Of a stretch of 34,834 nucleotides of DNA, positions 1-34,834 are shown one piece after another. This stretch comes from a virus, in the IMG/VR virus record IMGVR_UViG_3300048925_000627, positions 1-34,834 of that record; one strand, 5' to 3'. The position numbers and the translations under genes were made by a program. Within the stretch, counting starts at the first letter, position 1; every line of letters begins with the position of its first letter. The notes below the pieces were generated by a model. The model did not search any database. It saw only the letters and a list, made by a program, of their open reading frames with translations, and was not told where the DNA came from.

Positions 1-165
<165 letters not shown>

Positions 166-204
166 GATTCGCTTTCGCGACATCCAAAGTTATTGTGTAA
201 AAAC

Positions 205-236
205 AAGGGGTTGGCTTCATGCCAACCCCTTTTTTA
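205..236 (+). terminator. rplS operon intrinsic terminator
   Basis: A perfect 9-bp stem, GGGGTTGGC (207-215) and GCCAACCCC (221-229), encloses the loop TTCAT and is followed by six T residues (230-235). This is a classical rho-independent terminator for the ribosomal protein operon. Host-derived sequence probably ends in or just after this element, because phage-like arm sites begin at 245. Confidence 0.93.
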
Positions 237-244
237 TTGTGGTA

Positions 245-292
245 TGTCCACAAATTGCCCACAGAAACTGTGGACGGTGGACTCTGTGGACA
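245..292. other. attachment-site arm with integrase arm-type sites
   Basis: TGTCCACA (245-252) is the exact reverse complement of TGTGGACA (285-292), and TGTGGAC also occurs at 269-275 with GTGGAC at 277-282. From memory, the arm-type sites of P2 integrase have the consensus TGTGGACA, and this stretch lies where the P2 attachment arm next to ogr should be. The exact core crossover sequence cannot be defined, because the opposite prophage end is outside the window. The core is probably between about 200 and 245. Confidence 0.6.
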
Positions 293-305
293 CCGGGTTC
301 AGCTA

Positions 306-330
306 TAAAAAAACCCGCTTTCGCGGGTCT
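306..330 (-). terminator. terminator after ogr, end of the phage late/ogr transcripts
   Basis: ACCCGC (313-318) and GCGGGT (323-328) form a hairpin around the tetraloop TTTC. On the minus strand it is followed by a run of seven U residues, from A307-A313 of the plus strand. It lies directly downstream of the ogr stop codon and would stop leftward phage transcription before it reaches the host ribosomal operon. A shorter T-rich stretch on the other side could give some termination for plus-strand transcripts. Confidence 0.85.
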
Positions 331-333
331 CTT

Positions 334-552
334 TCAGAATGACATGTGCGTTTGTCCGCCGGATTTCGGGTGAGGTGGGGCGGTTGTTACCAGAGTGGGC
401 TTATTAATCGATCTGACGAATGTCTCATGCGTGACAAATGTATGACCGCATTCCACGTTCTGGCACTGGTTGTAACGTTCTTTCGTTTGGGTGGACACCT
501 GAAACGAAGACCGGGTGTGCGCGGCACTACCGCAAAGCGGGCAATTCATCAT
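334..552 (-). CDS. ogr: Ogr/Delta late transcription activator
   Basis: This 72-residue zinc-finger protein activates the late promoters of P2-like phages by recruiting the host RNA polymerase alpha subunit to TGT-N12-ACA sites. The family cysteines are at 4, 7, 30 and 35 (CPLC, then CQNVEC), with spacing as in P2 Ogr, which is also 72 residues. The start at 552 is chosen because GGAG lies nine bases upstream of the ATGATG pair. The longer in-frame ATG at 567 overlaps this ribosome-binding site. Three matching dyads occur in this window (7729, 11825, 17458). A strong terminator follows the gene. It is the last gene before the prophage end, as in P2. Confidence 0.93.
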   Translation of the reverse strand: MMNCPLCGSAAHTRSSFQVSTQTKERYNQCQNVECGHTFVTHETFVRSINKPTLVTTAPPHPKSGGQTHMSF

Positions 553-582
553 AACAGGCATCTCCATTTTGCATTTTTGAGA

Positions 583-611
583 ATATTACTCGTTAAACTT
601 GCAAAGTTAAA
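583..611 (-). promoter_or_regulatory. candidate ogr promoter with direct repeats
   Basis: On the minus strand, TTTAAC (606-611) is separated by 17 bases from TAATAT (583-588), about 30 bases upstream of the ogr start. GTTTAAC occurs twice in the same orientation (plus-strand GTTAAAC at 592-598 and 606-612), once over the -35 and once in the spacer. In 186 the equivalent gene B has its own CI-repressed promoter; by analogy the repeats may be a regulator site. Based on hexamer match only. Confidence 0.35.
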
Positions 612-619
612 CCGCTTCG

Positions 620-1720
620 TTATTCCATATCCAAATCGGAAATTTTCACTTCCAGTTCTAGCGCTGTGGTAAAGCCGCTGTCATTAATCGTGTTAGTGAC
701 AGTTGTGATAATCCAATCGGCGGTATCAATGACCGGTTTGAACCCGGAAACTCTGACGGGCTGCTCTGGGAAAAGCTCTTCGCGACCCATAGCAAGGGTG
801 ATAGAAAATGATGCGACACCGCGCTGGATACGCGACCAGTGCTCTTTTGCTGCACGTTCCGCATTGCTCTTGTTGGCGTAAGTACGACTCAGGACCAGGA
901 CATTTTCATCACTGCCAACCAGATACTCACCCTGTTTAGCCTCAGGCGTTTTAGTTTTGGCCGTGGTCTTCCTCCGTCGACGGCGCTTAACCTTCACTGT
1001 CGGTTTCTTTGTGGCTTCCTTGGTATGAAGCCAGGATGCCACTACGCCCGTATAGGCGCTACGGTCGATAATGCTGAACCGGTGCTGATCACCAGAGTTG
1101 CGGATGATGGTAGCGACCGGCAGTGCCTGACCGCTGGCAGACTTCCCCTGGCCCTGCCGGATGAACATCAGATTCCCGGATTTTACTGCTGCTATTGCCC
1201 CGTACATCTTCGCGAGGCGCGCCAGGAATGACCCGTCAGATTCATTTGTCTGGTCGATGTGATCCACTTCCTGGGCCGCCATATCCTTACCCACAGCGAC
1301 TTTTAGCTTATGCCGGGCGGCTATCTCCTGCATAACCTGGCCTATTGTCGTTTTATGCCAGGATTTCTCCCGTTTGATATTGAGCGTCTGCCGGAAATCG
1401 GCACTGCGAGCGCGCACGCTGATGCGGTCCGGCGCTCCAAAGTGCTCGATCTCATCAACGGTAAAATCCCCTTTGACCTCCAGTGCCTGGCCTTTCCAGC
1501 CCAAGGCCAGTGAAAGTACCGCGCCACGAACCGGCATTTCCAGCAGGCCGTCGGCGTCGTCCAGCTCAATGTCCAGCAGGTCGGCTTCAAATCCGCGGTT
1601 GTCAGTGTGCGTCAGCGAGATCAGCCGGGGCGAGAGATCGGCGGTAATGTCTTTATTGCTGACCCGTATCCGATAATCTGGTACGACTTCAATTCCGGAC
1701 AACATTGTCATTTCTGTCAT
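620..1720 (-). CDS. D: tail protein D (baseplate hub, late control D family)
   Basis: This 366-residue protein belongs to the GpD/phage late control D family (P2 D is 387 residues), the hub that links the tail tube to the spike in contractile-tailed phages. The N-terminal half carries the conserved region with EADLLDIELDDADGLLE (about residues 45-61) and GWKGQALEVKGDFTVDEIEH (74-93). A very basic insert with KVKRRRRRK (243-251) lies about two thirds along. The C-terminal segment is the conserved GFTTALELEVKISDL end. GGGAG lies nine bases before the ATG. The start overlaps the stop of U by four bases (ATGA), so translation is probably coupled. The order D-U-T-E is as in P2. Confidence 0.95.
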   Translation of the reverse strand: MTEMTMLSGIEVVPDYRIRVSNKDITADLSPRLISLTHTDNRGFEADLLDIELDDADGLLEMPVRGAVLSLALGWKGQALEVKGDFTVDEIEHFGAPDRISVRARSADFRQTLNIKREKSWHKTTIGQVMQEIAARHKLKVAVGKDMAAQEVDHIDQTNESDGSFLARLAKMYGAIAAVKSGNLMFIRQGQGKSASGQALPVATIIRNSGDQHRFSIIDRSAYTGVVASWLHTKEATKKPTVKVKRRRRRKTTAKTKTPEAKQGEYLVGSDENVLVLSRTYANKSNAERAAKEHWSRIQRGVASFSITLAMGREELFPEQPVRVSGFKPVIDTADWIITTVTNTINDSGFTTALELEVKISDLDME

Positions 1721-2214
1721 TGCAGAAGACTCCCGACGCTATTTGTTACTGAACTTGCAGCGTTTTTGGCGGCACTTATAGCGTTATCCTTGAGTTCTGA
1801 AAGCTGCCCTGACAGATCCCCGAGCATTTGTGTCAGTGATTCGTCCATCCGTGTTAGCTTGATGGTGAAATCTATTTTGCGCGGCGCACCGCTGCTGACT
1901 TGGTCGGTTTCTGTTTTGCCTATTTCGGAAATAACAAACATACCGTAAATCGTCCCGTCACCACGTATCAGCGGCCAGCCGCGCCCGGTTTCTGCCATTT
2001 GCTCCAGCACAAGCAAAGACAGCTTGCCACCAGTTACCGACGGCATCAGCACGCCGGACAGTGTGATGCTGTCGGAATCCGGCCCCAGAAATTGCATTGT
2101 CGGGCGCTTCCCCACGCGGTTGTTACTGGCGTGCCGCCATTGCTGTTGTTGCTGCAACTGCTGAAAGGGTATTGTTTTCAGCATAAACACAAAGAACCCC
2201 AACACCATCATCAT
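1717..2214 (-). CDS. U: tail completion/terminator protein U
   Basis: This 165-residue protein matches P2 gpU (159 residues), which caps the tail tube after it reaches full length. The opening MMMVLGFFVF and the central GRGWPLIRGDGTIYGMFVISEI (about residues 78-99) are recognisable family features. Residues 20-26 hold a glutamine-rich run. The C-terminal 35 residues are rich in alanine, serine and asparagine and probably helical. The first of three tandem ATG codons is chosen because GGGAG lies seven bases upstream. Both ends overlap neighbours by four bases (T upstream, D downstream), typical of this tightly packed operon. Confidence 0.93.
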   Translation of the reverse strand: MMMVLGFFVFMLKTIPFQQLQQQQQWRHASNNRVGKRPTMQFLGPDSDSITLSGVLMPSVTGGKLSLLVLEQMAETGRGWPLIRGDGTIYGMFVISEIGKTETDQVSSGAPRKIDFTIKLTRMDESLTQMLGDLSGQLSELKDNAISAAKNAASSVTNSVGSLLQ

Positions 2215-5200
2215 GAAAAATCTCCCGTATCGCTGTATCTGCCACGACGTGCGGCTGCCTCTCTGCGTTGCGTGTCTTCCAGTTTTCGCAGTACCCGGTC
2301 AACCAGGTCATCTGCGTTTTCGCCGGGTAGTTGGTTAATATGGAAAACTGCCTGAACTGGCGCAGGCTGAATGAACCCGTTAGCCTGACTACCACCATGT
2401 GCTTGAGTCGCTTCCCGGTATTCACTGGCGGGCAAGCTGAACGGATGCAGCGGTTTAGCGGCGACGGGCTGCGCAAGGCTTCCCATCGCTAACATCGTTG
2501 CTGTAGCTAATGCCGCCGCACGGTTTCGTATACCTAATGAATCGTCGGACAGTGACTGCATCATGAGAGGTTCTGCGGTGCGGGTTTCTGCCTGGAGGCG
2601 AATTGGGGCCAGCATTCGCGCGGCGGTAAGCTGTGAGGCGTCGCCGTTGTTATAGGCGCCGGCCGCCGCAGCGGCTAATGCTGCTGTTTTGCGACGACTG
2701 GTAATATTGGCCGGGCCATTTACCATCTCCGGGCCATACTCCCCGACGATGCCAACCCGACCAGAGGGAATAAAGCCGCCATTATCGTGCATTGGAATTT
2801 CATACGGCTGGTAGGTGTATTTCCCCGGTGTTGCTATCCCGTAATTACTGTAACCGCCAGGCGCTGGAATCGGAGAGGGGCCAGGCCTGGTGCTTTCATC
2901 CACTTTTGGCAGATTCGTTGATTTTTCCTGAACAATCCCCAGCTTTTCAAGCAGCCAGCTTATGCCCTCTTTGAGCGTGTCCAGCGGATGCATGACCATA
3001 TTCAACCCGTCAGCCAGTGCCTGACCAAAAGCCCGGCCCATCGATGCGGCGTTGTTCAGTTCTTCTGCGGTGGATTTTACCGGCGTCAGTAAATCCCTGA
3101 ACCAGCCAAACAGTGCCTGAATCTTGTCACCTATCCACTCAAACACAGGGCGAACCGGGGCAAAAGCCTGTTCGATGGGGGCGGCAGCGGCTTTGAAACC
3201 CTCTACGACACCTGACAGAAAAGCGCTGATTGGCTCCCAGTATTTCCAGATGACCAGCGCCACCGATGCAAGTGCTGCAACAACTAGGCCTATAGGGCTG
3301 AGCAGGACCCCCAGAAGGGTCGAAATACCCATCAGCGCGATGCGTAATACTGCAATAGGACCGGATGCCAGCACACTCAGAAGGCGACCCAGAGAACTCA
3401 GCGGGTTGAGAAAAACACCCAGGACGGCAGACAGACCGGACATCGCCCCACGGAAAAGTGAAGCAGGCACGCCCGCAATCGCTGACAGGGCATTTCCGGT
3501 AACTCCGGCGGTGGCACGTAGCGCGGTCAATGGGGCTGTCAGTAACCCGGTGCTACCCGACGCACCACGTAACCCACTGCGTAACACTTTCAATGGCGCC
3601 GATCCTAGCCAGGACAGAATGTTGCCTGTTCGCTGTGCCGCCGCCGAGAGCACAGGCAGGGATTTGATACCGAGAATATTCAGACTCAGCCGAGCCAGCG
3701 CCAGCGGGCCAAGTACGGCAGCAACTGCGATGCCGAGCGTACCGAGAATAACCAGCAGCACCGCCATGGCAGCGGTGGCTTTCATGATTGCGCCAGCCAG
3801 TTTCGGGTTAGCTTCGATCCATCGTCTGACAGATTCGGTGACGGATTGCATCATATGCATGATGTCCATCAGCGGGCCGCGAAGGCTTTCACCCAGACTG
3901 CTCATTGTGTTCTGTGTCCCTGCTTTGACCAGCATCCATTGCGCTGAAAGCGAGTCTGCGTTGATATCAGACTCTTTTTGCATCGACCCTTCTGAAGCTT
4001 TCCCTTTAACTAAAGCCAGTTGTTTGTACAGCTCACCCATGTTGTTCGCTAGCTTACCAGCATCATCACCGTACTCTTTGCCAAACAGTTGAGTCAGGAC
4101 GTTCATTTGCTTATCAGGGGCCAGCTTATTAATCATTTCCAGCACCTTAATGATGGTTCCCATGGAGTCTTTCGCCATGTCTTTCTCAAGCTTTTCAGGT
4201 TTAAGCTTTAATGTGTCCATGCCATCCATGAAGCGGTTAGACTGCATGCTGGCAATCGACAGCTCTCGCACCATGGCATTTGCGGCACTGGCTGCCACTT
4301 CTGGCGCGGCGCCCAGACTTAGGAAGGTAGAGCCGAGTGCGGCGGCGTTTCGAAAGTCGAGTTTGTCAGCCACACCACCCATACGCTGCATGACGTTAAT
4401 GATGTCTGCGCCTTTGGACATGGCGTTATCGTCCAGGTAATTTATTGCATCCCCGAGCTGCTCTATGTTTTTGGTCGGAATCTTGTAAAGCTGGGCAATC
4501 TTCCCCATATTTTCAGCAAGCTGGTCGGCAGGCAATTCAAACGCCGTAGAAGCCTTTGCCGACACGGATGCGAAGCTGAGCAGATCGGATTTCAGTTCTT
4601 CCCACGTTTTGGCATCTTTACCGATGCCCATTCGCGCACCACCTTCAACCAAATGGGCATAGTCAATCGCGCCGTTTTCCATCGGCAACTTTTCGGCGGC
4701 CGTCTTAATTTCCTTCTGCATTTCATAAAACTTGTCAGTGCGGTTTCCTTTATCATCACGCAGCCCATTCACCTGTTTTGCTACGCCTTTCATGGCGTCC
4801 TCAAATTGTGCGTAGTCCTTCACCGCAGCAACGACCGGTGCGCCTATTCCTACGCCTGCCGCTGTGGTTGTTGCTGACGCCCCGGCGATGCGGTCCCTGA
4901 CTTCAAGTGTCTTGCTGTACTGGTTGCGGGCGTTTGATAACCGACGCTGTTGCTCCCCGGCACGCTTAAGCCGAGCCTCCTGCTCTGCCAGTTCCGTGTT
5001 AAGCCTGGCCGTCTGCGTCCTGATTTGTTCCGTCGCGCCCGCTGCGTCTTTTGACGATATCCCCATGCGGTAGAGTTCGGCGCGGAGCGTGCCGAGCTGT
5101 TGTGTCTCTTTTTCCTGCTGGGTTTCCAGGCGTGAGACGGCGCGCCATTGGTCATCAACGGCTTTGGTCTGTTTCTTTGTCGGATTCTCCAGCCCGGAGA

Positions 5201-5450
5201 GTTCGCGCGTCATCATTTGCGCGCGCAGGCGGGCTTTTTCCAGTTCGGTATCAAGACGACCAATCGACGCTGTCAGCGTGCCGATACTGTTTAGTTTTGT
5301 TCCGGCGTCGTCGAGAGATTTCAGCGCATCGCGGGACGCTTTGACGGCGGCAGCCAGCTCTTTTGTGCTGGCGCGCGCCTCTTTGAAAGGGCGGGTCAGT
5401 TTATCGACCGCGCTTAAAACTACCTGCAACCGGAGATTCTTATCACTCAT
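2211..5450 (-). CDS. T: tail tape measure protein T
   Basis: This 1079-residue protein is the tail tape measure protein (P2 T is 815 residues), which sets tail length and is ejected with the DNA. Residues 1-190 are predicted coiled coil (many KE/QE heptads). A TP901-type tape measure core follows, with DYAQFEDAMKGVAKQ near 212 and conserved asparagine/glycine-rich segments to about 500. Hydrophobic segments occur around 560-600 and 730-750. The C-terminal third contains a GYSNYGIATPGKYTYQPYEIP-type linker and MVNGPANITSRRKTAALAAAAAG. Proteins in this family vary in length with the tail, so this phage may have a longer tail than P2. The ATG at 5450 overlaps the end of E' by eight bases and has GGGG six bases upstream. 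Confidence 0.95.
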   Translation of the reverse strand: MSDKNLRLQVVLSAVDKLTRPFKEARASTKELAAAVKASRDALKSLDDAGTKLNSIGTLTASIGRLDTELEKARLRAQMMTRELSGLENPTKKQTKAVDDQWRAVSRLETQQEKETQQLGTLRAELYRMGISSKDAAGATEQIRTQTARLNTELAEQEARLKRAGEQQRRLSNARNQYSKTLEVRDRIAGASATTTAAGVGIGAPVVAAVKDYAQFEDAMKGVAKQVNGLRDDKGNRTDKFYEMQKEIKTAAEKLPMENGAIDYAHLVEGGARMGIGKDAKTWEELKSDLLSFASVSAKASTAFELPADQLAENMGKIAQLYKIPTKNIEQLGDAINYLDDNAMSKGADIINVMQRMGGVADKLDFRNAAALGSTFLSLGAAPEVAASAANAMVRELSIASMQSNRFMDGMDTLKLKPEKLEKDMAKDSMGTIIKVLEMINKLAPDKQMNVLTQLFGKEYGDDAGKLANNMGELYKQLALVKGKASEGSMQKESDINADSLSAQWMLVKAGTQNTMSSLGESLRGPLMDIMHMMQSVTESVRRWIEANPKLAGAIMKATAAMAVLLVILGTLGIAVAAVLGPLALARLSLNILGIKSLPVLSAAAQRTGNILSWLGSAPLKVLRSGLRGASGSTGLLTAPLTALRATAGVTGNALSAIAGVPASLFRGAMSGLSAVLGVFLNPLSSLGRLLSVLASGPIAVLRIALMGISTLLGVLLSPIGLVVAALASVALVIWKYWEPISAFLSGVVEGFKAAAAPIEQAFAPVRPVFEWIGDKIQALFGWFRDLLTPVKSTAEELNNAASMGRAFGQALADGLNMVMHPLDTLKEGISWLLEKLGIVQEKSTNLPKVDESTRPGPSPIPAPGGYSNYGIATPGKYTYQPYEIPMHDNGGFIPSGRVGIVGEYGPEMVNGPANITSRRKTAALAAAAAGAYNNGDASQLTAARMLAPIRLQAETRTAEPLMMQSLSDDSLGIRNRAAALATATMLAMGSLAQPVAAKPLHPFSLPASEYREATQAHGGSQANGFIQPAPVQAVFHINQLPGENADDLVDRVLRKLEDTQRREAAARRGRYSDTGDFS

Positions 5451-5900
5451 CTGATGCCCCGCTACGTAAAATCGCCTTATGTCGCCACTCCAGCAACTCA
5501 GTGAGTGACATCACGTCCGTAACAGGTGGCGTCCAGTGAAAGATGGTGGCGATGTCTGCCACCAAATCTTCTACCGTCAGGCTGTCGGGGAATCGGCAAT
5601 CACCGATTTCTTCAACAAAAAATAGACCACCTCAACGGACAGAGTGAGCAGATCTGCCGGATCCATCTGATTGATTTCGGTGGGCGTCAGGGCAGGGGTT
5701 GTGACGCGAGGCAATACAACAGTCATTGCGTTTACATCCATATCCATCAATGCCTGTAAACGAGTACCTCGCAATGCGCCCGCCTGGGGTTTGCGGATCA
5801 CTACGCTTTCGATAAGCTGATTACCGCGTTGGATAGGAGTGTCGAGTTCAACGTTTTTTTCAGTTGAAATAACAGTTACATCAGCAGTTTCGTTTTTCAT
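5443..5900 (-). CDS. E': tail assembly chaperone E+E' made by -1 frameshift
   Basis: Joining the E frame to the overlapping -1 frame at the slippery heptamer (5616-5622) gives a 152-residue fusion (P2 E+E' is 142). After the slip the protein continues VEEIGDCRFPDSLTVEDL and ends MSLTELLEWRHKAILRSGASDE at the TGA at 5443-5445. In P2 this G/GT-type pair of chaperones acts on the tape measure protein during tail assembly, and the ratio of short to long product is set by frameshifting. The E' tail has no good start of its own, and it overlaps the T start by eight bases. The fusion is inferred from the slip site, gene order and family behaviour. Confidence 0.88.
5577..5900 (-). CDS. E: tail protein E (short frameshift product)
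   Basis: The unshifted product is 107 residues (P2 E is 91). It carries the family core PQAGALRGTRLQALMDMDVNAM (about residues 39-60) and PALTPTEINQMDPADLLTLS (69-88). Phage tail assembly chaperones of this type bind the tape measure protein before the tube polymerises. The ribosome-binding site is weak (GGAA about six bases upstream). The slip site lies at codons 94-95, so most of the protein is common to E and E+E'. It sits between FII and T as in P2. Confidence 0.92.
   Translation of the reverse strand: MKNETADVTVISTEKNVELDTPIQRGNQLIESVVIRKPQAGALRGTRLQALMDMDVNAMTVVLPRVTTPALTPTEINQMDPADLLTLSVEVVYFLLKKSVIADSPTA
5616..5622 (-). other. -1 programmed frameshift slippery heptamer T TTT TTG
   Basis: The minus strand reads T TTT TTG in the E frame (codons TAT TTT TTG at positions 93-95 of E). 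This is the X XXY YYZ form and the same heptamer known at the P2 E/E' junction. The -1 frame is open from here to 5443 and encodes a conserved E' tail. Confidence 0.9.
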
Positions 5901-5931
5901 TTTTCATTCCATTCAGAAAACAGAGAATATG

Positions 5932-5951
5932 CGGTGCGACTAAGCGCACCG
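5932..5951 (-). repeat. hairpin between FII and E
   Basis: A perfect 7-bp stem, CGGTGCG (5932-5938) and CGCACCG (5945-5951), encloses the loop ACTAAG in the 57-base gap between FII and E. No U run follows on the minus strand, so it is more likely a partial terminator, a stabiliser of the upstream FI-FII mRNA or a pause site than a full terminator. It could lower expression of E and T relative to the abundant tube and sheath proteins. Confidence 0.55.
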
Positions 5952-5957
5952 GAATTA

Positions 5958-6473
5958 TCAGAGGCCAAGCGCGCTACGATGCGCTTCCATCAGATCGACG
6001 CCATTAACGATTTCGACCATATTCAATACGTCCACCTCATAGCAAACCTCACCGTTAATGGTCAGTTTTGCGTATGTATTGACGCTGGATACCTTCGTCG
6101 TGTTGCTTTCGCCGGTTTTCAATTCGCCACCGTCGATCTCTTTATGACGACCACGCACGACTAACTCCACGGCCTGTACTTCGGCGGTATCGTCACGCTG
6201 GATGGACCCGGTAAAGCGCAACTGAATACCGTCGGCTGTCGCTGTGCCCATTTGCTTGAATAACAAAGCCTCCATGCCTCCGATAGAAAATTCAGTGTCC
6301 AGCGCGCCGTCATCCAGCCCCATGTCGATGTCGACCGCGCCAGGCATACCGCCGCCACGGTATTTCTCAAATTTGCGTGTAAACTTCGGCAGCGTTAACG
6401 ACTCGACGATCCCCTGCCAGTTGTTGCCGTCGTTGAACAAATTCAGGTGTTTTAACTTGCGAGGTAATGCCAT
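5958..6473 (-). CDS. FII: major tail tube protein FII
   Basis: This 171-residue protein matches P2 FII (172 residues), which polymerises into the inner tail tube. It opens MALPRKLKHLNLFNDGNNW and has LPKFTRKFEKYRGGGMPG (about residues 28-45), GLDDGALDTEFSIGG and VVRGRHKEIDGGELKTGE (105-122), all typical of the contractile tube family. The ATG has AAGGAG seven bases upstream, one of the best ribosome-binding sites in the window, as expected for a major structural protein. It follows FI by 11 bases. Confidence 0.97.
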   Translation of the reverse strand: MALPRKLKHLNLFNDGNNWQGIVESLTLPKFTRKFEKYRGGGMPGAVDIDMGLDDGALDTEFSIGGMEALLFKQMGTATADGIQLRFTGSIQRDDTAEVQAVELVVRGRHKEIDGGELKTGESNTTKVSSVNTYAKLTINGEVCYEVDVLNMVEIVNGVDLMEAHRSALGL

Positions 6474-6484
6474 GTGCTTTCTCC

Positions 6485-7657
6485 TTACGCGCTGACCTGG
6501 CTTGCGAAATCAACCAGATACTGATCGGTGATACGTTGGCGCAACATCAGATTTTCCAGCGGCGGGACGGGGGTATAGTCATAGTCGATGGTGAGTTTGC
6601 CCGCCTTGAGCGTGTCTTTGTCGTTCACGGACTCATCCAGCCAGGCGTTAGCGCCGATGATGTAGCCCTGGCCCACGAGGCTCCGGAATTTCGCACGAAT
6701 ACCTTCGATGATGTCGCGGGCTAGGGACGGGTTCAGTGGTTTATCCACCGCCCACATATGCGCCTCTGCGATGGTGTCCGCGATCACCTGAGCGGTGCGG
6801 GTATAGTTTTCAAAGGCGAAGAGTGGATCATCACTCAGGCAGCGGGAACCCCAGAAGCGATAGCCGTCCTGACGGATCAGCGTGGTGATGTCGTTCTGGT
6901 TCAGCAGACCGGCATCCGTCGCCGGGTCCTGTAAATCCCAGAAAACATCGGCGCTGATCCCGGTTACTCCGCTTACTGCGACATTGGAGAGGCTCTTATG
7001 CCAGCCGGTGTCGTTATCGATTTTTGCCCGCATACCGAGTGCGCGGGCGGTAGCGTACGCCGTGGCGTCTGCCTGTGTTACCGTGTCGAAATTGATGAAA
7101 TCAGGCCAGATCAGCATACCTTCGCGCTGTCCGAAGTTGGCACGGTATGCGATAACCTCCTCGACAGTTTTGCAACCATACGCAGAAAGGTAAGCAAAGC
7201 CGCGTAAGCTCTGTGCAACACTCAGCAGCTCTGTTGCAACAGCCTGGGTATCATGACCGGGGACGCCGAGAATACGCGGTTTCACCCCGCATTTGGCCTT
7301 TGCTGCCAGTAGCGCTTTCATGCCAGTACGTTTACCTTCGGCGGTCACACCACCGATGATATTCGCCGTGGTCTCGGCTTCGGTTTCACCCTGGGCAACG
7401 CGTACTACGACGGTCACGGGTTTGGTCTGATCGGCAATAGCATCCAGCGAGCGTGCCAATGTGCCAGATTCACCCGCTTTACCGCTGGCGGTCAGTACAT
7501 CGGTGAGAAGTACCGGTGTGTTTAACGGGAATGTTGATGCATCGGCGTCGTCTGCTGTGCAGACCATACCGACAATTGCGGTACTGACTGTTGTAATTGA
7601 GCGGGTCCCGTCGTTGATTTCCTCAACGCGGACGCCGTGATGATAATCCTGAGCCAT
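6485..7657 (-). CDS. FI: major tail sheath protein FI
   Basis: This 390-residue protein matches P2 FI (396 residues), the contractile tail sheath subunit. Features seen: the opening [17 protein letters not shown], a sheath signature around residues 20-60, [19 protein letters not shown] (about 135-153) and the conserved C-terminal region with [20 protein letters not shown] and [16 protein letters not shown]. The ATG has GGAG nine bases upstream. It is the first gene of the F transcription unit, downstream of the late promoter dyad at 7729-7748. Confidence 0.97.
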
Positions 7658-7728
7658 TTAGCGAATCTCCACATGTGGTGTGCTTCGCTATGTTGGGAGG
7701 TGCGCCAGAATTGCGCATCTGCGTGGCG

Positions 7729-7748
7729 TTGTGCGGGCTTTCGTACAA
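7729..7748 (-). promoter_or_regulatory. Ogr-binding dyad of late promoter PF
   Basis: TTGT (7729-7732), 12 bases, then ACAA (7745-7748) matches the TGT-N12-ACA dyad bound by Ogr/Delta. Such dyads are centred near -55 of P2 late promoters. That places leftward initiation near 7683, about 25 bases before the FI start codon. The 192-base gap 7658-7849 holds this site and no credible gene. It also contains a 12-bp inverted repeat with one mismatch (7758-7769 and 7811-7822) of unknown role. Confidence 0.8.
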
Positions 7749-7849
7749 TGGGAAACTGCAACATGGTCATTTTTAGCCGTGGTGGACAGCGTATCGAGTA
7801 ACGTCACTTTTGACCATGCTGCAGCTCATTACTTACCGGATTAAGCGCA

Positions 7850-8260
7850 TTAAGCAGGCAAGGGAGGCCACTCGGGGTTGGATGTTTTAACCCGCATTAA
7901 TAACACCCTGTAGTTTCTCCATGCTGCGAGTTCAGCTATCTCATCATCCGTGGCGATGCCCGCCGTGACGGCATCCTGACGCCAGGCAATTTCGGCATCT
8001 GCCGTCGTGCGTAATGCTGATTTTTTCTTCTCAGCATCTGCAATTAATTGCTCCTGGGTGGGGGGCGGGATATCACCCCAGGCTGGTAAACCGCCTGAAA
8101 CAATCCGCACTTTGCCATCAACATATGAGGTATATTCAGCGAAGATTTCATCGGAGATTTCAATAATGTCAGTTAAATTCCAGCCAGCTTCACGATATCG
8201 TTCAAGCTGAGCAATTTCAAAAAATGCGTTATTTTGTGCTGACCATACGTAACCCGGCAT
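7850..8260 (-). CDS. G: tail fibre assembly protein G
   Basis: This 136-residue protein belongs to the caudoviral tail fibre assembly chaperone family (P2 G is 175 residues). The family C-terminus is clear: EIAELAAWRNYRVLLMRV followed by NPEWPPLP. A central PPPTQEQLIADAEKKKSAL helix is also typical. The start is the ATG at 8260 (MPGYVWSAQ) with GGGGG seven bases upstream; an in-frame TTG at 8266 is less likely. It follows H by two bases. The N-terminal half is shorter and different from P2 G, which agrees with a different fibre tip in H. Confidence 0.88.
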   Translation of the reverse strand: MPGYVWSAQNNAFFEIAQLERYREAGWNLTDIIEISDEIFAEYTSYVDGKVRIVSGGLPAWGDIPPPTQEQLIADAEKKKSALRTTADAEIAWRQDAVTAGIATDDEIAELAAWRNYRVLLMRVKTSNPEWPPLPA

Positions 8261-8262
8261 TT

Positions 8263-9363
8263 TCAAACCCCCATTGCAATCCAGTCAAAGCCGATGGTGT
8301 CATTAGCGCTACCCTTTAAAATCGTTGCACCAATATTGTTCCTGCCCATATGACCAAGCGGGTTTTGCCAGCCGGTAACAACAAGTGCATAGCAGGTGTT
8401 AGGGAAGGGCGTTGGAAACTTAAACTCGTAACCGCTGTTTGTAACGGTCGCTGAATTACTGCCGGACTTAAAAATCATTCCTCCCAACTGATAACTACCC
8501 ACGGCCTGAAATGCACCGCCTGTTTCGTTCAGCCCAAGATATTTCAGCAACCCTGCGACATCTTTTCCCGATAATGCCGTGAGGGTGCTGTTTAGCGGCT
8601 GTTTATTTGCCAAAAGACTGGTCATAGTTGCTGCGAAATTCGCATCATTCCCCAGCGCGGCGGCCAGTTCGTTCAGGGTGTCCAGTGCCGTAGGAGCTGA
8701 ACCAATTAACGAGGCCAGCGCCGCTTTAACAAATGCCGTGGTTGCCAGTGAGGTGTCATTTGCTGTTGGGACAGGCGTTGGGGCTTTAGGAGTGCCAGTA
8801 AAAACCGGGCTGGCACGTGGCGCATACTGCGGGTGGGGGTCTACCGCGTTGATATGGATAGACATCAAATTATCAGTATACGCGCGCCCCGCTGTGTCCT
8901 GATCGTCAACGTATTTGCGCGTAGCCAGTACTACGGACGGGTCTATTTTCAGTGTCACGGCGTCAGTACTGCTGACGATCAGCACCATGCGTATAACCTG
9001 TGTACGGCCTGACCCCTCAGAAAGCACTGGCTTGTATGTTTCCGCGCAGTTAGCAACTGCGATAAGTTCTCCCGCGTCGTCATACAGACCAATTTCACGT
9101 ATCCAGAAGCCTCCCTCATCTTCCGGGATAATCTGCTCTGCAATAATCTGACTACTGTTCAATGGGTCGATATTCAGTGAATTAACCACAGCACGACGGC
9201 GCTCATTGACCAGTTTTGTCTGTGATGAAGACGGGACCGGTAGAAAACCGCCGCCGTCACCTATCGCCATCTGGGTGATTTTTACCTGTGTCCCCAACGC
9301 TGTAGCTTGCGCAATTTTTACCGCGCCGCGCTCGGTTAACAGTGCGAAATATTTAGCCGCCAT
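8263..9363 (-). CDS. H: tail fibre protein H, short form
   Basis: This 366-residue protein has the P2-type tail fibre N-terminus that docks on the baseplate (DUF3751-like, about residues 1-150, with QMAIGDGGG and EDEGGFWIREIGLYDDAGELIAVAN). The shaft contains fibre repeats (TPTANDTSLATTAFVKAA type, about 190-220, and LDTLNELAAALGND, about 228-241). The C-terminal tip, from about 285, holds GYEFKFPTPFPNTCYALVVT and ends in IGFDWIAMGV. P2 H is 669 residues, so the shaft is much shorter. Tips of this kind are host-range modules. GAGG lies seven bases before the ATG. It overlaps I by 11 bases. Confidence 0.92.
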   Translation of the reverse strand: MAAKYFALLTERGAVKIAQATALGTQVKITQMAIGDGGGFLPVPSSSQTKLVNERRRAVVNSLNIDPLNSSQIIAEQIIPEDEGGFWIREIGLYDDAGELIAVANCAETYKPVLSEGSGRTQVIRMVLIVSSTDAVTLKIDPSVVLATRKYVDDQDTAGRAYTDNLMSIHINAVDPHPQYAPRASPVFTGTPKAPTPVPTANDTSLATTAFVKAALASLIGSAPTALDTLNELAAALGNDANFAATMTSLLANKQPLNSTLTALSGKDVAGLLKYLGLNETGGAFQAVGSYQLGGMIFKSGSNSATVTNSGYEFKFPTPFPNTCYALVVTGWQNPLGHMGRNNIGATILKGSANDTIGFDWIAMGV

Positions 9364-9967
9364 TTTGTACCCTCATCGTATCGATTGTGTGGATAGCCGC
9401 ACCTGTCCACGGCGTACCGCCGACCTGAATTGTTTCCGGCATGTAGGGGTAAACCGTCAACGTTTCGCCGGTATAGCACCCAACCCCTGTGTTTATTTTC
9501 CCCTGGCTTTGCAGATTTATACTCATACCCAACATGTGCCGGGAGCATGGTTTTGCATCACTGATCAATCGTTCCAGTTCGGCATACGTTTCTTCTGAAA
9601 TACCCTGTTCCTGAACACCGATATCCAGCCTGAACGTGCCTGGCGGGTCGCCGTTCTGCCACCATTCAATTACTCGGATGAGGAAGCCAAATGGCTGAAC
9701 CACACGGCGGATAGCGCTGATGGTGCCTTTGTGCTGATGAATATAGAAAGCATCCTGAATAACCTGGCGTTTTAAACTCTCTGACCAGCTCTCATCCCAG
9801 CGATCAACCGAAAACGCCCAGGCGAGATAGGGCAAAAAGCTGGCGGGGCAGGCCGCCGGGTTCCACAGATCACGTAACGGGACATCCAGCCCGCTGATAC
9901 CACTGCATACCTGTGCTAAGCGGCGCTCAAGCGCGCTGGAGCCGGTGGGTAACAAACTGTTATTCAT
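9353..9967 (-). CDS. I: baseplate/tail protein I
   Basis: This 204-residue protein matches P2 gpI (176 residues), a baseplate wedge component of the phage tail protein I family. Typical features are LLPTGSSALERRLAQVC (residues 4-20), PYLAWAFSVDRWDESW (about 46-61) and FYIHQHKGTISAIRRVVQPFG (73-93). The C-terminal 30 residues extend past the P2 protein. It overlaps J by eight bases and H by 11 bases. GGGGG lies just upstream of the ATG. Confidence 0.95.
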   Translation of the reverse strand: MNNSLLPTGSSALERRLAQVCSGISGLDVPLRDLWNPAACPASFLPYLAWAFSVDRWDESWSESLKRQVIQDAFYIHQHKGTISAIRRVVQPFGFLIRVIEWWQNGDPPGTFRLDIGVQEQGISEETYAELERLISDAKPCSRHMLGMSINLQSQGKINTGVGCYTGETLTVYPYMPETIQVGGTPWTGAAIHTIDTMRVQNGG

Positions 9968-10868
9968 CTGTGCCCCCGCCTGTTACCGACCAGTCTGTAC
10001 ACCATGACGCCTGCGTTTTATCCAGCACCACGTCGGCGGCTGGAAAAGTCAGTTCGACGCGCTGCACTCCCTCAACGTGTAACGCTGCGTAAATTGCTGA
10101 GCGTCGGATATCGCGCCCCAGGCGCTGCACACTGGCTATATAGCTCTGGAGCCTAGTTTTTGCGGCGGCAATGATGGGTTCAGCTTCTGGCCCAGGGTAG
10201 AAATAAAGCGTGGCTGCAATTTTATAGGGCACAATTTGCGCGGCCTGGACTATGAGACGATCAGCAACCGGCCTGATAGTCTCGTCATTCAAAGCCGTTG
10301 CAACAGCATCGACGAGATCAGCGGGTGGCGTTCCGTCACCATCGCGACCCAGTACGGTTACAACAACCTGCGCAGGTGATGGGCTTGTTGCTGTTACGTC
10401 TGCAACGCGTCCATCGGCGCTACGTGCATGAAACTCGTAAGCTGCGGTTGGTCCGGCAACTGAAAGCCCTTCAAATGCGGATTGCACGCGAGCGCGCAGG
10501 TCATCATCAGCCTCCATTACTGCATCGACCGGCGGTACTGCCGCCGTATCGGCTGGCGTGACTGTCAGTCGTTCAACGTTGAACAGGGCGCCGAGCTGGT
10601 CAAGGTCTGTATTCAGTGCATAGGCCAGCATGACCGCCTGTGCCGCTTCGTTGATACGCTGTCGTAAAAGAATTTCGCGGTAAGTGTTTTCCTGGAGGAT
10701 TTTCACCATTGGTTCAGATTCCAGTGCCAACACTCGTGTAACGGATTCCTGCTCATCTCGTGGATAGAGCGCGATGAGTTCCGCTTTACGCGCAGCCAGC
10801 AGGATTTCAAAATCCGGGACGTCGATGATCTCCGGTGCGGGCAACTGCGATAAATCTACTGTGCTCAT
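9960..10868 (-). CDS. J: baseplate assembly protein J
   Basis: This 302-residue protein has the same length as P2 gpJ, a baseplate wedge protein of the Baseplate_J family (T4 gp6-like). It opens VDLSQLPAPEIIDVPDFE and has LRQRINEAAQAVMLAYALNTDLDQLGALFNVER (about residues 67-99) and GLSVAGPTAAYEFHARSAD (134-152), all family hallmarks. It starts at the ATG that shares one base with the W stop (TGATG), indicating coupled translation. Confidence 0.96.
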   Translation of the reverse strand: MSTVDLSQLPAPEIIDVPDFEILLAARKAELIALYPRDEQESVTRVLALESEPMVKILQENTYREILLRQRINEAAQAVMLAYALNTDLDQLGALFNVERLTVTPADTAAVPPVDAVMEADDDLRARVQSAFEGLSVAGPTAAYEFHARSADGRVADVTATSPSPAQVVVTVLGRDGDGTPPADLVDAVATALNDETIRPVADRLIVQAAQIVPYKIAATLYFYPGPEAEPIIAAAKTRLQSYIASVQRLGRDIRRSAIYAALHVEGVQRVELTFPAADVVLDKTQASWCTDWSVTGGGTDE

Positions 10869-11209
10869 CAGACCCCCACATCAACACTGACATTCAACGG
10901 CGAGCCGTCAGCGCGCCAGCCTGTTAACTCAATAACCATCTTTCCGTCTGCCGTGGTCTCGATAGAAATGCTGCTTAATCTGATGCGTGGCTCCCATTGA
11001 TTCAGTGCGCTGTAGACTGCCGCATACACACGCAGTCGGTTTGCCGTGTTCTGGGGGGAATCAATGAGGGAAAAAAGTAAGGAGCCATACTCACGGCGGT
11101 TAATGCGTGAGCCTACCGGTGTAATGAGAATATCGCGCACAGACTGGCGAATGTGCTCCAGATCGGTGATAGCAGCGCCGCTTTGTTGGTTCATGCCGAG
11201 ATACATCAT
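10868..11209 (-). CDS. W: baseplate wedge protein W (gp25-like)
   Basis: This 113-residue protein matches P2 gpW (115 residues), the T4 gp25-like wedge subunit that joins baseplate and sheath. The signature ITPVGSRINRREYGSLLFSLID (about residues 30-51) contains the EYGS motif of this family. NQWEPRI (about 71-77) is also conserved. Two tandem ATG codons occur; the first overlaps the V stop codon by four bases. The second ATG would give 112 residues. Confidence 0.95.
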   Translation of the reverse strand: MMYLGMNQQSGAAITDLEHIRQSVRDILITPVGSRINRREYGSLLFSLIDSPQNTANRLRVYAAVYSALNQWEPRIRLSSISIETTADGKMVIELTGWRADGSPLNVSVDVGV

Positions 11210-11778
11210 GCCGGGCCACCTGTATTTGAACCACCGCTGCTTACACCCCCGTGTTTATGGGTGTGAACAACGATGCCATTAGATGACATGTTGCCGCCGC
11301 TCTGCTCTACCGTGCCATTAATGCTCGTTTTGGCTGCCGAAATTTTGAGATTTGTTGTTGTTATTTCGATACTGTCGGGGGCGTTAATAACCACACTTGA
11401 CGCGGCTTTGATTAACCATTGGCCCGTCTCAGGCTCATACTCAAGCCAGCCCCCATCAGGAAATGACATCACCATCGCCTCTTCCGATGTGGAAGGGGGA
11501 GGAGCGTCGTTGGAATAGATGCCCGGCAACACAAACGCCGTGGTGAGATCGCCGCCAATCGATAGCAAAAGTACCTGCTCGCCAACGGACGGTTTCCACC
11601 ATGTGCGTGATTTACCCGCTCGCATAGTGAGCCAGTTCAGCCAGGTTGTTTCGAGATCGCCTGTCTGTACGCGGCATAACCATTCATCGGCGTCGACTTC
11701 TGTCACAACGCCGGTGCGTACGATATTGAGTAACAGGCGATATAACTCAGCTAGGGAGTTTTCAGAGTTCGGTTTCAT
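11206..11778 (-). CDS. V: baseplate spike protein V
   Basis: This 190-residue protein matches P2 gpV (211 residues), the central membrane-piercing spike. Residues 1-90 form the OB-fold (VRTGVVTEVDADEWLCRVQTGD and AGKSRTWWKPSVGEQVLLLSIGGDLTTAFVLPGIY). The middle is the beta-helical shaft. The end HTHKHGGVSSGGSNTGGPA carries the HxH motif that in the P2 spike tip binds iron. It is the first gene of the V-W-J-I-H-G unit and lies behind the Ogr dyad at 11825-11844. The predicted start site is very near the ATG, so the leader would be extremely short. Confidence 0.95.
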   Translation of the reverse strand: MKPNSENSLAELYRLLLNIVRTGVVTEVDADEWLCRVQTGDLETTWLNWLTMRAGKSRTWWKPSVGEQVLLLSIGGDLTTAFVLPGIYSNDAPPPSTSEEAMVMSFPDGGWLEYEPETGQWLIKAASSVVINAPDSIEITTTNLKISAAKTSINGTVEQSGGNMSSNGIVVHTHKHGGVSSGGSNTGGPA

Positions 11779-11801
11779 AATGGTGAGTATTCCAGTAGGC
11801 A

Positions 11802-11822
11802 GCAGGCACGTTTAGTGCCTGC
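11802..11822. repeat. hairpin upstream of V
   Basis: GCAGGCAC (11802-11809) and GTGCCTGC (11815-11822) form a perfect 8-bp stem around the loop GTTTA. No T run follows on either strand. It lies between the Ogr dyad and gene V, in the place of the -35 region of the V promoter. It could be a weak S-operon terminator or a regulator site. P2 carries its lysogenic conversion gene fun(Z) between S and V, but only this short gap is found here. Confidence 0.5.
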
Positions 11823-11824
11823 CG

Positions 11825-11844
11825 TTGTAGGAAGAACCAGACAA
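11825..11844 (-). promoter_or_regulatory. Ogr-binding dyad of late promoter PV
   Basis: TTGT (11825-11828), 12 bases, then ACAA (11841-11844) fits the late activator dyad. It lies immediately after the S stop codon and is centred 56 bases from the V start codon. If initiation is about 55 bases from the centre, the V transcript starts within a few bases of the ATG at 11778. A -10-like AATACT occurs at 11786-11791. Confidence 0.78.
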
Positions 11845-12291
11845 TTAACGAGAAAGGTGCTCCAGGATCAGATCGGTGATCAGTTCATTTGATACGTCTG
11901 AAATGCCAAGCAATTGACGGGTGGGGTAAGTGATTTCCGGGCCTTTTTTGCTTACCCGGTCGCGCAAACCGTAATGATGGATGCGGGCTATACGACGGGC
12001 TTTCGCATCAAATTCAACACCGGCGGTGTTCTCAGTGATTTGAGTTTTCATGTACCGCATCGTGCGCATTTTTGAAAACATTTGTCTTTTGATTCGCCCT
12101 TTTTTCGTTCGTAGCTGGGATTTTCTTGGCTCAAATGCGCTGCCATCAGGGTTTTTCTGCTGTTGGATGTTTTTTTGCTGTTGCTGACGCAGCCGGGTTG
12201 CCACATCACGCAGGAGCTTGCGCCGCTGTTGTGCGGTCAACTTTTCCAACAGCGCGTTAATCCAGTACTCGACATGGACGATATTATCCAT
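11845..12291 (-). CDS. S: tail completion protein S
   Basis: This 148-residue protein matches P2 gpS (150 residues), needed to complete the tail and attach it to the head. The family pattern is visible: LTAQQRRKLLRDVATRLRQ (about residues 18-36), KNPDGSAFEPRK, GRIKRQMFSKMRTMRYM and IHHYGLRDRVSKKGPEITYPTRQLLG. The start at 12291 (MDNIVHVEYWINALLEKL) aligns residue for residue with the beginning of P2 S. A longer in-frame start at 12330 would add 13 residues inside gene R and has no better ribosome-binding site. It overlaps R by eight bases. Confidence 0.92.
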   Translation of the reverse strand: MDNIVHVEYWINALLEKLTAQQRRKLLRDVATRLRQQQQKNIQQQKNPDGSAFEPRKSQLRTKKGRIKRQMFSKMRTMRYMKTQITENTAGVEFDAKARRIARIHHYGLRDRVSKKGPEITYPTRQLLGISDVSNELITDLILEHLSR

Positions 12292-12715
12292 GGCGATGAT
12301 CCAGCCAGATTTCAGGCTCATCCGGTTCATTGGCTGCGGTAACGGTCGCTATGCCTCCACTTTCCGTAATAATGACACGCTCTGTGAGGGTAAGATAAAT
12401 CGCGATATCCACGAGATCATTACGCAGGATATCGACTTCAAAGCGGAAAACTTTTTCCCTGAGTTCCGGGTTATTCAGCGCATCAGGTTGGTGGCTGGAC
12501 AACCAGTTGCAGACTACTGCCATCACGATATTTTGATCGCCGGCGTAATCAGTTATTACTACGTTTAAGGTGTAGCGATATTCCCAGCCGTTTGCGGGTA
12601 CACCTGAGCTAACCACCGCTCCTTTATCAACATAAAGTTGCAGTGCATCAGGATTTCTTGCCAGATATTCAATGCCCTGGTTTAACACCTGCCGCAGTGA
12701 GTCGGGCTTGTTCAT
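12284..12715 (-). CDS. R: tail completion protein R
   Basis: This 143-residue protein matches P2 gpR (155 residues), which acts with S in tail completion. The opening MNKPDSLRQVLNQGIEYLARNPDAL and GWEYRYTLNVVITDYAGDQN (about residues 43-62) are characteristic, as is NPELREKVFRFEVDIL (82-97). AGGAG lies seven bases before the ATG. Its first 47 bases overlap the end of lysC, so the tail completion genes are linked directly to the lysis cassette. Confidence 0.93.
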   Translation of the reverse strand: MNKPDSLRQVLNQGIEYLARNPDALQLYVDKGAVVSSGVPANGWEYRYTLNVVITDYAGDQNIVMAVVCNWLSSHQPDALNNPELREKVFRFEVDILRNDLVDIAIYLTLTERVIITESGGIATVTAANEPDEPEIWLDHRHG

Positions 12716-12968
12716 CGGTTTTCTCCTGACAGTCCACTATCATGTCTACTTTCGCAGCGCACAACGCCCAGTCTTTTTCAGCCTGGTCTTTGGCTGCTGC
12801 AAGCTCACCATTCGTTGCGGGATCACTGGCCTGTAATACGCACCGCGTCACTTTCGGACAGGTACTGAAGGTAAGCGTCGGCCCCGACAATTGCCGGTCT
12901 GGTGTGCAACCGGATAATGTCAGCAGGCAAAGCAGAGCCAGCCCAGGCGCTATTTTCTGGTTTATCAT
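12669..12968 (-). CDS. lysC: LysC, outer-membrane spanin lipoprotein (Rz1-like)
   Basis: Starting at 12968 this 99-residue protein opens with a lipoprotein signal, MINQKIAPGLALLCLLTLSGC, with a lipobox LSGC and the acylated cysteine at 21. It is the o-spanin that, with LysB, fuses inner and outer membrane at the last step of lysis. The gene lies partly inside lysB in another frame (overlap 12823-12968), the usual Rz/Rz1 arrangement, and its end overlaps R. AAGG lies six bases upstream. The open frame extends back to 13058, but the added residues are antithetical to a signal peptide and are rejected. Confidence 0.85.
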   Translation of the reverse strand: MINQKIAPGLALLCLLTLSGCTPDRQLSGPTLTFSTCPKVTRCVLQASDPATNGELAAAKDQAEKDWALCAAKVDMIVDCQEKTDEQARLTAAGVKPGH

Positions 12969-13245
12969 TGATGACCTTCTTGACGTTGGCTGCGCGAAGA
13001 TTTGATGCAGATTCGATACCGGATGACTTTTGCTGTAACCCGGCCTGGTATGCGTCATTCATACGGTTCAACATATTGGTAGCGATGAGCTGACTGTTTG
13101 CACGTGATAAGTCGGCCGCTTTAGTCGCAATTATTTGCTCGTTTTCGCCAATGGTTTCATGCGCCCGGAGAAGCTGCCAGCCCAAAAAAGCCAACAGCAC
13201 AAGCAACATCGCCATAAAGCCAATCATGCCGCGTGATAACATCAT
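12823..13245 (-). CDS. lysB: LysB, inner-membrane spanin (Rz-like)
   Basis: This 140-residue protein has one N-terminal membrane segment (MIGFMAMLLVLLAFLGWQLL, about residues 7-26) followed by a long polar, helical periplasmic domain, as expected for an i-spanin. It should pair with the lipoprotein LysC across the periplasm. The C-terminus (YLSESDAVRITGQ) is conserved in P2-like LysB. It starts at the first of two tandem ATGs with GGGAG seven bases upstream, and overlaps the K stop codon (ATGA). Confidence 0.9.
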   Translation of the reverse strand: MMLSRGMIGFMAMLLVLLAFLGWQLLRAHETIGENEQIIATKAADLSRANSQLIATNMLNRMNDAYQAGLQQKSSGIESASNLRAANVKKVINDKPENSAWAGSALPADIIRLHTRPAIVGADAYLQYLSESDAVRITGQ

Positions 13246-13751
13246 TGGCCGACTCCCTTAATGCACCAGGCTAACTCACGCGCGCGGCGCTTTTCCAGTC
13301 CGGCACTTTTGACACCATCGATATAGACCCAGCGCGGCAATTGATTACAGGCCTGCCACCACTGCTGGCGTTTGAGAAGTTCCACCATGGTTGACCGGCA
13401 GATTGCTCCGGTCCCGACATTGAAAGACAGACTGACCAGTGCGTCATAGACTGACTGCGGCATTTTGACCAGCGCACAAACAGCCAGGCGACGTTCAACC
13501 AGCAATACATCTGTCACAAAATTATCTGCGGCCTGACGTTCGCTGACTGTCTGACCGGGCTTAACACCTGCCGTATGTCCGATCCCGCTGGTCCATACTC
13601 CGGCACTGCATTTGTAAGGGGTGAGCTGGCAGCCCTCATAATCGGCAATGAGTCGCAAGCCTTCCGGTGAGGTTTGCAGTAACTGATATGAGGGGAGTGT
13701 TGCGGCAATCGTCAGGATCACCGCCGCGATACAGCGTTTAACGATTTGCAC
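13242..13751 (-). CDS. K: K endolysin, SAR-type lysozyme (GTG start)
   Basis: This 169-residue glycoside hydrolase of the phage lysozyme family 24 cleaves peptidoglycan at lysis. The catalytic pattern E-8-(D/C)-5-T is present as E39, C48 and T54 (YEG, YKC, VWTSGIGHT), the cysteine form also found in phage P21-type endolysins. Residues 5-25 form a weakly hydrophobic, Ala/Thr-rich segment without a cleavage site, which fits a signal-arrest-release domain. The GTG at 13751 is chosen because GGAGG lies nine bases upstream; upstream in-frame codons lie within the holin gene and give a non-family N-terminus. It overlaps Y by 14 bases. Confidence 0.9.
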   Translation of the reverse strand: MQIVKRCIAAVILTIAATLPSYQLLQTSPEGLRLIADYEGCQLTPYKCSAGVWTSGIGHTAGVKPGQTVSERQAADNFVTDVLLVERRLAVCALVKMPQSVYDALVSLSFNVGTGAICRSTMVELLKRQQWWQACNQLPRWVYIDGVKSAGLEKRRARELAWCIKGVGQ

Positions 13752-13953
13752 GCTCGTAGTCCTCCGCAGAGATTTTACCGGCGGCCAGGAGCTGAAAGGT
13801 TTTACGGCGGTAATACCAGTAAACAGCGAAGGTACATGCACCGATCAGCATTGCAAAAACAGAACTGAGGTCTTTCACAGAAAAATCGCCCAGCCATGCC
13901 AGAAAAACCGCGATTGCATAAGTAATTGCTGCGTTGATGCGTTCTGCGTTCAT
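13738..13953 (-). CDS. Y: Y holin (two membrane segments)
   Basis: This 71-residue protein has two hydrophobic segments, about residues 8-22 (AAITYAIAVFLAWLG) and 29-47 (LSSVFAMLIGACTFAVYWY), and a basic C-terminal tail (YYRRKTFQLL), the layout of the P2/HP1 holin family. It would form the membrane lesions that trigger lysis and activate the SAR endolysin. The ATG at 13953 has GGGAG seven bases upstream. An in-frame extension to 14058 overlaps gene X and does not look like protein, so it is left out. Confidence 0.9.
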   Translation of the reverse strand: MNAERINAAITYAIAVFLAWLGDFSVKDLSSVFAMLIGACTFAVYWYYRRKTFQLLAAGKISAEDYERANR

Positions 13954-13957
13954 TCCA

Positions 13958-14164
13958 CTACTCCCACAGCTTGATGGTCTGTGTGACCGTTGATGACGAT
14001 GCCTGCTCAGGCAATTCAATTTCCAGACCATGCGGCAGCACTGGCCCCATATCGGCAAGGCCGGGGTTCGCGTTTAACACGATTTCCGTCATGCCCTGTG
14101 TATTGCCGTAGTAGCGCCAGCAAATGGCATCCACTGTGTCTGATTGCTGTGCCCGGACTTTCAT
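13958..14164 (-). CDS. X: tail protein X (LysM-like)
   Basis: This 68-residue protein matches P2 gpX (67 residues). The motif QSDTVDAICWRYYGNTQGMTEIVLNANPGLADMGPVLPHG has the LysM-like pattern of the tail X family, a tail-spike/hub linker in P2-like phages. Its C-terminus (TIKLWE) agrees with the P2 protein. The ATG at 14164 shares one base with the L stop codon (TGATG). It is the first gene after the head genes and precedes the holin. Confidence 0.93.
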   Translation of the reverse strand: MKVRAQQSDTVDAICWRYYGNTQGMTEIVLNANPGLADMGPVLPHGLEIELPEQASSSTVTQTIKLWE

Positions 14165-14637
14165 CAAATCAGCTCTACTGTCATATGTGGCAGATCACGA
14201 AGCCGCGATAATGCCCAGCGCACGTCACGCCAAACATCGCCGAGCGATGTTTCCAGCTCATCAGCCTTTTTGTTTCCTTCACCAGTTGAGTCAAAATCCC
14301 GGTAACGCTCGATCAGACTGGCTTTTGCCCAGCCAAAAACGGCGCAGCGGTAAAGCCGGACCCGTTCGCTTTCACCGTCGATCTTCTCGGCGGGAACCTG
14401 TTCCAGTGTCTCCAGTCCGCGTGCCATCTGTTTTTCGCGGAATGTGTACAGCTCGGCGTTGACCTCTGAAATTGCCGTCAACAGCGCAGAACGAAGCCGC
14501 TCAGGCGTAACTGTGCCGTCTGTTCTCATAGACGCCCGGTAATCTGCGGGTCGGATTTCAGGCCAAAAGAAGGTGTTTTTGATAACGTCCTGCGCGCTCT
14601 CTTTCGCCGGTTCTGGCGAAACGAATTTCATGTTCAT
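14164..14637 (-). CDS. L: head completion protein L
   Basis: This 157-residue protein matches P2 gpL (169 residues), a connector/stopper that stabilises the DNA-filled head. The signature FFWPEIRPADYRASMRTDGTVTPERLRSAL and the later ERYRDFDSTGEGNKKADELE are typical. The start at 14637 has GGGGA six bases upstream and leaves a 92-base gap after M, much as in P2. A longer in-frame ATG at 14730 overlaps the M stop (TAATG) and would add 31 residues encoded by a GC-rich structured element (14655-14710). That extension has no counterpart in P2 L, though coupling makes it possible. Confidence 0.88.
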   Translation of the reverse strand: MNMKFVSPEPAKESAQDVIKNTFFWPEIRPADYRASMRTDGTVTPERLRSALLTAISEVNAELYTFREKQMARGLETLEQVPAEKIDGESERVRLYRCAVFGWAKASLIERYRDFDSTGEGNKKADELETSLGDVWRDVRWALSRLRDLPHMTVELI

Positions 14638-14654
14638 TGTTTTCCCCGATAGTT

Positions 14655-14710
14655 GGGCGGTGGACGGGGTTTTGATGCGGCTGAAAGCCTGTCTCCACCC
14701 CGTGCCGCCC
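14655..14710 (-). repeat. GC-rich structured element between M and L
   Basis: GGGCGG-TGGA-CGGGGT (14655-14670) pairs with ACCCCG-TG-CCGCCC (14697-14710) with only a small internal loop. Inside lies a second short stem, GGCT/AGCC (14679-14689, loop GAA). The RNA of the late operon would fold into a long stem here, directly before the L ribosome-binding site. No U run follows, so it is not a normal terminator. A role in tuning L expression is possible. Confidence 0.55.
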
Positions 14711-14729
14711 CGCGCGTGGGCACGATTCA

Positions 14730-15386
14730 TTAACCCGTCACGGCTTTACGTAAACGGGCCTCAAGTTGTTTGATGTCAGTTTTTACGCCGATGTTGTTAT
14801 CCAGTTGAACAGCCCGTTTGAGGTAATTCAGTGAAGCGACAGCCTGATCGTTGGCCCGTAAGGCATAGCCCATTGCTTTAAAAAGACGTGCGCGGGACTG
14901 GTCAGGCATATCTTCGTCATCAACCAGGTCAACAACCTGTGTCAGAATGGCAGCGCTAAATTCTTCATCTGCTGTGAAAGCGCGCATAGCAACGTCAGAG
15001 AATTCTTCGGCAATGGCGGTTCCGGTTGTTCGGTTGAAACGGTCCGGCATCACCCAGCCGTGCTTTACCGCGTGACGGGCGATATCGAGTGCGCCGGTAT
15101 AATCCCCGGCGTCGATACGCCAGATCATAATGAACATCGCGACATCGTCCTGATTCGCTGAGTTTGCCTCAAGTAACCCGGCCACCCAGGCGGCATAGGC
15201 AGGAAGAAACTCACGTTTCAGTGCGGCTTTGCGTTCATTAGACTGCACGCCTTTAAGGCGCCGGCGATGCTCGGAGAGCTGCAACAACATCCGGTTATAG
15301 CCAGACAATGCCGCGGTGGCATTACCGCCCTGACGGGCGGCCTCCTGTGCCTGGATATACTGCGTATGCGTTCGAAACGGATTCAT
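14730..15386 (-). CDS. M: terminase small/endonuclease subunit M
   Basis: This 218-residue protein matches P2 gpM (247 residues), the terminase subunit that with P recognises and cuts cos. Features: MLLQLSEHRRRLKGVQSNERKAALKREFLPAYAAWVAGLLE (about residues 33-73), DVAMFIMIWRIDAGDYTGALDIARHAVKHGW (about 81-111) and EFSDVAMRA. The C-terminal basic tail of P2 M is missing here; the protein stops after RLRKAVTG. The predicted substrate, a cos site, is at 22866-22884. It starts three bases after the N stop. Confidence 0.93.
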   Translation of the reverse strand: MNPFRTHTQYIQAQEAARQGGNATAALSGYNRMLLQLSEHRRRLKGVQSNERKAALKREFLPAYAAWVAGLLEANSANQDDVAMFIMIWRIDAGDYTGALDIARHAVKHGWVMPDRFNRTTGTAIAEEFSDVAMRAFTADEEFSAAILTQVVDLVDDEDMPDQSRARLFKAMGYALRANDQAVASLNYLKRAVQLDNNIGVKTDIKQLEARLRKAVTG

Positions 15387-15388
15387 CG

Positions 15389-16543
15389 TTACGCCCCGGA
15401 ACCCGCATTACCTGTCGAGGCCTGACCACTCAATACACCCTGAACCGCAGCAGAAACGATTTCCTGGATGTTTTCAGTTGTCAGCGGTACGCCGGAATTA
15501 CCGTCGGCTTGTTCGGACAGCATTTCGATATTCTCAATCAGGCACGCGCAGTCATAATCTTCAACAACATAGGCTTCATTGATGGATTCGAAATTCTCCA
15601 CACGGTCACGTTTTGGATTATCGATAACCGAGCGACGGCGGGTTTCGGACTGCCAGTAAATGGAGAGGTTATCAAGGCGGGTGATCAGCATGGCATTGGC
15701 CGGGAAGAACGGCACCCGGACCGCAGGCAGATTGCCGATACGCTTCTGGCTGATAATAAGATCTGCTGCGAGTGATTCGCTGTTAGGCTGGTCGCGGTTG
15801 ACGATCGGGAAATATTTGTCAGCCAGCAGAGCGCGACCACAAATCACGACCAGTTCAGTATCTTCCTGATACCATGCAGCAATTTTTTCATTAACCGCAC
15901 CCATTACCAACGCATCGAGATTTTTGAAATCGCCTGCTTTGCCAACACGGATCACCTGTGAAATTACCTGGCCATCTTCACCGATAACTTTATCCAGTAC
16001 CTGAACGGGTTTTTCCTGGCGAATTTTTTCAAGCCAGCCGATATTCACGTCCTGGAGTAAAGGATTCGCCACACGGTCAGAGGTTTTTTCACGCTTCACA
16101 CCATTGAAACCGATCATGATGCGGTCAAGCGCCTGGCGCTGGATGATAGCGTCGCGGATGCGGGTCTGAAAATCCTGAAACTTAGCCCACAAATCCAGCT
16201 TCTGATACGGCAGGGCGGTATCAAAGTTGGTCTGCGTGCATTTGTAACCTTCGCCGTCAATGTAGGTTGGGTCGGTAGGCTCGCGGTCTTTCTGGGTGGT
16301 GTCAGTGGTTCCCGCGATAGTTGCGCCGATGCCGAGACCGAGACGTTCCCCGGATTGCTCATCCACTGGGATAATATTGATTTTTTGCAAGAAGCTGGAA
16401 GATTCCTGAATTTTGGTTTCCAGCGTCTGTGCCACTGATGGCGCGGCAGTGTATTTTTTCGCGACATCGTCGGCAGTAATACCATTCAGCTCTGCTAACT
16501 GCGTCAGATAGCCATTGAATTTAAAGCGGGTTTCTTTTTTCAT
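15389..16543 (-). CDS. N: major capsid protein precursor N
   Basis: This 384-residue protein matches P2 gpN (357 residues), the major capsid protein. Family features: MKKETRFKFNGYLTQLAELNGI at the start, QKINIIPVDEQSGERLGLG (about residues 53-71), DREPTDPTYIDGEGYKCTQTNFDT and LDNLSIYWQSETRRR. In P2 the first 31 residues are removed by the O protease; the corresponding segment is present here. The C-terminal 30 residues (from about TTENIQEIVSAAVQG, then a Gly/Ala/Ser-rich end) extend past P2 N and could be surface exposed. GGAG lies ten bases upstream. Confidence 0.96.
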   Translation of the reverse strand: MKKETRFKFNGYLTQLAELNGITADDVAKKYTAAPSVAQTLETKIQESSSFLQKINIIPVDEQSGERLGLGIGATIAGTTDTTQKDREPTDPTYIDGEGYKCTQTNFDTALPYQKLDLWAKFQDFQTRIRDAIIQRQALDRIMIGFNGVKREKTSDRVANPLLQDVNIGWLEKIRQEKPVQVLDKVIGEDGQVISQVIRVGKAGDFKNLDALVMGAVNEKIAAWYQEDTELVVICGRALLADKYFPIVNRDQPNSESLAADLIISQKRIGNLPAVRVPFFPANAMLITRLDNLSIYWQSETRRRSVIDNPKRDRVENFESINEAYVVEDYDCACLIENIEMLSEQADGNSGVPLTTENIQEIVSAAVQGVLSGQASTGNAGSGA

Positions 16544-16558
16544 TACGCAGTTGCTCCG

Positions 16559-17377
16559 TCAGCAGTTGGTCAGGTTTTCGTTGTGATTGCCGCTACCCGT
16601 TGCCTGCGGGCGAAAATCGCTTCGACTGTCCTGAATGGAAAGCTGGGTTTTCAGTTCGGTAAATTCTTTTGATAGCGTTTCAAGCTGCCGGGCATAGCCG
16701 ATCTGTTTTTCACTTAGTGAGGTCACGCTTTCTGAAAGCGTCTGATGCTCCAACGCAACGACTTCAACTGCCTGGTGCACATCAGAAAAACGTTTATCGT
16801 CACTGGTCGCTTTTGCAGAAAACAGGCTTTTGATACGTTCCAGAATGCTGACTGAGTCGGTTACATCCTCAAACTCGATCACAGTTTCTTCTGCTGCGGT
16901 GAAGAGATTCCCTGTGTCGAGTTTGCGACGCGCCAGTGGGTTTACCGGTGCTGTTGCGCTGAACTGCAACATTTCCGTACCAAGACTTGCAGGATCATCG
17001 GTAACAGCCAGTCCAACCAGATAGGCTTTTCCGCTGTCGGCGAAAGCAGGATTTACCTCCATGGAGGTGAAAAGTTTTTGCCATTTGTCCGTGAGTGCGA
17101 CGAGGTCATCAGTAGGAGATATCCATGCATAAAGCGCCATTTTTCCTTTCAGCGGACCTTCGGAAATTTCAGTAGCTTCGAGCTCGTCTACTTTCCCGTA
17201 GCGGCGAAATTGACTGTCAGCGGTATAACCCTTGATGTGTTCCATATTGACCAGGGCGGTATATACCGTCGGGTCATAGGTTTCAGCCATCTGCGTTAAC
17301 CAGTCGCGCTCAATAGTGCGCCCGTCAGTCGTGGCACCTTCTACCCCGACACGAAAACGCTTTGATTTTTTTGCCAT
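16559..17377 (-). CDS. O: capsid scaffolding protein and maturation protease O
   Basis: This 272-residue protein matches P2 gpO (284 residues), a fusion of serine protease and scaffold. The protease triad of P2 (Asp19, His48, Ser107) aligns with D18 (GATTDGRTI), H47 (NMEHIKG) and S105 (FTSMEV). AVTDDPASLGTEMLQF (about residues 123-138) is also conserved. From about 190 onward the protein is helical and polar, the scaffold part, and ends in the conserved LTNC-type tail. GGAG lies eight bases before the ATG. It is the first gene of the O-N-M-L-X-Y-K unit behind the shared Ogr dyad at 17458. Confidence 0.96.
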   Translation of the reverse strand: MAKKSKRFRVGVEGATTDGRTIERDWLTQMAETYDPTVYTALVNMEHIKGYTADSQFRRYGKVDELEATEISEGPLKGKMALYAWISPTDDLVALTDKWQKLFTSMEVNPAFADSGKAYLVGLAVTDDPASLGTEMLQFSATAPVNPLARRKLDTGNLFTAAEETVIEFEDVTDSVSILERIKSLFSAKATSDDKRFSDVHQAVEVVALEHQTLSESVTSLSEKQIGYARQLETLSKEFTELKTQLSIQDSRSDFRPQATGSGNHNENLTNC

Positions 17378-17457
17378 CTCTCCGGCTCCGGTTGTTTCGT
17401 AACATGTTCAGAGCCTTATGTTTGCGGCGATGGGGAGTGATAAACAACGCGGGGCCA

Positions 17458-17477
17458 TTGTGGGGAAAATGGCACAA
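17458..17477. promoter_or_regulatory. shared Ogr dyad of divergent late promoters PO and PP
   Basis: TTGT (17458-17461), 12 bases, then ACAA (17474-17477) lies in the 145-base gap between O (minus) and P (plus). The dyad is symmetrical, so one site could serve both directions, giving starts near 17412 for O and near 17522 for P. On the minus side CATAAG (17415-17420) is a reasonable -10. On the plus side the start would fall almost on the P start codon. No second dyad was found in the gap. Confidence 0.78.
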
Positions 17478-17522
17478 CTTAGCAGAGAGGTTAAGGAGAG
17501 CAGCGGGCCGTAGTCTTGCGGC

Positions 17523-19289
17523 ATGAACCCGACACTAATCAATCCCGATCTCGACCCGCGAAAACAGGCCATGTTCCTGTATTTCAGCGGCATACGCATA
17601 GCCCGCATTGCTGAAATGCTGGGCGAGAAAGCCGCAACTGTTCACAGTTGGAAAAAGCGTGACAAATGGGCCGAGATCGGCCCGCTTGAACAAATGCAGC
17701 TCACAACGGCGGCGCGCTATTGCCAATTGGTTATGAAGCAGCAGAAGGAGGGGCGCGACTACAAAGAGATTGATCTGCTTTCGCGACAGGCAGTACAGCA
17801 GGCAAGGATCGGGAAATTCAATAACGGCGGTAATGAAGCCGATCTGAATCCCAAAGTTGCCAACCGTAATAGCGGGCCGCGCAAAGCACCAGAGAAAAAT
17901 GTCTTTACTGACGAGCAGATCGAACAACTACAGGAGATTTTTCAGGCTGGGATGTTCGAATACCAGAAGCACTGGTGGCGAGCTGGCGTTGAAAACCGTA
18001 TACGTAATCTGCTGAAATCCCGCCAGATAGGGGCGACTTACTATTTTGCTCGTGAGGCGTTAATTGACGCACTTACAACCGGGCGAAACCAGATTTTCCT
18101 TTCAGCAAGCAAGGCTCAGGCGCACGTTTTCAAACAGTACATTATTGAATTTGCCAGAGAGGTTGATGTTGACCTGAAAGGCGACCCAATGACACTGCCC
18201 AATGGCGCGACATTGTATTTCCTCGGCACGAATGCCCGCACCGCGCAGAGTTATCACGGCAACCTTTACCTTGATGAATACTTCTGGATACCTAAATTTC
18301 AGGAGCTGCGTAAAGTCGCATCGGGTATGGCGCTACATAAAAAATGGCGTCAGACCTATTTTTCAACCCCTTCCAGCCTGACGCACAGCGCTTATCCGTT
18401 CTGGTCCGGTGCGTTGTTCAACAAGGGCCGCCCTAAAGCGGACCGCGTCGAATTTGACCTTTCACATACCCATCTTGCGGCTGGCGTTCGTTGCCCGGAC
18501 GGGCAATATCGCCAGATTGTGACGATAGAGGATGCCGTAAACGGCGGATGTAACCTTTTTGACCTCGATCAGCTACGGCTTGAATACAGCCCGGATGAGT
18601 ATGAAAACCTGCTGATGTGCCAGTTTGTGGATGACCTGGCATCTGTATTCCCGCTGGCAATGATGCAGGGATGCATGGTCGATAGCTGGGATGTCTGGGA
18701 CGATTTCGAACCGCTGTTGATCCGCCCGTTTGGCTGGAAGCAGGTATGGATTGGTTACGACCCAGCGAAGGGGACGACAAACGGGGATAGCGCAGGATGC
18801 GTGGTCATTGCACCGCCTGATGTTCCTGGCGGTAAATTTCGAATTCTTGAACGTCATCAGTGGCGCGGAATGGATTTCCGGGCGCAGGCCGCAGCCATAC
18901 AAGAGATCACCAGGCGCTATAACGTGACCTACATCGGTATTGACTCTACCGGCGTGGGTGATGGTGTTTACAAAACAGTGAAGCAATTTTTCCCGGCGGC
19001 CCGTGAATTTATTTATAACCCCAACGTGAAAAATGCCCTGGTACTTAAAGCCTGGGACATTGTTAACGCCCGGCGCCTGGAGTTTGACGCGGGCCTTACC
19101 GACATTGCGCAGTCATTTATGGCAATTCGCCGAGCTACTACCGCCAGCGGCAACCGCCCAACCTATGAAGCATCACGCAGCGAAGAAGCCAGCCACGCCG
19201 ATTTAGCCTGGGCGACGATGCACGCACTATTTAACGAACCGCTGGAAGGAACCACCGCCAGCAACCAAAATATTGTGGAGATTTTCTGA
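17523..19289 (+). CDS. P: terminase large subunit P
   Basis: This 588-residue protein matches P2 gpP (590 residues), the ATPase that drives DNA packaging. An N-terminal helix-turn-helix (IARIAEMLGEKAATVHSWKKRDKW, about residues 26-49) is followed by a Walker A-like SRQIGAT (166-172), Walker B LYLDEY (248-253) and coupling motif FSTPSS (280-285). The nuclease half has YDPAKG (412-417) and GIDSTGVGDG (472-481), with acidic residues expected in the RNase H fold. The ribosome-binding site is odd: AAGGAG lies 26 bases upstream, an in-frame stop at 17511 blocks longer starts, and only weak pairing is near the ATG. Confidence 0.97.
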   Translation: MNPTLINPDLDPRKQAMFLYFSGIRIARIAEMLGEKAATVHSWKKRDKWAEIGPLEQMQLTTAARYCQLVMKQQKEGRDYKEIDLLSRQAVQQARIGKFNNGGNEADLNPKVANRNSGPRKAPEKNVFTDEQIEQLQEIFQAGMFEYQKHWWRAGVENRIRNLLKSRQIGATYYFAREALIDALTTGRNQIFLSASKAQAHVFKQYIIEFAREVDVDLKGDPMTLPNGATLYFLGTNARTAQSYHGNLYLDEYFWIPKFQELRKVASGMALHKKWRQTYFSTPSSLTHSAYPFWSGALFNKGRPKADRVEFDLSHTHLAAGVRCPDGQYRQIVTIEDAVNGGCNLFDLDQLRLEYSPDEYENLLMCQFVDDLASVFPLAMMQGCMVDSWDVWDDFEPLLIRPFGWKQVWIGYDPAKGTTNGDSAGCVVIAPPDVPGGKFRILERHQWRGMDFRAQAAAIQEITRRYNVTYIGIDSTGVGDGVYKTVKQFFPAAREFIYNPNVKNALVLKAWDIVNARRLEFDAGLTDIAQSFMAIRRATTASGNRPTYEASRSEEASHADLAWATMHALFNEPLEGTTASNQNIVEIF

Positions 19290-20338
19290 TGGGTAAACGT
19301 CATTACAGAAAGAAAAGCGCACCGCGCCAACCCGAAATGACAATGGCCAACACTGCCAGTTCTGCCCATGCAGAGGCGTTTTCGTTCGGCGATCCGATTC
19401 CGGTGCTCGACCGGCGTGAACTGTTTGACTATCTCGAATGTGTTCAGGTTGACCGCTGGTATGAACCGCCGATCAGTATGGATGGCCTGGCCCGAACTTA
19501 CCGGGCGGCAGTTCATCACAGTAGCGCCATCCAGGTTAAGTGCAACATTCTGACCAGTACGTTTATTCCGCACCGATTCCTGTCGCAGCAGGCATTTTCG
19601 CGCTTTGCACTCGATTTTCTGACATTCGGTAATGCTTACCTCGAACAACGTGTAAATCGCCTCGGACAGACGTTGAGCCTGCAACCGGCACTGGCAAAAT
19701 ATACCCGACGCGGTGTTGAACCTGACCAATACTGGTTTGCGCAATATGGGTACAACAAAGAACCGTACCCATTTGAGCAGGGCAGGGTGTTTCACCTCAT
19801 GGAGCCGGATTTAAATCAGGAGTTGTACGGCCTGCCGCAGTATCTGTCGGCTATCCCGTCGGCATTACTGAATGAGTCTGCCACGCTGTTTCGTCGTAAA
19901 TACTATCTGAACGGTAGCCATGCGGGTTTCATCATGTACATGAGCGACCCGGCGGCAAATCAGGAAGATGTCGACAACATCCGAGAGGCACTTAAGAAAT
20001 CAAAGGGGCCGGGTAACTTTCGTAACCTGTTTATGTACTCGCCGAACGGGAAGAAGGATGGGATTCAGATCATTCCATTGTCAGAGGTTGCGGCTAAAGA
20101 TGAATTTCTCAACATCAAGAATGTATCGCGTGATGATATGTTGGCTGCGCATCGAGTCCCACCACAATTAATGGGGATCATCCCAACAAATACGGGAGGG
20201 TTTGGTGATGTAGAAAAATCAGCACGGGTATTTGTCAGGAATGAATTACGACCATTACAAAAAAAAATGGAAGAATTAAATACATGGCTTGAAGAAAAAA
20301 TTATGGTTTTTGATAAATATTTATTGGATATCGAATAA
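19289..20338 (+). CDS. Q: portal protein Q
   Basis: This 349-residue protein matches P2 gpQ (344 residues), the dodecameric portal through which DNA enters and leaves the head. Recognised stretches are FDYLECVQVDRWYEPPIS, FLTFGNAYLEQRVNRLG, HAGFIMYMSDPAANQEDVDN and HRVPPQLMGIIPTNTGGFGD. The ATG shares one base with the P stop codon (TGATG). The last 40 or so codons (from about 20200) become strikingly AT-rich, with long A runs, unlike the rest of the gene. This suggests that the 3' end came in with the neighbouring cargo operon. Confidence 0.96.
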   Translation: MGKRHYRKKSAPRQPEMTMANTASSAHAEAFSFGDPIPVLDRRELFDYLECVQVDRWYEPPISMDGLARTYRAAVHHSSAIQVKCNILTSTFIPHRFLSQQAFSRFALDFLTFGNAYLEQRVNRLGQTLSLQPALAKYTRRGVEPDQYWFAQYGYNKEPYPFEQGRVFHLMEPDLNQELYGLPQYLSAIPSALLNESATLFRRKYYLNGSHAGFIMYMSDPAANQEDVDNIREALKKSKGPGNFRNLFMYSPNGKKDGIQIIPLSEVAAKDEFLNIKNVSRDDMLAAHRVPPQLMGIIPTNTGGFGDVEKSARVFVRNELRPLQKKMEELNTWLEEKIMVFDKYLLDIE

Positions 20339-20340
20339 AA

Positions 20341-20363
20341 AAAGGCACTCTATGAGTGCCTTT
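20341..20363. terminator. bidirectional terminator between Q and the cargo operon
   Basis: GGCACTC (20344-20350) and GAGTGCC (20354-20360) form a perfect stem, extended by AAA/TTT to ten pairs. On the minus strand it is followed by at least seven U residues, so it is a strong terminator for the 20366-22701 operon. On the plus strand the T run is only three bases, so it also could end the P-Q transcript, less efficiently. Convergent genes share it. Confidence 0.85.
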
Positions 20364-20365
20364 GC

Positions 20366-21205
20366 CTAAATTGCTGGTCCGATGAAGTCTCCTTGTGTGG
20401 CTGGTCGTAAGCTAATGTACTCCACTCTCCATTGGTCCATTCTTCTTAGGTCGTATAGCGAAAACCCTTGATCACTTACAGCAAGACATGATTCCAGAGC
20501 GATTGTTTTACTTTCATCTGGTTTTCCATGTATAGCATGCATTTTTGCCGTTATTTCTTTACAAATATTCTCAGCGTTTTCTCTACCTTGGCCGGCACCT
20601 TCAACAGAATCATAAACTACACGAATGTGAAGCTCGTAAGGTGTTTCATCGTCCAGTTCTTCATGCCGATCTTCGCCCAAGTCGAAAAAAATACCTACAA
20701 TAAATTTAGCGTTTTTCTCTACGACTTTTGCAATTGACCTGATTAGGTTACCTTTCCCATTTTCAGTCATTCTAAGTCGCTTTTCGAATATATCAGGAAA
20801 AGCTGGCCGCCCATATCTTGCTGCAAGCCACTGTTTAAGTGCTTGTTTTTCTATAGGAGATATTGCAAATTCTTTATCAGCCTCATCGGCTGCAAAAATT
20901 GCTCTTTCAAACAAAAATTTTTGCTCGTGAGTAAGCTCTAAAGCATAACCATCGTGAATTTCATCACTTAACGCTAGATGCAATGTCCTTGGATGTTTAG
21001 CATTAGAGAAATTCCCATCAAGTTGAACAAGTTTACCTTTGATAAACTCGAGCACAGAGTCAGCTTCGTCATTTTGTATATCACAGTCATGAGTGATCAT
21101 GATTATCTTATGTGCAGTGTCCTCTGCATCAAGAAGTTTTAAGGACACCGCATCTTCATGTTTTAACACTTGGCCTTGACGCCAAGTAGATCCTGACTCA
21201 AGCAT
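20366..21205 (-). CDS. cargo operon protein with HDCD motif, unknown function
   Basis: I do not recognise a named family for this 279-residue soluble protein. It opens WRQGQVL (residues 8-14) and has IMITHDCDI (35-43), a motif shared by a group of uncharacterised proteins with a WRQG...DCD N-terminus. ARYGRPAFPD (129-138) and an acidic stretch FDLGEDRHEELDDETPYEL (174-192) follow. Clustered Asp, His and Cys could bind metal, but no known nuclease fold is evident. No signal or membrane segment is seen. It is third in a three-gene operon, 11 bases after the preceding stop, with AGGA nine bases upstream. Base composition is more AT-rich than the core genes. A role in phage exclusion is an inference from position. 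Confidence 0.7.
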   Translation of the reverse strand: MLESGSTWRQGQVLKHEDAVSLKLLDAEDTAHKIIMITHDCDIQNDEADSVLEFIKGKLVQLDGNFSNAKHPRTLHLALSDEIHDGYALELTHEQKFLFERAIFAADEADKEFAISPIEKQALKQWLAARYGRPAFPDIFEKRLRMTENGKGNLIRSIAKVVEKNAKFIVGIFFDLGEDRHEELDDETPYELHIRVVYDSVEGAGQGRENAENICKEITAKMHAIHGKPDESKTIALESCLAVSDQGFSLYDLRRMDQWRVEYISLRPATQGDFIGPAI

Positions 21206-21216
21206 CCAACGTATTC

Positions 21217-21876
21217 CTATTCCTGAATAACTGAACCGGGAATTGATATCGATGATTTCCAGCTATCTGTCGGGACGGCCTTGCTTGGAATTTCTGAGGA
21301 CGCTTTCGTTGCTTGGTTCATAATTTTTGCCTCTTTTATCAAAAGGTCAATTGGACCTTGCCATTCGGCACCTTCCTTGATGAGGTTCATCAGGGATTTA
21401 CCATCAAAAGCTTTCATCTTAACTAAAATTTTTGAATTGGTAATATTGGCACTCTTGAATTCATCCGCAACCAGACTGAGCGTTTTAACATATTCCATCT
21501 TAATGTCGTCATCAGGTGTGCTTTCTCCGCTAAGCCATTTATAAACGGCTTGGCGGCTCACCCCTAAATCTTTTGCTAACTCTGACATAGACGGATTGAT
21601 TACTGACCGGATGTTTTCCATATGATCTGCAATCGTTCTGATATCTAAATCGTTCGATGCTGATGTCGCATCGTACGAATCTACCATAAACCTCTCAACG
21701 ATAATGCTTGGAGAGGTCTTCGATTCGAAGAATCGAATACACTTAGCCATATTTTCTACAAGGTACCCTGCACTTGTACCCCGGATATGAGTTAAAGCTG
21801 TCCCGGAATCTCCGAAACCCATAATCGACTGAAAATTCAATCGATTAAAATTACTTCCTGTAGACGCTACCAGCAT
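21217..21876 (-). CDS. cargo operon helix-turn-helix protein
   Basis: This 219-residue protein contains one clear helix-turn-helix, MSELAKDLGVSRQAVYKWLSGE (about residues 96-117), of the XRE/phage repressor type. The N-terminal 90 residues (VASTGSNFNRLNFQSIMGFG and onward) and the C-terminal 80 residues (LIKEGAEWQGPIDLLIKEA) match nothing I know. It could be the regulator of the operon or a DNA-binding subunit of the system. AGGAGG lies six bases before the ATG at 21876. A second ATG at 21880 is in another frame. It is the middle gene, 18 bases after the TIGR04255-like gene. It is not a P2 core gene. Confidence 0.75.
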   Translation of the reverse strand: MLVASTGSNFNRLNFQSIMGFGDSGTALTHIRGTSAGYLVENMAKCIRFFESKTSPSIIVERFMVDSYDATSASNDLDIRTIADHMENIRSVINPSMSELAKDLGVSRQAVYKWLSGESTPDDDIKMEYVKTLSLVADEFKSANITNSKILVKMKAFDGKSLMNLIKEGAEWQGPIDLLIKEAKIMNQATKASSEIPSKAVPTDSWKSSISIPGSVIQE

Positions 21877-21894
21877 ACATGACCTCCTTTGCTA

Positions 21895-22701
21895 CTAGTT
21901 CCATTTCTCGAGAGCATGAGGGGAAACTATCTGATCAAACGATTTTCTGACCACTTCGTATAATGACTGTAGTTGCTTTTGCACATTTTCCAACGAAGGT
22001 TTGATCATACCTTCGGCGTAGTGGTCTGTGTCTACAATACAATGCCACTGGTGGGGGGTTCTTTTAAATCGTTCTTTTACTGTTACCCCATTAGGTACCA
22101 TATCTGGAGGAAAAGAAAGATGCCCATGCATTTTATGAACGCGTGTCACTATTACGCCATGTGATACCAAAGGGCCGATTTCCGTTTGGAAAACTTGCTC
22201 ATTTGTTGATTGGATCTGGCGCAAATCAAGCTGGACACCATGCAACCCTTCGCAAAGATAATCTTCTATGTCTTCCCCTGGTTCCGGCAGTACTGCATCC
22301 AAGTAACGCATTCCCAAACGTGTGATCAATGTTGGTTGTGCATGAGCCATTACTTTTTCTAGACCAAGCATAAAATTGTTGATGAATTCTACATGCGAAG
22401 TATATTCGGTCGTCTGAAATGTTATCGAATCCGTAGACAAAATGAACCCCGAATTTGATTCGGCGTTAGTCATGAACCACTGTTTTACAATTTCAATGTT
22501 TGTGGTGGGTTGTTCATTCGGAGTACCGACTTCAAACTTGAATTGTTGCACTGTAGTTTCCTGATACATAGGATAACCTTGCAACCGTAATGAATCCTGA
22601 ATATCTTCGACATACCTGTTCATAGCTGGTACAGGCGTAAATTTGGCCTGTATTAGTGCATAGTAAACGGGTGCATTGGTCATGATCCTTGCTTGTCTCA
22701 T
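21895..22701 (-). CDS. cargo operon TIGR04255-like protein
   Basis: This 268-residue protein resembles the uncharacterised TIGR04255 family: an N-terminal TNAPVYYALIQAKFTPVPAM (about residues 8-27), a long helix with YVEDIQDSLRLQGYP, and a C-terminus ending in an ALEKWN-type motif after a helix. No catalytic motif or membrane segment is seen. The start at 22701 is chosen because AGGAGG lies five bases upstream and the family motif begins just after it. The open frame runs on to 22752. It is first in the three-gene operon and nearest to cos. No convincing promoter hexamers were found in the AT-rich stretch upstream (22720-22850). Function unknown. Confidence 0.68.
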   Translation of the reverse strand: MRQARIMTNAPVYYALIQAKFTPVPAMNRYVEDIQDSLRLQGYPMYQETTVQQFKFEVGTPNEQPTTNIEIVKQWFMTNAESNSGFILSTDSITFQTTEYTSHVEFINNFMLGLEKVMAHAQPTLITRLGMRYLDAVLPEPGEDIEDYLCEGLHGVQLDLRQIQSTNEQVFQTEIGPLVSHGVIVTRVHKMHGHLSFPPDMVPNGVTVKERFKRTPHQWHCIVDTDHYAEGMIKPSLENVQKQLQSLYEVVRKSFDQIVSPHALEKWN

Positions 22702-22865
22702 GTCGCCCTCCTGTTCTAATCCGTCACAATGAATGTTTGTCAGTTTACACATTGGTTGACACCTTCTCTATAACATAGTTCACTTCTTCTGATTTAGATG
22801 GTTTAAAAAGGAATATAAAAACTATCTAGATCTCCTCATAGCGTCCTTCTTCCCCAAAAAGCGCG

Positions 22866-22884
22866 CTCGTAGCCCCGCCACGCC
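22866..22884 (-). other. cos site (cohesive end sequence)
   Basis: On the minus strand these 19 bases read GGCGTGGCGGGGCTACGAG. From memory, the cohesive ends of 186 and P2 begin GGCGTGGCGGGG and GGCGAGGCGGGG, so the first 12 bases agree exactly with 186. The site lies between portal Q and the replication side, where cos belongs. The rest of the 320-base gap 22702-23021 holds the leader of the cargo operon, the GCATG repeats (22895-23016) and an imperfect hairpin (22960-22969 and 22977-22986), but no gene. The exact nick positions are inferred. Confidence 0.75.
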
Positions 22885-22894
22885 CGCCCGCTTT

Positions 22895-23016
22895 ATGCAT
22901 GGTTTTTCATGCATGTGCATGGATAACGACAAAGCCCATCAGGACAGGCGGGCCAGCGGATGAACGATCCTTTTCCGATCATTCATTTTCATGCAGCATA
23001 GTCATGCACGACATGC
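22895..23016. repeat. cluster of GCATG/CATGC repeats next to cos
   Basis: Seven copies of GCATG or its complement occur in 122 bases (22897, 22908, 22911, 22917, 22990, 23003, 23012). About 0.25 would be expected by chance. The first two arms, ATGCATG (22895-22901) and CATGCAT (22908-22914), form a hairpin around GTTTTT. Their position beside cos suggests binding sites for the terminase subunit M, but this is inference. Confidence 0.55.
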
Positions 23017-23021
23017 GAGAG

Positions 23022-23285
23022 TCAAAAAAGCGGCATTTGCGGGTCATATTCGGCAGGTATTGATCGCCGATATTGCTCGGCCTCGTAGTAGATAATGAAT
23101 CTGTCAGCCTCGTTACCATGGATAGGATGGTCAGGCCCGAGCATGAAATACCCGTCAAATGTCCGGCCCAGCCAGTAGTCTGTGAAACCTGCACGCTGAA
23201 ACAAAACCCAGCCGCCGGGTTTATATTTTGGTAGCGCCTGGCCTTGGCGCACGGTCTGAAATCTCTGCTCTTGATTACCACCCAT
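23022..23285 (-). CDS. hypothetical protein near cos
   Basis: This 87-residue protein is not assigned to a family. It has an even, protein-like composition with many aromatic residues: KYKPGGWVLFQRAGFTDYWLGRTFDGYFMLGPDHPIHG is its core and IPAEYDPQMPLF its end. The pattern suggests a small beta-rich fold. GAGG lies about nine bases upstream of the ATG. It is the last gene before cos and may be read from the LexA-boxed promoter at 23668, though a strong hairpin (23325-23348) stands between. An overlapping 100-residue frame (22979-23281) is less protein-like. Confidence 0.6.
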   Translation of the reverse strand: MGGNQEQRFQTVRQGQALPKYKPGGWVLFQRAGFTDYWLGRTFDGYFMLGPDHPIHGNEADRFIIYYEAEQYRRSIPAEYDPQMPLF

Positions 23286-23324
23286 GCTCTAACGCCTCGC
23301 GTCGCTCGTTGTTCAACCCCACAA

Positions 23325-23348
23325 CGGCCTAAAACAAGTTTTAGGCCG
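23325..23348. repeat. 11-bp perfect hairpin
   Basis: CGGCCTAAAAC (23325-23335) and GTTTTAGGCCG (23338-23348) are perfectly complementary around two bases. In RNA the loop would open to four bases. No T run follows on either strand. It lies 14 bases downstream of the 33-residue ORF on the minus strand. It may be a mRNA stabiliser, a weak terminator of the SOS operon or a protein-binding palindrome. Confidence 0.6.
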
Positions 23349-23362
23349 CTGCGGCGTTATCA

Positions 23363-23464
23363 TTAACTGCGCCGATGCTCGCCCTCTCTCACATCTCTAT
23401 CCCAGAAATCCGCAATCAGCGCCGTTCGTAATTTTTTCTTGTTATCCAAAGTGATGTATTCCAT
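23363..23464 (-). CDS. possible 33-residue protein in the LexA-boxed operon
   Basis: A short open frame starts with ATG immediately after the TGA of the upstream 60-residue gene (TGAATG), which favours coupled translation. It encodes MEYITLDNKKKLRTALIADF and 13 more polar residues and stops with TAA. It has no independent good ribosome-binding site. Such small genes are usual at the right end of P2-like phages, but I cannot match this one to a family. Confidence 0.4.
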   Translation of the reverse strand: MEYITLDNKKKLRTALIADFWDRDVREGEHRRS

Positions 23465-23647
23465 TCATTCGGCTCTGTAAAAAATACTCTCTTCGCGTTC
23501 ATCGTTTTCATTGTGTGTAAGGTCAGCGATTAAACTCAGGGCCAATTTAAGATCTGACGGCTTGCAGTTTGCAATAAGTGAAATTTCTGCAATAAATTGC
23601 ACGCACGCCATCTGATGCTGCAAACGACTAACATCCTCTACAACCAT
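23465..23647 (-). CDS. SOS-controlled small protein, possible Tum-like inducer
   Basis: This 60-residue protein (MVVEDVSRLQHQMACVQFIA...) is mostly helical and acidic at its C-terminus. It has no recognised domain. GGAGG lies six bases before the ATG at 23647. A LexA-type operator is 20 bases upstream, so the gene should be expressed after DNA damage. In 186 the LexA-controlled gene near cos is tum, whose product inactivates CI. This protein is much shorter than Tum (146 residues, from memory), so functional equivalence is an inference from position and regulation. The open frame continues to 23773 but runs through the LexA box and is rejected there. Confidence 0.65.
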   Translation of the reverse strand: MVVEDVSRLQHQMACVQFIAEISLIANCKPSDLKLALSLIADLTHNENDEREESIFYRAE

Positions 23648-23667
23648 GAAATCCCTCCCAGCAAGGA

Positions 23668-23687
23668 TACTGTATAAACATACAGTA
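23668..23687 (-). promoter_or_regulatory. LexA (SOS) box and promoter
   Basis: TACTG-N10-CAGTA with an AT-only core except one C is a near-perfect match to the enterobacterial LexA operator. On the minus strand a -35-like TTGCAA lies 17 bases from TTTATA, the -10 being inside the operator. The site is 20 bases upstream of the 60-residue gene. This provides a route from DNA damage to prophage induction. Confidence 0.88.
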
Positions 23688-23842
23688 ACACGTAATTGCA
23701 AAAAGAGAAAAGGGGGATTTACGGATGAAAATGCATTTTTTGATATGGCTGTTTTGTGTGACTTATTAGCCACCTACGGAAAATATGAAGTTTGTCTTAC
23801 TGACTGAGTGGAAATTGGTCGTCTGATGAAAAGGGGAATTAT

Positions 23843-23860
23843 GCCCGCTAAAGCGCGGGC
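23843..23860 (-). terminator. hairpin at the end of the early operon
   Basis: GCCCGC (23843-23848) and GCGGGC (23855-23860) form a GC-rich stem just beyond the stop of the 112-residue gene at 23871. The downstream bases on the minus strand (ATAATTCCCC) are only partly U-rich. It is probably the 3' end of the long leftward early transcript, but termination would not be strong. Confidence 0.45.
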
Positions 23861-23870
23861 GCGTGACATG

Positions 23871-24209
23871 TCACATGATGAGTTTTATCTCATGCCATCC
23901 GTTTGTAGCCCAGCATTGAGAATCGCCCTGGCATGGGCACGACGCAACCGGGAGGCTGTCGCCGCATTTCCTGCATTTCCGGGTGCTTATCGATTTAATG
24001 CGCCCACGTGTGCGGGCGTCATCCTGCCGGATCAGCATGGCAATATATTCGCCGGTGTCGTAGGGTTCCTTACCGGGTCGGCGCGCGGCGCAGTTTCGCG
24101 CCAGCATTTCCCTTTCTTGCTCATCCAACACCACTTCAATTTTCTGCTCACCGGCGGCTGTTTGCCGGGCACGTTGCGCGGCTTTGCGCTGTGCTGATGT
24201 TTTCGCCAT
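23871..24209 (-). CDS. P2 orf91-like protein with cysteine-rich end
   Basis: This 112-residue protein begins MAKTSAQRKAAQRARQ and has KIEVVLDEQEREMLARNCAARRP (about residues 23-45) and EPYDTGEYIAMLIRQDDA (48-65). I recognise this pattern from P2 orf91 and its relatives, which resemble ribbon-helix-helix or arginine-rich DNA-binding proteins. The C-terminal 35 residues contain CRKC, CPC and one more cysteine, a possible zinc ribbon. The start at 24209 has GAGG six bases upstream. Last gene of the early operon. Confidence 0.75.
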   Translation of the reverse strand: MAKTSAQRKAAQRARQTAAGEQKIEVVLDEQEREMLARNCAARRPGKEPYDTGEYIAMLIRQDDARTRGRIKSISTRKCRKCGDSLPVASCPCQGDSQCWATNGWHEIKLIM

Positions 24210-24228
24210 TGGAAACCTCGCTATGTAA

Positions 24229-24930
24229 TCAGGATGCAGAGTCAATCTGGTTTAGGGCAACCATGATCGCCAGGCGCTCCGATGCTGGCAGGGCCGCATA
24301 TTTATCTGCCCAACGCTTTGCTTTGCGCTTAATGCGGCTCCGGTCGTTATAGTCTTTTCCCGCAAACGTATGTGAATAGGCACGGCCAGCAGCAAAATTC
24401 ATCCAGATTTTCTCTGTTCTTACACCTCCCCTGGTCATGGCCTGAAATTCTCGCGTACGCCAACCGGGCAGCGCGTTGTCATAAACGGACGACGGATATC
24501 CTGACACGATGACGCTAACGTTTTCCGGTAACGAAGACAGACACTGCAACAGGCGGTAATGGTCGTTTAATGTGTATTCGTGGCGATACCGTGCGGAGCT
24601 GGATCTCGTTGCTGGCAAATAGGGTGGGTCGGAATAAACCAGAACCTGACCCGCACTGGCAAAGTCGAACCCCTGGAGGAAATCGACGGCATCACCAATA
24701 TCTATAAACAGGTTGTCGGCCAGGGCATCCAGAAATTCAGGGTTGTCATTGTTGAATGACTCGATAGTTTCCATGTCGATATCGATACCCCAATTTTTCA
24801 GGGCGGGCGGTTTACGCAGCATGACAGCACCGCCCCCGAGGTGGGTTTCAATGTATGTATCATGCGGTGGCATTTCCGCGATGATTTTTTGATAAACGCC
24901 GCTGGCGGCCTTACTTCCCAGATAGCTCAT
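24229..24930 (-). CDS. DNA adenine methylase (D12 class), second copy
   Basis: This 233-residue protein has a DNA N6-adenine methyltransferase layout. The AdoMet motif is THLGGGAVMLRK (about residues 29-40) and the catalytic motif is SDPPYLPATR (100-109). The opening MSYLGSKAASGVYQKII corresponds to the usual YxGxK start of D12 enzymes. It is shorter than Dam, with a reduced target-recognition part, and its target is unknown. It differs from the other methylase in this window (28227-29087), so it is not a recent duplicate. It is encoded after A and may protect phage DNA or affect replication. Confidence 0.85.
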   Translation of the reverse strand: MSYLGSKAASGVYQKIIAEMPPHDTYIETHLGGGAVMLRKPPALKNWGIDIDMETIESFNNDNPEFLDALADNLFIDIGDAVDFLQGFDFASAGQVLVYSDPPYLPATRSSSARYRHEYTLNDHYRLLQCLSSLPENVSVIVSGYPSSVYDNALPGWRTREFQAMTRGGVRTEKIWMNFAAGRAYSHTFAGKDYNDRSRIKRKAKRWADKYAALPASERLAIMVALNQIDSAS

Positions 24931-24980
24931 TATCTTATCTCGCCTGCAGCAATGTCATTTCTGGCAATACTGCAGCATGG

Positions 24981-25109
24981 TTAAAAATGACGGTACTCGA
25001 TGAAATGGCCAACACGATCAAAACTGACTGTGTTCGTGTCTGGTACTGCATTGTTACTTCTGGCCATGCGGTACCGAAGTGCCACCTGACTGTGTGTATT
25101 TCTTTTCAT
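24981..25109 (-). CDS. 42-residue protein coupled to gene A
   Basis: This short frame starts at 25109 with AAGGA six bases upstream and overlaps the A stop codon (ATGA). It encodes MKRNTHSQVALRYRMARSNN, then 22 residues ending YRHF before TAA. The strong ribosome-binding site and the overlap argue for a real gene. It is basic at the N-terminus. I know no family for it. Confidence 0.55.
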   Translation of the reverse strand: MKRNTHSQVALRYRMARSNNAVPDTNTVSFDRVGHFIEYRHF

Positions 25110-27403
25110 GTCATATCCTTGTTGGTTGAATAAGCAGATCGCAGCCTTGTCACCAGTGTGTTGACCGTCTCTGCCGTTGATTGCGGTATTTTTTCTCGCG
25201 TTCGATAAAGCGCGCCGTCGCTTCGTGCGCAGTAAAAAACGCCGTCCAGAGCGATGCGCTGGCCCGCCATCAGCAGGCCGATTTCTGCTTCCCCGATATC
25301 CCAGCCAATCGACCGGGCAAAATCCCGGATTCGTTCGGCTTGCTCGCCCGGTTGATATCGCGCTGGAATCAGCTTCCGGCGCTCGCGTTTCTGCCGTTCC
25401 TCTTCATAAAACTCATTGGAAAGCCGCGCCGCGACTGCTTTTTTCTCTTTCTTGGATAGTGCGGAGTAGTCCATGCTCGAGCTGGCAGCGTCATTTCCGA
25501 CCATGGACAGGGGCGCTGGTTGTTTTTCAACCGTTCGCGGCTCCCGCGTACAGTTATTGACAGAACTCCGAGGGGCGGCGCTGCCGCCTGAAACGTCAAA
25601 ATCAAAATCGGGCGTGTCGTTTGCGGCGCGCTTTGGCACGATTTTGTATTGCGTGGTGCGAGTATAGATAAGGGATGACTCACCCATAAACGGGCAATAG
25701 ATGCCGGATATGGTTGTCACATCGTCGCCATACGCGTTGCCGTTTTCGATGACGTCATAGCTCAGGCGAACACGGAGACAATCACGGGCAACAAGTGGCC
25801 CGCCCTGCGCGGTAATATAGGCGGCCCAGTTTCCCTCGTCGGCGGCGGTATGGGCATCGGTTATTTCGGGATGCAGGACCAACTCACGATCACGAAGACG
25901 GCGCAACTCGCGATACACCGTGACGGGCGCCCCACCAATTTGCTGAAACTGGCGTATAGCCCAGCGTGATGACCAGGCACTGACACGGCGGGCCATATCT
26001 TTCAACGGCTCGCCGGTCTCGTCGTCCGTTTCGTCATCCAGCGCGTAGCCATCAATATTTTTACTGATGTATTTCGCGATATACCCGGTGGCGCTGCCTT
26101 GCTCTTCTTCAATTGGCTTACATAGAAAACGATTTTCCTGTGCGCCGGGTTCATGCCCGTCTTCTTTGAGAGCGTATTTGCGGAATATAGCCCGGACGAG
26201 ATCAGTATGTTCCGGACGCATGAACAGCAGCAGATGCCAGTGCGGCGTAGCATCGTGGTGAGGCTCTACGACGCGGAAGCCGAAAACACGGATGCCTTTT
26301 CTTTTCCAGGCTGCGCGGGTTTTTGACCAGACCTTGCAAAGATAATGCTGGGTTTCACGGGGAGATGCGCCAGTGTATTTATCATTACGGCGTCCGTTGC
26401 TTTGCGTGGAGTGATAACGGGAAGGGGCTGTCAGTGTGTAGAAATCCCCAACCAGCCCAGCCTCCTTGGCGAGGTCTTCAAAACCGCGCATTCTAACCAT
26501 TAGCTCGCTACGGCGAATTGCCGGGTTAGCGATGCTGCCATGTACCTTATCTGCCAATGAGATACGTTCGCCGGTATCTTCGTCTTCCAGCTCCATTGCG
26601 TTGATATATTCACGATTGGCCTTTTTCTGGGCCTGCCATTCGCTGACACATGGATCGCTGGCATAAGGGGCTGATTTCTTTTGGACATAGCCTGTTGCAA
26701 TCATCAGATGTTCACGCCAGCGGGCGTGCATGCGGCGCAGGCGATTAAGCCACCATGCCGGAGTCTGGAGGCGGGCCACTGCACTAAGTGCGGTTTCGGC
26801 TTCAAGAGTTTCGTCACAGTAAGCGCGCCAGGCCGGGACGCTTGTATTCAGATGTGAGGCCAGAAAGCCCATGCGCCCATAACCGGAAAGGGTAGAAAAA
26901 TGCGGGTCTTCTGTCCGGGCCATCTGGAAATCAAACTCGCGCATAAATTCGCTACCCATGATGTCAGCCAAGTTATGCGCCAGTCGTTTCAGTTCTTTTT
27001 TCCCTGCCCAGAGTAAGCGCCAGAATTGATCGCGCAGGGGCATCAACACCGCAGGAAAGGCGCCCTGTGGCAAATAACGGTCATTGACGCTGTCGTAACG
27101 GCTCAAAACGTACCGTTCAAACGTGTTTACCAGCCAGGCATCAGCGGCGCTTTTGCTTTTTTGGTCCAGTTTTTCCAGTTTCTGTGCATAGAACCTGCGG
27201 ATGTAATGCGGCATAGCCGCCAAGCGGCGGCGTAAATATTTTGCGTTATCCGGCTTCTCATCCTGATCAACCAAATCCTTTAGTGGCAGCCATTTACGGC
27301 TACCGTCTGGTGTCAGGTAATGAAAACCATGGGCGCTTTTGACGAACTCAGGCCCGCCAATGGCAGATCGGGGAGCGTTCCAGGAATAAGCGAAGTCAGT
27401 CAT
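25106..27403 (-). CDS. A: replication initiation endonuclease A (HUH)
   Basis: This 765-residue protein matches P2 gpA (761 residues), which nicks the phage origin and starts rolling-circle replication. The HUH motif is PHWHLLLF (H388 and H390), and the tyrosine pair is YIAKY (Y441 and Y445), corresponding to the two active tyrosines of P2 A. The region with RYHSTQSNGRRNDKYTGASPRETQHYL (about residues 329-355) is also family-typical. The start at 27403 has GGAG five bases upstream and overlaps the previous stop by four bases. A longer start at 27451 lies inside the neighbour. The origin is expected within this gene, but I cannot place it. Confidence 0.96.
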   Translation of the reverse strand: MTDFAYSWNAPRSAIGGPEFVKSAHGFHYLTPDGSRKWLPLKDLVDQDEKPDNAKYLRRRLAAMPHYIRRFYAQKLEKLDQKSKSAADAWLVNTFERYVLSRYDSVNDRYLPQGAFPAVLMPLRDQFWRLLWAGKKELKRLAHNLADIMGSEFMREFDFQMARTEDPHFSTLSGYGRMGFLASHLNTSVPAWRAYCDETLEAETALSAVARLQTPAWWLNRLRRMHARWREHLMIATGYVQKKSAPYASDPCVSEWQAQKKANREYINAMELEDEDTGERISLADKVHGSIANPAIRRSELMVRMRGFEDLAKEAGLVGDFYTLTAPSRYHSTQSNGRRNDKYTGASPRETQHYLCKVWSKTRAAWKRKGIRVFGFRVVEPHHDATPHWHLLLFMRPEHTDLVRAIFRKYALKEDGHEPGAQENRFLCKPIEEEQGSATGYIAKYISKNIDGYALDDETDDETGEPLKDMARRVSAWSSRWAIRQFQQIGGAPVTVYRELRRLRDRELVLHPEITDAHTAADEGNWAAYITAQGGPLVARDCLRVRLSYDVIENGNAYGDDVTTISGIYCPFMGESSLIYTRTTQYKIVPKRAANDTPDFDFDVSGGSAAPRSSVNNCTREPRTVEKQPAPLSMVGNDAASSSMDYSALSKKEKKAVAARLSNEFYEEERQKRERRKLIPARYQPGEQAERIRDFARSIGWDIGEAEIGLLMAGQRIALDGVFYCARSDGALYRTREKIPQSTAETVNTLVTRLRSAYSTNKDMT

Positions 27404-28227
27404 GCTAACTCCAGTGGCATCTGGTAAGGATTGCCTTGTCCTGGCCGCCAAAGTTCACGCTGTGGTGGCGTGACTTTTTCAATCGCCCCCTTTAATACAG
27501 CGCAGCGGTTTTCCAATATCACCGCTTTAAGCTCTTCCTCACTCAGCCTGCGTGCGTAATCAGCTTCTCGAATTGCTCGCGTAAGTTCCGGATACTTAAC
27601 ATCAAACTTAGGAACATTACACGCAAGGTTAGTACTATCGGCGCTATCAAGTGGATAGTTTCCCATTACTCGCCCGTCTAGCATCCTTAACCCATGAATC
27701 GCGGTTTTAAATGAGTGTCGGCAATAGATAAGTTCAAACGCTTCGGTCATTCGACGATGCCAATGAACTGTCCTAATTACGGCATACTGACCTGACGAAC
27801 CAAAACAAACGCGGGGCCATTCTCGGCATAGTTCAATAAGTCGATCTAGTGACTCATGTAAATGCCATACGGGTGCTGCTTTATCTCTAAGCTCAGATGG
27901 CATCGAGTTGATTAGGGCGTCATTATCTGCCTCGCCCCCCTCGACAACATCGGGAATCACGAAAAAGCTAACTTTAGGATTGTGGTAAAAGCCTCCCAAC
28001 CAGTTATAAAAATCATTCCAGTCAATTAACAATCCACGCATCCATGCGGAAAAAGCTCCGTTGTCGATACCGACCGTAGCGGCGTGTTTTATTGACGCTT
28101 CGAGCTGGTCCGGGCGAACAAAAGATACAAATGCACCCGCACCGCTCACCGCTATGCGATGAACGGCCCCAGAGTTACCCCATACTGGCGTCCCGTGGTA
28201 GTGATGCACTTTGCCGGAGACCGTCAT
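27400..28227 (-). CDS. tRNA-guanine transglycosylase-like protein (DpdA-like)
   Basis: This 275-residue protein looks like a compact TGT-fold barrel. IDNGAF (54-59) parallels the substrate motif DSGGF of TGT. FFVIPDVV (88-95), FGSSGQY (142-148), IHGLRM (177-182) and PLDSADSTN (192-200) follow in the order expected for the base pocket, the glycine loop and the catalytic aspartate. TGT enzymes exchange guanine for deazaguanine bases in tRNA. The related DpdA proteins do this in DNA. The zinc-binding end of bacterial TGT is not evident. It sits between a DNA methylase and replication protein A with one- and four-base overlaps, which favours DNA as substrate. No preQ0 synthesis genes are in the window. 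Confidence 0.65.
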   Translation of the reverse strand: MTVSGKVHHYHGTPVWGNSGAVHRIAVSGAGAFVSFVRPDQLEASIKHAATVGIDNGAFSAWMRGLLIDWNDFYNWLGGFYHNPKVSFFVIPDVVEGGEADNDALINSMPSELRDKAAPVWHLHESLDRLIELCREWPRVCFGSSGQYAVIRTVHWHRRMTEAFELIYCRHSFKTAIHGLRMLDGRVMGNYPLDSADSTNLACNVPKFDVKYPELTRAIREADYARRLSEEELKAVILENRCAVLKGAIEKVTPPQRELWRPGQGNPYQMPLELA

Positions 28228-29087
28228 TAATTCGCCCCAGCAGATATTGACCAGTCGCGACCTTTCGCCAAATCGACACCAGACCAGATTGGGCGGGGGC
28301 GGGAAACAGCAATAATCTCGTTTGCGATTTTGCCGCCTCCGGCATCAATGTTGATGCTGCGGGGGGCTGTTATGCGATGAAGGGTAAATGCGCGATAGAG
28401 TGACGCCACCAGAGAGGTGTCAGCATTGGATGCTATGACCGGATAGCCTTGTGATGATCGGCGTTCCAGAATGGATGCCAGATGATACTGCTCATCCTCC
28501 CCAAAACCGCTAGTGTGATAATTGCTAAACGTTCCGTCATACGGCGGGTCGCAATAAACCACATCACCATGTTTCAGCATTGCCAGCGTTTCGTCGAAAC
28601 TCGCGCAGATAAAAGTTGCGCGTTTTGCTTTTTCGGCAAATGCGCAAATTTCGGCTTCGGGGAAATAGGGGCCTTTATAGTTACCAAAGGGCACATTAAA
28701 TCCCCCGGATTTATTGTATCGGCAAAGCCCACGATAACTATGGCGGTTCAAATAGAGGAAATAGACAGCCCGGTGTAAACAGTCCAGATCGTTGTCATAA
28801 TTGAATGCTTCGCGGACACGGTAATAGCTTTCTGCAAGGCTATGACTGCCGAACATCGCGCGGGCCAATTCGATGAATTTATCCGTGTCGCTACTGATGA
28901 CTCGGTACATGTTGATCAGATCAGGATTGATATCCGCAATAAGGTACGCCGGATAATCAGTCGCCATCATCACGGCACATGAACCCGCGAACGGTTCTAC
29001 CAGGCGCAATCCAGCGGCGGGCAGGTGTTCTAGCAACTCATGCATAATGGCGGTCTTGTTGCCCGCCCATTTTAGAATGGTGCTCAT
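28227..29087 (-). CDS. dam: DNA adenine methylase, Dam/D12 class
   Basis: This 286-residue protein has the full D12 methyltransferase layout. It opens LKWAGNKTAIM (residues 5-15), with AdoMet motif LVEPFAGSCAV (29-39) and catalytic VVYCDPPYDGTF (176-187). NRHSYRGLCRYNKSGGFNVPFG (114-135) corresponds to the NRxxFNGLxRYN segment of Dam. It probably methylates GATC, though the target is inferred. The start at 29087 has GAGG six bases upstream; a longer frame to 29147 lies inside the upstream gene. It is coupled by overlaps to the TraR-like gene before it and the TGT-like gene after it. Confidence 0.9.
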   Translation of the reverse strand: MSTILKWAGNKTAIMHELLEHLPAAGLRLVEPFAGSCAVMMATDYPAYLIADINPDLINMYRVISSDTDKFIELARAMFGSHSLAESYYRVREAFNYDNDLDCLHRAVYFLYLNRHSYRGLCRYNKSGGFNVPFGNYKGPYFPEAEICAFAEKAKRATFICASFDETLAMLKHGDVVYCDPPYDGTFSNYHTSGFGEDEQYHLASILERRSSQGYPVIASNADTSLVASLYRAFTLHRITAPRSINIDAGGGKIANEIIAVSRPRPIWSGVDLAKGRDWSISAGAN

Positions 29088-29308
29088 AATCCACCTCGGT
29101 AGTGTTTGTTTTTCAGCTCGCTGATGGTCTGGCAGGTCACGCAGCACTCAACGCCGGGTACGGCAATACGGCGTGCTTCTGGGATGGGGGCGCCGCAGGC
29201 ATCACAGAAGAAAAGAGAAACCGCAGCTTGTTTGCTGCGGGCGTTGCTGATGTGGCGATCGCGTTCTTCCTGCTCTCGCTGTTGGATGAGATCCATTGCG
29301 TCGGCCAT
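29084..29308 (-). CDS. TraR/DksA-type zinc finger protein
   Basis: This 74-residue protein has an N-terminal helix (ADAMDLIQQREQEERDRHI) and a C4 zinc finger with C35, C38, C56 and C59 (FFCDACGAPIPEARRIAVPG, then CVTC), the TraR/DksA layout common in P2-like phages. Family members bind RNA polymerase through the secondary channel. It shares one base with the previous stop and overlaps dam by four bases. Confidence 0.88.
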   Translation of the reverse strand: MADAMDLIQQREQEERDRHISNARSKQAAVSLFFCDACGAPIPEARRIAVPGVECCVTCQTISELKNKHYRGGL

Positions 29309-29544
29309 CAGTGGATCTCCGCTGCTTCGTTGCGGTATTTCTCCGCTTCCTGCCGCAGCAGTTCTGCGGCTTCGCGGTGGCCCATTTCGCCGGAAACGAT
29401 GTGAGCGGCGAGTACCTCCAGACGCGATGCGGTTACATCCGCGCGGCCCTTACGCTCCTCAAGACGAGCGGCCATCAATAAAATGGCTGTAAGTCCGGCA
29501 TCATCCGGGCCTATTTTGGTGCAGCGGGTTTCAATATTTTTCAT
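29308..29544 (-). CDS. DUF2732-like phage protein
   Basis: This 78-residue protein has the features I associate with DUF2732 of P2-like phages: GPDDAGLTAILLMAARLEERKGRA in the first half, and REAAELLRQEAEKYRNEA near the end. It is almost wholly helical. Function is unknown. GGAG lies eight bases before the ATG. It shares one base with the start of the TraR-like gene. Confidence 0.75.
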   Translation of the reverse strand: MKNIETRCTKIGPDDAGLTAILLMAARLEERKGRADVTASRLEVLAAHIVSGEMGHREAAELLRQEAEKYRNEAAEIH

Positions 29545-29565
29545 AAAGCGAACTCCAGATTTAGG

Positions 29566-29606
29566 GCAAAAAAATCCCCGGCGGGTTTACGCCATGATTT
29601 TTTTGC
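29566..29606. repeat. long A/T-armed inverted repeat in the early operon
   Basis: GCAAAAAAATC (29566-29576) and GATTTTTTTGC (29596-29606) are perfectly complementary, and inside them GGCG (29580-29583) pairs with CGCC (29590-29593). It lies between two minus-strand early genes. On both strands the structure ends with a run of U, so it resembles a bidirectional attenuator. Genes downstream (dam, A) are essential or useful, so termination here would have to be partial. Confidence 0.6.
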
Positions 29607-29613
29607 GGGTTAA

Positions 29614-29961
29614 TTACTCAGGTAATTTGGTTTCGTACTCTGAAATCCAACGCGGGAGAATTTGCCCCCATCGTGCAATTTCATTCATTGATTTGATGAT
29701 TAGCAGCCTGCGCGCCTCATCAAAATATTCAAACGGCTCCCCTATTTCCTTCGCCTGAAAAGTGCCTGGCGCATTACGGTTAGCTAGCGTTAAAACGACA
29801 AATTTAAAATCGGCTGACATGCGGTTGAAATAACGCAGTGCCTTGTTACTCGTTGCTGCCTGATACCAATGGTAACGCTGAAAAAACTCCTCTCCGGACA
29901 TTGGGGGCGGTGCAACGTCAGCATTATTAAGCGAACTCGCGTTAGTAGTACTGTTGCTCAT
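29614..29961 (-). CDS. DUF5347-like phage protein
   Basis: This 115-residue protein has a disordered, Asn/Ser-rich start followed by EEFFQRYHWYQAATSNKALRYFNRMSADFKFVVLTLAN (about residues 24-61). I associate this with a family of P2-like early proteins (probably DUF5347), but am not certain. It ends in a short helical region with ARWGQILPRW. GGAGG lies four to five bases before the ATG. It overlaps the Fil-like gene by 20 bases. Confidence 0.65.
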   Translation of the reverse strand: MSNSTTNASSLNNADVAPPPMSGEEFFQRYHWYQAATSNKALRYFNRMSADFKFVVLTLANRNAPGTFQAKEIGEPFEYFDEARRLLIIKSMNEIARWGQILPRWISEYETKLPE

Positions 29962-30157
29962 AACGCCTCCAGAAGAACTTCAATACCCGGGCTGCGAACG
30001 GCTTACGGGTTTTTGAGTGCAATTCACTTAGCAATGCAGACTGGTCACGGCTGGGATGCCACCGCTTGCCATCCTTACCCATGATCCAGCCATTGCCGTA
30101 GTCCATTGATGGTGACTGGCGAACCAGTCGGGATGCGAAACTCGGGCCTGTATCCAT
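29942..30157 (-). CDS. Fil-like (filamentation) phage protein
   Basis: This 71-residue protein contains PSFASRLVRQSPSMDYGNGW and then IMGKDGKRWHPSRDQSALL (about residues 25-43), the pattern of the Fil/DUF2724 family of 186 and relatives. In 186, Fil causes host filamentation and slows division after induction. It is an early gene next to CII, as in 186. GAGG lies eight bases before the ATG. The C-terminal part (FAARVLKFFWRRYEQQYY) is basic and aromatic. Confidence 0.72.
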   Translation of the reverse strand: MDTGPSFASRLVRQSPSMDYGNGWIMGKDGKRWHPSRDQSALLSELHSKTRKPFAARVLKFFWRRYEQQYY

Positions 30158-30167
30158 AGCGTCAGCC

Positions 30168-30677
30168 TCAAAGCAGACCGAACGACGCGCCGAGGCCCGT
30201 CACGGTATCAATGGCACTTGCCATCGCTGGGTTTGTTTTCAGCCGGGCATCAACTGCCATGGCAGCCAGCGCAAGGCAGCGCATCCCCGAATTGGCGCTA
30301 TCAACGAGTGAGCGGCGGGATAGCAACGTCATACGTGGATTAGCAACCGTATTGGCCGCTATCTGCCCGATATGGGCTGTGGCCTGCATTACATAGGTTG
30401 AAAGTTTGTCCTTCGTCAGTTCATTAATGGGCGTGCAGGGGAGGCAATGCATCTGTGCCAGGAAGCCATCGACCAGCGTCGGGTCTTCGGTCAGGTCGGT
30501 CAGGAGCCAAATATCTTCAACGTACAGGTGGTGCGGCTGTTCCGGGTTCAGCTTGTTGCGCAGGGTCTGTTCGTTCATTCCTGCGCGGCGCGCCAGATCA
30601 GCCAGGTTATGGCGTAAAGCAAAAGCCCGACAGGCTTCGGCGTAGTGCGGCTGTATGGAAACTTGAAAATCAAACAT
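30168..30677 (-). CDS. cII: CII-like regulatory protein of phage 186 type
   Basis: This 169-residue protein has the same length as 186 CII and matches it closely. It starts MFDFQVSIQPHYAEACRAFA and has LARRAGMNEQTLRNKLNPEQPH (a helix-turn-helix, about residues 28-49), DLTEDPTLVDGFLAQMHCLPC and an end in GLGASFGLL. CII activates the establishment promoter for cI in 186. AAGGA lies seven bases before the ATG at 30677. It is the second gene after the early promoter. Confidence 0.94.
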   Translation of the reverse strand: MFDFQVSIQPHYAEACRAFALRHNLADLARRAGMNEQTLRNKLNPEQPHHLYVEDIWLLTDLTEDPTLVDGFLAQMHCLPCTPINELTKDKLSTYVMQATAHIGQIAANTVANPRMTLLSRRSLVDSANSGMRCLALAAMAVDARLKTNPAMASAIDTVTGLGASFGLL

Positions 30678-30712
30678 GTTGGTTTCCTTTTCAACTTGCA
30701 TAATCAAGATGT

Positions 30713-30937
30713 TCAAACGGCGACGTACTTGCAATTAATACCCTGCTGGAGAAGACGGGCGCGAAAAGCAACCATGTTGATACGAGCTGCGCCACCGTCT
30801 TTTTTACGAGGCATCAGCAGCAAGTCACCATCCGCAACCATCTGTTTTACTGTACGTAGGCCGTATCCGTAGTGCTCTGCAAACTCCTCATAAGTCATCA
30901 GATCCGGGCCTGACGGGATTGCAATTTGTGGAGTCAT
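30713..30937 (-). CDS. Cox/Apl-like excision and regulatory protein
   Basis: This 74-residue protein contains the compact helix-turn-helix MTYEEFAEHYGYGLRTVKQMVADGDLLLMPRK (about residues 14-45) followed by INMVAFRARLLQQG. Position, size and motif fit Cox of P2 or Apl of 186, which direct excision by binding at att and repress the lysogenic promoter. The start at 30937 has GGAG ten bases upstream. It is the first gene of the early operon, divergent from cI. The longer open frame (to 31198) overlaps cI on the other strand and is rejected. Confidence 0.85.
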   Translation of the reverse strand: MTPQIAIPSGPDLMTYEEFAEHYGYGLRTVKQMVADGDLLLMPRKKDGGAARINMVAFRARLLQQGINCKYVAV

Positions 30938-30992
30938 AGGGGAATATCTCCGGTTAAATGTCTTTCTGGTGCATTGGCGTGCATTATCAAAC

Positions 30993-31038
30993 TTCGACTG
31001 GATAATATGATCCGTTTTGTTATCTGTAAATAGTCGAA
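30993..31038 (-). promoter_or_regulatory. early promoter pR with flanking operator-like inverted repeat
   Basis: On the minus strand TTTACA (31025-31030) is followed after 17 bases by TATTAT (31002-31007), a strong promoter for the Cox/Apl-CII operon with a start near 30995. AGTCGAA (31032-31038) and TTCGACT (30993-30999) are a perfect inverted repeat bracketing it, and GGAT/ATCC (31000-31013) is a smaller palindrome over the -10. These are the best candidates for CI operators. A promoter for cI in the other direction was not clearly found. Confidence 0.7.
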
Positions 31039-31058
31039 ATGGATTATTTGGGGTTTCT

Positions 31059-31904
31059 ATGGCTATTGAATTTGATGACGTAAAGGAAGTGCTTGAAAGA
31101 ATACTGGTTTCGTATGGTGTTAAGAGCAGGGTTGAGTTGGCATCCCTCTTGGCCGTGCCACTACCAACCATCAACAATTGGGTGGCAAGAGAGAACATTC
31201 CGGGTAACTACATCATTCAATGTTCAATAGAGACTGGCTCCGATCTTGAATGGCTGGTTACAGGGAAACTTGCAAATGCGAGTTTTGAAAGTCACGCATC
31301 TGACTTCAAAGGCAAAGAATTGTATGACCAGATCTTGGCGTCTGGAGGTAAAGCCGTATTACAACGCATCATGTCGGCGTATGGCTTTACTATGCAAAAG
31401 GAGTTAGGAGACCTGCTTGGCCTCTCCTCTGGCACAATTAGTACGTGGGTTAGGCGTGATTACTTTCCCGGAGATGTGGTCGTCGCCTGTGCTCTCGATA
31501 CAGGAGTTGACTTGGGCTGGTTAGCTACAGGGAAGGGGGAACCCTTTGCAAAGGTTAACGCCAAAGGAAACTCAACCAATATTCTATCGATCCCGGCTCA
31601 ATTGCTGATTAATGGAAGATTAGAACCTAAAGGCGAAACCGTCATAGATACGAATGTGATTTCTACAGCGAATAAAGACTGTGCATTAATTACAAAAGAT
31701 TCAGTTTCATGGTGTGTAAACATGAAGGAAGACACCATTGTAAATGGTTTTTGTTTACTTGCGATTGACGGCGTTATCGATGTCTACAATGTAACAAGAC
31801 TACCCGGAAATAAAATAAAAGTTGCCTCATCTTCCGGTGACTCCTTTGAATGCCGGACCGAAGATGTTTCATGCATCGGTGTTATTTTAAAAACTATCAA
31901 TTAA
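31059..31904 (+). CDS. cI: CI repressor of 186 type with duplicated DNA-binding domain
   Basis: This 281-residue protein belongs to the phage 186 CI family, whose usual length is about 190. The C-terminal domain (about 175-281; IDGVIDVYNVTRLPGNKIKV and FECRTEDVSCIG) matches the 186 CI oligomerisation domain. The N-terminal DNA-binding domain occurs twice, at residues 8-70 and 97-159, with 28 of 63 positions identical, both with LxxLL, TI..WV and DLxWLxTGK. No RecA-cleavage (S24 peptidase) features are seen, which fits control by an SOS-induced antirepressor. The ATG at 31059 follows GGGG by five bases; the frame opens earlier at a TTG. It should repress pR at 31002-31030. Confidence 0.9.
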   Translation: MAIEFDDVKEVLERILVSYGVKSRVELASLLAVPLPTINNWVARENIPGNYIIQCSIETGSDLEWLVTGKLANASFESHASDFKGKELYDQILASGGKAVLQRIMSAYGFTMQKELGDLLGLSSGTISTWVRRDYFPGDVVVACALDTGVDLGWLATGKGEPFAKVNAKGNSTNILSIPAQLLINGRLEPKGETVIDTNVISTANKDCALITKDSVSWCVNMKEDTIVNGFCLLAIDGVIDVYNVTRLPGNKIKVASSSGDSFECRTEDVSCIGVILKTIN

Positions 31905-31915
31905 AAGGACTCAGG

Positions 31916-32440
31916 ATGTTTAAAAAAATTGCACTATTAGCCCTTTTTATACCTACTGCTTCCATAGCTGCCCCTCAGCATTTTAGCGATGTAACAAGCA
32001 TGATGAGTGAGTACAATGATTACTCCCCAGATATTGGAACTTTTAAGGTACTCTCCGAAAAACCATTAAAAATACAAATCTCCCCAAAAGTTCTATCAGG
32101 GGATAGTGACGAGTCGATTAAATTAAATATTTACAAAGCTTCTGTGTATGCTGCTTATAGAACACTGTTGCAAACATCATCTGACAAAGTAAATGTGACG
32201 GTTGTTCCTTTGTTTTTTGATTTGGCTAAACATGAAAAGAAATACTTAACAGCTCAGAAAGTTTCTTTTTCTCTGACTAAAGAAAAAGCGCTCCAATTAG
32301 CAGGTAAAGCCGGTGGGACCGATAGCCCGGATGCGATAATTTCTGATGATGGCGAATGGACGAATAATTTTAGTGCGTGCTGTTATAAGGAAACTGGCAA
32401 ACCCGGATTGGTTGCTTTTGCAAAAGAGCTGATGAAGTAA
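31916..32440 (+). CDS. secreted protein between cI and int, unknown function
   Basis: This 174-residue protein has a typical signal peptide, MFKKIALLALFIPTASIAA, cleaved probably after residue 18 or 19, so the mature protein should be periplasmic. The mature part has about 155 residues with SDDGEWTNNFSACCYKETGKPGL near the end and a CC pair. No known domain is recognised. AAGGA lies six bases before the ATG. It lies between cI and int on the lysogenic transcript, so it is expected to be made in the lysogen. It is not part of P2 or 186. Superinfection exclusion at the envelope would fit, but is only inferred. It is AT-rich. Confidence 0.8.
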   Translation: MFKKIALLALFIPTASIAAPQHFSDVTSMMSEYNDYSPDIGTFKVLSEKPLKIQISPKVLSGDSDESIKLNIYKASVYAAYRTLLQTSSDKVNVTVVPLFFDLAKHEKKYLTAQKVSFSLTKEKALQLAGKAGGTDSPDAIISDDGEWTNNFSACCYKETGKPGLVAFAKELMK

Positions 32441-32442
32441 CT

Positions 32443-33468
32443 ATGGCAATAAAAAAACTTCCCTCTGGTGAATGGCTAGCCGACTTTCGTGTTGATGGGA
32501 GAGATAGTCGTCGGGTTCGTAAATCCTTTGATACGAAAGGGGAGGCCGTCGCCTATGAAGCGTATTGCAAGGAAGAGGCGAAGGATAAACCCTGGAAAGC
32601 TGAGAAGGAAGATCGCCGCCGACTGAGTGAAATTATCCAACTATGGCATAGCCTGCATGGACAGGCTCTTGTTGCAAGTAAGTCTCGCCTGGCAAAGCTG
32701 CAAATCATTTGCAATGGCCTTGGCGATCCTGTTGCATCACATCTTACAGCAAAAGACTGGGCGCACTACCGTGACCGTCGGTTACGCGGGGAAATCGATA
32801 ACGGCTATCACAAAGACCCAGCAGACTGGATCGCGAAACCCATCACGGTAAACCGTGAGCAGCAGTATCTAGCGGCGGTGTTCAATGAGTTGAAACGTCT
32901 GGGTGAATGGAAGTTGCCGAATCCCTTAGAGGGGGTGAGGATTTTCAAAGAAGCCGAAAAAGAGATGTCTTGGCTTACTCAGTCTCAAATTAATGAAGTG
33001 CTCCAGGCGTGTGATTCCTATGGAAAACTATACCTAACTCGTATCGTGAAAGTGTGTCTTGCCACCGGTGCTCGCTGGAGCGAAGCTGAGCGTCTTACAA
33101 GATCGCAGCTTTCGCCCTACAAATTGACGTTCACGAAAACGAAAGGGAAGAAAAACCGTACGGTACCGATCCCTAGATGGTTATACGACGAACTGGCTCC
33201 TTTGCAGGGTAAAATGTTTCACCCATGCTATCAGGAGTTCAAGAAAATGCTCGCTTTAACCGAGATACAGTTAGCAGAAGGGCAAAAAACCCATGTACTT
33301 AGGCATACGTTTGCTAGTCATTTTATGATGAATGGCGGGAACATTTTGGTTCTTCAACGAATCCTTGGTCATGCAAATATACGCGAAACTATGCGATATG
33401 CCCATTTCGCACCGAATCATCTCGAAGATGCCGCAAAACTTAATCCGATTGCTGAGTTAATGAGTTAA
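32443..33468 (+). CDS. int: integrase, tyrosine recombinase
   Basis: This 341-residue protein matches P2-type integrase (337 residues). Catalytic residues are visible: R211 (ATGARWSEA), a lysine near 232-237 (TKTKGKK), H284 and R287 (THVLRHTF), H310 (LGHANI) and the nucleophile Y319 (MRYAHF). The N-terminus (KKLPSGEWLADFRVDGR) is the arm-binding domain expected to contact sites like those at 245-292. It follows the secreted protein by two bases with a weak ribosome-binding site, so translation may be coupled. Integration next to rplS is inferred from the left end. Confidence 0.96.
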   Translation: MAIKKLPSGEWLADFRVDGRDSRRVRKSFDTKGEAVAYEAYCKEEAKDKPWKAEKEDRRRLSEIIQLWHSLHGQALVASKSRLAKLQIICNGLGDPVASHLTAKDWAHYRDRRLRGEIDNGYHKDPADWIAKPITVNREQQYLAAVFNELKRLGEWKLPNPLEGVRIFKEAEKEMSWLTQSQINEVLQACDSYGKLYLTRIVKVCLATGARWSEAERLTRSQLSPYKLTFTKTKGKKNRTVPIPRWLYDELAPLQGKMFHPCYQEFKKMLALTEIQLAEGQKTHVLRHTFASHFMMNGGNILVLQRILGHANIRETMRYAHFAPNHLEDAAKLNPIAELMS

Positions 33469-33511
33469 TTATCATATTAGTGAACATGAATGAAAATTTT
33501 CAGGAGGGTTT

Positions 33512-34834
33512 ATGTCGAAACAGAATAATAACTTGATAGAGCAATTTATGTCTATTTATATGAAGGAGTATGATTATTATGACAAACTCTCTTCAAGTGT
33601 ACGATTGGAACTAGAGAAAAGTTTGAGTGATGCTGGCGTAAGAGCTATCGTTTCCTCTAGAGCCAAGGACTTTGAAAGCTTAAGAAATAAACTAATAAAA
33701 AGAACTTCATCAACTGCTCATGGTGATTATAAAAACATCAAAGAAATTTACGATGATATAGTTGATTTGGCTGGGGTCAGAGTGGCCCTTTATTTTCCGG
33801 GCGATATGGATAAAGTATCTTCAATAATTAATGGGTTATATGAGGTTATAATAAGTAAGGTTTTTCCAGAGGTAAAATCTGAAAAGAAAGAAGGTATTTA
33901 TCAGAAGAAATTTGATGGTTACCATGCAATACATTTTCGAATAAAAAGAACAGATAAAACTCGATACTCAAATACCCCAGTAGAGATTCAGGTTGCCTCA
34001 GTCCTCATGCATGCATGGTCAGAAGTAGAACATGATCTAGTATACAAACCATTGAGTGGTGGGATTTCAAAAGAGGAATTGATGATACTGGATGAAATTA
34101 ATGGGATGATGATTTCTGGTAATATATCACTAGAGCGCTTACAAACGGCTATGGTTGAAAGAGTCAATAAGCAAGATTATATTTTCCAAAATCATTATGA
34201 TTTGGCGGCATATTTGACTCAGGAAATTGGAGTTAATGAGATTGTTAATACAAAAGATTTGTATGACTTTCTGGCTAGGATTGGATTGCTATCTAAAGAA
34301 AGTCTATCAGAAGTGGTTTCAATGGCTAAAAATAGAATTAAAAAAATTCAAGGTGACAGTGGGGAGTCTGTAGCTAAAAAAAATTTGTATTTCCAAGATG
34401 GTTTTATGATGGCATATTTTGTTAATACAGTAGTTAAGGTGTTCCCTCAGAAAATAATTGATGTCATCTGTCATGGATATGTGCCTTTCAGCAGTTTGCG
34501 TCAGAAAATGGATTTGATGACGATGGCATTTATGAATTCATCTTATACTCCACTTGCACAAGCTACCATACTTGCTGAACAGCTAGCCATTATATCAAAA
34601 GATAACTCGGCCCCTAGTAAATATGAAATTAAAAATTTTGACATTGTTCTTGAACTAAAAAATAAAAGTGTCACATTAGAAGAAGCCAAAGCGAAGATGA
34701 TTGAGTTTACAAATGGGCTGTGCAATATAGTTCTTCCTGAATTTAATCAGGAATCATTTAAAAAGCTCCTCTGCTTAGCAGAGCAAGTCAAAGATATGAT
34801 TCAATTGAAATCGGTCGAACCGCAATCGTCATAA
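33512..34834 (+). CDS. RelA/SpoT-domain nucleotide synthetase-like protein
   Basis: This 440-residue protein has a RelA/SpoT synthetase domain at residues 40-180: R50-x-K52 with S56 and K60 (RAKDFESLRNK), D85 (DLAGVRV), GYHAIH (136-141) and E158 with Q160 (PVEIQVASVLMHAW, then EVEHDLVYK). These correspond to the ATP- and GTP-binding and metal residues of (p)ppGpp or (p)ppApp synthetases. There is no hydrolase domain. Residues 220-440 match nothing I know and look helical. AGGAGG is four bases before the ATG. The gene is markedly AT-rich and lies between int and the prophage end, where P2 has nothing, so it is a cargo gene. A growth-arresting defence effector is plausible but unproven. Confidence 0.85.
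   Translation: MSKQNNNLIEQFMSIYMKEYDYYDKLSSSVRLELEKSLSDAGVRAIVSSRAKDFESLRNKLIKRTSSTAHGDYKNIKEIYDDIVDLAGVRVALYFPGDMDKVSSIINGLYEVIISKVFPEVKSEKKEGIYQKKFDGYHAIHFRIKRTDKTRYSNTPVEIQVASVLMHAWSEVEHDLVYKPLSGGISKEELMILDEINGMMISGNISLERLQTAMVERVNKQDYIFQNHYDLAAYLTQEIGVNEIVNTKDLYDFLARIGLLSKESLSEVVSMAKNRIKKIQGDSGESVAKKNLYFQDGFMMAYFVNTVVKVFPQKIIDVICHGYVPFSSLRQKMDLMTMAFMNSSYTPLAQATILAEQLAIISKDNSAPSKYEIKNFDIVLELKNKSVTLEEAKAKMIEFTNGLCNIVLPEFNQESFKKLLCLAEQVKDMIQLKSVEPQSS

What the first reader, a model, noticed from the sequence alone, without database searches (positions are those of the whole stretch)
20366..22701. Three-gene cargo operon between portal and cos, candidate undescribed defence system
A compact minus-strand operon lies between portal Q and cos, where the P2 core has no genes. 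It encodes a TIGR04255-like protein, a helix-turn-helix protein and a protein with WRQG and HDCD motifs. It has its own ribosome-binding sites, its own strong terminator and a more AT-rich base composition. P2's exclusion genes old and tin are in the same A-cos-Q interval, and defence systems are known to collect there. None of the three proteins matches a defence family I know. The sequence shows the operon; the defence role is inference.
Basis: partly seen in the sequence, partly recalled or inferred. Interest (0 to 1): 0.82.

Follow-up and report, generated by a model that had tools for sequence, protein, structure and literature searches.

The report
Tripartite toxin-antitoxin-like phage cargo module
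A P2-like phage carries a three-gene unit, conserved from E. coli phages to cyanobacterial plasmids and often found beside known anti-phage genes, that looks like a toxin, its antitoxin and an unfamiliar third partner and probably defends the host cell against rival phages.

Summary
The operon is real: three minus-strand genes at 20366-22701, about 40% GC, in the P2 defence hotspot between portal Q and cos. It is a conserved module. Of 52 clusters of gene C relatives (90% identity), 48 have all three genes in the same order, three others lie at contig ends, and one lacks A. Distances of the three genes agree (Mantel rho 0.86-0.90). Copies occur in E. coli P2 prophages at the same spot and on plasmids of Vibrio, Pseudomonas, Acinetobacter, Robbsia, Meiothermus and cyanobacteria. 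Neighbours of 13 chromosomal copies hit 254 PADLOC models, against 2 for control genes. Defence is therefore likely, though not shown by experiment. A is TIGR04255 (145 bits, cut-off 30). B is a helix-turn-helix protein. The predicted fold of the first half of C matches only MazF, CcdB and Kid toxins in the top 50 rows. In other TIGR04255 operons the third slot holds PemK/MazF, YhaV or PIN RNase toxins. Best reading: a tripartite toxin-antitoxin abortive-infection module, analogous to toxin-antitoxin-chaperone systems, with TIGR04255 in the third role. Sequence does not support A as SecB-like or C as PemK. Identity with the P1-blocking three-gene system of Rousset 2022 could not be tested.

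The parts
21895..22701 (-). gene A: TIGR04255 family protein, 268 aa (longest ORF starts at 22752); proposed regulator, chaperone or sensor
   Evidence: NCBIfam TIGR04255 2.8e-42, 145 bits; start supported by homologues and AGGAGG upstream; AF2 pLDDT 88, pTM 0.87
21217..21876 (-). gene B: helix-turn-helix protein, 219 aa; proposed antitoxin and repressor
   Evidence: HTH_3 7.7e-6; best solved relatives are HigA-2 antitoxins, 1.8e-4 for the profile; AAAGGAGG upstream
20366..21205 (-). gene C: 279-aa protein with WRQG and HDCD motifs; proposed toxin, N-terminal domain (about residues 3-135) with MazF/CcdB-like fold
   Evidence: AF2 model; Foldseek prob 1.00, E 3.6e-4 to MazF; all top 50 VIA rows MazF, CcdB or Kid, Z 8.7
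20341..20363 (-). intrinsic terminator after gene C, between C and the convergent portal gene
   Evidence: 10-bp stem, 3-nt loop, T tail
22873..22884 (-). P2-type cos core upstream of the operon
   Evidence: GGCGTGGCGGGG, single match, 0.01 expected
19289..20338 (+). portal gene Q, convergent flank of the hotspot
   Evidence: PHROG 68 portal 7.3e-167

Best explanation
The operon is a tripartite toxin-antitoxin-like anti-phage module. Gene C is the toxin, probably an RNase or other MazF/CcdB-fold growth inhibitor. Gene B is the DNA-binding antitoxin, which neutralises C and represses the operon. Gene A (TIGR04255) is a third partner that keeps B functional, or reads the infection signal. When a rival phage disturbs A or B, C is released and stops growth, so the infection is aborted. 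Shown: a conserved A-B-C operon, the P2 hotspot, defence-rich neighbourhoods, the MazF/CcdB-like predicted fold of C, the HTH in B, and known RNase toxins in the same slot of other TIGR04255 operons. Inferred: toxicity, neutralisation, the role of A, the trigger and protection itself.
For: Linkage: 48 of 52 clusters have A-B-C in order, three of the rest lie at contig edges; co-divergence rho 0.86-0.90 against a permutation maximum of 0.40. Spread over phages, plasmids and chromosomes of several phyla. Defence neighbourhood: 116 neighbour proteins hit 254 PADLOC models (AbiLi, PtuA, AriA, retron RT and ATPase, RmrA, viperin, AbiEii, type I S, MTases), 116 control proteins hit 2. Fold of C. Exchangeable toxin slot: in other TIGR04255 operons gene 3 is PemK/MazF (L216, 1.1e-18), YhaV (L124, 1.4e-45) or PIN (L119 1.4e-8; L141), with another PIN gene downstream in L126; gene 2 of L124 has a weak PrlF antitoxin match (0.0058). 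A bridging family (QGD, SNTCD, VPL motifs; L131, L215, L218, L226, L230, L128) aligns with the N-terminal domain of C by profile at E 4.9e-6, prob 86%. Hotspot: Rousset 2022, PMC9122126.
Against: C has no significant sequence match to PemK/MazF. The fold score (Z 8.7) is only just above background and the C-terminal half is unassigned. A shows no SecB similarity by profile, so a chaperone role is analogy. The N-terminal hydrophobic segment seen in two thirds of B relatives, which might be a chaperone-addiction segment, is missing in the window copy (0.45) and is not above random proteins in the surveyed C-type loci. A targeted scan of ten neighbours hit PADLOC in only one, so the defence hits may come from part of the loci. 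No activity is measured.
Confidence: 0.6

Rival explanations
1. Anti-phage defence without toxin-antitoxin logic: A recognises a phage component, C attacks phage nucleic acid directly and B only regulates transcription.
For: Hotspot and defence neighbourhoods fit any defence mechanism; C has its own conserved residues (D40, C41, D42, R73, W126, Y131, R133) and a second unassigned domain.
Against: RNase toxins of classical TA families in the equivalent slot of other TIGR04255 operons and the toxin fold of C.
Confidence: 0.2
2. Addiction or maintenance module: a toxin-antitoxin unit that stabilises the prophage or plasmid, with defence only incidental.
For: Occurs on large plasmids and prophages.
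Against: Chromosomal copies sit among defence genes; the P2 spot is a known defence locus, though Rousset also found partition genes there.
Confidence: 0.12
3. Phage-biology cargo: regulation of lysogeny, packaging or superinfection by the P2-like phage itself.
For: Lies beside cos and portal; B is a DNA-binding protein.
Against: The same three genes occur on plasmids and chromosomes of unrelated bacteria, have their own terminator and a different GC content.
Confidence: 0.05
4. [quoted passage not shown] This does not exclude the best explanation.
For: Same hotspot, same gene number, present in E. coli P2 prophages (19 of 5,426 genomes).
Against: B has a clear HTH and A a named family, which does not fit 'no clear predicted domain'; no PADLOC model matches the E. 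coli copy although that library holds AriA from the same hotspot study.
Confidence: 0.08

Closest known systems
Toxin-antitoxin-chaperone systems: HigBA-SecB (Bordes 2016, PMC5105189) and CmdTAC (PMC11618068)
   Same: Three adjacent genes; an antitoxin (HTH type in HigA) and a toxin with a third partner; CmdTAC protects against phages; one type of third partner serves several toxin families.
   Different: The third partner is TIGR04255, with no SecB similarity by profile. Gene order is reversed (third partner, antitoxin, toxin). The hydrophobic segment, where present, is N-terminal in the antitoxin, not a C-terminal ChAD. The toxin is not HigB or an ADP-ribosyltransferase.
PemK/MazF/CcdB type II toxins (PF02452 and relatives)
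   Same: Predicted SH3-like barrel of the first half of C; true PemK, and a bridging family with QGD and SNTCD motifs, fill the same operon slot elsewhere.
   Different: No significant sequence match; a large extra C-terminal domain; a different invariant residue set around the DCD motif.
P2 hotspot defence systems (old, tin and the Rousset 2022 systems)
   Same: Same position between Q and A beside cos.
   Different: No sequence relation to a known one found; identity with the unnamed three-gene P1-blocking system untested.
TIGR04255 (sporadTIGR04255)
   Same: Gene A is a full-length member, 145 bits against a cut-off of 30.
   Different: The family has no described function; here it is linked to an HTH protein and protein C.

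Membership tests
TIGR04255 | score over the curated cut-off (30 bits) along the whole model | tested here: met
   145.3 bits, profile 2-252 of 252
P2-hotspot cargo | lies between gpA and gpQ next to cos | tested here: met
   Q at 19289-20338, cos core at 22873-22884; the E. coli copies lie between replication endonuclease and portal
PemK/MazF toxin | sequence match to PF02452 | tested here: not met
   no Pfam family for C at E up to 1; profile-profile E 0.03-0.06, at the noise level
PemK/MazF toxin | SH3-like barrel fold of the MazF/CcdB superfamily | tested here: met
   Foldseek prob 1.00, E 3.6e-4; VIA Z 8.7, rmsd 3.3, 99 residues aligned; predicted model, N-terminal half only
PemK/MazF toxin | mRNA cleavage by conserved catalytic residues | not testable with these tools
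   needs an assay; the equivalent Arg-Pro motif is not conserved in C (alignment inspection)
toxin-antitoxin-chaperone (TAC) | SecB-like chaperone as third gene | tested here: not met
   profile comparison of A with SecB proteins at noise level, E 0.26; no SecB Pfam match
toxin-antitoxin-chaperone (TAC) | chaperone-addiction extension on the antitoxin | tested here: inconclusive
   N-terminal hydrophobic segment in 67% of B relatives, absent in the window copy, not above random proteins in surveyed C-type loci
toxin-antitoxin-chaperone (TAC) | tight three-gene operon that links an HTH antitoxin, a toxin and a third partner | tested here: inconclusive
   tight operon with conserved order in 48 of 49 testable clusters, median gaps -9 and 11 nt and an HTH in B; toxicity and neutralisation untested
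Rousset 2022 three-gene system active against P1 | homology of all three proteins | not testable with these tools
   sequence only in supplementary tables, not held; no PADLOC match to the window or E. coli copy

The most novel reading that the evidence does not exclude
TIGR04255 proteins are the shared third component of a large, unrecognised class of tripartite toxin-antitoxin immune modules, functionally like SecB in TAC systems but built on another fold, with exchangeable antitoxin-toxin pairs (C type, MazF, YhaV, PIN and several unknown ones); the window carries one of the C-type members.
Probability: 0.5. Interest if true: 0.85.

Novelty: new variant of a known kind. Interest (0 to 1): 0.72.

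Why it matters
TIGR04255 has no described function that could be found here, yet about 8-9% of sampled Pseudomonadota and gammaproteobacterial genomes carry it. If it is the third arm of toxin-antitoxin modules, one function assignment would explain many unannotated operons at once, would add a non-SecB solution to the question of how toxin-antitoxin systems are switched by infection, and would give a directly testable phage-defence module from the P2 hotspot.

Tried and rejected
Sequence proof that C is PemK/MazF: rejected, profile comparison at noise; only the fold and the bridging family point there. A as a SecB homologue: no support. A by fold: guanido kinase catalytic domain (Z 8.7), TBP and AdoMetDC (about 7.3) appear, none clearly above background; SecB was not among the listed rows, which excludes nothing. 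Solved-structure sequence search for A and C: nothing significant. PADLOC membership: none; the HTH-only hits to RmrA and mad1 are generic. The hydrophobic segment of B as a defining feature: not universal, degenerate in the window copy. HEPN identity of the third gene in L129 and L232: looked like HEPN by eye, no Pfam support. Promoter search: no signal. Literature by accession and by TIGR number: nothing.

Full report
Observation. The portal gene Q is convergent and the P2-type cos core lies at 22873-22884. A is a full TIGR04255 member, B has an HTH domain, and C has no named family. Of 29 aligned C relatives, 23 touch PHROG 34320, which has no function.

It is a module. In the first 33 loci from GTDB genomes and IMG/VR that encode a C relative, A, B and C stand in the same order at 29-56% identity. 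Plasmids of Robbsia, Pseudomonas, Klebsiella, Acinetobacter, Vibrio, Meiothermus and two cyanobacteria carry the same triplet at 18-43% identity of C. E. coli P2 prophages carry it between replication endonuclease and portal, and 19 of 5,426 E. coli genomes have it. Among 52 clusters of C at 90% identity, 48 have all three genes, three are cut by contig ends, and one (L069/L106) has an AFG1-type ATPase gene where A should be. The pairwise distances of A, B and C agree (rho 0.86-0.90; best of 999 permutations 0.40). This is far beyond chance and suggests that the three genes act and travel together.

Defence setting. The A-cos-Q interval is a published hotspot of defence genes in P2-like phages (Rousset 2022, PMC9122126; Vassallo 2022, PMC9519451). 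Outside P2, 116 proteins next to 13 chromosomal copies hit 254 PADLOC models at E <= 1e-15, among them AbiLi, PtuA, AriA, retron reverse transcriptase and ATPase, RmrA, viperin, AbiEii, type I specificity subunit and type II/III methyltransferases. The same number of proteins from arbitrarily chosen stretches of nine of these genomes hit 2. Limits: the tool counts models, not proteins or loci, and ten chosen neighbours gave only one hit. The Meiothermus and Acinetobacter plasmid copies lie a few kilobases from DNA methyltransferase and restriction genes.

What C is. The AlphaFold2 model (29 sequences, pLDDT 82, pTM 0.54) has an N-terminal barrel whose PDB matches are led by MazF, CcdB and Kid toxins: Foldseek probability 1.00, E 3.6e-4; all 50 best VIA rows, Z up to 8.7. 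Sequence profiles alone do not show this relation. Residues D40, C41, D42, R73, W126, Y131 and R133 are invariant among window-like relatives (one search lists them for 29 sequences); in more distant relatives C41 remains.

What the operon slot says. TIGR04255 was found in 30 of 321 gammaproteobacterial and 30 of 398 Pseudomonadota genomes (the two samples overlap a little). The gene usually heads a compact operon with two short downstream genes. In 60 loci, 14 have the B-C pair of the window type. In others the toxin slot holds a PemK/MazF toxin (L216, PF02452 1.1e-18), a YhaV toxin (L124, PF11663 1.4e-45), or PIN-domain toxins (L119; L141; and a PIN gene downstream in L126). Seven loci carry a bridging family with the motifs QGD, SNTCD and VPL (L128, L130, L131, L215, L218, L226, L230). 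Its profile aligns with the N-terminal domain of C at E 4.9e-6, probability 86%, far ahead of about 35 control families. The second gene of the YhaV operon has a weak PrlF antitoxin match (0.0058). The known toxins in this slot all belong to RNase toxin families (established knowledge of MazF, YhaV and PIN toxins). Many further loci have a WD(G) type second gene and an unassigned third gene.

Mechanism, with its status. Shown: conserved operon, hotspot, defence neighbours, predicted toxin-like fold of C, HTH in B, toxins in the same slot elsewhere. Inferred: C is a toxin; B neutralises it and represses the operon; A supports B or senses infection; infection frees C and the cell stops growing before phage release. 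The closest worked-out model is the toxin-antitoxin-chaperone design: in CmdTAC a capsid protein takes the SecB-like chaperone away, the antitoxin is degraded and the toxin is freed (PMC11618068). In HigBA-SecB a C-terminal addiction sequence makes the antitoxin depend on the chaperone, and it can be moved to other proteins, also to an N-terminus (PMC5105189). Two thirds of B relatives have an N-terminal hydrophobic segment that could play this part, but the window's copy does not, and the statistic is not above random proteins in the surveyed C-type loci. A is not SecB-like by profile. Its fold, a well-predicted alpha/beta arrangement, matches nothing clearly above background.

Known or new. 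No PADLOC family matches the window proteins or their E. coli, cyanobacterial and Acinetobacter relatives beyond generic HTH hits, and the name TIGR04255 occurs in no paper of the library. One doubt stays open: Rousset 2022 tested an unnamed three-gene P2-hotspot system 'with no clear predicted domain' that blocks P1. Its sequence sits in supplementary tables that could not be read here. The HTH in B and the named family of A speak against identity, but do not exclude it.

Verdict. Defence function is likely (about 0.8), the tripartite toxin-antitoxin mechanism is the best explanation (0.6), and the role of TIGR04255 as third partner is the most interesting testable claim.

Noticed in passing
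window 33512-34834 (+): A 440-aa protein right behind the integrase gene has an N-terminal RelA/SpoT-type synthetase domain (YwaC 2.4e-8) and a long extra C-terminal part. A small-alarmone-synthetase toxin is possible, so the phage may carry a second defence gene in AT-rich DNA at its integrase end.
   Followed up: partly
window 31850-32440 (+): Protein with a signal-peptide-like N-terminus between the helix-turn-helix repressor-like gene (31017-31904) and the integrase gene, AT-rich; function unknown.
   Followed up: no
L120-L122, L132-L139, L211, L221, L225, L233-L238: A large class of TIGR04255 operons has a second gene with a WD(G)YGA-like motif and a third gene of about 140-160 aa, neither assigned to any family; possibly further toxin-antitoxin pairs.
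   Followed up: partly
L114, L116, L212, L213: Another TIGR04255 class with a third gene of about 220 aa that has a GLTCA(S/T)F motif, perhaps a cysteine enzyme.
   Followed up: no
L106 / L069 (G354): The only intact locus with B and C but no A; an AFG1-type ATPase gene stands upstream instead.
   Followed up: partly
L129, L232: Third genes that look HEPN-like by eye, without Pfam support.
   Followed up: partly
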